Shown here: piece after piece, positions 1-38,240 of the stretch | How positions within the stretch are numbered: position 1 is the stretch's first letter | Layout: every line of letters starts with the position of its first letter | Assembly: GCA_002773355.1 (NCBI GenBank) | Contig: PFBL01000008.1 | Location: 374 to 38,613 of the forward strand | Length of the DNA stretch: 38,240 nt | DNA from: Candidatus Kaiserbacteria bacterium CG10_big_fil_rev_8_21_14_0_10_56_12 | GTDB taxonomy: Bacteria > Patescibacteriota > Minisyncoccia > Phycocordibacterales > Phycocordibacteraceae | Direction: 5' to 3' | Made by a program: the position numbers and the translations under genes | The notes under the pieces: model-generated | The model's database searches: none | The model's input: only the letters and a program-made list of their open reading frames with translations | Told to the model about the DNA's origin: nothing

Positions 1-126
1 CGCGTGTGCGGCCTGGTGGATGGAAACTGGGTCTGCCAGAACGTGTTTCTCGGCGATCTGGTGATACTCACTTATCGCCAGAGCGCCGGTGGAGCAATCT
101 CCGTCGACACGGTCGGCTGCTACTAG
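1..126 (+). CDS. C-terminal fragment of an unknown protein
   Basis: The reading frame is open from the left edge and ends at TAG 124-126, giving 41 residues with three cysteines and the end VDTVGCY. It is followed about 30 nt later by a hairpin with a T-run, as expected at a gene end. I do not recognise a family, and the start lies outside the window. It could also be a chance open frame, but the downstream terminator favours a real gene. Confidence 0.5.
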   Translation, partial: RVCGLVDGNWVCQNVFLGDLVILTYRQSAGGAISVDTVGCY

Positions 127-154
127 GCCGCAGAGAGTTCAATCGCCTGCCAAC

Positions 155-180
155 TGAACCGTTGGGAGGCGGTTCATTTT
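155..180 (+). terminator. Intrinsic terminator of the left-edge gene
   Basis: A stem TGAACCG / CGGTTCA (155-161 with 170-176) with an 8-nt loop is followed directly by TTTT. It lies 28 nt after the TAG of the left-edge gene and fits a rho-independent terminator. Confidence 0.7.
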
Positions 181-275
181 ATTAACTGAAGCGCAACCTG
201 TAGGACGCATTTCTTTAGATACTTTGGATTTCTCTCGCACGCGGCGGCCTTGCCAGAAGGAGCGCATCTGCGGGC

Positions 276-304
276 TTGCGCGCATAGCTTGGATGTGGTA
301 TAAA
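276..304 (+). promoter_or_regulatory. Promoter for the small gene at 361
   Basis: TTGCGC (276-281), a 17-nt spacer, then an extended -10 TGG-TATAAA (296-304). Transcription from here would give a leader of about 50 nt containing the AGGGGG Shine-Dalgarno sequence of the gene at 361, unlike the leaderless-looking genes elsewhere in the window. Confidence 0.55.
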
Positions 305-360
305 ATGCTCGTAGGCGAACAATGAGTTCGCTACTAGTCACGGGCAAACAAGGGGGTAGT

Positions 361-594
361 ATGAAATTCAATTGGCGACCTGAGGTGCGTCAAGATCCCA
401 CGTCAGGACTCTATTATGTTATTGGAAAAACGGCCGGCGCGGAGTACCTGTACTTGCATCGCGATGGCGTATGGCGTCCTACGACGCTCAGCGCCAGCGA
501 CCAGTACACGGGCTACTTTCCCACGGCGGCGGCGGCGGAGCAGGCGCTCGAGAGAGCCCTTGCCGGAGGCGACTGCGAGGTCGTCGAGCCATAG
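361..594 (+). CDS. Small hypothetical protein (77 aa), SD-led
   Basis: The start at 361 is chosen because AGGGGG at 351-356 lies just upstream; an in-frame start at 322 has no such signal. The product has an aromatic and charged N-terminal half (KFNWRPEV, GLYYVIGKT, YLYLHRDGVWRP) and an alanine-rich acidic helix near the C-terminus (AAAAEQALERAL). The WRP / YLHRDG / TGYFPT pattern suggests a small beta-sheet domain followed by a helix, but no family is recognised. It is a single-gene unit with its own promoter upstream and a strong hairpin downstream. There is no signal peptide or membrane segment. Function unknown. Confidence 0.7.
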   Translation: MKFNWRPEVRQDPTSGLYYVIGKTAGAEYLYLHRDGVWRPTTLSASDQYTGYFPTAAAAEQALERALAGGDCEVVEP

Positions 595-606
595 GCTGTC
601 AATCGC

Positions 607-654
607 GCGGGACGAAGGAACTGCCTTCGTCCCGCACGAGAGGCGGCCTTTTTT
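607..654 (+). terminator. Strong hairpin with T-run after the small gene
   Basis: A perfect 12-bp stem (607-618 with 624-635) closes a 5-nt loop. T6 follows 13 nt later at 649-654. The T-run is further from the stem than in a classical terminator, so the hairpin may instead be an mRNA 3' stabiliser. Confidence 0.6.
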
Positions 655-734
655 ATATAAGACACTGCGTCAGGCTCGCATTTCCTTCTGCGACGAGTAG
701 GCACTTTGCTCAGGGTGTGGCATGATGCTCCCAC

Positions 735-1148
735 ATGGCAGGACGACGAAGTAAATATACGCCGGGCGAATACAAGCTCCGCGTGAGGAGATCGCATACC
801 GGCAAGGGTCTCTTTACCGAGCAAGATATCCCAAAGGGTGCCTGCATTATCGAATATATCGGCAAGCCGGTGAGTGAGGAGATCGCTCTGAGAGACGCGG
901 GTAAATACCTCTTTGGGGTTGCGCCGAATCGGACCATAGACGGCAACATCCCCGAGAACATTGCGAGATATATCAACCACTCATGCGCAGGTAACTGCGA
1001 AGCGCTTGGCCCCGCTGGCCGCATCTTCATCTTCTCCCGCAAGAAGATACCGGCCGGCACTGAGCTCACGTACGACTACGGTAAGGAATATTTCGACCGC
1101 CACATCAAGCCGCGTGGGTGCCGCTGTGCGAAGTGTTCGCCGGTATAA
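735..1148 (+). CDS. SET-domain protein lysine methyltransferase
   Basis: 137 aa, essentially a bare SET domain. Seen motifs: GKGLFTEQDIPKG at the N-terminal SET strand, the SAM-binding/catalytic YINHSCAGNCE (about residues 79-89), ELTYDYGKEY (catalytic Tyr), and a short post-SET GCRCAKC tail that could hold zinc with the NHSC cysteine. Family members transfer methyl groups from SAM to protein lysines; eukaryotic histones are the best-known targets, but in bacteria the substrate is usually unknown. There is no SD. A CATGAT box with an extended-TG element (717-726) ends 8 nt before ATG, so the mRNA is probably leaderless. It is a single-gene unit followed by a stable hairpin. Target inferred to be a cellular protein; identity unknown. 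Confidence 0.9.
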   Translation: MAGRRSKYTPGEYKLRVRRSHTGKGLFTEQDIPKGACIIEYIGKPVSEEIALRDAGKYLFGVAPNRTIDGNIPENIARYINHSCAGNCEALGPAGRIFIFSRKKIPAGTELTYDYGKEYFDRHIKPRGCRCAKCSPV

Positions 1149-1156
1149 AATCAAGA

Positions 1157-1206
1157 CCGCCCGCGCCCCAAGAGCAGGTGCACAAAGCCAAGGGGGGTGC
1201 GGGCGG
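1157..1206 (+). other. Long hairpin downstream of the SET gene
   Basis: Arms 1157-1169 and 1194-1206 pair over 13 positions with one internal G-T. The loop is about 24 nt. No T-run follows, so this is not a clear terminator. It could be a 3' stabilising structure or part of a small RNA in the 1149-1395 gap. Confidence 0.5.
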
Positions 1207-1336
1207 CTGGAGTCGCTGGTTACGGTGTCCGAGGTGCATACGCGACCAAGACCCGGTACCAGCGCTCACGGCCTCCTCTTCATCTGTGTATCATTTTACT
1301 CGATTTTGAAAATTCACACAATGTGTCTTCGCTAGG

Positions 1337-1394
1337 CAGTGACATCGCTCCCTTACCGGTAAAGAGCGGCAAGCCACGGCCGCCGTGGTCACTG
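1337..1394. other. Predicted three-way-junction structure
   Basis: Outer stem CAGTGA / TCACTG (1337-1342 with 1389-1394) encloses two arms: CGCTC / GAGCG (1346-1350 with 1364-1368), which holds the palindrome TTACCGGTAA, and CCACGG-CCG-CCGTGG (1374-1388). It lies immediately beyond the stop codon of the minus-strand tsaC-like gene, so it may act as a 3' end structure for that gene. No T-run is seen on either strand. Confidence 0.4.
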
Positions 1395-1395
1395 G

Positions 1396-1941
1396 TTAGC
1401 GACCCGCACGCAGGACCACCACAGCACCCTGCTCGTCCATGCTCATCAGCGTCGAGGGTGATCCCTCACGCGTCCCTCCATCAAGATAGAGATCAACCTG
1501 ATCGCCAAAATAGTTTCGTGCGTCTTCAATGGTTGCTGCAGGCGGTTCTCCCTCTGGGTTCGCGCTCGGCGCGATCAGGGGACCCGATTCCGCTAGCAGG
1601 TGCTGGAGCGCCGGATCTTTCGGCAACCTAAACGCGAGCGTATTAGTTCCTGCATGAAGATAGCCGGGCGCCTATGGCCCACACGGGAGAACGATGCTCG
1701 TCGGCCCCGGCCAATAGCGCGTGAGCGCTTCTCGCATCGCTGGCGAGAGCTCGATACCAAAGGTTGCCAGGTCGTCGAGTGAAGCGATCAGTATGATGCA
1801 GGGTTTCTTTGGCGAGCGGCGCTTGAGACGATAGACGTGCGTTACCGCACCCTCGTGTAGCGCACTGGCAACAAGCCCGTAGAGAGTATCTGTCGCGAGC
1901 ACGCCGACCGCACCCCCTCGCAGTAAGACAGACGTGCTCAT
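1396..1941 (-). pseudogene. tsaC: YrdC/TsaC-family threonylcarbamoyl-AMP synthase, interrupted by in-frame TAG
   Basis: The family makes threonylcarbamoyl-AMP from threonine, bicarbonate and ATP for the tRNA t6A37 modification. The N-terminal part (1672-1941, 89 aa) has GVLATDTLYGLVASAL, a LKRRSPKKP stretch and YWPGPTSIVL. The C-terminal part has GTNTLAFRLP and PLIAPSANPEGEPPAAT. Both parts are in the same frame, separated only by TAG at 1672-1674; the bases after it read APGYLHAGTNTLAFRLP, which continues the family sequence. Restored length is about 180 residues, normal for the family. It starts 3 nt after mscL ends, so the two are probably co-transcribed. It may be a true nonsense mutation, an assembly error, or rescued by readthrough; a second tsaC elsewhere is possible. 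Confidence 0.8.
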
Positions 1942-1944
1942 TGT

Positions 1945-2349
1945 CTACTGCGCAACAATCTGCGTGCAGTAGGCACAGCGCTTCGCCGCGATCGGAATCT
2001 CACTCAAACATTCACGACACTTTTTGGTAGTGGGATCGAGCGGCTTGCCGCGGCGAGTGCGTGCGATGAGCACGTTCATCGGCTTCACGACAAAAAAGAA
2101 TATCGCCGCCGCCACGAGTACAAACGAGATGACGGCATTGAGCACCTTCCCGTACGTAATCGCGACTCCATTGAGCACGAATGACAGACCTGAAAAGTCT
2201 GGGACCTGCGCAACCGCGGCAATAAATGGGGTGAGCAGGTCACCGACGAGCGCGTTCACTACAGCCGTGAAGGCCGCGCCGATCACCACACCCACCGCGA
2301 GGTCAATGGCATTGCCACGCACGAGAAACTGCTTAAATTCCTTTAACAT
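1945..2349 (-). CDS. mscL: Large-conductance mechanosensitive channel MscL
   Basis: 134 aa. MscL forms a homopentameric pore that opens under membrane tension to release solutes during hypo-osmotic shock. Seen: the N-terminal amphipathic helix MLKEFKQFLVRGN, TM1 with DLAVGVVIGAAFTAVVNALV, a periplasmic loop, and TM2 (AVISFVLVAAAIFFFVV) followed by a basic KPMN. The C-terminus carries CREC...CAYC, a zinc-ribbon-like tail seen in several bacterial MscL proteins. The start at 2349 is preferred over an upstream in-frame ATG because it gives the classical N-terminus and because TATACT (2356-2361) ends 6 nt upstream, implying a leaderless message. First gene of a probable pair with the tsaC-like gene. 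Confidence 0.95.
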   Translation of the reverse strand: MLKEFKQFLVRGNAIDLAVGVVIGAAFTAVVNALVGDLLTPFIAAVAQVPDFSGLSFVLNGVAITYGKVLNAVISFVLVAAAIFFFVVKPMNVLIARTRRGKPLDPTTKKCRECLSEIPIAAKRCAYCTQIVAQ

Positions 2350-2355
2350 GCGGTC

Positions 2356-2361
2356 AGTATA
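2356..2361 (-). promoter_or_regulatory. -10 box of mscL (leaderless geometry)
   Basis: TATACT on the minus strand, 6 nt before the mscL ATG. Transcription starting about 6-7 nt after the box would begin at or next to the start codon. No convincing -35 at 16-18 nt. Confidence 0.55.
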
Positions 2362-2404
2362 GCAAAAGGTGGATAATCCAAGCACTGACTGCAGGAGGAG
2401 TACT

Positions 2405-2443
2405 ATGAGAGGTGGAGCCCACACAGAGCGTGGGAGGAGGTAG
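2405..2443 (+). CDS. Possible 12-codon leader ORF
   Basis: ATG at 2405 follows a strong Shine-Dalgarno sequence (AGGAGGAG, 2393-2400). It encodes MRGGAHTERGRR and stops at TAG 2441-2443. The SD of the next small gene (2433-2440) lies inside its last codons, so ribosomes terminating here would be placed to reinitiate at 2449. It may be a leader peptide, or simply a chance frame after an AG-rich stretch. Confidence 0.35.
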   Translation: MRGGAHTERGRR

Positions 2444-2448
2444 ACGAA

Positions 2449-2607
2449 ATGGATACGAACGATCCTCGTGGCTGGGAGCCAACACGTCGGGCACTGCCGA
2501 TCAGAGTATGGCTCGCGGTCGCAGTACCGATCGCAACTGCCATTACAACCATCGCGCTGGATGCCCTGGCACTGGCAATCTCTGCACGGCAGTCTCTGCA
2601 GAGGTAA
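2449..2607 (+). CDS. Small single-pass membrane protein (52 aa)
   Basis: ATG 2449 lies 8 nt after GGAGGAGG (2433-2440), the best Shine-Dalgarno sequence in the window. The product has a polar N-terminus (MDTNDPRGWEPTRRA), one hydrophobic helix of about 24 residues rich in Ala, Val, Ile and Thr (residues 20-45), and a short basic tail ending SARQSLQR. It stops at TAA 2605-2607. Family unknown. It is followed 68 nt later by another SD-led small gene, and the two may form an operon ending at the hairpin 2926-2974. Function cannot be inferred. Confidence 0.6.
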   Translation: MDTNDPRGWEPTRRALPIRVWLAVAVPIATAITTIALDALALAISARQSLQR

Positions 2608-2675
2608 GTTGACGCCGTGCGTAGCTTATGTTTTGCTATGAGCTGAGTGCCACACAGAGGCACCAAGGAGGCACG

Positions 2676-2912
2676 ATGGCAGAGGCATTTCAATTGCAGC
2701 CTTGTTCCTGCGGGTGCGGCGGCCTAGCGGAGAGCGCAGGCACTCGCACCTTCTGGATCTACGAGGTCGCTGCCGGGGTCTTGGGTCTGTATCGATGCCA
2801 TCACGCTGGCGACCTGATCGATCGCTTCATCGATATGGACGACGCTCAGGACGGAGCGCAGGCAATAATCGACCGGCTAGAACAAGCACGCGCGGCCATC
2901 ATGGGCGAGTAG
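2676..2912 (+). CDS. Small Cys-rich hypothetical protein (78 aa)
   Basis: The start at 2676 is set by AAGGAGG just upstream (about 2665-2671); an earlier in-frame start at 2628 lacks an SD. The N-terminal QPCSCGCGG and later LYRCHH could bind metal together. The C-terminal half is an acidic and Ala-rich amphipathic helix (MDDAQDGAQAIIDRLEQARAAI). The combination resembles small metal-knuckle plus helix proteins, but I do not recognise a family. It is the last gene before a long terminator hairpin and is probably transcribed with the 52-aa membrane protein. No signal peptide. Confidence 0.65.
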   Translation: MAEAFQLQPCSCGCGGLAESAGTRTFWIYEVAAGVLGLYRCHHAGDLIDRFIDMDDAQDGAQAIIDRLEQARAAIMGE

Positions 2913-2925
2913 GATCGCCCCGCTA

Positions 2926-2984
2926 GGCCGATCGAGTACGAGGGAGCAGAAAGGTCGCTCCCCCTCGAGCGGCCTTTCTCATTT
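2926..2984 (+). terminator. Long terminator hairpin
   Basis: An 11-bp outer stem with one mismatch (GGCCGATCGAG with CTCGAGCGGCC) continues into an inner GGGAGC / GCTCCC stem. TTTCTCATTT follows at 2975-2984. It ends the small-gene unit 2405-2912. Confidence 0.75.
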
Positions 2985-3007
2985 GTGCGAGATGTGAGCT
3001 CCTGAGG

Positions 3008-3013
3008 TATACT
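3008..3013 (+). promoter_or_regulatory. -10 box of the carboxypeptidase gene
   Basis: TATACT ending 8 nt before the ATG at 3022. The 8 nt GCTCCCAC plus ATGG is identical to the sequence around the SET gene start at 727-738. Confidence 0.55.
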
Positions 3014-3021
3014 GCTCCCAC

Positions 3022-3918
3022 ATGGTAGACGAGGCCTTTCTGAAGCACATGACGACCGGCTACAAGATCACCGCCGGTTTCCTCATCGCGCTCGTCGTAC
3101 TCCTTGCAGGCGTATCGTGGTACGGCTACATGCGCCTCACCGCTCTCTCTGAGCAGGTTGCCGTGCTCGCCTCGACGACCACAGCCCTCCAGAGCAACAT
3201 CTCAGAGGCCACCACCTCTCTTTCTAATGCGCTTAATCAGGACCGTCACAATTTGCAGATACAGCTCGGTGGCGTTCGTGAGCAGGTCGGGTCCATTAAC
3301 GGAACCGTCTCTGGCCTGCAGAAGCTTTCCAAGACCGATCCGCAATTACTGGCAAAATATTCGAAGGTTTTTTTCTTGAGCGATAATTACGCTCCCGCAC
3401 GTCTTGTCGAAATTCCGACACAGTATGAATATGATGAAAAGAAAAGTTTGCAGGTCATCCCCGAGGTGCTCCCCTATCTTGAGAAAATGCTTGACCAGGC
3501 CAAAGCAGATGGGATGTCTCTTTATGTACAGTCCGCCTATCGCTCGTTCAATACTCAGGAAGCACTAAAAGGCAAATATTCAGTGACCTACGGAGCCGGT
3601 ACCGCGAACAGCTTCTCGGCGGACCAGGGATACTCAGAGCATCAACTCGGTACCACCGTCGACCTGATCACCACTGGTACCGGAGGCAACCTCTCTGGAT
3701 TTGATACGAAGCCCGCCTACGACTGGGTAACGGCAAATGCATATCGTTATGGGTTTGTTCTCTCCTATCCAGAACACAACGCCTACTATATCTTCGAACC
3801 GTGGCACTGGCGCTTTGTTGGAGTCAAGCTCGCCACCTATCTGCATGATCACAATCAATACTTCTACGAGCTCGATCAGCGCACCATTGATACCTATCTG
3901 ATCAATCTGTTTGATTAG
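3022..3918 (+). CDS. Membrane-anchored D-alanyl-D-alanine carboxypeptidase (VanY-like, M15B)
   Basis: 298 aa. The family removes the terminal D-Ala from peptidoglycan stem peptides with a zinc ion. Order: cytoplasmic N-terminus (1-14), one TM helix (about 15-36), a Ser/Thr/Gln-rich likely coiled coil (40-105), then the catalytic domain. Visible residues: SAYRS (171-175), zinc ligands His207 and Asp214 in SEHQLGTTVDL, and Glu259 and His262 in EPWHWRFVG. The set is complete, so an active enzyme facing outward is expected. The start is fixed by the TATACT box 8 nt upstream, and there is no SD. A single-gene unit, convergent with the kinase operon that ends at 3955. Confidence 0.93.
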   Translation: MVDEAFLKHMTTGYKITAGFLIALVVLLAGVSWYGYMRLTALSEQVAVLASTTTALQSNISEATTSLSNALNQDRHNLQIQLGGVREQVGSINGTVSGLQKLSKTDPQLLAKYSKVFFLSDNYAPARLVEIPTQYEYDEKKSLQVIPEVLPYLEKMLDQAKADGMSLYVQSAYRSFNTQEALKGKYSVTYGAGTANSFSADQGYSEHQLGTTVDLITTGTGGNLSGFDTKPAYDWVTANAYRYGFVLSYPEHNAYYIFEPWHWRFVGVKLATYLHDHNQYFYELDQRTIDTYLINLFD

Positions 3919-3954
3919 TCATTGGTCGAGATTCGTGGTAGGGTCTCGCCACGG

Positions 3955-5553
3955 CTACTCCGAGAGCGGCAGTTCGACGATAAAGCGCGAACCCTTCCCC
4001 GCGCCATCACTCTCGGCTCTAATGGTTCCACTGTGTCCATCCACCACCTGCTTGGCGATGTAGAGTCCGTACCCGGTGGAGTGGACGTTTACCTTGAGAG
4101 AGTCTTTGCCGTGCCCACCCTCGGTGAACAAGCGGCCCATGTCATCCGGCGTGATACCCACGCCACTATCCGCGACAACAATGTGTGCCGTCGCGCCTCG
4201 CTGTGCAAGGGCGACGGTCACGGAGCCCGTCAATGTATAGCGGATCGCGTTATCAACGAGATTACGTACCACGTGGCGACTGATTTTCTCCTCGTCGCCA
4301 ACAAGCATAAGCGGGGCGTCCGAAGGTTTCTCGTCGTAGGTCAGTACGAGCCCATTCTTCTCTGCCTGTGGTCGCAGTGTGTTCACGACAGCACTCACCG
4401 TCCTTCTCAGATCGAATTGCTTCTTGTGGTATGACACGTTCCCCCGCTTAAGATCCGACGCGTCCAGGATGTTGAGCATCATGTCGATACCCATATGCAC
4501 GTCGGTGCGGCCCTGAGTGGCCATAGCCTTGAGCTCGGGGGCTGGCTCGCCATAGTCGCCCTCCTCGATGCTCGAGAAGGCCGCCTCGCCCTTCGCAAGA
4601 TAGGCCTTGACTTCGTGGCTGATAAAAGCAAGCAGTGCCTCCTGCTGAACGTTGATCGACTCGAGCTCGGCCTTGTGATCCTCAATGAGCTCCCGTTCGC
4701 GGATTTCTGCGATCACCGTGCGCACCACAAACACTCCGAGGACAACAATGGCGAGAAAGAATCCGCCGTTTACGGCAAGCTCGGTCTGTCCACTCGAAAA
4801 GACCGCCCGCAGGAGTAACGTAGGCCACAAGAACCCGATAAAGAGCTCTGCCGCAATCAATTTGACGTTGAAGAGTTGCAGACGTCCTACCGCATACGCA
4901 ATCGACGCAATCCAAATCACCATAGCCGCAGGCCCCGCCCAGAGATATTGGAATATGCCGGCAGTGAGGAAGATGTCATTGGTTGTCCCGGCCACGAGCA
5001 GTGTTGTATACGTCCCGATGAGAATCATGCGCAACTGTAGGCGTGACTCGTTCTGTGCTCGTAGATACTTGCGTATGAGTACTACGAACGCGAGTGCAAA
5101 GCCACCCCACAGTTCTATATCAATAAGAAAGCGTAGCGGGCCGAACTCGAAGCCACGCAATCCACTGCCGAGCACGAGCGGGGCCGTGATGATAAGACCC
5201 GTGCCGTAGTGAAGCACTCCCATGAGTACGGTTCCTATCACAAGGAGCGTAGTCTGCCATCGTAGCGAACGTTCCGGAGTGGAGAAGATAAGAGAGAAAT
5301 ATAGATACGCCGCCGCAATACTCGTCCCCGTAAAGTAGAGCGACTTCGCAAAAAAGCTTAGCAGGTCGAGCCGATCAACGGGAACAAGCAAATAGAGCCC
5401 AACTGAGAAGCCCCACGAGGCCGCGGTAGCCGCAAGGAGCGCGAACGCTCGGTTGGTGCGATCTCTAAGATCTTGTGCGAGTATAATGCCTGCGAGGACG
5501 AGATTAATCGCCGCCACGGCCAGCACCACATACGCTTGAAGGTTCGAGATCAT
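3955..5553 (-). CDS. 7TM-domain sensor histidine kinase (HK1)
   Basis: 532 aa. An N-terminal region of about seven TM helices (residues 4-225) resembles the 7TM histidine-kinase input domain, with two more hydrophobic segments (about 235-285) and a coiled coil leading to the phosphoacceptor helix FISHEVKAYLAKGEAAF with His313. The ATPase domain has the N-box NLVDNAIRYT (431-440), DSGVGI (462-467), LFTEGGHG and STGYGLYIAK (492-501), so ATP binding looks intact. The H-box reads HEVK rather than the usual HELRTP. Its ATG overlaps the stop of the upstream kinase by 4 nt (ATGA, 5550-5553), implying translational coupling. An upstream in-frame start at 5616 would overlap HK2 by 67 nt and is less likely. 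No response regulator is adjacent. Last gene of the locus. Confidence 0.88.
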   Translation of the reverse strand: MISNLQAYVVLAVAAINLVLAGIILAQDLRDRTNRAFALLAATAASWGFSVGLYLLVPVDRLDLLSFFAKSLYFTGTSIAAAYLYFSLIFSTPERSLRWQTTLLVIGTVLMGVLHYGTGLIITAPLVLGSGLRGFEFGPLRFLIDIELWGGFALAFVVLIRKYLRAQNESRLQLRMILIGTYTTLLVAGTTNDIFLTAGIFQYLWAGPAAMVIWIASIAYAVGRLQLFNVKLIAAELFIGFLWPTLLLRAVFSSGQTELAVNGGFFLAIVVLGVFVVRTVIAEIRERELIEDHKAELESINVQQEALLAFISHEVKAYLAKGEAAFSSIEEGDYGEPAPELKAMATQGRTDVHMGIDMMLNILDASDLKRGNVSYHKKQFDLRRTVSAVVNTLRPQAEKNGLVLTYDEKPSDAPLMLVGDEEKISRHVVRNLVDNAIRYTLTGSVTVALAQRGATAHIVVADSGVGITPDDMGRLFTEGGHGKDSLKVNVHSTGYGLYIAKQVVDGHSGTIRAESDGAGKGSRFIVELPLSE

Positions 5554-7148
5554 ACGGCAAGTGGGAGAATAATGGTCACGAGCGATCCCTTGTTCTCTCC
5601 ATCGCTCTCGATGCAAATCGAGCCACCCTCTGTCTCGACCACCCGTTTAGCAATGAAGAGGCCGTAGCCCGTCGCATGCACGTTAACCGTGCGCGCGTGC
5701 GCCCCGTACCCGCCCTGTGTAAACAGGCGCGAGAGGTCGCTCTTCGGGATCCCCACGCCCGTATCACGTACCCTGATGCAGGCCGATCCACGCGATTGTT
5801 CCAGGATTACAGTAACGGACCCTTTTGGCGTGTAGACGATAGCGTTCTCGATGATATTTACGAGCACCTGCTTGCGCATCTTGAGCTCATCACCGCGAAC
5901 CACACACACGCTCCCGACGCTGTCTGACGCAGAAAGCGCGAGGCCCTTGTCGTTGGCGAGTGGCCGCAACTCCTCGACGACCTCATAGAGGGTCTTTTTA
6001 AGATCAAAAAGACCACTCTTGAAACTCACGGCACCTTTCTTAAGATTCGAGGCGTCTAGCACATTCATCACGATGTGGACTGCCTGGCGCACGTCCTTGA
6101 GACCGTTCGTCGCCATCGATTGCAGTGCGGGCGAGACCATCCCGTAGTCGCCCTCGGTGATGCCGGCGAAGGCCGCCTCGCTCTTGGCGAAGTAGCCCTT
6201 CACCTCATGGCTAATGAAGTGTAGGAGGGTCTCCTGCTTGCTGTTCATGAGCGACAGCTCTGCCTCCTGCGCCTCGATCAGGTCACGCCGACGCGCGCCA
6301 CGAATAACACCTCGGATAACAAACACTCCAAGGACAAGCACGGCGAGAAAGAGCCCGACGCTGAACAAGAAGTCCTCGTCGTTTTGTGCAAACGCGATGC
6401 GCAGTAGAAGCACGAGCCATAGTGCAATAACCAGTAGCTCTGACGAAACCACCTTCACATTAAAGAGTCGATAGCGTGCTACGGCGAACGCCATGGTCCC
6501 CACCCAGAAAATAATCGCCACCGGCCCAACCCAGATATAGTCAAAGACCCCATAGAAATGTGGCAGCATTAGGTTGAAGATGCCCGCTATGCCGAACGTA
6601 ACGTAGGTACCGATCGCAATATACAAAATTTGCGCACGAATATTGCTTGAAGAATGACGGTACTTCTTAACGAAGATGACAAAAGCGACGAGAAAGCTCG
6701 CCCACACATTAAGATCAAACAATATTTGTAAAGGGCCATAGATGAATCCGCGTACCCCCTCAGCTGAGACAAATGGTCGCACGATAATCAAGGACGTGCC
6801 GAAATCTAATACGAGGAACGCGAGTGTGGGGATGAAGAACGCGAGCGTCTGCCATCGTGGTGACGAATGCTCTCTCTTGAAGACGAAGGCGAAGTAGAGA
6901 AAGGCCGCGGGAATAACACCACCAAAAAAATAGTTTGAACGAGCAATAAGGTCAAACAAAGTGCTCCGCGACGGGTCTACAAGAAAGAAAAATCCTGTCC
7001 CAACCCCCCACAACACCGCAGACACCGACAGCACGGCGAAGTAGCGATTCGCGCGGTCGTCAAAATCCTGCGTTAACACCACCGCTCCAAGAATCAAGTT
7101 AAACACTGCCACCGCGAGGACAGCAATCGTTGGAAGAGACGCGCTCAT
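5550..7148 (-). CDS. 7TM-domain sensor histidine kinase (HK2)
   Basis: 532 aa, paralogous to HK1 and of equal length. About seven TM helices (residues 5-230, ending with the shared ARYRLFNVKV), two more hydrophobic segments (238-285), then FISHEVKGYFAKSEAAF with His314. ATPase motifs: NIIENAIVYTPKG, DTGVGIPKSDLSRLFTQGGYG and ATGYGLFIAKRVV. The product is expected to autophosphorylate and pass phosphate to an unlinked regulator. A TATACT box ends 8 nt before ATG, and AGAGGTG in the same stretch could also act as a weak SD. HK2 can therefore be transcribed independently of HK3, which ends 40 nt upstream. The stop overlaps the HK1 start. Confidence 0.88.
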   Translation of the reverse strand: MSASLPTIAVLAVAVFNLILGAVVLTQDFDDRANRYFAVLSVSAVLWGVGTGFFFLVDPSRSTLFDLIARSNYFFGGVIPAAFLYFAFVFKREHSSPRWQTLAFFIPTLAFLVLDFGTSLIIVRPFVSAEGVRGFIYGPLQILFDLNVWASFLVAFVIFVKKYRHSSSNIRAQILYIAIGTYVTFGIAGIFNLMLPHFYGVFDYIWVGPVAIIFWVGTMAFAVARYRLFNVKVVSSELLVIALWLVLLLRIAFAQNDEDFLFSVGLFLAVLVLGVFVIRGVIRGARRRDLIEAQEAELSLMNSKQETLLHFISHEVKGYFAKSEAAFAGITEGDYGMVSPALQSMATNGLKDVRQAVHIVMNVLDASNLKKGAVSFKSGLFDLKKTLYEVVEELRPLANDKGLALSASDSVGSVCVVRGDELKMRKQVLVNIIENAIVYTPKGSVTVILEQSRGSACIRVRDTGVGIPKSDLSRLFTQGGYGAHARTVNVHATGYGLFIAKRVVETEGGSICIESDGENKGSLVTIILPLAV

Positions 7149-7156
7149 GCACCTCT

Positions 7157-7162
7157 AGTATA
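7157..7162 (-). promoter_or_regulatory. Internal -10 box ahead of HK2
   Basis: TATACT on the minus strand, 8 nt before the HK2 ATG and inside the 40-nt HK3-HK2 gap. It suggests a second, leaderless transcript for HK2 and HK1. Confidence 0.5.
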
Positions 7163-7188
7163 CAATGCGGTGAGATAGAAAATGTTTG

Positions 7189-8820
7189 CTATGCCGTTGC
7201 GGTTGCGGGTTGTTGCGTGGGCGTTGCAGGCGCTACGGGAAACTCTGCGATGAACGTAGAACCCTTCCCTTCGCCCTCGCTTTCTGCACGGATGGTACCG
7301 CCGTGCGCCTCGGTAATGTTCTTGGCGATGTAGAGACCATATCCGGTGGAGTGCGCGTTCACCTTCTGCGAATCTTTGCCGTGCCCACCCTCGGTGAAGA
7401 GCCGCTTCTTGTCCTCGTCGGTGATCCCGATGCCAGAATCCTTGACCGCGAAGATAATACGACCATTCTCATTTTTAAGACTGACGGTAATCGTGCCAGC
7501 GGGCGTATAGTTGATGGCATTGTCTATGAGATTGCGTAGCACATGATCGGCGATCTGTGGCCCGTCTCCGACCATGGTATACGGCCCGGCATCGGTCGCG
7601 AACGTGAGCGTGAGACCCTTCTGCTCGGCACTGAGCTTGCCCTTCTCGACGGCTCCTGTAACGAGCGCCTTGAGGTCGAAGGGCGTTTTGGCATAGGTAA
7701 CGGTACCCTTCTTAAGATTCGACGCCTTCAAGATCTGGGCCACCGAATCAGCGCCAGAGCGACTCTCGAGCAAAGCTCGGGTCACAAAAGGCTTCAGTAC
7801 CTCAGGAAGAGCACCAAAATCACCATCAACAAGCGCGGAGAAGACCCCGGCGTCCTTGGTCAAAAATCCCTTCACTTCGTGCCCAATGAAGTGAATAAGG
7901 GTCTCCTGCCTCGCATTCGTTTCCGCTAGCTCATCACTCAAATTTTTCAAACTAAGCGTATCACGAACAATTCGAATGCTCCCCACCAAAACTATGGTGA
8001 ACGCAGTTACGTTTACGATAATGCCGCTCAGTTGAGTTGAAAACAATATGTTCACGAAACTAAAAACCGTCACCATGAAGCCGAGAAGTGCCGTCGTTAT
8101 TACTTTCAGATTAAACAAATGGTGCTTGTAAATTGCATAAAATGTCATGAAGATAAAGGGAAGCAAAAAAAGCGCCGCGAGAGGAATGAAACTACGGTTC
8201 GAAAAGACATTGGGAAGGACCACATTGAAAATAAGTAGCAGAATCGCCGTCACCGACATGCCAATAAGGAAAACGATTGATTTTGCGCGCTCCACGCTCT
8301 TCTCCTTAAGGGTGTGTAGGTAAAGAGTGGCCAATCCCGCTAAAAGGCAACCAAACGCGACCAGCATAAAAAACACTATGCCAAAGCTGGGAATCGCCCG
8401 GGTGACCTGACCGGGTGGCGCGAGTGGTTCGAGTCCTGAAAAAACTATTGGCGTTAGAGTCAGCAAGGATACTAGTGCTACGACCGGAAGCAAAATTCTG
8501 CGGTACCAGGCAGGCAGTGGTAAGTCATCATGCGGGAAAACATACGCAAGTTTGAAGAAGAAAAACGCGTACCATACTGACAGAAAAAGGTGGGTTCGGA
8601 GCGCCCACAGTGTCGCAGTGGCCGACGTGAAGCGGTATTCGAAGTAGTTAGAGGCGCTCCAAATCACATTGGCAAGCGAAAAAATAAAAAAGGTGCGATT
8701 AGTGATACTTCGCCTATTATTCAAATAGATGATAATGCCCAATAACGCGATACCAGATACAGACACACCAACCATTAGCAGATCAAAATTGATTTGCACC
8801 AGTTCAGTTATTGGGACCAT
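7189..8820 (-). CDS. 7TM-domain sensor histidine kinase (HK3)
   Basis: 543 aa from the chosen ATG at 8820, which sits 19 nt after the nitroreductase stop and gives a first TM helix at about residues 12-33. Longer in-frame starts run back into the nitroreductase gene. It has seven TM helices plus further hydrophobic segments (to about 285), then FIGHEVKGFLTKDAGVF with His314, NLIDNAINYTPAG, DSGIGITDEDKKRLFTEGGHG and STGYGLYIAKNI. The position of the phosphoacceptor His is almost identical in all three kinases. The C-terminal tail APATPTQQPATATA is unique to this copy. The short gap to the upstream enzymes indicates co-transcription, linking the kinases to the biosynthetic-looking genes. Confidence 0.87.
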   Translation of the reverse strand: MVPITELVQINFDLLMVGVSVSGIALLGIIIYLNNRRSITNRTFFIFSLANVIWSASNYFEYRFTSATATLWALRTHLFLSVWYAFFFFKLAYVFPHDDLPLPAWYRRILLPVVALVSLLTLTPIVFSGLEPLAPPGQVTRAIPSFGIVFFMLVAFGCLLAGLATLYLHTLKEKSVERAKSIVFLIGMSVTAILLLIFNVVLPNVFSNRSFIPLAALFLLPFIFMTFYAIYKHHLFNLKVITTALLGFMVTVFSFVNILFSTQLSGIIVNVTAFTIVLVGSIRIVRDTLSLKNLSDELAETNARQETLIHFIGHEVKGFLTKDAGVFSALVDGDFGALPEVLKPFVTRALLESRSGADSVAQILKASNLKKGTVTYAKTPFDLKALVTGAVEKGKLSAEQKGLTLTFATDAGPYTMVGDGPQIADHVLRNLIDNAINYTPAGTITVSLKNENGRIIFAVKDSGIGITDEDKKRLFTEGGHGKDSQKVNAHSTGYGLYIAKNITEAHGGTIRAESEGEGKGSTFIAEFPVAPATPTQQPATATA

Positions 8821-8839
8821 AAAATATATTTCATGTATA

Positions 8840-9910
8840 TCATGCAATTTCAACGATTTCGTGCAGAGGGAATCGGCCAGCCTTCGCCGTGGGAGGAACG
8901 GCTCGGCCGACACGCATAATGAATCCAAGATGCTTGTCGTCAGCATCCATAATTGCAGACGCCTCCTGAACTTGGGCAGCAATCATCTCCCGCTCTCGCC
9001 TCGTAAAAGGGCCCATGCCGTCGTTGGATATTTGTAGTGCTAAAAAAAGCATGCCGGTCAGAGGTTGGCAACTTAGACCAAGTGATGTTGCTGTAAGCCA
9101 GAACCGCTCGATAATCCTGCCCGCAGTGACAAAGTCGAGCGGTTCTGTGCCTGTCATAAGAAATCCAGCCATAGCAGCAGCAGTCCTATTAACTGACGCA
9201 TTCTGCGCTGCGACAACGCGGTTAAGACCCGCCTTACTCAAAATTTTCATTGCAGGCCAGTAACTAAGTAGCGCAAACATCTTTTCCGCGGGTGGCGGTA
9301 ATTCCAGTGTCTTTATATAGAATCCGACTTTCTTTGCATTGTCCTCTTCCTTGCTCCAGCTCACGTGAGTAAAGAAAAAATTGTGCAGTGTCCTGTTTCC
9401 AAGCATCACCTCTTCGTTAGTGGCGCCGATTCGTGCGAGTCTCTTCAGCGTGACTTGGTCGTCGACAAGCACCACGGCGCACCGTTCGTCGCCCACCGCC
9501 ACAAGAACGTTTCGCTCTGCCTTACTAAGTGGGCGAACATCATAAAGCTTGCGGTTTGAAACGCGCTCCTTAATCCAAGGTGCGAGCGGGTGAGGTTCAC
9601 GTTGGCATGATTCGAATGCGAGATTGGCAACGTGCCATTTATTTCTAGACGCGGGAAAATACTCGACATTTGCCATCAGCCCTTCTTTAGAAGCCGCAAT
9701 TGTCATGTTTTCTATCGCAGCACCATTTGCGAGGTACGACGATCGCTGGCCCCAACTATACGCCGATTGGTCTCGGTCTGGCAGAAGGTGCACCTCGACA
9801 GTGGTCCCTTGGCGAACAATAAAATGCCACGGTTGACAATTCTCGCCTGACGGGGCACTGTTGCCCGCTGTAAGAATCCTCTCAAGAGCCGGTGATAAAC
9901 CTTTGATCAT
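8840..9910 (-). CDS. Nitroreductase-family protein (Rv1355c C-terminal-like)
   Basis: 356 aa, longer than a typical 200-aa nitroreductase. The N-terminus has the flavin-binding SAPSGENCQPWHFIV (about residues 17-31). The C-terminal part has a helical FWLTATSLGLSCQPLTGM stretch like the region that completes the FMN site. FMN-dependent members reduce nitro groups or quinones, or oxidise rings such as azolines. It overlaps the ThiF-like gene by 4 nt (ATGA, 9907-9910). The pair has the domain order of the Rv1355c/MoeY-type fusion (ThiF then nitroreductase), here as two genes. No SD is needed if translation is coupled. Substrate unknown; redox tailoring of the ligase/E1 product is inferred. Confidence 0.82.
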   Translation of the reverse strand: MIKGLSPALERILTAGNSAPSGENCQPWHFIVRQGTTVEVHLLPDRDQSAYSWGQRSSYLANGAAIENMTIAASKEGLMANVEYFPASRNKWHVANLAFESCQREPHPLAPWIKERVSNRKLYDVRPLSKAERNVLVAVGDERCAVVLVDDQVTLKRLARIGATNEEVMLGNRTLHNFFFTHVSWSKEEDNAKKVGFYIKTLELPPPAEKMFALLSYWPAMKILSKAGLNRVVAAQNASVNRTAAAMAGFLMTGTEPLDFVTAGRIIERFWLTATSLGLSCQPLTGMLFLALQISNDGMGPFTRREREMIAAQVQEASAIMDADDKHLGFIMRVGRAVPPTAKAGRFPLHEIVEIA

Positions 9911-11082
9911 AGTCCAAATTTTCTGGCAAAGTCCTTTGTCATGTCGCGCCGCCTGGCAACCTCTCGAGCATCGTTGTATCCCTCCAGGAGTTTTTCGTCC
10001 AGCGATACAAGGGCTCGGTTGCTCTCTAGCGGTTGGCCGTTCAGTATTTTCCGCACGCAGTAGGCCACCGCTGCCCCGTTAATGAGCGCTGCGCCACCGA
10101 GCTGTGGCCACGACACGATCGTTTTGCCCATCTCTCCAAGGGATTGCTGCATCCTCTCTGTGATGTTTTCTGGACCAATGTGCTGGGTAATAGTACGTCC
10201 AATCGCGAATTTATCCAGGTTGACCAACTGCTGAAAACTCACAGAACCAAGTCTCCCGTGAAAGTAATCAGGTTGCGGATCAAGGTCGTACCGTTCAATG
10301 TCCACGACTGCATTATCACCATTGTCCGCGGCCATTACAACTGCAATTTTTCGTTTTTTTGACTCCTTTCTGATCAAAAACTTGAAGGCAATATTATCTA
10401 TTTCATCCACAACAATGTCCAAGTTGTCAAAGAATGAATTGATGTTGGCCTCCGTAATACCATCCGGATAAAGCTGTAGCTCCGCGTAGGGATTCATTTC
10501 ATAAATAGTCCTAGCCGCCATTTCAACTTTCAGCATACCGAGCCGGTCCGAACCCGCGAGCACGCGGTTCGTGTTCGAAAGTGCGAGCCTATCCATGTCC
10601 GCCAGTTTCATCCTCATTGCTCCACCGGACAACGTTAGAGCAAGCGCAACAGATGAGCCCACTGATAAGCCCGCTATACCGACCGTCGAGTTATAGAATT
10701 TCTCCTGTTCCTCCTTCGAAATTAAATTCTGGTTCCTCGCGGTACGAACCAGTTGATATTCATCTGCGGGCAAGACGTGGGTGACTAAGTGTCTCCATGG
10801 ATAGTATACCCATCGCCCATGGCCCCAGATCTCCCGCGTACGTGCAAGCCTCGCATAATGTGCCTGAAACGCTTCTTCAAAGCCTGGAGCGTACACCGTT
10901 GCGGGGTGCGTGATTCCAAAGAGTTCTCGTTGTTGTTCTTCAAAATCATCCACGAGTTGGCGAATGTCCCCTGAGCGTACAAGCCCCCTGAATCGCTCCT
11001 GATCGGTCCTTGTGGACAGATCCAAAATGCTGGGTTTTGAAGTGAGTTCCTCGTTCTTGATCGACTGAAACACATCATTCAT
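9907..11082 (-). CDS. ThiF/MoeB/HesA-like E1 adenylyltransferase-fold protein
   Basis: 391 aa. The first 120 residues are a helical extension. The E1 Rossmann domain has GIAGLSVGSSVAL (135-147, nucleotide loop) and ADMDRLALSNTNR (161-173), the typical Asp...Ser-Asn-x-Asn-Arg pattern. Family members adenylate a C-terminal carboxylate of a small protein or peptide. The CxxC zinc pairs of MoeB are not visible, and no clear catalytic Cys loop is seen, as in Rv1355c-like proteins. It lies 42 nt after the PaaK-like ligase stop and overlaps the nitroreductase start, so all three are probably one transcript. The partner substrate is unknown; no small ubiquitin-like protein is visible nearby. Confidence 0.82.
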   Translation of the reverse strand: MNDVFQSIKNEELTSKPSILDLSTRTDQERFRGLVRSGDIRQLVDDFEEQQRELFGITHPATVYAPGFEEAFQAHYARLARTREIWGHGRWVYYPWRHLVTHVLPADEYQLVRTARNQNLISKEEQEKFYNSTVGIAGLSVGSSVALALTLSGGAMRMKLADMDRLALSNTNRVLAGSDRLGMLKVEMAARTIYEMNPYAELQLYPDGITEANINSFFDNLDIVVDEIDNIAFKFLIRKESKKRKIAVVMAADNGDNAVVDIERYDLDPQPDYFHGRLGSVSFQQLVNLDKFAIGRTITQHIGPENITERMQQSLGEMGKTIVSWPQLGGAALINGAAVAYCVRKILNGQPLESNRALVSLDEKLLEGYNDAREVARRRDMTKDFARKFGL

Positions 11083-11124
11083 ATGATACAGATGCTAGCA
11101 TGCTCCTTCCACCCTAGGAATACC

Positions 11125-12648
11125 TTAAGAGCGAATAACCCATTTCTGCTTTATACCCGGTTTAAAATGAGTCGGATCCTCATTTGGCCAAAAAACAATC
11201 CTTGGATGAATGCGCTCTTTTAAGTGTGCGTGGTTATTGCTGTACTCCGCGTTCTTTTGGAGAAGCGAATCGAGCACCCTACGACCAACCTCTCGCTTTA
11301 GATCCTCGCTAGCCGTTTGCATTTTCTTAAGCTCCACGTTTACCTCCAGGAACTGGTTGTGTTGATCATCCGTAACGGTTTGTACGCTGAACTTGCCCGT
11401 TAAATAACCCTGCAGGGATTCGTTTTCTAGTGCGCTTCGAATGTGTTCGGGATATATGATGGCGCCATAAAGTTTTGTTGACAAATCGGAACGGGCGTAC
11501 ACATAAACGAACGGGAGTTTGCGCAAGCAAATTTTCGCGGCCCGTGCCTCACCATCCAGGTCGATCCCGTGCTCCCTAAAAAGAGCCTCAATTTCCGCAT
11601 AGGTAATGACGCCCCCATGGTCGCCAATCGCATATCGAATTAATGGCATCGCACTGTCCCCAGTAATAAGTACTTCGCCATCTGCGTTCGTTTCAAACGT
11701 CATATATGCTGGATGATACTGAGCAAGAGTGGGAAGCTTCGTTAGATTGCCGAATATCTTTTTGAACACGTCTTTATGCTTCAGAGCGAGCCTTCTAACC
11801 AGAATCGCGGTGGGAGTCTCATATGCCATTGCACCAATATCCGCTGTTCCATAAATGTTCAAGGTATCACGCAATATGTCTCTGATGCCTGCTTTTTGTG
11901 CGACATAATCTCTGTACTCCTCTGTAAACGATTCCGCGGCAAACATCAGCCTGATATTCAAGCTCCGAAGATCGATGTGTTCAGCCACTGCGTCGTCTAA
12001 AATGTCCTTAATAAAAGGCGGGTACCCGACGAGAATAGTTTGCTTAAATTTTGGGGCCAGCTCCTTCAGGCCCATTAGGATCTCCGTCTTGTTTACGCCG
12101 GCCGGAAGTATCGATAAAGGGTACCCTCTTTTGCTTGCTAACGCATATGCGCTAAACGTAAGGACCCCACCTATCCATACTCCCATGCCGAAGGCGATGA
12201 TTACCAATGTTGGTGTTTCAGAACTAGGAGGCATCAGTCCCTCAGACAGAAATTGCTCAATCAAGATAGAATACTCCAACTCTAAAGTCTCTGAGCGCTG
12301 AAAATAAGTGGCCTTGCCCGTGGAGCCGGACGTGGAGGAGAACACCGCTGGGCGGACCAGCGTGCCATCCCAGCAGACATCCTTGAGTTCGTGTGTTCTC
12401 AAGTAATTCGCCTTCGACATGACTGGAGCCGTCTTCTGGAAATCATCCCAAGTCTTTATGGTGCGGGGGTCCACTCCTTGATCGGCCAAAAATTGTTTGT
12501 ATGCGGGTACTCGCTCCGACGCTTTTTTAAACAACTTCAACGGATTGGTTCTTCGCATCTTCTCGAGCTGGTCGGCCGTGCCGTGTCGCATCAGCCAAAG
12601 AGCCCGTTCGGGTGATGTCGTCGAATGAAAAGGTTTTTTCTTGAACAT
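11125..12648 (-). CDS. PaaK-like adenylate-forming ligase (phenylacetate-CoA ligase / coenzyme F390 synthetase family)
   Basis: 507 aa. ANL-superfamily enzymes activate a carboxylic acid with ATP and pass the acyl-AMP to CoA, a carrier thiol or an amine. Seen: the phosphate loop SSTSGSTGKATYF (104-116), NIYGTADIGA (adenine/acid pocket), RYAIGDHGG and YARSDLSTKLYG (hinge region), and a C-terminal GIKQKWVIRS with the likely catalytic Lys. The N-terminal PAYKQFLADQG also fits PaaK-type proteins. The first ATG at 12648 follows the dehydrogenase stop by 9 nt, with TAATAC ending 6 nt upstream. The acid substrate cannot be read from sequence. Context suggests an amino- or keto-acid-derived or aryl substrate. 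Confidence 0.85.
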   Translation of the reverse strand: MFKKKPFHSTTSPERALWLMRHGTADQLEKMRRTNPLKLFKKASERVPAYKQFLADQGVDPRTIKTWDDFQKTAPVMSKANYLRTHELKDVCWDGTLVRPAVFSSTSGSTGKATYFQRSETLELEYSILIEQFLSEGLMPPSSETPTLVIIAFGMGVWIGGVLTFSAYALASKRGYPLSILPAGVNKTEILMGLKELAPKFKQTILVGYPPFIKDILDDAVAEHIDLRSLNIRLMFAAESFTEEYRDYVAQKAGIRDILRDTLNIYGTADIGAMAYETPTAILVRRLALKHKDVFKKIFGNLTKLPTLAQYHPAYMTFETNADGEVLITGDSAMPLIRYAIGDHGGVITYAEIEALFREHGIDLDGEARAAKICLRKLPFVYVYARSDLSTKLYGAIIYPEHIRSALENESLQGYLTGKFSVQTVTDDQHNQFLEVNVELKKMQTASEDLKREVGRRVLDSLLQKNAEYSNNHAHLKERIHPRIVFWPNEDPTHFKPGIKQKWVIRS

Positions 12649-12657
12649 GCGTGCGTA

Positions 12658-13713
12658 TTACTTGCTGACGAGCTTCTGCACCATATCGTCGGCAACACGG
12701 CTCGGGGGCAGGTCTAGCTCGTCGGATTTCTCGAGCAAATTCTTTACAGTCTTTTTCACATCATCAACGCGATGTGCGACTCGAGCTCTATTGTACCCGC
12801 CATCATGCAACTCGTCCACCACTGTTATCAAACCCCCGGCGTTAGCGATGTAGTCAGGCACATAGGTGATCCCCTCTTTTTTTAACAGATCGCCATCACT
12901 TGCCGTTGTCAATTGATTGTTCGCGGCACCGCACACAATTTTAGCCGATAGTTTTGAAATAGTCTGCGGTGATAGGTCTCCGCCAAGCGCACAAGGGGCA
13001 AACACGTCCATTTCTTGTAACATTATTTCATCGGGCGACACCAGTATTATTCCTGGCATCTCGTGTGTTGCCTGTCGTGCTTTGCCTTCGTCGATTTCAG
13101 CCGCTATGATCTGGGCGCCCGCGTCATAGAGCATTTTTGCGAGATTTATACCAACGTTGCCAAGCCCCTTGATCGCTATCGTGCGACCATTTATGCACTC
13201 CGAGCCGTAGACATGTTGCAGGGCCGCCTGTATCGACCGGTACACGCTCTGGGCAGCCCAATGCGCGGGCAACCCTCCGACAGACGGACGTCCAATGATG
13301 TTTTTTGACAGCGTGGAGAGCGTCACGATGTCCTCCTCCGTAATCCCGACATCTTCGCCGGTATAAAACACTGCCGCGAGGGCAGACAAGCGCCCTGCAT
13401 ATGCTTGCAGGTATTCCTTGCTCTTGTGAGCGGGCGATCCCTTCGCGTCTGCCGCTGCTATCAGCACCGCCTTGCCCCCTCCGTACGGCACTCCTGCAAG
13501 CGCGCATTTGTATGTCATCGCACGCGACAGCCGCAGTGCATCCCTCAGTGCGTCCTCTTCAGATTCATAGTGCGCAAAGCGCGTGCCCCCCACCGCAACG
13601 CCTGTGGTGGTGTTATGAATAGCAATGTAACCCCTCAGCCCTGTCTTTTTATCAAATATGCGTGCTATCAGCTCATGCTCGTCAAACTCTGGCAGACCCT
13701 CGACAGCAATCAT
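12658..13713 (-). CDS. Leu/Glu/Phe/Val dehydrogenase family enzyme
   Basis: 351 aa, the length of leucine/valine/phenylalanine dehydrogenases rather than the longer (about 420-450 aa) GDHs. It interconverts an L-amino acid and a 2-oxo acid with NAD(P). Seen: TTGVAVGGTRF, the substrate-binding MTYKCALAGVPYGGGKAV with Lys69 and catalytic Lys81, and the Rossmann IAIKGLGNVGINLAK (179-193). Substrate choice among branched or aromatic amino acids is not decidable here. An extended -10 TGG-TATAAT ends 8 nt before ATG, a likely leaderless start and the main promoter of the downstream ligase-ThiF-nitroreductase-kinase series. Such a gene next to an acid-activating ligase fits supply of an amino or keto acid. 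Confidence 0.9.
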   Translation of the reverse strand: MIAVEGLPEFDEHELIARIFDKKTGLRGYIAIHNTTTGVAVGGTRFAHYESEEDALRDALRLSRAMTYKCALAGVPYGGGKAVLIAAADAKGSPAHKSKEYLQAYAGRLSALAAVFYTGEDVGITEEDIVTLSTLSKNIIGRPSVGGLPAHWAAQSVYRSIQAALQHVYGSECINGRTIAIKGLGNVGINLAKMLYDAGAQIIAAEIDEGKARQATHEMPGIILVSPDEIMLQEMDVFAPCALGGDLSPQTISKLSAKIVCGAANNQLTTASDGDLLKKEGITYVPDYIANAGGLITVVDELHDGGYNRARVAHRVDDVKKTVKNLLEKSDELDLPPSRVADDMVQKLVSK

Positions 13714-13721
13714 AGTAGGTG

Positions 13722-13730
13722 ATTATACCA
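13722..13730 (-). promoter_or_regulatory. Extended -10 promoter of the dehydrogenase-ligase-kinase locus
   Basis: TGG-TATAAT on the minus strand, the best -10 in this part of the window, ending 8 nt before the dehydrogenase ATG at 13713. Confidence 0.6.
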
Positions 13731-13764
13731 CGCTGATACCTCGACTAACGACCTATGCTCGTTG

Positions 13765-14241
13765 TCACACCTCTTGATCTCTAATGCGCGACGCGAGTGT
13801 AGCGAGCTCCGCATCATCAGCGCGTCCAGAGTCGTGCGACGAGATGTAGCCTTGATACGTATCAAAATACGTATCAATGGTGGCCTTGTGCTGTTTCCAG
13901 TCGCCGGCCGCCGTCCCATGCATGGGGAAGAGTTTGGCGTGTGCATGGTCCACGCCAAAGCCCTCGAGGATCATCCCGGTGCGTCCCACGTCGTCGAAGG
14001 CGGCGTCGAGACGCTTCGCCACATTGCGCGCCGCGAGGACTAGGTTGCTTATCACAGCATCGGGCAGGGCGAAGATATAGCTCGGATAATGTGCCTTTGG
14101 CACCACCACAGAGAAGCCCTCCGTGTTTGGAAAGATGGAGAGGAACGCGAGGTGCTTCTCGTCCTCCCAGATTGTATGCGAGGGAGCGTCGCCCGACACA
14201 ATACGACAGAATATACAATCTTTCTCTCTGTTCATACTCAT
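13765..14241 (-). CDS. HIT-family nucleotide-binding hydrolase
   Basis: 158 aa. The family hydrolyses or transfers nucleoside phosphates (AMP-lysine, dinucleoside polyphosphates). It has the N-terminal zinc-type CIFCRIVSGDAPSHTIWED, the FLSIFPNTEGFSVVVPKAHYPS stretch and the histidine triad region GVDHAHAKLFPMH. The triad is H-x-H-x-K rather than H-x-H-x-H, with a later His, so the activity may be altered. ATG 14241 is used here; the second Met at 14235 (MNREKDCIF) is equally typical and lies 8 nt after a weak TACCCT box. It is 51 nt upstream of the dehydrogenase, which has its own promoter, so membership of the same operon is uncertain. Confidence 0.85.
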   Translation of the reverse strand: MSMNREKDCIFCRIVSGDAPSHTIWEDEKHLAFLSIFPNTEGFSVVVPKAHYPSYIFALPDAVISNLVLAARNVAKRLDAAFDDVGRTGMILEGFGVDHAHAKLFPMHGTAAGDWKQHKATIDTYFDTYQGYISSHDSGRADDAELATLASRIRDQEV

Positions 14242-14300
14242 CTAGGGTAACACGAGAGCCCCCGCTCGCGCCGACGATTGCATGTCGCTCAAGATTGTGG

Positions 14301-14306
14301 TACTAT
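14301..14306 (+). promoter_or_regulatory. -10 box of the 82-aa gene
   Basis: TACTAT preceded by TGG, ending 7 nt before ATG 14314; leaderless geometry. Confidence 0.45.
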
Positions 14307-14313
14307 CATGATC

Positions 14314-14562
14314 ATGAAGCTTCCCGATCTTGATCGTGCTCGAAGTGAGAAGTCGCTCACGTTCGGCCAATTTATGGCCGCATACAACGAGGAGCTGCCC
14401 GCCAGCTTCCCGCGCGTCTCTGCTCCCCTTCTGAAGGAGTTCAGGAAACTGCACGCCAATCTGTTTAAGGCGGGCAACAGGTGGTCTCTTGATCAGCATC
14501 GCAAGAAGGTTATGGACTGGCTCACGTCCCGTTCGTACGTTTCCGCTCCGGAACTACCATAA
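14314..14562 (+). CDS. Small basic hypothetical protein (82 aa)
   Basis: The start is placed at 14314 because TACTAT (14301-14306) ends 7 nt upstream; in-frame ATGs at 14308 and 14278 lie too close to or before the box. The product is soluble, helical and basic (LTFGQFMAAYNEEL, LKEFRKLHANLFKAGNRWSL, HRKKVMDWLTSR). It ends 15 nt before mltG, which has its own TATACT box. No family recognised. Helical basic proteins of this size in CPR genomes are often uncharacterised; nucleic-acid binding is possible but not shown. Confidence 0.65.
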   Translation: MKLPDLDRARSEKSLTFGQFMAAYNEELPASFPRVSAPLLKEFRKLHANLFKAGNRWSLDQHRKKVMDWLTSRSYVSAPELP

Positions 14563-14564
14563 GG

Positions 14565-14570
14565 TATACT
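14565..14570 (+). promoter_or_regulatory. -10 box of mltG
   Basis: TATACT ending 7 nt before GTG 14578. No SD is present between, which supports the GTG start and a leaderless message. Confidence 0.55.
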
Positions 14571-14577
14571 GACCCGT

Positions 14578-15603
14578 GTGAAGCAACCGCTACACACCAT
14601 TTTCGCGCACACCTTTAGGGTACTCACCGTGGTGACCGGTATCGGTGCTTTTCTCCTTGTCGTCGCCATGTCGTTCCCGGCCGTGCTGACATTCGACATC
14701 GCACGCAATCGCGACGCATCTGAGCAGACACCCTTCCCGGTTACGGTTGATCCGAAAAACAAGCTCATTGTTGAGGACGCGCAGGTAAATGCGCTCCTCG
14801 AAGGGAGCGACTCTCCGCTCCAGGCCGCGGCCGCGAATACCAGCAACCTAGTGGGTCGTCTCTTTACGCTACTAGCCGTAACGATCGCCGATGCACCATG
14901 GTATAAGAGCCTTGCCGCGGTTGACGCGCGCTTCGTCAACATCACACCCGGCATGCGCAAGGAGGAGGTCGCGAGCGCCTTCGGTCACGTGTTGGGATGG
15001 AACAGTGCGCAAAAGAAGGAGTTCCTGACGAAGGGTCCCTACGCCTCACTCCCCTTGCCCGAGGGATCGTATGCGCCGGGGGTCTATTCTGTGCCAGGAG
15101 ACTCGACCCCGCGGATAGTACAAGCACTGGTAAATGATCGGTTTTCGGCAGAGGTGCTCGCCCGATATAGCACCTCAACAGCGGCAATCGTTCCTCTCAA
15201 TGAGGCGCTCACTATCGCCTCTCTTATCGAGCGCGAGGCCGGCGGCCCCGACGACATGCGGCTTATATCGGGGATTATCTGGAATCGACTCTTTCTCGGG
15301 ATGCATTTGCAGATTGATGCGACCTTGCAATACGTAAAGGGTACCACCTCGAGCCGGTCCTGGTGGCCTACGCCGGTGCCCTCAGACCGGTCGCGTGCCT
15401 CAGCCTATAACACCTACATTCACGCCGGCCTGCCGCCCACACCCATCGCGAGCCCCTCGGTCGCATCAGTCATCGCGGCACTCAACCCGAAGAACACGCC
15501 GTGCCTGTTCTACTTTCATGATAGGGACGGTGGCTTCCATTGCTCTGTCACCTACACTGAGCACGTGCAGTTACTCAAAAAATATTACGGCCAGGGTAAA
15601 TAG
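14578..15603 (+). CDS. mltG: Endolytic murein transglycosylase MltG (YceG-like)
   Basis: 341 aa, GTG start fixed by the TATACT box 7 nt upstream. MltG cleaves nascent glycan strands at the outer face of the membrane and sets glycan length. Order: short cytoplasmic tail, one TM helix (about 12-38), a LysM-like part (ITPGMRKEEVASAF), then the catalytic region with ASLIEREAGG (Glu220 expected catalytic), GMHLQIDATLQY, YNTYIHAGLPPTPIASPS and GGFHCSVTYTEH. All hallmark motifs are present. With VanY-like, PAP2, DedA and the 3D-domain protein it makes this stretch rich in envelope functions. Confidence 0.95.
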   Translation: MKQPLHTIFAHTFRVLTVVTGIGAFLLVVAMSFPAVLTFDIARNRDASEQTPFPVTVDPKNKLIVEDAQVNALLEGSDSPLQAAAANTSNLVGRLFTLLAVTIADAPWYKSLAAVDARFVNITPGMRKEEVASAFGHVLGWNSAQKKEFLTKGPYASLPLPEGSYAPGVYSVPGDSTPRIVQALVNDRFSAEVLARYSTSTAAIVPLNEALTIASLIEREAGGPDDMRLISGIIWNRLFLGMHLQIDATLQYVKGTTSSRSWWPTPVPSDRSRASAYNTYIHAGLPPTPIASPSVASVIAALNPKNTPCLFYFHDRDGGFHCSVTYTEHVQLLKKYYGQGK

Positions 15604-15609
15604 ACGCGT

Positions 15610-17088
15610 ATGATGTCTCGCATCGACACATTCCTCAACGGCACGACCATCTATCGCCTGGTGCTGTACTACCTATCACTGCTGGTAGTGGTCGCCCTTC
15701 TTTTTGACGTCGTCGGGCTCCTGCCCTATAGCCCGATCGACTTTCTCTTCTAACTGAAGGTACTGCTTGCGGTCTCGTGGATCACGAACGGTGCGTGCGC
15801 ACGCATTTTCGGCGCCGCCACCAACATCGAGTAGGTCTACATAACCGCGTTTATCCTCGCACTAATTCTAGACCCGGTATCACCAACAAACGTGAGCGGG
15901 GTGGCTCTGCTCGTCATTGCCGCCGTTGCGGCCATCGGGTCGAAATATCTGCTCGCGTTTGATAAAAAGCATCTCTTTAACCCTGCGGCGTTTGGGGTCG
16001 CGCTCGTCAACATCCTTGGCCTCGGTGCCGCGAGCTGGTGGGTGGGCGGCAATCGCGCACTCCTGCTCTTCGTGTTGCTAAGCGGCGTACTCATTGTCCG
16101 CAAGGTACGCCGGTTTGACCTTGTGGCTACGTTTATATTGGTAGCCCTCGCGATGATCATTCTCACCGCGGCACAGCCCGGGGATCCCCTAATCGTGAGA
16201 CAGGCGCTCGTACACACACCACTCCTCTTCTTCGCTTTCGTAATGCTTACAGAGCCTATTACGATGCCGCCGACGAGAAAACTGCGCGTAGCATACGCCG
16301 CGCTGGTGGGCATTCTCTTCGCGCCGAACATACACCTGGGAGCGGTCTATCTGTCGCCAGAGCTTGCGCTCTTGCTCGGTAACGTGTTCGCCTTCATCGT
16401 GTCTCCGCCCGGCCGCTACACCCTTCGTCTGGTAGACAAGAAGACGCCTGCGCCGAACATCGATGAGTTTATCTTCGCGTCTGATCGGCCCATACGCTTC
16501 CGCCCTGGGCAATACCTCGAATTCACCCTCCCTCACGACAAGTCAGACCAGCGAGGCAATCGTCGCTACTTCACGATCGCATCCTCACCAACCGAAGAGC
16601 ACGTGCGCCTCGGGATCAAGTTCTACGAACCGACCAGTAGCTTCAAGATCGCCCTCGGCTCACTAAAGACGAACGACACCATCTCTGCCGCACAAGTGGC
16701 CGGAGATTTTGTATTGCCTAAAGAGCCTGGCAAGAAGCTTGCATTCATCGCTGGATGGATTGGTATCACCCCGTTCCGCGCTCACACTCAGTACATCATC
16801 GACAAGAAGGAGTCGCGCGATGTCGTCCTCCTCTACGCTTCTAGGCCAGAAGATATCGTATACCGAGATATTTTTGATCGCGCGCGCGAGGTGTTTGGCA
16901 TGAGGACCCACTACATACCGACCATCATCGATGCCGAGCTCATTACCGAGACCATACCCGACTACGCCGAGCGCACGTTCTATATCTCAGGACCGCCGGG
17001 GATGGTTGATGCGTGCAAGAAGGCATTGTGCACACTCGGCGTACCACACAGCCGCATCGTCACGGACTACTTCCCGGGGCTCGCGTAA
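15610..17088 (+). pseudogene. RnfD/NqrB-like membrane domain fused to a ferredoxin-NADP reductase-like domain, with two in-frame stops
   Basis: A single frame of 493 codons is interrupted by TAA 15751-15753 and TAG 15832-15834. The part before and between the stops reads as family sequence: LVLYYLSLLVVVALLFDVVG, then LKVLLAVSWITNGACARIFG, then VYITAFILALILDPVSP. The downstream part (open from GTG 15892, 398 aa) has several TM helices with KHLFNPAAFGVALVN, then an FAD domain (PGQYLEFTLP, RRYFTIASSP) and an NAD domain (FIAGWIGITPF, FYISGPPGMVDA). The fusion would move electrons between NAD(P)H, flavin and a membrane acceptor. The covalent-FMN Thr motif of RnfD is not seen. Ser codons (TCA, TCG) are the likely originals at both stops. 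Its 3' end overlaps the convergent PAP2 gene by 22 nt. Confidence 0.8.
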
Positions 17089-17531
17089 TAGCGCCTGAAT
17101 ACGGCCCAGACGAGCGCCGCGCTACCGGCCGAAATGATGAGTGAGGCAACGACGTCGAGCGTATGGTGTACGCCGGCGAGCACCCTGCCGGCACTTACCA
17201 CTAGGGCGAGCACCCACAATACCGCTCCTCCATAGGGATTAACGATCGTGACAATAGATGCCAGAGTACCGGTAAACAGCACGTGATCTGAGGGGAAGCC
17301 GTTCCCGGGCGCGTGGGCGATGAGGGGCGCCGGAGCTCCTTCGAGCATGAAGGGGCGCGGATTATAATAGAGTGCCGAGGCTATGAGGCTGAGTGCGAAA
17401 GCGAGCACAGCCACAACGATGGCAACACGTATAAACTCCTTGCGATCGGGCGCAGTATAGGCGTAATACACGAATACGAGGACAGAGACGAGATATACAT
17501 ATTTTGCCGCGAAGATGATGACGAGATTCAT
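17067..17531 (-). CDS. PAP2-family membrane phosphatase
   Basis: 154 aa. The family removes phosphate from lipid pyrophosphates; many bacterial members recycle undecaprenyl pyrophosphate. About five TM helices. The three phosphatase motifs are seen: YNPRPF (with the Arg-Pro pair), GNGFPSDHVLFTG and SAGRVLAGVHHTLDV, supplying the catalytic Ser-x-His and the second His-Asp. It starts at ATG 17531 with ATTGTA (TACAAT on the minus strand) 6 nt upstream, so leaderless. It is divergent from the DedA gene and convergent with the reductase fusion. Confidence 0.9.
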   Translation of the reverse strand: MNLVIIFAAKYVYLVSVLVFVYYAYTAPDRKEFIRVAIVVAVLAFALSLIASALYYNPRPFMLEGAPAPLIAHAPGNGFPSDHVLFTGTLASIVTIVNPYGGAVLWVLALVVSAGRVLAGVHHTLDVVASLIISAGSAALVWAVFRRYYASPGK

Positions 17532-17537
17532 TTGTAG

Positions 17538-17543
17538 ATTGTA
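17538..17543 (-). promoter_or_regulatory. -10 box of the PAP2 gene
   Basis: TACAAT on the minus strand ending 6 nt before ATG 17531. Confidence 0.5.
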
Positions 17544-17559
17544 CTACATAAACAACCGC

Positions 17560-17593
17560 GGGGCGGCCTTGCGTGCGCAAGACCGCCCCTTTT
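17560..17593 (+). terminator. Terminator-type hairpin between divergent genes
   Basis: A 14-bp stem with one mismatch (17560-17573 with 17576-17589) and a TG loop is followed by TTTT. It points toward the DedA gene, whose start is 25 nt downstream, and lies after no plus-strand gene. It may attenuate a transcript entering dedA or end a short RNA from the divergent region. Confidence 0.6.
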
Positions 17594-17617
17594 CAAGAGC
17601 GTCATGCCTATGATTAA

Positions 17618-18217
17618 ATGCTCATACGGACCATGCCACTGCTCCCATCACTCATTACCTTTCTCGAGGGATCGAAATATTTTCTCATCTTTACCGGCTG
17701 CTACATTGAGGGGCCCGCGGTCATGATCGCTACCGGTGTGCTCTGGCATCTCGACATAGTCAGCTTCTGGCCAGCCTATGTTGCCCTACTACTCGGCGAC
17801 CTGCTGGCCGATATCATGTGGTACCTCATCGGATATCACGCGGGGCGACCGTTTATCGCACGGTACGGTCACTGGTTTAACCTGACCACCTCCACCATCG
17901 ACAAGGCCGAGCATCATTTCCACAGACATCACACGAAGATTCTTGCGTTTTCTAAACTCACCATGGGGTTCGGGCTCGCGGTGCCGCTACTCACCGTAGC
18001 GGGTATGCTTCACGTACGATTTTCGCGCTTTGTGACAATTAACGCGATCGGTGGAGCGATCATCGTGCTCGTAACGATGATTGTCGGCTACTATTTCGGC
18101 AACGTGCTAGCCACTATCCCCGAGAACTTCCGCATCGCGGCCATCGCCGCGGCCGCCCTCATATTCCTCCTCGTGATACGAACCGTTTCAAAAAAGCTTG
18201 CAACGCTCGACCTCTAA
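17618..18217 (+). CDS. DedA-family membrane protein
   Basis: 199 aa. DedA proteins are polytopic; some flip undecaprenyl phosphate or other phospholipids to the cytoplasmic face. Seen: GCYIEGPAVMIATGVL, LGDLLADIMWYLIGYHAGRPF with the acidic pair in the re-entrant region, and a FSKLTMGFGLAVPLLTVAGM stretch corresponding to the second re-entrant loop. Start 17618 is the first ATG; Met6 at 17633 is an alternative, because the TATGAT at 17609-17614 is too close to the first. Its neighbours (PAP2, GT2, PAP2_C) fit a role in lipid-carrier recycling. Confidence 0.88.
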   Translation: MLIRTMPLLPSLITFLEGSKYFLIFTGCYIEGPAVMIATGVLWHLDIVSFWPAYVALLLGDLLADIMWYLIGYHAGRPFIARYGHWFNLTTSTIDKAEHHFHRHHTKILAFSKLTMGFGLAVPLLTVAGMLHVRFSRFVTINAIGGAIIVLVTMIVGYYFGNVLATIPENFRIAAIAAAALIFLLVIRTVSKKLATLDL

Positions 18218-18226
18218 GTCCGACCA

Positions 18227-18910
18227 CTATTTAACAAATGAGTGGAGAAAAAATCCCTTAAAGTACTGCCATGCGACCTGCAGGATCCCCTCTCGCTGAA
18301 AGCGGCGTGCCGATGACGGCACCGAGTGTCGAGGATCAAAGATGATCCGGCCCTGCGTGGACAGTCGCTTGGCCGTGTCGGTATCGTCGCCATAGAACAC
18401 GATCTCTGTGTTAAAGCCGCCCGCGGCGTGGAGTGCGCTTGCACGCATGAAGCTATTGCCACCCACGAGCAAGCCCCCCTGCTTCAGCACGCGGTGTGTC
18501 ACGTGGTGTGATAGTCGATAAAAAACCTTCTGGATGAATGTGGTTGCCGCACGGAAGACCGGGTGCGCATCTACGTAGTCGTAAGGCCCCGTCACCGCAA
18601 CGACTTCGGGGTTAGCAAAATGCGCCTCGCCGCGTACGAGCCAATCCTTTGCAGGGACACAATCTGCGTCCATGCGGACCACCACGTCGCCTGTTGCGGC
18701 TTGCCGTCCCGCCTCGCACGCCCACATAGTGCCCTTGCGATCTTCTCTCACGACCGTCACCGGGTAGGTACTCGCGATCTCAGTGGTCCGATCTGAGCTC
18801 GCGTTATCAACCACAATAATTTCAAAATCGGGGTGTTCTTGAGCGAGAAGCGCCTCGATCGCAGCCGCGATACGCTCTTCTTCGTTATGCGCAGGTACAA
18901 CGACAGACAT
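18227..18910 (-). CDS. GT2-family glycosyltransferase
   Basis: 227 aa. A GT-A fold enzyme using a nucleotide sugar: MSVVVPAHNEEERI, IIVVDNASSDRT, the metal-binding VRMDADC (D-x-D), VGGNSFMRASAL and FYGDDTDTAKRL. No membrane helices, so probably a soluble or peripheral transferase acting on an envelope acceptor. The start is placed at the Met 18910, because TATACC (minus strand) ends 7 nt before it; the ATG two codons earlier (18916) is only 1 nt after that box. It is convergent with dedA (9-nt gap) and divergent from the PAP2_C gene. Confidence 0.9.
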   Translation of the reverse strand: MSVVVPAHNEEERIAAAIEALLAQEHPDFEIIVVDNASSDRTTEIASTYPVTVVREDRKGTMWACEAGRQAATGDVVVRMDADCVPAKDWLVRGEAHFANPEVVAVTGPYDYVDAHPVFRAATTFIQKVFYRLSHHVTHRVLKQGGLLVGGNSFMRASALHAAGGFNTEIVFYGDDTDTAKRLSTQGRIIFDPRHSVPSSARRFQREGILQVAWQYFKGFFLHSFVK

Positions 18911-18989
18911 CTTCATAGGTATAGAGCCCCTCCAATGGGTAATGACGCAATTGTAGCATAAAAAGGTGTGCTAGAGTATCTCTGATCTT

Positions 18990-19637
18990 ATGAACGTCGA
19001 ACACTCTCTGCGCGTATTGCGCGATCGGGCATTTCAGGAGTCGCTCGCTCTGGGCGTGGTAGCGATTCTCGTGAGCCTCGTGAGTGTGTATTACTCGACC
19101 AACTACGCGACCGAGAAAGCGAGCAACTCCGTCACGGACATCATCATGAGCAACACTCGCGCGTACGATGTGGGTACGTTATTCGTATATGGCGCGATCG
19201 CCGCTGTGGTGTTCTCCATTCTGGTAGTTTTTTCTCTAAAGCTCCAGTCGGCCCCTTTCGTCTTGAAGAGTGCTTCACTCCTCTTGATCATTCGCTCTAT
19301 CTTCGTTTCGCTCACCCACATCAGCCCGTATCCGGTACGTGCCGTACTATCGAGCACCTATTTGTCGTCCACGACGTTCGCGCAGATGTTTTTCACCGGC
19401 GATGATTTGTTCTTTTCTGGCCACGTAGGGCTCACATATCTCATGGCGCTACTCCTGTGGGACACGCCACGACTGCGCTACATATACCTCGCGATATCCA
19501 TCATGTTTGCGGCAGTGGTCCTCCTCGGGCACCTGCACTACTCTATCGACGTCTTTGCTGCTTATTTTATTACGTACTCAATCTACATTCTGTCGACGCG
19601 GCTCTTCAAGCGTGACTATGAACGATCGCGCGCGTAG
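18990..19637 (+). CDS. PAP2_C / sphingomyelin-synthase-like membrane protein
   Basis: 215 aa, about six TM helices. The C-terminal half has FFSGHVGLTYLMAL and GHLHYSIDVFAAYFITY, the His / His-x(3)-Asp pattern of the PAP2_C (lipid phosphatase/phosphotransferase) family. Members move or remove phospho-head groups on lipids. There is no SD; TATCTC ends 7 nt and an extended TGC-TAGAGT ends 12 nt before ATG. Its stop is 10 nt from the convergent 3D-domain gene. With the classical PAP2 enzyme at 17067 this makes two lipid phosphatase-type proteins within 2.6 kb. Confidence 0.82.
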   Translation: MNVEHSLRVLRDRAFQESLALGVVAILVSLVSVYYSTNYATEKASNSVTDIIMSNTRAYDVGTLFVYGAIAAVVFSILVVFSLKLQSAPFVLKSASLLLIIRSIFVSLTHISPYPVRAVLSSTYLSSTTFAQMFFTGDDLFFSGHVGLTYLMALLLWDTPRLRYIYLAISIMFAAVVLLGHLHYSIDVFAAYFITYSIYILSTRLFKRDYERSRA

Positions 19638-19647
19638 TGCGGCCGCG

Positions 19648-20226
19648 TTACTTCAACGCAAGCGCGAGCACGGTGCCATTGTCCGCCCCTTCGACGATCG
19701 AAGCGAGTTCGGCTTGTGTCTTGGGCAGATGTCGCATCTGCGTAGGATCAAGGTGACCCACCACACGAATAGTCACGCCATGACATACGCCTAGGATGGT
19801 ACTGGCGTTCACCAGGCGACCATCAGACATCCGGTAGTTCGCCTTGGTGCTAAAGAGGACGTCGACGCGATTGGTAAAGCGCGCGTTCATGGTGTCCGCG
19901 ATGACGCGGTAACCAAGAATCGGGCTCACCACATTGAAGCCACAGTTGTTCTGCTTGCTGTCTGGCCCATCAATCTCGATAATCGTTCCAAACGGCAATT
20001 CCTCGCTCAGGTCTCGTGAACGTGCGGCAACGACCTCGGGGTTCGAGACCGCGCCAGAGGCCGTGGTAGACGGGTCACCGTCAGTCTGGTTAGGGACTGC
20101 GTTATACGCCGTCATCGCGACCTGATAGCTCACTACCAGAGGGGCCTGCGCCTCAGCACGGGCTGGCGCAGCAATGCCACCACCTGATAAAAGCAAAAAC
20201 CCCATAAGGGCTCCTATGATTGTCAT
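19648..20226 (-). CDS. Secreted 3D-domain (double-psi beta-barrel) protein
   Basis: 192 aa from ATG 20226, chosen because it gives a clean signal peptide (MTIIGALMGFLLLSGGG then APARAEA, cleavage likely near residue 26). The 3D domain shows MTAYNAVPNQTDGDPSTTASG, ELPFGTIIEIDG and VIADTMNARFTNRVDVLF, with the three Asp residues that name the family, as in lytic transglycosylase-type MltA/Rpf-associated domains. It is expected outside the membrane, acting on or binding peptidoglycan. A 5' leader of about 40 nt follows the inverted-repeat-embedded promoter 20272-20300, so this gene looks regulated. Confidence 0.85.
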   Translation of the reverse strand: MTIIGALMGFLLLSGGGIAAPARAEAQAPLVVSYQVAMTAYNAVPNQTDGDPSTTASGAVSNPEVVAARSRDLSEELPFGTIIEIDGPDSKQNNCGFNVVSPILGYRVIADTMNARFTNRVDVLFSTKANYRMSDGRLVNASTILGVCHGVTIRVVGHLDPTQMRHLPKTQAELASIVEGADNGTVLALALK

Positions 20227-20265
20227 TGGTTGTTGGTTACCGAAATAGCAAGCAGCTATCTCGTT

Positions 20266-20311
20266 ATTACGAGCATAGCATATTGACAATTTCCTGTCAA
20301 TAGCTCGTAAT
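20266..20311. repeat. Nested inverted repeats ahead of the 3D-domain gene
   Basis: Outer arms ATTACGAGC (20266-20274) and GCTCGTAAT (20303-20311). Inner arms ATTGACA (20282-20288) and TGTCAAT (20295-20301). They enclose the promoter and look like operator half-sites or a cruciform. A further small GTTGA / TCAAC hairpin follows from 20312. Confidence 0.65.
20272..20300 (-). promoter_or_regulatory. Promoter of the 3D-domain gene overlapping an operator-like palindrome
   Basis: On the minus strand: perfect TTGACA, a 17-nt spacer and TATGCT. The -35 is one half of the inner inverted repeat and the -10 lies in the outer arm, so a bound dimeric repressor would block RNA polymerase. Confidence 0.65.
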
Positions 20312-20319
20312 GTTGATTC

Positions 20320-20889
20320 TCAACGGGCGTTTGCACCAAGACGGGCCACTCTCCGCAACCACCGCTCCTTAGCTCTCGCGGAGACGCGTTCAGATGGCCC
20401 AAAAACGGTCGAACGAGCCCTGATCCCTGCAAATCGGAGTATCACCATCTCAAGCACCATCGTCGGCGATCCATACATAAACCGCATGATCCATGGATTC
20501 ATGTTGGCACTCGTGATAATCCTCGCGGTGCGGCCCTTCAACAGCTTGGCCCAGGTGAGCCCGTGGTCCTCAAAGAGGAACGCTTCGTGAGGGAGCCACG
20601 CACGATCGAACAATCCCTTCAGGAGACTCGGCATCGAGCACCACCAGGTGGGGTGCACTATGACGATGTGGTCGGCCCAATGAATGTCATCGCAAAATGT
20701 CTTGAGATCTGGCTCGAGCTCTTGAATCTCCTTGTACCCTTTATGCAATACCGGATCAAAGCGCATGTCGCCGATGTTCTGTCGGCGCACCGTGTGGCCA
20801 GCGGCCTTCGCGTGTTGTTCATACTTGTTCGCAAACGCGCCCGAGAGCGTCTCGGTATCGGTATGCCCAAGCAGGAGATAAATCTTCAT
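20320..20889 (-). CDS. Flavodoxin-fold NAD(P)H oxidoreductase
   Basis: 189 aa. The Flavodoxin_2 / NAD(P)H:quinone oxidoreductase family binds FMN or FAD and reduces quinones by two electrons. Seen: KIYLLLGHTDTETLSGAFA (phosphate site), a HADHIVIVHPTWW-like stretch reading WADHIVIVHPTWWCSMPSLLKGLFDRAW (quoted in part: HPTWWCSMP), and ITSANMNPW. The Trp-Trp pair lines the flavin. It starts 7 nt after the stop of the 76-aa gene, so the two form an operon. No membrane helix. Confidence 0.88.
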   Translation of the reverse strand: MKIYLLLGHTDTETLSGAFANKYEQHAKAAGHTVRRQNIGDMRFDPVLHKGYKEIQELEPDLKTFCDDIHWADHIVIVHPTWWCSMPSLLKGLFDRAWLPHEAFLFEDHGLTWAKLLKGRTARIITSANMNPWIMRFMYGSPTMVLEMVILRFAGIRARSTVFGPSERVSARAKERWLRRVARLGANAR

Positions 20890-20896
20890 GCGGCGT

Positions 20897-21127
20897 CTAT
20901 TTCTGCATCAGCGCCGCGAGCTCGCTACGATATTTCTTCATTACTTCCATGCTCGCCTTCATCTCAGGCTCACCGCCCTTTTTGCGGCGCTCGATCTCAT
21001 CACCAATCTTTTTAAAGAGGTCGGGGTCTTTGGTGACAAGCCCCACCATTTGCTCGCGCTGTGTCTCCGGCACGTCCTTCAGCTTCCAGTTTGCGTATTT
21101 TTTAAGAAAAAAACTTTGTACAGACAT
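20897..21127 (-). CDS. Small helical hypothetical protein (76 aa)
   Basis: Lys/Glu-rich, two or three helices (FFLKKYANWKLKDVP, QMVGLVTKDPDLFKKIGDEI, MKKYRSELAALMQ). An extended -10 TGT-TAAAAT ends 6 nt before ATG (21134-21139), a leaderless start. It is followed 7 nt later by the flavodoxin-fold oxidoreductase. No family recognised with certainty; similar short helical proteins are common in Parcubacteria. Function unknown. Confidence 0.75.
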   Translation of the reverse strand: MSVQSFFLKKYANWKLKDVPETQREQMVGLVTKDPDLFKKIGDEIERRKKGGEPEMKASMEVMKKYRSELAALMQK

Positions 21128-21133
21128 GGCGCC

Positions 21134-21139
21134 ATTTTA
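21134..21139 (-). promoter_or_regulatory. -10 box of the 76-aa gene
   Basis: TAAAAT preceded by TGT on the minus strand, 6 nt before ATG 21127. Confidence 0.5.
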
Positions 21140-21173
21140 ACATGGAATCTCGTGCGAGCTTCATCTTCCCTCG

Positions 21174-21587
21174 CTACGATGGGCGCAGTAGTATGCCGCG
21201 GATGGTTCTCGTGGTGAAGTACAGCGCCACCAGCGAGAGGAGCGCGAGCGCCTCAAGATAGACAAATGAGGGCTCGAAGATGTGTACTCCAGCTCGGTAA
21301 TGCTCAACCGCCGGCGTCCCGAATATGACCGTGCCAATCATGGCAAAGAATGCGTTAAGGAAATGACTCCATGGCAGGCGCGGGCTCGTGATGCCAGCGA
21401 CGATAACCAGTGCGGCGGCGGCAAGCACCGCTCCGAGATTCGATAGCGGGAGTTCAGCACCCGTCGACTGCGCAAACACGAGAATGAAAGCGCTCAGTAC
21501 AAACAGAGCGCGCACGATATCGCCGTGATAGTGAGGGATTCCGTAGTGCGGTGGAGGAATGTTAGCCCCGCTACCGACAAAACTCAT
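21174..21587 (-). CDS. Small polytopic membrane protein (137 aa)
   Basis: Start 21587 (MSFVGSGANIPPPHYG) follows the stop of the DUF5679 gene by 8 nt; a longer in-frame start at 21650 would lie inside that gene. About four TM helices after a His/Pro-rich N-terminus, one carrying GVHIFEPSFVYLEALALLSL. The SPRLPWSHFLNAFFAMIG pattern resembles small SPW-type repeat membrane proteins, but this is weak. Likely co-transcribed with the zinc-ribbon gene. Function unknown. Confidence 0.7.
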   Translation of the reverse strand: MSFVGSGANIPPPHYGIPHYHGDIVRALFVLSAFILVFAQSTGAELPLSNLGAVLAAAALVIVAGITSPRLPWSHFLNAFFAMIGTVIFGTPAVEHYRAGVHIFEPSFVYLEALALLSLVALYFTTRTIRGILLRPS

Positions 21588-21595
21588 ATGGCTTG

Positions 21596-21793
21596 TTATG
21601 CCGCTGACTTCGGCAGAATCTTGTACATGCCCGTGCCGCACACCGAACACTTACCCTTCGCTGCGGGACGTCCAGGCTTGATCTCTACCTTCTCGACGTC
21701 GAGCATCTCGCGCTTTTCCTTGCACTTCACACAATAGCCAATAACCTTATCCTCTGCCGCTGTGTCGTTGTTGTCTGTATGTTGTGTATCCAT
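21596..21793 (-). CDS. DUF5679-type zinc-ribbon protein
   Basis: 65 aa from ATG 21793. It has the compact ribbon YCVKCKEKREM ... GKCSVCGTGMYKILP, two CxxC pairs expected to bind one zinc, after an acidic N-terminal tail (HTDNNDTAAEDK). The start is fixed by an extended -10 TGC-TATGCT ending 6 nt upstream (21800-21805). DUF5679 proteins are small and uncharacterised, and sometimes occur near translation or nucleic-acid genes. First gene of a pair with the membrane protein. Confidence 0.8.
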   Translation of the reverse strand: MDTQHTDNNDTAAEDKVIGYCVKCKEKREMLDVEKVEIKPGRPAAKGKCSVCGTGMYKILPKSAA

Positions 21794-21799
21794 GCTGAA

Positions 21800-21805
21800 A
21801 GCATA
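21800..21805 (-). promoter_or_regulatory. -10 box of the DUF5679 gene
   Basis: TATGCT preceded by TGC on the minus strand, 6 nt before ATG 21793. Confidence 0.5.
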
Positions 21806-21854
21806 GCATGATTCACTTTTTTGCAAGGGGGTGTCTACCGCCAGCGTGTACAAC

Positions 21855-21884
21855 AAAAAACGCCCGCTTTCGCGGGCGTTTTTT
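21855..21884 (-). terminator. Bidirectional intrinsic terminator of the cold-shock gene
   Basis: A6-CGCCCGC, a TTTC loop, then GCGGGCG-T6. The stem has A/T runs on both sides and so can terminate either strand. It lies 14 nt after the cold-shock stop codon (minus strand). Confidence 0.9.
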
Positions 21885-21898
21885 GCCATTTGGCTCGC

Positions 21899-22105
21899 TT
21901 ACGCGGCCTTTGAGACCTTGACTGCGTTTGGCCCCTTGGGGCTGTCCGCAACTTCAAAAGTCACCTTGTCACCCTCGCGGAGTGACGCAAAGTCGCATCC
22001 GACAAGCTCGTTGGCGTGGAAAAAGAGATCCTTTTCCTGCCCGTCGACCTTGATAAAACCAAAGTACTTGTCAGCGATGAGACGTGCGATTGTTCCTTCT
22101 TGCAT
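21899..22105 (-). CDS. Cold-shock domain protein
   Basis: 68 aa, a single OB-fold that binds single-stranded RNA or DNA and melts RNA structure. RNP1 reads KYFGFIKV and RNP2 DLFFHAN. The rest (GDKVTFEVADSPKGPNAVKV) matches the family. It has a gap of about 100 nt upstream to the cysteine desulfurase stop, with no SD and a possible TGTATTACT -10 giving a leader of about 30 nt, and a strong terminator downstream. Probably monocistronic. Confidence 0.95.
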   Translation of the reverse strand: MQEGTIARLIADKYFGFIKVDGQEKDLFFHANELVGCDFASLREGDKVTFEVADSPKGPNAVKVSKAA

Positions 22106-22206
22106 AATGATGTAAGAGATAGAGCTAGTAATACATCAGACACAGGAAGCTAACTTAAAGAGAGTCGATCTTGTCTCGCAATCAGCGCTGGGTTGATGGC
22201 CTTATC

Positions 22207-23352
22207 CTAGCACACCTTCAGACATTCAGCCAGCAGGAGCGCGAACTTGTCCAAGTCATGTGCCCTTATGGCCGGACCCCACGAGACACGCAACGTCGAG
22301 CGCGAGCGTTCAACACTGCCGGTGAGCGCTAGCACCGCGCGCGACCCTTCAGTGCTGTCTGTCTCACAAGCGCTCTTTGTCGAGACCGCGACTCCCATAT
22401 CGTCTAGAAGCGCCGCCAGGTAGTCTGTGTCACAACCCGGAATAGACATGTTCAATATGTTTGGTACCTGCGCTCTCCCCTCGTTGAGGAGCGCGCGTGG
22501 CACACGCGCGCCAATCTCCCTCACCAACGCCCGGCGCTCGCTCACTGCCCTATCTCGATAGGCTTCGCGTCCACGCGCCGCCTCGGCGAGCGCTACCGCG
22601 AACTGCTGTGCGCGCTCGGGAGTCTCGGTGCCAGGGCGCACCCCTCGCTCCTGACCGCCGCCGCGATAGAGCGGTGCGAGTGGTATCGTGCGATGCGCCA
22701 CAAGGCACCCAATACCATGCAGTGGGCCGACCTTCGCGCCATCAAGCACGAGCATATCGGCATCAAAGTGAGCCCGCGTCACCTTCTCGGTCAAAGGAGC
22801 CTGACTCGCATCCACATGAAGCATCACGTCAGAAAAACAAGGTTCAACCTTGTTGGGTTGCGTACAAGGTTGAACCTTGTTTTTGGCGTGTAGTATTTGC
22901 GCGACCTCGCGCGTATTCCAGATCACCCCAGTCTCGCCGCAGACCGCATCCATTGAGATGAGCACGGTCTCGGGCTTGAGCATTTTTGTTAACGCGTCGA
23001 TATCGACGCGAGCATCTTTTATTGGTAACGCTTCCACCTCGACACCTTCTTCTGCAAGGAGCTTCATGTTCTCGACGATAGATGCGTGTGCGCTCGGCAA
23101 ATATAGGACATGAGCGTTGTTCCTCTGGCTCGCACGCGCCGCACGCACGTACCCGAGTATCGCGAGCGCATTAGCCTCGGTTGCGCCGCTCGTAAAAATC
23201 ACGTCATCGGCCTTCACCTCGAGGAGTCGCGCGATTGTCGCGCGCGCATCCTCGAGCACCTTCTTGGCCTTTCTCCCCTCGTCGTGCGGGGACGACGGGT
23301 TGCCGCAAAGGCCGGCCGCCGCGTCGAGATAGATTCGTCTTGTCCAAAACAT
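22207..23352 (-). CDS. Cysteine desulfurase (NifS/IscS-like) carrying an inserted palindromic repeat
   Basis: 381 aa. A PLP enzyme that moves sulfur from cysteine to a protein persulfide for Fe-S clusters and tRNA thiolation. Seen: IYLDAAAGLCGNPSSPH, FTSGATEANALAI, SAHASI, HVDASQAP (Asp181), the PLP lysine in DGAKVGPLHG (Lys207), RGGGQERGVRPGTET, and Cys329 in TKSACETDSTEG. Residues 158-172 (NKVQPC...NKVEPC) are encoded by two palindromes (22837-22880) that also occur at 34396-34441. They extend the loop between the helix ILHAK and strand VMLHVDAS without breaking the frame. TAGAAT ends 6 nt before ATG. The gene is divergent from infB. Confidence 0.92.
   Translation of the reverse strand: MFWTRRIYLDAAAGLCGNPSSPHDEGRKAKKVLEDARATIARLLEVKADDVIFTSGATEANALAILGYVRAARASQRNNAHVLYLPSAHASIVENMKLLAEEGVEVEALPIKDARVDIDALTKMLKPETVLISMDAVCGETGVIWNTREVAQILHAKNKVQPCTQPNKVEPCFSDVMLHVDASQAPLTEKVTRAHFDADMLVLDGAKVGPLHGIGCLVAHRTIPLAPLYRGGGQERGVRPGTETPERAQQFAVALAEAARGREAYRDRAVSERRALVREIGARVPRALLNEGRAQVPNILNMSIPGCDTDYLAALLDDMGVAVSTKSACETDSTEGSRAVLALTGSVERSRSTLRVSWGPAIRAHDLDKFALLLAECLKVC
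22837..22880. repeat. Double-palindrome repeat, copy 1, inside the cysteine desulfurase gene
   Basis: Two 17-bp perfect palindromes, ACAAGGTT-C-AACCTTGT (22837-22853) and ACAAGGTT-G-AACCTTGT (22864-22880), are separated by TGGGTTGCGT. Flanking A5 and T5 extend the overall symmetry. The same unit occurs at 34396-34441. No coding capacity of its own; resembles a miniature REP/BIME-like element. Confidence 0.8.
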
Positions 23353-23358
23353 TTTCTG

Positions 23359-23364
23359 ATTCTA
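23359..23364 (-). promoter_or_regulatory. -10 box of the cysteine desulfurase gene
   Basis: TAGAAT on the minus strand, 6 nt before ATG 23352. Confidence 0.45.
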
Positions 23365-23409
23365 CACGAAATTGCAGAAACATCATTTTTGTGATGAAAT
23401 GGGCATACT

Positions 23410-24876
23410 ATGGCGCAGACTCCACGGCCGCCCATTATCGCGGTAATGGGCCACATAGATCATGGCAAGTCCTCCCTGCTCGATTATATTCGCAAGGAGA
23501 ATGTCGTCGCGGGCGAGGCTGGCGGCATCACACAGCACGTCTCGGCGTATATCGCTGAGCACGCCGGCCGACAGGTCACCTTCCTCGACACGCCCGGCCA
23601 CGAGGCTTTTAAGACATTGCGGACACGCGGCGCGGCGGCGGCCGACATCGCGATACTGGTTGTTGCGGCAGATGAAGGCTTTATGCCCCAGACACAAGAC
23701 GCGTTGACGGCAATACAGGAATCGAAGACCCCTTTCATTGTGGCGATAACGAAGATCGATAAAAACAACGCTGACGTTGAGCACGCCAAGAACTCGCTCC
23801 TGGAAAAAGGCGTTTATCTCGAGGGACTCGGGGGCGACATCGCCTACCAGCCCGTGTCATCGAAGACGGGCGAGGGGGTTCCCGAGCTGCTTGACCTGCT
23901 GTTGCTTGCCACCGATCTTCTCGAGCTTACTGCGGATCCAGATGCGAGCGCCACAGGGTTTGTGCTCGAGAGCACCCAAGACCCAAAGCGCGGCGCATCG
24001 GCCACTCTTGTCGTCCGCGACGGTACTCTTGCACGCTGGCAGTTCGTAGTCGCCGGCGATGCCTTCGCGCCCGTTCGGTTTATTGAAGATTTTCGTGGGG
24101 TGCGCGTAGAGGACGCCGGCCCCTCCTCGCCAGTACGTATCTCCGGATTCAGCCGGTTACCAACGGCGGGAGCGGTCTTCAGCGTTGTCTCGAGTAAGAA
24201 GGAGGCCGAGGCCCTCGCGTCAAAGAACGCCAAGGAACCCGTGACTCATGCGTTTACGACCGCGGACGACGGTGTTATCGAGCTCCCGCTCATCGTTAAG
24301 GCAGACGCCGCCGGCTCGATCGATGCGATCGTCCACGAGCTCAATAAAGTTACCCACGAGCGCGCATGCATCCGCGTCGTCAGTTCTGGTGTCGGAAGTG
24401 TCGGTGAGGCAGATGTTAAGACGGCTCACGCCATCGGTGGTACGGTCATCGCGTTTAACGTCGGGACCGACGCGATCGCACGCGAGCTCGCCGAGCGCGA
24501 CTCGGTTATCGTGCTCTCCTTCTCAATCATCTACGAACTTTCTGAGAAAGTGGCAGAGCTACTCGCCGCTAGTGTGCCTGAGATAGCCATCGATAAGGAG
24601 TTGGGTCGCGCGGTGGTCGTGAAGCCCTTCTCCTCAAGCGCGAAGAAGCAGGTACTCGGTGCGCGCTATGTCTCGGGACGACTCACGGTAGGCAACAAGG
24701 TTAAAATAATGCGAGGCGACCTCGAAGTAGGTCGAGGTACCATCACCAATCTCCAGCAAGCACGTGCGGACGTACAGGACATTACTACGGAGGGAACCTT
24801 CGGCACTGAGATCGAAGCACGTGCGGACGCCTCACCCAATGATGAGATCGTGGCCTTCGAGACCATTACCGCATGA
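23410..24876 (+). CDS. infB: Translation initiation factor IF-2 (short form)
   Basis: 488 aa. IF-2 is a GTPase that places initiator tRNA on the ribosome. The protein begins at the G domain with no N-terminal extension: GHIDHGKSS (14-22), [10 protein letters not shown] (switch I), DTPGHE (60-65, G3) and TKIDK (G4). The later domains II-IV follow in the normal order, including the region [16 protein letters not shown] and a C-terminal fMet-tRNA-binding barrel. About 490 aa is short relative to typical bacteria but usual for CPR. It is followed by rbfA with a 4-nt overlap (24873-24876), a translation/ribosome-maturation operon. Confidence 0.97.
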
Positions 24877-25217
24877 TTCGAGACGTGCCTCAGCGGGCAG
24901 ATCATCATAAGGAGCGCATCGCGGAGGTGATCGCGCATGAGGCGGCGAACTTTATCGGGCGCGAAGCCGGCAACGACTCCCTCATCACCGTGCTACGGGC
25001 ACAGCTTATGAATCGTGGTGAACGCGCCGTGGTGTTCGTGAGCGTGCTCCCCGACTCTGAGACCCGTAAGGCGCTCGCGTTCCTCGAGCGGCAACGCGAG
25101 GCCTTCTCCGATCACCTCAAGAAGCACGCGAAGCTTGGCCCACTACCGCGCATTGAGTTTATGCCCGACAACGGTGAGGGTGAACTTCTGAATAACGGAG
25201 GCCAGGGCGGGAATTGA
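24873..25217 (+). CDS. rbfA: Ribosome-binding factor A
   Basis: 114 aa. RbfA binds the 30S subunit and helps 16S rRNA 5'-end maturation. A KH-like fold is suggested by RADHHKERIAEVIAHEAANFI, the central VVFVSVLPDSETRKALAFLE and PRIEFMPDNGEG. Translation is coupled to infB through the ATGA overlap. The last codons and the stop (25215-25217) run through the 3' half of the tRNA-Cys gene on the opposite strand, which gives the odd tail NNGGQGGN. Confidence 0.88.
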   Translation: MIRDVPQRADHHKERIAEVIAHEAANFIGREAGNDSLITVLRAQLMNRGERAVVFVSVLPDSETRKALAFLERQREAFSDHLKKHAKLGPLPRIEFMPDNGEGELLNNGGQGGN

Positions 25218-25270
25218 ACCCGCGCATAACGGTTTTGCAGACCGCTGCGTTACCACTTCGCCACCTGGCC
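25199..25270 (-). tRNA. tRNA-Cys (GCA)
   Basis: A full cloverleaf on the minus strand: acceptor GGCCAGG / CCTGGCC, anticodon loop CTGCAAA, T-arm GCGGG-TTCAATT-CCCGC, and the conserved U73 discriminator. The CCA end is not encoded. Its 3' 19 nt overlap the convergent rbfA stop region. Confidence 0.95.
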
Positions 25271-25312
25271 GCGCTTAAACAATAGCAGAGATACTGCTAT
25301 CATCAAACGACA

Positions 25313-25401
25313 GCCGAGGTGGCGGAATGGTAGACGCACAGGACTTAAAATCCTGAGAGAGCCTAAAAACCCTCGTGTGGGTTCGAGTCCCACCCTCGGC
25401 A
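25313..25401 (+). tRNA. tRNA-Leu (UAA)
   Basis: A class II tRNA with a long variable arm: acceptor GCCGAGG / CCTCGGC, anticodon loop with TAA in GGACTTAAAATCC, T-loop TTCGAGT, discriminator A. No encoded CCA. The T-arm 3' half is complementary to a downstream sequence (25421-25432). Confidence 0.95.
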
Positions 25402-25432
25402 CACGACGACAGGAGTGTGCGTGGGACTCGAA
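25382..25432. repeat. Inverted repeat spanning the tRNA-Leu T-arm and its trailer
   Basis: TTCGAGTCCCAC (25382-25393, inside the tRNA) is perfectly complementary to GTGGGACTCGAA (25421-25432). Inside this, GCACAC (25399-25404) pairs with GTGTGC (25415-25420). The total is 18 bp with a 5-nt bulge and a 10-nt loop; no T-run follows. Confidence 0.7.
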
Positions 25433-25455
25433 GGCCGGAGCGAGCCCCCTAAGCA

Positions 25456-26169
25456 CTACTTTGCCGAGGTCTCTGCCCTCTCCTCAACCTGTTCTATCTT
25501 CTTCTCTTCTTCCTTGACCGTGGCCTCGGCCACAGTGCGCTTTATATAGAAATTCATGAGGGAGAACACCGTCGCGGCGGCGAAGACAACGCCAGCCGCG
25601 TTAATGATGAAGAGCAGGAGCGAGCTTGTTGCCATATTGATATCAAATCGGGCAAGCCCAATACCCACCACTGCCAGTGGCGGTACGAGTGCGACAGAGA
25701 TCGCCACGCCCGGGAGTGTCTCACTCAGTTTCGGCTTCGCCATAGCAAACGCCGCGGCGAAGCCAGCGATAACACCAATCGCCGCGTAGAGCAGTGATGG
25801 CTTGGTCCGTGCGAGTATCTCGCCGCTCGTCTGGCCGATTTGTGAGGAGAACAGGAGCGTCACAAGCGCCGAGACCACGATGGCGAGTAAGGTGGCCTTA
25901 AACAAGGTAGCGAACGACTTCGAGGTAAGTGGCAGGTCAGACATGATCATGCCCATGGCGAGCCCCAGCGTCGGATAAAGGATGGGAGCGATGAGCATGC
26001 TCCCCACAATGACCGCCGAACTGTCGGCAAGCAGCCCAAACGTGGCCATGAGGACCGAGAGCACAATCATGAGATAGAAGTCGGTGCTGGGCGTGCTGTG
26101 CGCGAAGAGATTCTCGACTGCAGTCGTCTTCTCTCCCCCAGTCAATGTGTTAAAAAGTCTTTGAAACAT
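25456..26169 (-). CDS. DUF389 (TIGR00341-type) membrane protein
   Basis: 237 aa, about six TM helices (residues 30-210). Family features: LADSSAVIVGSMLIAPILYPTLGLAMG, LPGVAISVALVPPLAVVGIGL and a final TM with LLLFIINAAGVVFAA. The C-terminus is a charged helix (EEEKKIEQVEERAE). The family is conserved but has no settled function. ATG 26169 lies 18 nt after the tRNA-Lys 3' end, so processing from a common minus-strand transcript is likely. Confidence 0.88.
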   Translation of the reverse strand: MFQRLFNTLTGGEKTTAVENLFAHSTPSTDFYLMIVLSVLMATFGLLADSSAVIVGSMLIAPILYPTLGLAMGMIMSDLPLTSKSFATLFKATLLAIVVSALVTLLFSSQIGQTSGEILARTKPSLLYAAIGVIAGFAAAFAMAKPKLSETLPGVAISVALVPPLAVVGIGLARFDINMATSSLLLFIINAAGVVFAAATVFSLMNFYIKRTVAEATVKEEEKKIEQVEERAETSAK

Positions 26170-26187
26170 AAGAAGGTAATGATTATT

Positions 26188-26263
26188 TGGTGCGCCTACC
26201 TGGGCTCGAACCAGGGACCGTCTCCTTAAGAGGGAGCTGCTCTACCAACTGAGCTATAGGCGC
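26188..26263 (-). tRNA. tRNA-Lys (CUU)
   Basis: Minus-strand cloverleaf: acceptor GCGCCTA / TAGGCGC, D-arm GCTC / GAGC, anticodon loop CTCTTAA, T-arm CCTGG-TTCGAGC-CCAGG, discriminator A and an encoded CCA (26188-26190). The first anticodon-stem pair is G27-A43, a mismatch. Confidence 0.92.
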
Positions 26264-26329
26264 ACATGACGCACCTCTGGCACGTAAGAAAAATATAGCA
26301 GAATATAGTATTGTGTGAAAGTGGAGTAC

Positions 26330-26414
26330 GTCGGGGTGGCGAAATTGGTAGACGCACTAGCCTTAGGAGCTAGCGGGGCAACCCATGGAGGTTCGAGTCC
26401 TCTCCCCGGCACCA
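26330..26414 (+). tRNA. tRNA-Leu (UAG)
   Basis: Class II tRNA: acceptor GTCGGGG / CCCCGGC with one G-U, anticodon loop CTTAGGA in CTAGC / GCTAG, a long variable arm, T-loop TTCGAGT, discriminator A and an encoded CCA (26412-26414). Confidence 0.94.
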
Positions 26415-26521
26415 GAATAGAACTAGACGGTTTTTTAGAAGCTGAAATGCAGGACGCGCTCCGCGCGTGCCACATCATTTGTTTTGGAAGTAGGTGCGAG
26501 TTTGGTACAATAAACACACAA

Positions 26522-27409
26522 CTACTGTAAAGAGGCAAGATATGCTTGGATGTTTTGCACAACCCTCTCGCCAAGCCTACGCCGCGTTTCAACAGTGTGT
26601 CCAGCCACGATCCTGGGAAAGATGATTCGATCTAGATCCTTATAGGCGAGGTATAGTGCCTCACCAGCCGAATAATCAAAAATTGCGAAGTTTCCCTCTT
26701 GTACAATCCACTTACGAAACGCTCGATCGTCCATAACCGTCCCCATGCTCGCCTGAACTATGATTGAGCCGGGCCGTAATCTGTCAAACTGTTCTTGCCT
26801 CATGATCAACGTATCGGTTGGCACGGTGCACACGATGATGTCGCTACTCGTCGCTGCCTCATTTAATTCTCGAAAAACGAGGCCCCTGTCCTCTCATTTT
26901 TTCTTGCGCGTACGGCTAAAATAGTGGACCTGCATTTTATATGCGAGTGCGAGGCGCGCTATCGCCTGCCCCAGCGCACCCAATCCGATGATGAAGATGG
27001 CCTTGCCCATCAACTCATGTGGCTCGGTTTTCCATTGATAGTTTCCGACACCGCGTAACAAACGCGCGAGCTGCATGAAAATGAACTCGGCCGTTGGTTC
27101 GTCACCGTAATCCTTGACGTTGGTGTAGACAACGCCACGTTGCGCAAGAGCGTTTACATCGAGATTTGTGAGGGAAGTCCCACACACGCCGATGTACCTT
27201 ACTCCGGGACAGCGCTCCAGGTATAGCTGCGTGATCTTGGTGCGTGGACTGACCAAAATAATTTCGGCGTCGCCGGTTCTAGAAACCAACGCCTCGAGAT
27301 CTTCGTTTTCTCCGTCCGGGAAAGTTACTGCTTCTGCAGAAAGCTCTTTGATGCACTTTTTTGCCTCGTCGAGCAGATGAACATCAGACAGTACAGAAAT
27401 CTTTGTCAT
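26522..27409 (-). pseudogene. D-2-hydroxyacid dehydrogenase family protein with in-frame TGA
   Basis: A 296-codon frame interrupted once by TGA 26894-26896. The N-terminal part (171 aa) has the substrate-domain CPGVRYIGVCGTSLTNLDV and the NAD site AIFIIGLGALGQAIARLAL. After the TGA the frame continues as EDRGLVFRELNEAATSSD then IIVCTVPTDTLIMRQEQFDRLRPGSIIVQ, and ends at 26522. Family enzymes reduce 2-oxo acids with NADH; the catalytic Arg-Glu-His set is only partly recognisable. The original codon may have been TGG (Trp), as related proteins often have a Trp there, but this is a guess. No frameshift is present. Confidence 0.75.
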
Positions 27410-27493
27410 AGGCTCATTTTAGCACCTTGAGACTGAGTCGCGGTCCTCTCCTCGGCACAGGGTAAAGGCGAGCCTTGCAAAAATAAATCGTAG

Positions 27494-27499
27494 TATACT
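27494..27499 (+). promoter_or_regulatory. -10 box upstream of the coiled-coil pair
   Basis: TATACT, giving a leader of about 30 nt. A second TAATAT at 27523-27528 ends 8 nt before ATG 27537 and would give a leaderless transcript. Confidence 0.4.
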
Positions 27500-27536
27500 G
27501 AAATGGTCGGGATTTTTATGCGTAATATCATTGCAC

Positions 27537-28922
27537 ATGAGTCGAGAAGGTAAACCAAACGGTAAGGCCGCTCGTCGAGCGGAACGCGAAGCGGCAGCAG
27601 GAGCTGGAGAGGCCACAACCATCGAGCCGGCAGTTGAGGTGGCGCCTACCGCAGAGGTTATGGGGTTGAGTGATTCTGGCAAAGGCTTTTTTGAGCGCAT
27701 GTCCGACAAGGGCAAAAATATCCTATACCAGGCTTACGAAAAGGTGTTGGGCGCGCCAGGAGCTCTCTGGGATGGTACGAAACGATACGCGACCGATCTG
27801 GGTCTCAGAACGGTTGCGAAGACAGAGATCGGATACAGCCAGTTCTGGGCCAACAAACACGAGAAGAAAACGGCTGTGCTTAAGGGCAAGCTCGATGTCT
27901 TTGACATGCAAACCAAAATGCTTACCCAGAACAAGGAGTCGCTACGCAGGACCATTGATAACCTCAAGCGCCAAGGCATGCCGGGTACGACGATGATGGA
28001 GCTAGCGATTAAGAATTTTGATCGTCAGATTGCAAATATAGCGAGCAAGCGCGACCCGATTCAGAGTCGGTTTGAGTCGCAAGAGCGCAAACTAGCAAAG
28101 CACATCAACGCGCGCGACCAGATCGCAAATGAAATGATTTCGAACTATGACGCCGAGCTTGGTCCGATAGAGAAGAAACTCGAGTTCCTCAGCTCTTGCA
28201 AGGAGAGCGTGAACCAGGCCATTAGCGACGCTGAGGCGGCACAACAGGAACAGCTTCGTGAACTTGACGCGACCGATCGGCAGATCGCTGAGACCGAGGA
28301 GATGCTTCTCGCGATGGGTTATTCGCCGCGACAGGTAAAGAAGATGTACGTGCAAGAGAAGGCGACGAACGTGGCTACCAGAGAGATGTTGCGCACACAG
28401 CTCGAACCATATCTCGCGAGACGAACAGCACTCGAAGAGCGTATACGTCTCGTGGACCAGCAAGCGAACCCTTATCGAGACAGACGCGACCGTTATGCAC
28501 GTATAACGGGCCTGCGGCCGCTTGATCTGGGAGTGGAGACACGGACTCGCGAGGAAGGCTCTCGCGAGCGCGAAGACATTGAGGGAACTACCCGGCGAGA
28601 AAGCGAATCAATTGCAGAGTACGACCAAGAAGTGGACGAGGGAGATGAGGAGCCGAAAGAATTTGCAGTCCGAGAGCTCATAAAGGATTGGAATGCGTAC
28701 TTAACAAAGACCTACGCTAAGGCGGTCATCCCAGAGAATGGCCACATCGATCAAGCCGTCTTGACAAAGATGTATAAGCTCGGCGCCGATTCTACAATAA
28801 CCGCTGAGAGCTTCATGGACGTTGTGGGCGCATATTATAAAAGGATGCATACACCTATGCCAGTCGAATTTAACAGTGACGTGAAGGCCTTTATTAGTGC
28901 ACACGCCACCGAACAATCATGA
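27537..28922 (+). CDS. Long coiled-coil hypothetical protein (461 aa)
   Basis: The start at ATG 27537 is chosen over an in-frame TTG at 27531. Layout: a basic and Ala-rich N-terminus (1-45), a short region with Gly/Trp (YEKVLGAPGALWDGTKRY), long coiled coils (about 110-330; Gln, Glu, Arg and Lys rich), a charged acidic linker (REREDIEGTTRRESES, DEGDEEP) and a C-terminal helical domain of about 95 residues starting AVRELIKDWNAYLTKTY. There is no signal peptide or TM helix. The ATGA overlap (28919-28922) couples it to the next coiled-coil gene. It is convergent with the pilin operon. Family unknown; a scaffold or cytoskeletal role is inferred only from the coiled coil. Confidence 0.8.
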   Translation: MSREGKPNGKAARRAEREAAAGAGEATTIEPAVEVAPTAEVMGLSDSGKGFFERMSDKGKNILYQAYEKVLGAPGALWDGTKRYATDLGLRTVAKTEIGYSQFWANKHEKKTAVLKGKLDVFDMQTKMLTQNKESLRRTIDNLKRQGMPGTTMMELAIKNFDRQIANIASKRDPIQSRFESQERKLAKHINARDQIANEMISNYDAELGPIEKKLEFLSSCKESVNQAISDAEAAQQEQLRELDATDRQIAETEEMLLAMGYSPRQVKKMYVQEKATNVATREMLRTQLEPYLARRTALEERIRLVDQQANPYRDRRDRYARITGLRPLDLGVETRTREEGSREREDIEGTTRRESESIAEYDQEVDEGDEEPKEFAVRELIKDWNAYLTKTYAKAVIPENGHIDQAVLTKMYKLGADSTITAESFMDVVGAYYKRMHTPMPVEFNSDVKAFISAHATEQS

Positions 28923-29194
28923 CTACCACAGACAACAGCCAGGACAAGGCACTTGACCCAGAGACGCAGGCGACGCTCGACTCAATCAACGCACGTGTAG
29001 CCGAGACGGCCGCAAGGACGCGCGCCATTGGTGACAAGGCTCGTGCAGAAATCGACCGTGTTGAAGCAGAGGCCAACGAGGCCATAGCAAGCATAGAGGG
29101 GTCAATGAAACGCATTGATGCCGCAGAAGCTACTGCCGGGGAAAAGCTCGACCGACTAATGATGGAGACGGCAGAGGATCTGGCGAGCGAATAG
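28919..29194 (+). CDS. Small coiled-coil protein (91 aa)
   Basis: Almost entirely one amphipathic helix rich in Ala, Glu and Arg, with heptad-like spacing (ARVAETAARTRAIGDKARAE, VEAEANEAIASIEGSMKRID). It starts inside the last codon of the 461-aa gene (ATGA), so the two are translated together and probably interact. The stop is 7 nt from the convergent pilin operon. No family recognised. Confidence 0.75.
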   Translation: MTTTDNSQDKALDPETQATLDSINARVAETAARTRAIGDKARAEIDRVEAEANEAIASIEGSMKRIDAAEATAGEKLDRLMMETAEDLASE

Positions 29195-29201
29195 CGCTCG
29201 T

Positions 29202-29471
29202 CTACTGCGAAATTTTCTGTACTGAGTCAAGCCCGAATGTGTGTAGGGCGAAGTTTAATATGCCGTAGACGCCAAAGATAATGACGAACCCCACGATGCC
29301 CCAGACAATCGCGCTACGACCCTCCTCCCTCTTTGCAGCGTCGCCCGCGTTCAGAACGAGTCGGAACGCCCCCCACACAAACACCGCAAATGCCCCTGCA
29401 GTGAGCAACAAGATGAGCGGATTGATAATCTGAACAACAACCTTCGCTAAGAAATCATTGAGTACGGACAT
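29202..29471 (-). CDS. Type IV secretion pilin-like two-helix protein (89 aa)
   Basis: Two TM helices: NPLILLLTAGAFAVFVWGAFRLV and AIVWGIVGFVIIFGVYGILNFAL, separated by a short charged loop (NAGDAAKREEGR). The IxxG...W/YG pattern matches T4SS_pilin (VirB2-like) proteins of CPR genomes. No signal peptide. Last gene of the operon; its ATG is 5 nt after the upstream gene's stop. Confidence 0.78.
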   Translation of the reverse strand: MSVLNDFLAKVVVQIINPLILLLTAGAFAVFVWGAFRLVLNAGDAAKREEGRSAIVWGIVGFVIIFGVYGILNFALHTFGLDSVQKISQ

Positions 29472-29476
29472 TCGCT

Positions 29477-29848
29477 CTAGCCGCCGATCTGCACACCCGC
29501 GCTTGGCGTATCCCCTGGGCCAGTATTATTGCCGAATGTCACCGTACCAGTAAGCACGTTTACCAATCCCCAGATGGACACCATAACGAAGAACCCGATG
29601 AGGCCATACAACATGAGGTTCTTGCCCTTGTCCTTCACATCTTCCGAGTTGGCGCCGAGGATGAACGTATTAAACGCGCCCCAGAGGAACACAATGAACG
29701 CCAGGGCAAAGAGCACCGGCACCACGACCTTGTTGATGATGTTGATGATGAGTGAACCCGCATCAGAAATATTGTTGACCGCCTGCGCCGAGGCGAGGAG
29801 CGGTAGGGCGAGGAGTGCGAAGGTGGCGAATGAGAATGCTTTTTTCAT
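29477..29848 (-). CDS. Type IV secretion pilin-like protein (123 aa) with signal peptide
   Basis: N-terminal signal peptide MKKAFSFATFALLALPLLASAQA, then two TM helices with VPVLFALAFIVFLWGAF and LMLYGLIGFFVMVSIWGLVNVL and a loop LGANSEDVKDKGKN. A Gly/Pro/Thr-rich tail follows. An extended -10 TGT-TATAAA (minus strand, 29863-29868) lies 14 nt before ATG, and TATACT is further upstream, so this and the last gene can form their own transcript. Confidence 0.8.
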   Translation of the reverse strand: MKKAFSFATFALLALPLLASAQAVNNISDAGSLIINIINKVVVPVLFALAFIVFLWGAFNTFILGANSEDVKDKGKNLMLYGLIGFFVMVSIWGLVNVLTGTVTFGNNTGPGDTPSAGVQIGG

Positions 29849-29862
29849 AGGATCGATAAGTG

Positions 29863-29883
29863 TTTATAACAGTACTAAGTATA
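29863..29883 (-). promoter_or_regulatory. Internal promoter region before the last two pilin-like genes
   Basis: In the 98-nt gap 29849-29946: an extended -10 TGT-TATAAA (29863-29868) 14 nt before ATG 29848, and TATACT (29878-29883) further upstream. No SD. Confidence 0.45.
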
Positions 29884-29946
29884 CCTACTCTTCCGTCCAG
29901 CTGTAGCGCCGCACCGCTCGCATGTGGATAGTCTCCCACGGCGCAC

Positions 29947-30585
29947 CTAGAGCACCGGCGGCGGGGGTGCGTAGCCTCCTGGCACGAGACTAAAGGTGGT
30001 GAGAAGAATCCAGACAATGCCCCACACGGATACGATCACCACGAAGCCAATAATGCCCCACAGGACGTACTGTCTCCCTGTCTCGAGCTCTGCTTCGTCA
30101 TCGGCACCGAGAATAAAATACTTGTACACCCCATACAGGAAGGTGATGAACGCGATGCCGATAAGTAACGGCACCAATATATCGTTCACGACAGTGAGAA
30201 AATCATCGAAGTACCCGCCGATGTACGTGAAGTCGACACCTCGCGGCGTCTCTGTCACCGAGCCAGCGGCGCCGCCCGAGCCGCCGCTCGTCACAGTGTT
30301 ACCCCCCGCGTCTTGCCCAGGCAGCGCATTCGGCGGCACCGGTGTCGCATTCACGCTTTGCCCGGTCCCACCGGTCGTCGTCTCACATATCGCGTCGTTG
30401 GCGTTAACAACGACACAATTTCCCGGACAGGTGTCGAGACACTGTGCGGCCACCGATCCAGCAGGGTATGTCTCGACCGCACGCGCGCTTGTAGCGAAGC
30501 CCGCACCGGTAAGGAGGATGAGTCCGGCAAGCGAGACTAACAGAACGTCGAGCCGACTCAATAGACCTGGGTTACGAGCGGACAT
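29947..30585 (-). CDS. Pilin-like protein with Cys-containing extracellular region (212 aa)
   Basis: An N-terminal hydrophobic segment (LLVSLAGLILLTGAGFATSARA, likely signal peptide), a Cys cluster (CLDTCPGNCVV...ICET), a Gly/Ser/Thr-rich linker, then the two-helix module VPLLIGIAFITFLYGVYKYF and LWGIIGFVVIVSVWGIVWILL with a charged loop LGADDEAELETGR. The end is a Pro-rich PPPPVL. The Cys cluster may form disulfides outside the cell. It starts 3 nt after the stop of the upstream pilin-like gene. Confidence 0.78.
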   Translation of the reverse strand: MSARNPGLLSRLDVLLVSLAGLILLTGAGFATSARAVETYPAGSVAAQCLDTCPGNCVVVNANDAICETTTGGTGQSVNATPVPPNALPGQDAGGNTVTSGGSGGAAGSVTETPRGVDFTYIGGYFDDFLTVVNDILVPLLIGIAFITFLYGVYKYFILGADDEAELETGRQYVLWGIIGFVVIVSVWGIVWILLTTFSLVPGGYAPPPPVL

Positions 30586-30588
30586 GCA

Positions 30589-31023
30589 TTAGTAGGATCT
30601 AGGAAACTCAGGGATGTATGAGCCATTGAGTCCAAAGGTGTTTGCAACGATGTTCACGAGACCCCAGATCGAAATCATGATTGCGAACGCAATGATGCCC
30701 CACAAGACGAGGCGGTGGCCCTCGGAGACCTTCTCCGGCTCACCTTGCGAGAAAATATAGGCCTTCGCGATACCATAGAGGAAGAAGATGAACGCCACCG
30801 CGAAGAGTACCGGCACCAAGACATTATTAATGAGGTAGAGGATCGTGTTGGCTATGCCACAGATGGTGCTCGCACACCCTCCCACAGACCAGTTGCCTCC
30901 GAAGGATATGCCAAAAAAGCTACTACCCCCTGAGGTGCCTCCAACGATCGTGGTGGCCGCTAAGGCAAGTGTCGGGAAGATCGTTACAGAGAGTAAGGCG
31001 ATAGCGCGCGTGATTGATTTCAT
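30589..31023 (-). CDS. Pilin-like protein with signal peptide (144 aa)
   Basis: Signal peptide MKSITRAIALLSVTIFPTLALA, then a Gly-rich stretch with two Cys (GGCASTICG), then VPVLFAVAFIFFLYGIAKAYIF and LVLWGIIAFAIMISIWGLVNIV, separated by a charged loop SQGEPEKVSEGHR. It shares the V-P-x-L-x(2)-AF / WG-x-x-x-F / I-WG-L-V pattern of its neighbours. Gap of 19 nt to the upstream 31043 gene. Confidence 0.8.
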   Translation of the reverse strand: MKSITRAIALLSVTIFPTLALAATTIVGGTSGGSSFFGISFGGNWSVGGCASTICGIANTILYLINNVLVPVLFAVAFIFFLYGIAKAYIFSQGEPEKVSEGHRLVLWGIIAFAIMISIWGLVNIVANTFGLNGSYIPEFPRSY

Positions 31024-31042
31024 ATGCTCTCAGTATGACACG

Positions 31043-31312
31043 TTAGGCCGCGGGGCGAATGCCGAGCGTGGATAACACAATCCACACGAACGACCAAATG
31101 GCGATTATGGAGACGAGCCCTATGAGCCCCCAGAGCATGAACTGCCGCCCCTCCGCGCGGCTCGACTCCTCTCCGCCGTGGATGAAGAAGTGACTAACGG
31201 TGCCCCAAATGAAGGCGAGAAACGAGAGCGCGAGAAGCGCTGGCACGACAAATACATTGATGAGACCAACTACCCCTGTCGAACCACTCCCCACAAATTC
31301 GGCAAATGTCAT
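31043..31312 (-). CDS. Pilin-like two-helix protein (89 aa)
   Basis: Start 31312 (MTFAEFVGSGSTG) avoids overlap with the upstream gene stop at 31317; a longer in-frame start at 31354 would run into it. Two-helix module: VPALLALSFLAFIWGTVSHFF and LWGLIGLVSIIAIWSFVWIV, with the loop HGGEESSRAEGRQ. No signal peptide. Ends APTLGIRPAA-like (LSTLGIRPAA). Confidence 0.76.
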   Translation of the reverse strand: MTFAEFVGSGSTGVVGLINVFVVPALLALSFLAFIWGTVSHFFIHGGEESSRAEGRQFMLWGLIGLVSIIAIWSFVWIVLSTLGIRPAA

Positions 31313-31316
31313 AGCA

Positions 31317-32105
31317 TTATCCGCCGACAGAGAGCGCCCTGACCGTCGCCGCAATACCGCCCGCTAATGCCTTGGCGCCCAGTAATATAAGTGCCCCCAC
31401 CACCGTCCACAACAGCATCTCACGTGCTTTTGAGATCTCACCCGGATCGCCCTGTGCCGTGACAAACTTGAACCCGACATACACCATCATAATTACCACC
31501 ACAATCGTGCCAATGCGTATGACAAAATCAAGAATGCTGTTGAGAAAGGATTCGAGATCGGTTGAGCCAGATCCCAACGGATTCAGGAGATGCACATCCT
31601 CGGCCCCATTATTAGGGTTGGCGGTATTCGTACCCACTGCCGAGTTGCCCACGGTGCCAGCGCTCGCAGAGCCCGAGCCTCCATTGGTTGGTGGGTTGTT
31701 GGTTGCGCCCGTCGCGCTTGGACAATTCTCTACCGCCGGGTTACAGGTGCCGCTCGAGGTACCGATCTCACTAGTATTGATGCTCCCGTCTGGCGCAATC
31801 GTGCCAGGAGCGCAGGATGTGAAGGCAGGGTCACAGGTTTGGGTTGGCGATTCGTCTGGCACTGTGCATGTAATCTGAAAGCCGGTGGAGGCTGGAGTTT
31901 TTGACACAACAACACCCCCGGGGCAGTTACGCGCCACCACGTCGCTACAGAGGCTATATTGCGATCCGCTCGATTGCACCAGCGCGGAGTCATCAACACA
32001 CACGCCGGTATAGGTCTGACTAGCCGCAGAGGCGCTGGACCCACCCACGACAGCAAACGCCATCAGCGCGAGTCCGAGCAACGTGATACTGGTTGTGTTG
32101 TTCAT
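31317..32105 (-). CDS. T4SS pilin-like protein with Cys-repeat linker (262 aa)
   Basis: Signal peptide-like N-terminus (SITLLGLALMAFAVVGGSSASA), a long Ser/Gly/Thr/Asn-rich region with two copies of C-[DN]-P-A-x-x-x-C (CDPAFTSC and CNPAVENC), then the canonical VirB2-like C-terminal module: IGTIVVVIMMVYVGFKFV, GDPGEISKAREMLLW and TVVGALILLGAKALAGGI. It is the clearest pilin of the six. The ATG overlaps the stop of the solute-binding gene (32102-32105). Confidence 0.82.
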   Translation of the reverse strand: MNNTTSITLLGLALMAFAVVGGSSASAASQTYTGVCVDDSALVQSSGSQYSLCSDVVARNCPGGVVVSKTPASTGFQITCTVPDESPTQTCDPAFTSCAPGTIAPDGSINTSEIGTSSGTCNPAVENCPSATGATNNPPTNGGSGSASAGTVGNSAVGTNTANPNNGAEDVHLLNPLGSGSTDLESFLNSILDFVIRIGTIVVVIMMVYVGFKFVTAQGDPGEISKAREMLLWTVVGALILLGAKALAGGIAATVRALSVGG

Positions 32106-33409
32106 TTAAGTAACAGCAGGCTGAGGGCCCCCTCCGCGGTACTGAGTGCGGCACTCGGTTCTGACTTCCCACTCACTACATTCCCTATCATAGTAGAAAA
32201 TACCTGATCCACGCTGTCTGGACTTGGGGACAGCCAGCCGCGGGCGTAAAGCGCCGAGCGGTAGGCCACCGCAGTTGCCGCGTCTGGTGCGGTCGCGGTA
32301 AGTGCGTTACGCGATGCCGGTGCCATACCCGTCGCCGCGGAGGCGATCGCCTGCTCCGCAGAATTGCTCAGCAGTGCCGCGGCTTGGAATGCGCCACTCG
32401 AGTTCTTCGCTCCCCGAGGGATCATGAAGGCGTATACAAGCCCATACGTAATCTTTATCGTGGCGGTACCGGGCTGCGGGAGAGGCGCGACGCTAAAATC
32501 AAGGTTCGGGTTCAGCGCCGCAAGTGTGCGCGCCTCTGACCCATACCCGACATAGAGCGCCAGATCGCCAGTCTGAAACGCGTGCTCTGAGTCGGGGAGC
32601 GACCCGTTCCAGGTGTAGGAAACCTTGGTGGGGTCTGCAAACTGTGTATAGAACCCAAGCACCGCCTGCCCTGGCGGTGTGCCCTTTGCCGCACTTCCGC
32701 CCAGGTCTGCCGCCACGTGCCCCGTAGAAGCGTAGGTGGTCATGGGCACGTTCGACTGCAGAAAAATCGCTGAGAGAATGCCGCGCGCGTTGTGCACGTT
32801 ATTGTAGGTCCCGAGTGCGATGAGCCCGCGCTGGATTTGATGTGTCGGTGTGAGCACCGCAAGATTCGGCACAAGTCCCGTGAGCGCATCCCACGTGGTC
32901 GGCGGCTTGGCGACCCCGTTTGACGCCAGAATGTTGTTGTTCCAGAAGAGGACGAGCGGGTCGACAAGGAACGGGACCCCGTAATACCCCGCGCCGTTAG
33001 GCTCCGCAAAGAGTCCGGCCTCGTCCACGAAACTGTTGGTGAAAGCGCTCTGCGAGAGCTTCGCACTCGGTATCACCTGCATGAAGCGCGCGAGGCTGAG
33101 CAACTCCTCCTGAGAGGCGAGTACAAGATCTGGTGCTTCGTTCGTCGCGATGGCCGCAGAAAGTTCGTTGGCGAGTGTGAGTGGGGCCTTCTGCTTATAG
33201 GTGACGCTCTTCATGCTGGTGTCGAGCTTCGTCACCTCGAGGAGGATGCCGTTTACTTGATCTTTGGGGAGCGTACCCCATATGAGCACCGTCCCGACAC
33301 CATCGGCCTGCGTGCCAGTGCTACTGTAGGTCGCGAAGACAAACAGTCCTGCAAACGCGGCGATACCAAAGACGCCGATGAGTATGCCTTGAAAGAGGGA
33401 GATCTTCAT
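32102..33409 (-). CDS. Extracellular solute-binding protein, membrane-anchored
   Basis: 435 aa. An N-terminal TM anchor (about residues 8-28; no lipobox Cys is visible) is followed by a family-1 type bilobed binding fold: VLIWGTLPKDQVNGIL, NEAPDLVLASQEELLSLA, GYYGVPFLVDPLVLFWNNNIL, KPPTTWDALTGLVPNLA and DLALYVGYGSEARTLAAL. Such proteins normally serve ABC importers of sugars, but no permease or ATPase is near. It overlaps the stop of the methyltransferase gene (33406-33409) and the start of the pilin gene by 4 nt each, so it belongs to the pilin operon. A surface-binding rather than import role is possible. Confidence 0.85.
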   Translation of the reverse strand: MKISLFQGILIGVFGIAAFAGLFVFATYSSTGTQADGVGTVLIWGTLPKDQVNGILLEVTKLDTSMKSVTYKQKAPLTLANELSAAIATNEAPDLVLASQEELLSLARFMQVIPSAKLSQSAFTNSFVDEAGLFAEPNGAGYYGVPFLVDPLVLFWNNNILASNGVAKPPTTWDALTGLVPNLAVLTPTHQIQRGLIALGTYNNVHNARGILSAIFLQSNVPMTTYASTGHVAADLGGSAAKGTPPGQAVLGFYTQFADPTKVSYTWNGSLPDSEHAFQTGDLALYVGYGSEARTLAALNPNLDFSVAPLPQPGTATIKITYGLVYAFMIPRGAKNSSGAFQAAALLSNSAEQAIASAATGMAPASRNALTATAPDAATAVAYRSALYARGWLSPSPDSVDQVFSTMIGNVVSGKSEPSAALSTAEGALSLLLLK

Positions 33410-33948
33410 GCGCTCTGTATGCTAAATATAACACCATAGTGGTGCGGCCCTGCAGGAAATGACTTCTTTTTTGTGAATCCAGCATGAGTGAAAATTGCTT
33501 CGGCGTCCGTCTCTGACACAATGTTCTCTGCGCTCGGGCCCATCCCGCCAAAGCTACCTGACCAGTCGATCACCGCAAGCGTCCCCCATGGCTTCAAGAT
33601 CCGCTGTATCTCTGCAATCAAACCCTCTCGGTTCTCGACCTGAAAGAGTGTGTTCGCAAGTATCGCGAGATCGATTGACGCGTCTCGCAGGTGCGTGCCC
33701 CCCAACTTCTCGATGTCACCCCAGACCGTCTCGATAATCCCTTTGTGCGTATCGTGAGCATTGTTCTTGATGTGTTTCAGGACATCTTCTTGCACATCTA
33801 TTGCATACACCCTGCCCTCGTGACCAACGACACCCGCGGCGGCGCGGGCATAGTGTCCTGCGCCAGCACCGAGGTCAGCAACGCGCATCCCCTCTACCAC
33901 ACCCATCTGGAGCACGTTCTCGCGTGGATCGCTAAACGATGCATTCAT
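33406..33948 (-). CDS. SAM-dependent methyltransferase (type 11-like)
   Basis: 180 aa from ATG 33948 (MNASFSDPREN). Motif I VADLGAGAGHYARAAA, motif II VYAIDVQEDVLKHIK, post-motif DLAILANTLFQVENREGLIAEI and WGTLAVIDWSG. These are the hallmarks of the class I SAM fold of small-molecule/quinone-type methyltransferases; substrate unknown. ATG 33948 follows an AT-rich TATTTTATAG stretch by 2-6 nt, and a longer start at 33975 exists. First gene of the operon that continues through the solute-binding protein and the six pilins. Confidence 0.87.
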   Translation of the reverse strand: MNASFSDPRENVLQMGVVEGMRVADLGAGAGHYARAAAGVVGHEGRVYAIDVQEDVLKHIKNNAHDTHKGIIETVWGDIEKLGGTHLRDASIDLAILANTLFQVENREGLIAEIQRILKPWGTLAVIDWSGSFGGMGPSAENIVSETDAEAIFTHAGFTKKKSFPAGPHHYGVIFSIQSA

Positions 33949-33964
33949 GTCTATAAAATAACAC

Positions 33965-33986
33965 GCGCACGACAAGCGTCGTGCGC
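33965..33986. repeat. Perfect hairpin upstream of the methyltransferase
   Basis: GCGCACGAC-AAGC-GTCGTGCGC, a 9-bp stem with a 4-nt loop, immediately upstream of the AT-rich -10 region of the methyltransferase operon. It may be an operator or the end structure of the 34051 gene. Confidence 0.55.
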
Positions 33987-34014
33987 AATCAACAAAAACC
34001 TATGCTTGCGTCCC

Positions 34015-34040
34015 GGGCCGGCTCCGTACGGAGCCGGCCC
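34015..34040 (-). terminator. Terminator-type palindrome of the small gene 34051-34281
   Basis: A perfect 26-bp palindrome (GGGCCGGCTCCGT / ACGGAGCCGGCCC) lies 10 nt after the stop of the small minus-strand gene. A T5 run follows about 16 nt later on that strand. Confidence 0.6.
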
Positions 34041-34050
34041 GTAGCCCGGT

Positions 34051-34281
34051 CTACGGAAGCGGCATCGTCTGCTGTCGGCCGTCGCGCCTCGCGAGCTTGA
34101 CGAGAACCGTGTCGACAACCACGTGTCTACTGTGGGCATGGACACAGATCTCCGCGTTCCCGAAATCTCCACGGCCGACGCTGAGCCGAACGGGCTCAGT
34201 CAGTCGCGGATCGAAAACGAGCACGTAAGGCTCGCCGAATCTTTCCAGTTCGTCCAGCTTTTCGTCGAGTGTTCGCGGCAT
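34051..34281 (-). CDS. Small hypothetical protein (76 aa), SD-led
   Basis: Start 34281 is chosen because AGGGAG (34287-34292 on the plus-strand numbering) lies 5 nt upstream. The N-terminal helix (PRTLDEKLDELERFGEP) is followed by likely beta strands (YVLVFDPR, VRLSVGR, EICVHAHSRHVVVDTVLVKLARR) and a basic tail. No family recognised. Like the small genes at 361, 2449 and 2676 it uses an SD, unlike most of its neighbours, and it is closed by a strong palindrome. Confidence 0.65.
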   Translation of the reverse strand: MPRTLDEKLDELERFGEPYVLVFDPRLTEPVRLSVGRGDFGNAEICVHAHSRHVVVDTVLVKLARRDGRQQTMPLP

Positions 34282-34351
34282 ACCGACTCCCTTGTAGGCC
34301 CATAAATTTCTTTCTAATCGTCCTAAAAAGATCGGGGCCAAATTTCATCCT

Positions 34352-34387
34352 ACCCCTACCTACCCAACTCACGCAAACCCACCCCCC
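34352..34387 (-). other. G-rich tract in the leader of the small SD-led gene
   Basis: On the minus strand several G runs (GGGGGG, GGG, GGG, GGGG) are separated by 1 to 12 nt. A G-quadruplex is conceivable but the long middle loop makes it weak. The rest of 34282-34551 holds the palindromic repeat and no supported gene. Confidence 0.25.
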
Positions 34388-34392
34388 TCGCT

Positions 34393-34441
34393 AGGACAAG
34401 GTTTAACCTTGTCCTGGATTGCGTACGAGGTTCAACCTTGT
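34393..34441. repeat. Double-palindrome repeat, copy 2
   Basis: A 23-bp palindrome (AGGACAAGGTT-T-AACCTTGTCCT, 34393-34415), then GGATTGCGT, then ACGAGGTT-C-AACCTTGT (34425-34441) with one change in the left arm. The same layout as 22837-22880, here in the intergenic region after gyrA. Confidence 0.8.
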
Positions 34442-34551
34442 ATTTTTATCGCAAGGACGCAAACAGCAAGAGGTAGACAAGAATCATGAGCGCATTAAAC
34501 CAAACGCAGCCTTTAGAATTGACCCTTCCCGACTGCCAACTCAATAAATTG

Positions 34552-37038
34552 TTAGAGCGCAACCATGGAGGCGATGGAGTCACCCTCGTAGAGGCGCATG
34601 ACACGCACTCCTTGCGTGGCACGCGAGAGTTGCGAAATCGTGGATATCGGTGTGCGGATCACTTGTCCTTTCTTCGAAATCACGACGATCTCTTCTTCAC
34701 CATCCTCCTTTTTATCGAAAACTACCTTGGCGCCAATAATCTCGCCGGTTTTCGGCGTCACCTCGGCTGTCTTGATCCCCGACCCGCCTCGACCCTGCAC
34801 CTTGTATTCGGCCATGGCCGTGCGCTTCCCATACCCCTTGCTCATGAGCACCAGCAACGATGCATCCTTTGCTTGTAGTGCGGGGATGACTTCGGCCGAG
34901 ACTACGCGATCGCCCTTTTTCACGCTCATGCCGCGCACACCGCCCGCGGTGCGTCCCATTTCTCGCACGTCCTCAGTATCAAATCGGATCGATTGGCCCT
35001 TGGCCGTCACAATCGATACCGTGTCGCCCTCGGCGGCAAGGTTCGCCGAGACAAGACGATCGCCCTTCTGCAAATTGATCGCAATGATGCCCGAGCGCCT
35101 CACATCGGCGAACGCCTTGGCCGCCACGCGCTTCACAACGCCCTGTTCGGTCACAAAGGCGACCGACGACGCATCGAGCGCCGCCCCCTTCGGCACCACA
35201 AGGATCGACGTCACACTCTCGTCGCCTGCGAGCGAGAGAAAGTTCATCACACTCTTGCCCTTGGTCGCGCGCTTGCCCTCTGGTATCTCATACATCTTGA
35301 GCTGATAGGCCTTCCCAAGGTCGGTAAAGAACAGCAAGTCGCTGTGCGCATTCGCCACCAGGAAGAGCGTCACCACGTCTTCCTCTTTGGTTGCGATATC
35401 GACGACTCCAACGCCGCCTCGCTTCTGGCTCTTATATTCATTTGGGTTGGTGCGCTTCACGTAGCCCCCTCGGGTCAACAAGAGCATCGATTCTTCGTCG
35501 GGCACCAAGTCCTCGACCGAGATGTTCTGCACGCCACCCTTCACAATACGCGTGCGCCGCTCATCTCCGTATTTCTCGGCCAGTTCAATGAGTTCCTTGC
35601 GCACAACCGCGAGGATCTTCTTCGCCGATGAGAGGATATCCTTGAGCTTCTTGATAAGCGCCTGCACCTCAGCGAGCTCGTCTTCGAGCTTCTTGCGTTC
35701 GAGCCCAGCGAGCTTCGAGAGACGCATCTCAAGTATCGCCGCGGCCTGTAATACCGAGAAGCCAAATTTCTTTTGCAATGCCGCAGAGGCCGTCGGGATA
35801 TCCGCGGACTTCTTAATAATGGCAATGACCTCGTCGATGTGATCGAGCGCCTTACAGAGCCCGAGCAAGATATGCTCTCGCGCCTCGGCTTGGCGCAAGT
35901 CATACTCGGTGCGGCGTTTGACCACCTCCTGGCGGTGCTCGATGAAGTGGTGCAACATCCCCTGCAGGGAAAGCGTCTCAGGCACACCGTCGACGAGCGC
36001 AAGCATGTTGTAGTGGAAGGTGCTCTCGAGCTCGGTGTGCTTGTAGAGTGCGTTCAACACGGCCTGTGGGTGCGCCGTGCCCTTCAGCTCCACGACCACC
36101 CGAATGTCCGCGGTAGACTCATCGCGGAGGTCACGAACACCCTCGATCTTCTTATCCTGGACCAGCTCGGCGATGCGCGTAATGAGCTCGCTCTTGTTTA
36201 CACGATACGGGATCGATGTAATCACAATCTTGCTCTCCTTCTTGCCATCATCCACGATCTCTGCCTCGCCACGCACCACCACCGGCCCGCGCCCGGAGCT
36301 GTAGGCGTGCTTGATATCCGTCTGATTAAAGGCAACGGCACCGAGCGGGAAGTCCGGCCCCTTCACAAATTCGAGCAGGTCGTCGGTTGTGGCATCGGGG
36401 CTATCGATAAGGTGCACCGTAGCGTCGACCACCTCACGCAGGTTGTGTGGTGGGACGCTGGTCGCCATCCCGACGGCGATGCCGAGGGTACCGTTCAACA
36501 AAAGGTTGGGGAGTGCCGCAGGCAACACGCTCGGCTCCTCTCTCGTTGCGTCATAGTTGGGGTTCCAGGTGATGGTCTCCTTCTCCAGATCAGCGAGCAG
36601 TGCCTCAGAGATGCGAGACATCTTGGCCTCGGTATAACGCATCGCGGCTGGAGAATCGCCGTCGATCGAGCCGAAGTTACCCTGCCCCAACACGAGCGGA
36701 TATCGGTGAGAGAACTCTTGTGCCATCTTGGCCATAGAGTCGTAGACCGCCGTGTCGCCGTGCGGGTGATACTTACCAAGCACCTCACCGACGACCGTTG
36801 CCGACTTGCGGAATTTGGCGCCCGGGACAAGCCCCATGTCCTTCATGGCATAGAGGATGCGTCGGTGCACCGGCTTCAGCCCATCGCGTACGTCTGGCAA
36901 TGCGCGCCCGGTAATAACCGTCATTGCGTAGTCGATGTACGACTGCCGCATCTCTGTGACGATGGGTTGTGTGATCACGTTGGCCGCTATGGGCGCTCCT
37001 GCCTCACTCGTATCTGGGGTACTTTTACTGCGCGCCAT
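34552..37038 (-). CDS. gyrA: DNA gyrase subunit A
   Basis: 828 aa. With GyrB it introduces negative supercoils; GyrA carries the strand-cutting Tyr. Seen: [13 protein letters not shown], the quinolone-region [13 protein letters not shown] with Thr96 and Asp100 (the S83/D87 positions of E. coli), the active Tyr135 in [10 protein letters not shown], the long coiled-coil tower ([29 protein letters not shown]), and the GyrA box QKRGGVG (538-544), which separates gyrase from topoisomerase IV. C-terminal beta-pinwheel repeats follow. It starts 6 nt after the stop of the 115-aa gene and has TTTAAT 5 nt upstream. Confidence 0.97.
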
Positions 37039-37044
37039 AGAGTA

Positions 37045-37392
37045 TTAAAACGGGATGATCGTTGGCTCTGCGTGAGATGACGTTGCAGACGAGGTCGTCG
37101 CGACGTTGACAATCTCGATGCGTGACGGACCATCGGTGTCTGGCACGGTGGCCGCAGCGCCCGCGAGATTTGCGTTGGGTCGCTCGGTGACCGTCTGCAC
37201 CACCGCGCCCTGACTCGTGCTCTCAGCAAAGGTGCTCCCCTGGATGGCGAACGCGTTCGTCGAGATCGAGACGGCGAGCCACGCGATGGCGACCAGACCA
37301 GTCACCACACTTGCGACGCCCACGGCAACACGCTTGCGTACGTGGTGCGGCTTGGTCTTCAAATGCGTTACGTGCTCGCCGAGCGTCTTCAT
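37045..37392 (-). CDS. Single-pass membrane protein (115 aa)
   Basis: A cytoplasmic basic N-terminus (HLKTKPHHVRKRV), one TM helix (residues about 23-47, VGVASVVTGLVAIAWLAVSIS) and a Thr/Ser/Ala-rich extracytoplasmic tail. No family recognised. It lies between the MBL-fold gene (4-nt overlap, 37389-37392) and gyrA (6-nt gap), so the three may be one transcript. Confidence 0.75.
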   Translation of the reverse strand: MKTLGEHVTHLKTKPHHVRKRVAVGVASVVTGLVAIAWLAVSISTNAFAIQGSTFAESTSQGAVVQTVTERPNANLAGAAATVPDTDGPSRIEIVNVATTSSATSSHAEPTIIPF

Positions 37393-38039
37393 GGCTTATT
37401 AGGCGTTATCACGATTATACTCCCATCCTTGCCGGCAAGATCCCGTTTCTTCAACGTGAGCTTGTCTACCTTCTCACTCCCGTTGCCAGAGGCCTTGAGG
37501 AAGGTGTCGAGTGCCTTCTCCTGCCCGAGGCCGCTCCAATGCATCGGGACAATAATCTTGGGTTCGAGCGAGACCGCGAGCTCGTGCGCGGCACCCGGCG
37601 CGAGCACGCCATCGCCACCAATCGGCACAAAGAGCACGTCGATATCATCAATGTTTTCTCGTGCCTCTTTCGGTAGGTCTTCATCGATGAGCGCGCCGAG
37701 GTGCACGAGCGTCATGTCCTCAATGTTGACCGAGTAGATCGTGTTGATCGCGGCGCTCTCTCCCTTGGGCAACCCATACGTACTCTGTGACAGGAAACCC
37801 TGCACCACAATGCCTTGCCGTTCATATTCTCCGGGTCCAGCAATCTCGAAGGGCACCTTCTCGCCGTAGGAGACCTCGGCGACGCCATTCATGTCGGGGT
37901 GGTTGCGCGAGACGAGCGCGATGTCAGCGCCAAATCGTACCGATTGGAGTGTCGCCCCCTTGCCGATCGGGTCGAACACGAGCGTCAGGTCACCGAAGGT
38001 GACCTTGAAGCACTGCCCCCCATGATGCGTGATAACCAT
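37389..38039 (-). CDS. Metallo-beta-lactamase-fold protein (UlaG-like)
   Basis: 216 aa from ATG 38039, because an extended TGC-TACAAT ends 7 nt upstream; an in-frame ATG at 38063 lies before that box. Beta-lactamase_3-type features: HHGGQCFKVTFGDLTLVFDPIG, GPGEYERQGIVVQGF, HLGAL and PKIIVPMHW. The HxHxDH zinc motif is replaced by SRNHPDMNG, so metal binding or catalysis may be reduced. Such proteins include hydrolases and non-catalytic relatives. First gene of the MBL - one-helix - gyrA series. Confidence 0.85.
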   Translation of the reverse strand: MVITHHGGQCFKVTFGDLTLVFDPIGKGATLQSVRFGADIALVSRNHPDMNGVAEVSYGEKVPFEIAGPGEYERQGIVVQGFLSQSTYGLPKGESAAINTIYSVNIEDMTLVHLGALIDEDLPKEARENIDDIDVLFVPIGGDGVLAPGAAHELAVSLEPKIIVPMHWSGLGQEKALDTFLKASGNGSEKVDKLTLKKRDLAGKDGSIIVITPNKP

Positions 38040-38046
38040 TGCGTAT

Positions 38047-38052
38047 ATTGTA
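38047..38052 (-). promoter_or_regulatory. -10 box of the MBL-fold gene
   Basis: TACAAT preceded by TGC on the minus strand, 7 nt before ATG 38039. Confidence 0.5.
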
Positions 38053-38101
38053 GCACAAAACATGCTTCAAACCAGTTTGAACGCGTCATTCTTGAGGACA
38101 C

Positions 38102-38130
38102 TTGACAGCCTCGTCTGATGGCTTTATACT
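38102..38130 (+). promoter_or_regulatory. Strong consensus promoter reading out of the right edge
   Basis: TTGACA (38102-38107), a 17-nt spacer and TATACT (38125-38130), the closest match to the consensus in the window. An ATG follows 6 nt later (38137), but it opens only MSIHANSPLN before TAG 38167-38169. Confidence 0.65.
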
Positions 38131-38154
38131 CTCGCCATGAGTATCCATGCAAAT

Positions 38155-38240
38155 TCACCCCTGAATTAGGACACTCTCACTTTTAATAATACCCAATCGT
38201 ACGGCCTCTTCACGTGAGGAACGATAGCCGAGGATTCTCC
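38155..38240 (-). CDS. Possible C-terminal fragment of a minus-strand gene
   Basis: The minus-strand frame is open from the right edge to TGA at 38155-38157 and reads RILGYRSSREEAVRLG then IIKSESVLIQG. It looks protein-like, but only 27 residues are visible, so neither family nor reality is certain. It lies antisense to the strong promoter at 38102-38130. Confidence 0.3.
   Translation of the reverse strand, partial: RILGYRSSREEAVRLGIIKSESVLIQG

Follow-up and report, generated by a model that had tools for sequence, protein, structure and literature searches.

A putative oxazolone-type signal synthesis and sensing locus in Patescibacteria

A biosynthetic gene cassette of Patescibacteria is consistently followed by 7TM histidine kinases, and we consider it slightly better than even (a probability of roughly 0.55) that the two form a locus for signal synthesis and sensing with oxazolone-type chemistry. 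The cassette lies in a 38,240-nt stretch of DNA (the window) on a 38.6-kb contig of a Candidatus Kaiserbacteria genome (632 kb, 97% complete). An interpretation of these genes as a signal synthesis and sensing locus had been proposed in a sequence-only reading of the window, and is supported here as far as genomics can support it.

Seven intact, co-directional genes lie head to tail on the minus strand between positions 13713 and 3955, in the order ELFV dehydrogenase (DH), PaaK-like ligase, ThiF protein, nitroreductase (NTR), and three 7TM histidine kinases (HK1 to HK3) (Table 1). Spacing is tight (DH-PaaK 9 nt, PaaK-ThiF 42 nt, which is the largest gap, NTR-HK1 19 nt, and HK1-HK2 40 nt), and ATGA overlaps join ThiF to NTR (9910-9907) and HK2 to HK3 (5553-5550). 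This confirms the compact single-strand arrangement with two overlaps that was described earlier, including the start of the kinase series 19 nt after the nitroreductase (NTR stop at 8840, HK1 ATG at 8820). The earlier coordinates and gaps were right, whereas two start codons required correction: HK1 begins at ATG 8820 rather than at the TTG of a longer ORF (8982), and HK3 at ATG 5553, not at 5616. ThiF, NTR, the ELFV dehydrogenase, HisKA_7TM, and HATPase_c all passed Pfam cut-offs, and the named close homologues all came from Patescibacteria-type MAGs, among them Kaiserbacteria, Taylorbacteria, and Liptonbacteria. Enzymes and kinases may share one common transcript. Promoter-like TATA boxes precede both DH and HK2, and HK2 and HK3 might have their own transcript from the latter; however, both -10 box candidates are weak, as neither was listed by a two-hexamer promoter scan.

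Table 1. Features of the enzyme-kinase locus (positions in the window)
Feature	Position	Strand	Evidence
ELFV amino-acid dehydrogenase (DH), Phe/Trp-dehydrogenase-like	12658..13713	-	PF02812/PF00208 over cut-off
PaaK-like ANL adenylating ligase	11125..12648	-	NCBIfam PaaK, PDB PaaK, AF2 model, conserved motifs
ThiF/E1-like ATP-dependent cyclase candidate	9907..11082	-	PF00899 85 bits; NF005901 N-terminal half
Nitroreductase-fold flavin-dependent oxidase candidate (NTR)	8840..9910	-	PF00881; NF005901 C-terminal half
7TM histidine kinase 1 (HK1)	7189..8820	-	HisKA_7TM + HATPase_c; H, N, G boxes intact
7TM histidine kinase 2 (HK2)	5550..7148	-	HisKA_7TM + HATPase_c; sister of HK3
7TM histidine kinase 3 (HK3)	3955..5553	-	HisKA_7TM + HATPase_c; H, N, G boxes intact
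Possible -10 box (TATAAT) immediately 5' of DH ATG	13722..13727	-	Sequence reading; weak
Possible -10 box (TATACT) 5' of HK2	7157..7162	-	Sequence reading; weak

The pairing of enzymes and kinases extends well beyond this genome. An initial set of 51 loci, assembled from relatives and a scan of GTDB contigs, contained PaaK in 48, nitroreductase in 43, and a 7TM kinase in 37, many of the others being cut by contig ends. To this we added a phylum-wide sample that was not chosen by closeness, in which a ThiF profile search of 380 genomes gave 46 matches above 200 bits, and 40 of these loci were read. PaaK was present in 36 of the 40, and in 33 a related 7TM kinase was encoded on the strand of ThiF, no more than 5 kb away from it. 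The seven kinase-less loci fall into two groups: three (L157, L179, and L193) run out of contig after 1.4 to 2.5 kb of downstream sequence, with L157 breaking off within a kinase, and the other four (L167, L168, L169, and L174) belong to a type in which PaaK is missing too. Synthase genes conserved beside a membrane sensor kinase, as in quorum-sensing pairs, were thus found at every testable locus: those with PaaK and an uncut downstream contig had a related kinase within 5 kb in 33 out of 33 cases, across 21 GTDB families. Relatives have on average about 0.8 of these kinases in a 0.7-Mb genome, from which we estimate that chance alone would place one this close at roughly 1% of loci. The prediction that enzymes and kinases would be neighbors in related genomes was therefore not refuted. 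Cassette content does vary. NTR is missing or displaced at some loci, three of which (L158, L186, and L190) have an alpha/beta hydrolase instead, and some loci have methyltransferases or an alpha/beta hydrolase added before the kinase. Downstream of the kinase, some relatives encode an ABC exporter (L031, L048, and L076).

Profile searches indicate that ThiF and NTR each correspond to one half of a fused protein family, Rv1355c. ThiF matched positions 5-349 of the 722-position model NF005901 with 323 bits, a single-half score that falls below the 476-bit cut-off for the whole fusion, and NTR matched positions 375-720 with 161 bits (Acg-type 135 bits, and a match to Acg 2ymv), so that together they cover nearly the whole model length. 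The AF2 model of ThiF (pLDDT 92) has an E1-like fold, and its best solved match was AclA of Tenacibaculum discolor with bound substrate, followed by ThiF and MoeB. Its nucleotide site is intact (D162, D164, R173, K185, and D229 are at least 95% conserved), as expected of a ThiF-like cyclase of the Rv1355c group, and the NTR, an FDO-type nitroreductase adjoining ThiF, has a motif (APS..N.QPW) and two arginines (R116 and R120) that are invariant in 40/40 sequences. Sulfur-carrier or ubiquitin-like thiolation chemistry is unlikely for ThiF, because the CxxC zinc motif was found in 0 of 51 ThiF homologues and the single cysteine of the window protein is kept in only 26 of the 51.

Rv1355c is the mycobacterial TrzS, a characterized N-acyl-tryptophan oxazolone cyclase/desaturase (PMC12856293). 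TrzS carries out ATP-dependent cyclization of N-acyl-tryptophan, followed by ring desaturation with FMN and O2, and TyzB and TyzC perform the same chemistry on N-acyl-tyrosine as separate proteins (PMC12856293, PMC10404671). The window locus resembles TrzAS and TyzACB of Mycobacterium and OxzAB of P. rubra in having a ThiF-type cyclase adjacent or fused to a nitroreductase-superfamily flavin oxidase (PMC12856293, PMC10404671), with both window proteins falling in the same family as Rv1355c by profile. In contrast to those systems, it has a PaaK-like ligase and an aromatic deaminating enzyme in place of a FeeM-type N-acyltransferase, and its enzymes are linked to 7TM histidine kinases. No FeeM/TyzA-type N-acyl amino acid synthase was found in the locus, and PF21926 is absent from the genome; the classic Tyz/Trz pathway with a FeeM acyltransferase was rejected on this basis.

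The PaaK-like ligase is too diverged to give a significant ligase match in Pfam, but was recognized by NCBIfam PaaK (about 41 bits) and PaaK in the PDB (E 6e-7). Its AF2 model (pLDDT 89) matched PaaK crystal structures with an E value of about 1e-22, and the matches comprised PaaK1/2, including PaaK1 with ATP or phenylacetyl-adenylate, BT_0428, and the PaaK-family ligases NatL2 (salicylic acid bound) and ClxA (aminohydroxybenzoic acid bound). The P-loop (SGSTG), A8 hinge (RY..GD), and A10 lysine (K500) are conserved, in keeping with the fold and motifs of PaaK-type ANL enzymes.

The first gene of the cassette (before PaaK, or inside the cassette) encodes one of three unrelated enzymes, namely DH, an aminotransferase, or an aromatic amino-acid lyase. 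Among the 40 phylum loci, DH was present in 15 and the lyase in 8, with none having both. The aminotransferase (class I/II, HisC-like, 245 bits, below cut-off) was found at ten loci of the first set; weak aminotransferase matches in the phylum sample that lay on the other strand were left out of cassette membership. The lyase matched PF00221 with 530 bits, and the best NCBIfam match of these proteins was the flexirubin tyrosine ammonia-lyase FlxA (550-602 bits, cut-off 700). DH itself matched NCBIfam ScyB with 279 bits, below the cut-off of 600, and its catalytic K81 and D121 are invariant in a 12-member set. The DH substrate is probably aromatic, because its signature (TG.D/NAGGL) is that of the TrpDH structure 5b37, whereas LeuDH structures have TA.D/NAGGV. 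A further family considered as a dehydrogenase replacement (F7) was rejected, as the sequence is a DnaJ adjoining DnaK, an ordinary neighborhood. All three alternating enzymes can deaminate aromatic amino acids, and the likely substrate of the PaaK-like enzyme is therefore the aromatic acid so formed, arylpyruvate or cinnamate. Lyase-type cassettes share the pairing of aromatic lyase and PaaK-like ligase with the flexirubin module (FlxA tyrosine ammonia-lyase and FlxY PaaK-like ligase), but differ from it in that the pair is followed by ThiF, NTR, and a kinase, and the match of the window PaaK to FlxY is weak (29 bits). The alternation of these deaminating enzymes, together with the characterized ThiF and nitroreductase oxazolone enzymes (PMC10404671, PMC12856293), agrees with the earlier suggestion of an amino- or aryl-acid-derived product.

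The 632-kb genome encodes no HisKA_7TM proteins other than the three of this locus. Each has the N-terminal 7TM region (PF16927) and kinase core (HATPase_c) of the HisKA_7TM family, over Pfam cut-offs, and an intact HEVK phosphoacceptor motif, although the DHp region falls below Pfam HisKA detection despite the intact H-box. In the part of PMC5847659 considered here, HisKA_7TM histidine kinases are noted in archaea and no ligand is given; the window kinases differ in being tied to a biosynthetic cassette. Tree construction grouped HK1 with the single cassette kinase of relatives, as its orthologue, and placed HK2 and HK3 as sisters. Pairwise identities are 21-43% for the sensor regions (HK2 has 21% to HK1 and 43% to HK3) compared with 42-50% for the kinase regions, and the window therefore has three diverged sensors. 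A single clade of cassette kinases was rejected by the tree (about 11 label changes), in which close relatives of cassette kinases sit behind other genes. In ThiF-less genomes, related kinases directly follow PF12147-type methyltransferases (L083, L090, L094, L096, and L105), a 548-aa unknown protein (L085 and L097), or a 272-aa unknown protein (L120). Hence, judging from gene neighborhoods, the kinase chassis looks modular and re-used behind other candidate synthases. Across 53 loci, distances between kinase sensors correlated with those between NTRs (r 0.46, Mantel p 0.001, partial r 0.43; stricter domain cuts, with cruder cuts giving r 0.65), and more so than with those of their own kinase domains (r 0.24). 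Such co-variation is expected if the sensor follows the final product, although adjacency or segment exchange could also cause it.

No response regulator is encoded beside the window cassette. The genome has four histidine kinases (a remaining ATPase-domain match is GyrB-like) and two receivers, both stand-alone CheY-like proteins. One receiver lies behind a CHASE4 kinase; the second is part of a type IV pilus operon (pilM-N-O-B-receiver-T-C-pilins-pilD), where it is flanked by pilB and pilT. In five related genomes with the cassette (G011, G013, G015, G019, and G024), no histidine kinase other than that of the cassette was found, gyrase-type match aside, and the sole receiver is the orthologue of the pilB-pilT receiver. 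G013 is 100% complete; G019 has one extra weak kinase match, to a protein lacking an H-box, and in G015 the cassette kinase shares a separate contig end with NTR. The pilB-pilT receiver, whose phosphorylation residues are intact in 13/13 aligned sequences, is the only candidate partner left in these five genomes, so by elimination the cassette kinases would act on it. For this pilus link taken alone, we put the chances at somewhat short of even. The receiver is also present in cassette-less genomes and in two genomes (87 and 90% complete) where no kinase was found, and is thus not exclusive to the cassette pathway; G023 has it along with a same-type kinase behind another gene. A different receiver, often encoded divergently, was found beside the cassette in 15 of the 40 phylum loci, from many families.

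Building on the observed gene content, motifs, linkage, and kinase and receiver counts, we propose the following pathway. The dehydrogenase would convert an aromatic amino acid to an arylpyruvate, a role that in relatives would be taken by the aminotransferase, or by the tyrosine-ammonia-lyase-like enzyme yielding a cinnamic-type acid. The PaaK-like ligase would then adenylate the acid and couple it to an amino acid, standing in for the N-acyltransferase; this amide-forming step is assigned to PaaK by inference, and the lack of a FeeM-type enzyme in locus and genome counts against the proposal. By analogy with characterized homologues, ThiF would adenylate the carboxylate of the N-acyl amino acid and close the oxazolone ring, and the nitroreductase-fold flavoprotein would desaturate it. 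The product may be sensed by the 7TM kinases, activated or inhibited by binding, which would phosphorylate the stand-alone receiver encoded between pilB and pilT, with type IV pilus extension or retraction as the predicted output. Desaturation by TrzS uses O2, possibly scarce in groundwater habitats, which is a point against the proposal, as are the scatter of cassette kinases in the tree and the occurrence of the pilB-pilT receiver outside the cassette pathway.

The product of ThiF and NTR could instead be a different compound, such as an aryl-amino-acid amide or another ring, that is still sensed by the kinases. This is a possible, although unlikely, alternative to which several observations lend weight: the loss, movement, or hydrolase replacement of NTR in some loci, a donor-acyl enzyme unlike that of Tyz/Trz, and the stieleriacines, kyonggic acids, and thalassotalic acids, for which no oxazolones were observed despite ThiF/NTR genes (PMC12479983). 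ThiF/NTR clusters of the latter kind are from Planctomycetota and others, and known clusters with oxazolones are from mycobacteria and P. rubra. Against this, the window proteins span nearly the whole Rv1355c model, and the characterized member of that family makes an oxazolone. A rather improbable reading is that the metabolite acts on others, as an antibiotic, a host-directed compound, or a membrane lipid-like one, while the kinases sense another cue (e.g., the host) and control its production or use. The ABC exporter after the kinase in three loci would suit such a role, yet the near-constant presence of the kinase in the operon-like unit and the sensor-NTR co-variation speak against it, and as stand-alone CheY-like proteins the genome's two receivers are ill-suited to controlling transcription directly.

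In TOMM clusters, too, an E1-like fold occurs together with an FMN dehydrogenase fold, and the ThiF model also matched PaaA, a ThiF-like enzyme of pantocin biosynthesis. A peptide-derived azole or other RiPP pathway is nevertheless very improbable, as the YcaO cyclodehydratase (PF02624) is absent from the genome, no precursor-like ORF was noticed in the tight operon, and PaaK and aromatic deaminases have no role in such a pathway. Finally, tight gene packing in small genomes could bring enzymes and kinases together by chance or vertical synteny with no functional link. We give this almost no credence, given that most flanking genes change from locus to locus around a retained cassette, that the cassette is patchy within the genus of the window, and that the pairing occurs in 21 families.

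Synthase-kinase pairs have been proposed previously for CPR bacteria from homologues of known quorum-sensing proteins (Bernard et al. 2020: 51 CqsA/CqsS, 18 LuxI-homologue/kinase, and 3 PpyS-homologue/kinase pairs; PMC7567580). The locus described here shares with these pairs a predicted signal synthase adjoining a transmembrane sensor kinase in CPR genomes, but its enzymes fall outside the listed reference families of that study, the text of which does not include ThiF (PMC7567580). No report of this gene combination in Patescibacteria was found in open, published papers. Hence, the enzyme-kinase combination appears to be undescribed, while ThiF/NTR oxazolone clusters and CPR synthase-kinase pairs are each already known.

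The authors of the oxazolone-cluster studies considered the structures signal-like but noted no receptor, and the physiological role of the mycobacterial ThiF/nitroreductase oxazolones has been stated as unresolved (PMC12856293). The phylum-wide pairing of oxazolone-type enzymes with a sensor kinase offers a direct, testable case for such compounds as signals. More tentatively, and with the odds against it, Patescibacteria may operate a self-contained circuit of chemical communication unlike known quorum sensing, in which an oxazolone-type signal made from scavenged aromatic amino acids is perceived by 7TM kinases, pili are a direct post-translational output, and the kinase chassis is re-used elsewhere. 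In the five small genomes this circuit would be the only histidine kinase-to-receiver path found, which would make for an unusually easy in vitro test. Type IV pili are the attachment organelle, used to grip other cells, and the locus would thus offer specific candidates for a signal, its receptor, and its output (pili) in a group whose cell interactions are poorly understood.

The cassette dehydrogenase in the window is preceded by a gene for a HIT-domain protein, which is not kept at this position in most relatives. At three related loci, the usual position of the nitroreductase, between ThiF and the kinase, is occupied by an alpha/beta hydrolase, and a ThiF-family subtype without PaaK or a kinase was found at four others (L167, L168, L169 and L174), two of which carry an Asp/Glu racemase-type gene near ThiF. 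Within their type IV pilus operons, the L101 and L107-L118 genomes keep the order pilB, stand-alone CheY-like receiver (the proposed output partner of the cassette kinases), pilT.

Coordinates of features in the window and at related patescibacterial loci (L-numbers)
Feature	Locus	Position	Remark
HIT-domain protein	window	13765-14241	same strand as dehydrogenase, 51 nt upstream of it
CheY-like receiver	L101	5271-5666	between pilB and pilT
Alpha/beta hydrolase	L158	10160-11032	between ThiF and kinase
Alpha/beta hydrolase	L186	9980-10855	between ThiF and kinase
Alpha/beta hydrolase	L190	8350-9234	between ThiF and kinase
272-aa protein, family unknown	L120	7748-8566	immediately 5' of histidine kinase
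Response regulator-distant ThiF-7TM kinase	L098	5318-9752	
Response regulator-distant ThiF-7TM kinase	L099	6300-10809	

Among relatives that lack ThiF and encode a related 7TM kinase, a PF12147-type methyltransferase gene immediately precedes this kinase at five loci (L083, L090, L094, L096 and L105), and a 548-aa protein with no Pfam match holds the same position at L085 and L097; both are candidates for further signal synthases. The 272-aa protein adjoins the only histidine kinase of G023, a 100%-complete genome without ThiF. Two genomes encode a distant ThiF protein with a response regulator on one side and a 7TM kinase on the other, an arrangement that possibly represents a second ThiF-kinase system, different from the cassette.
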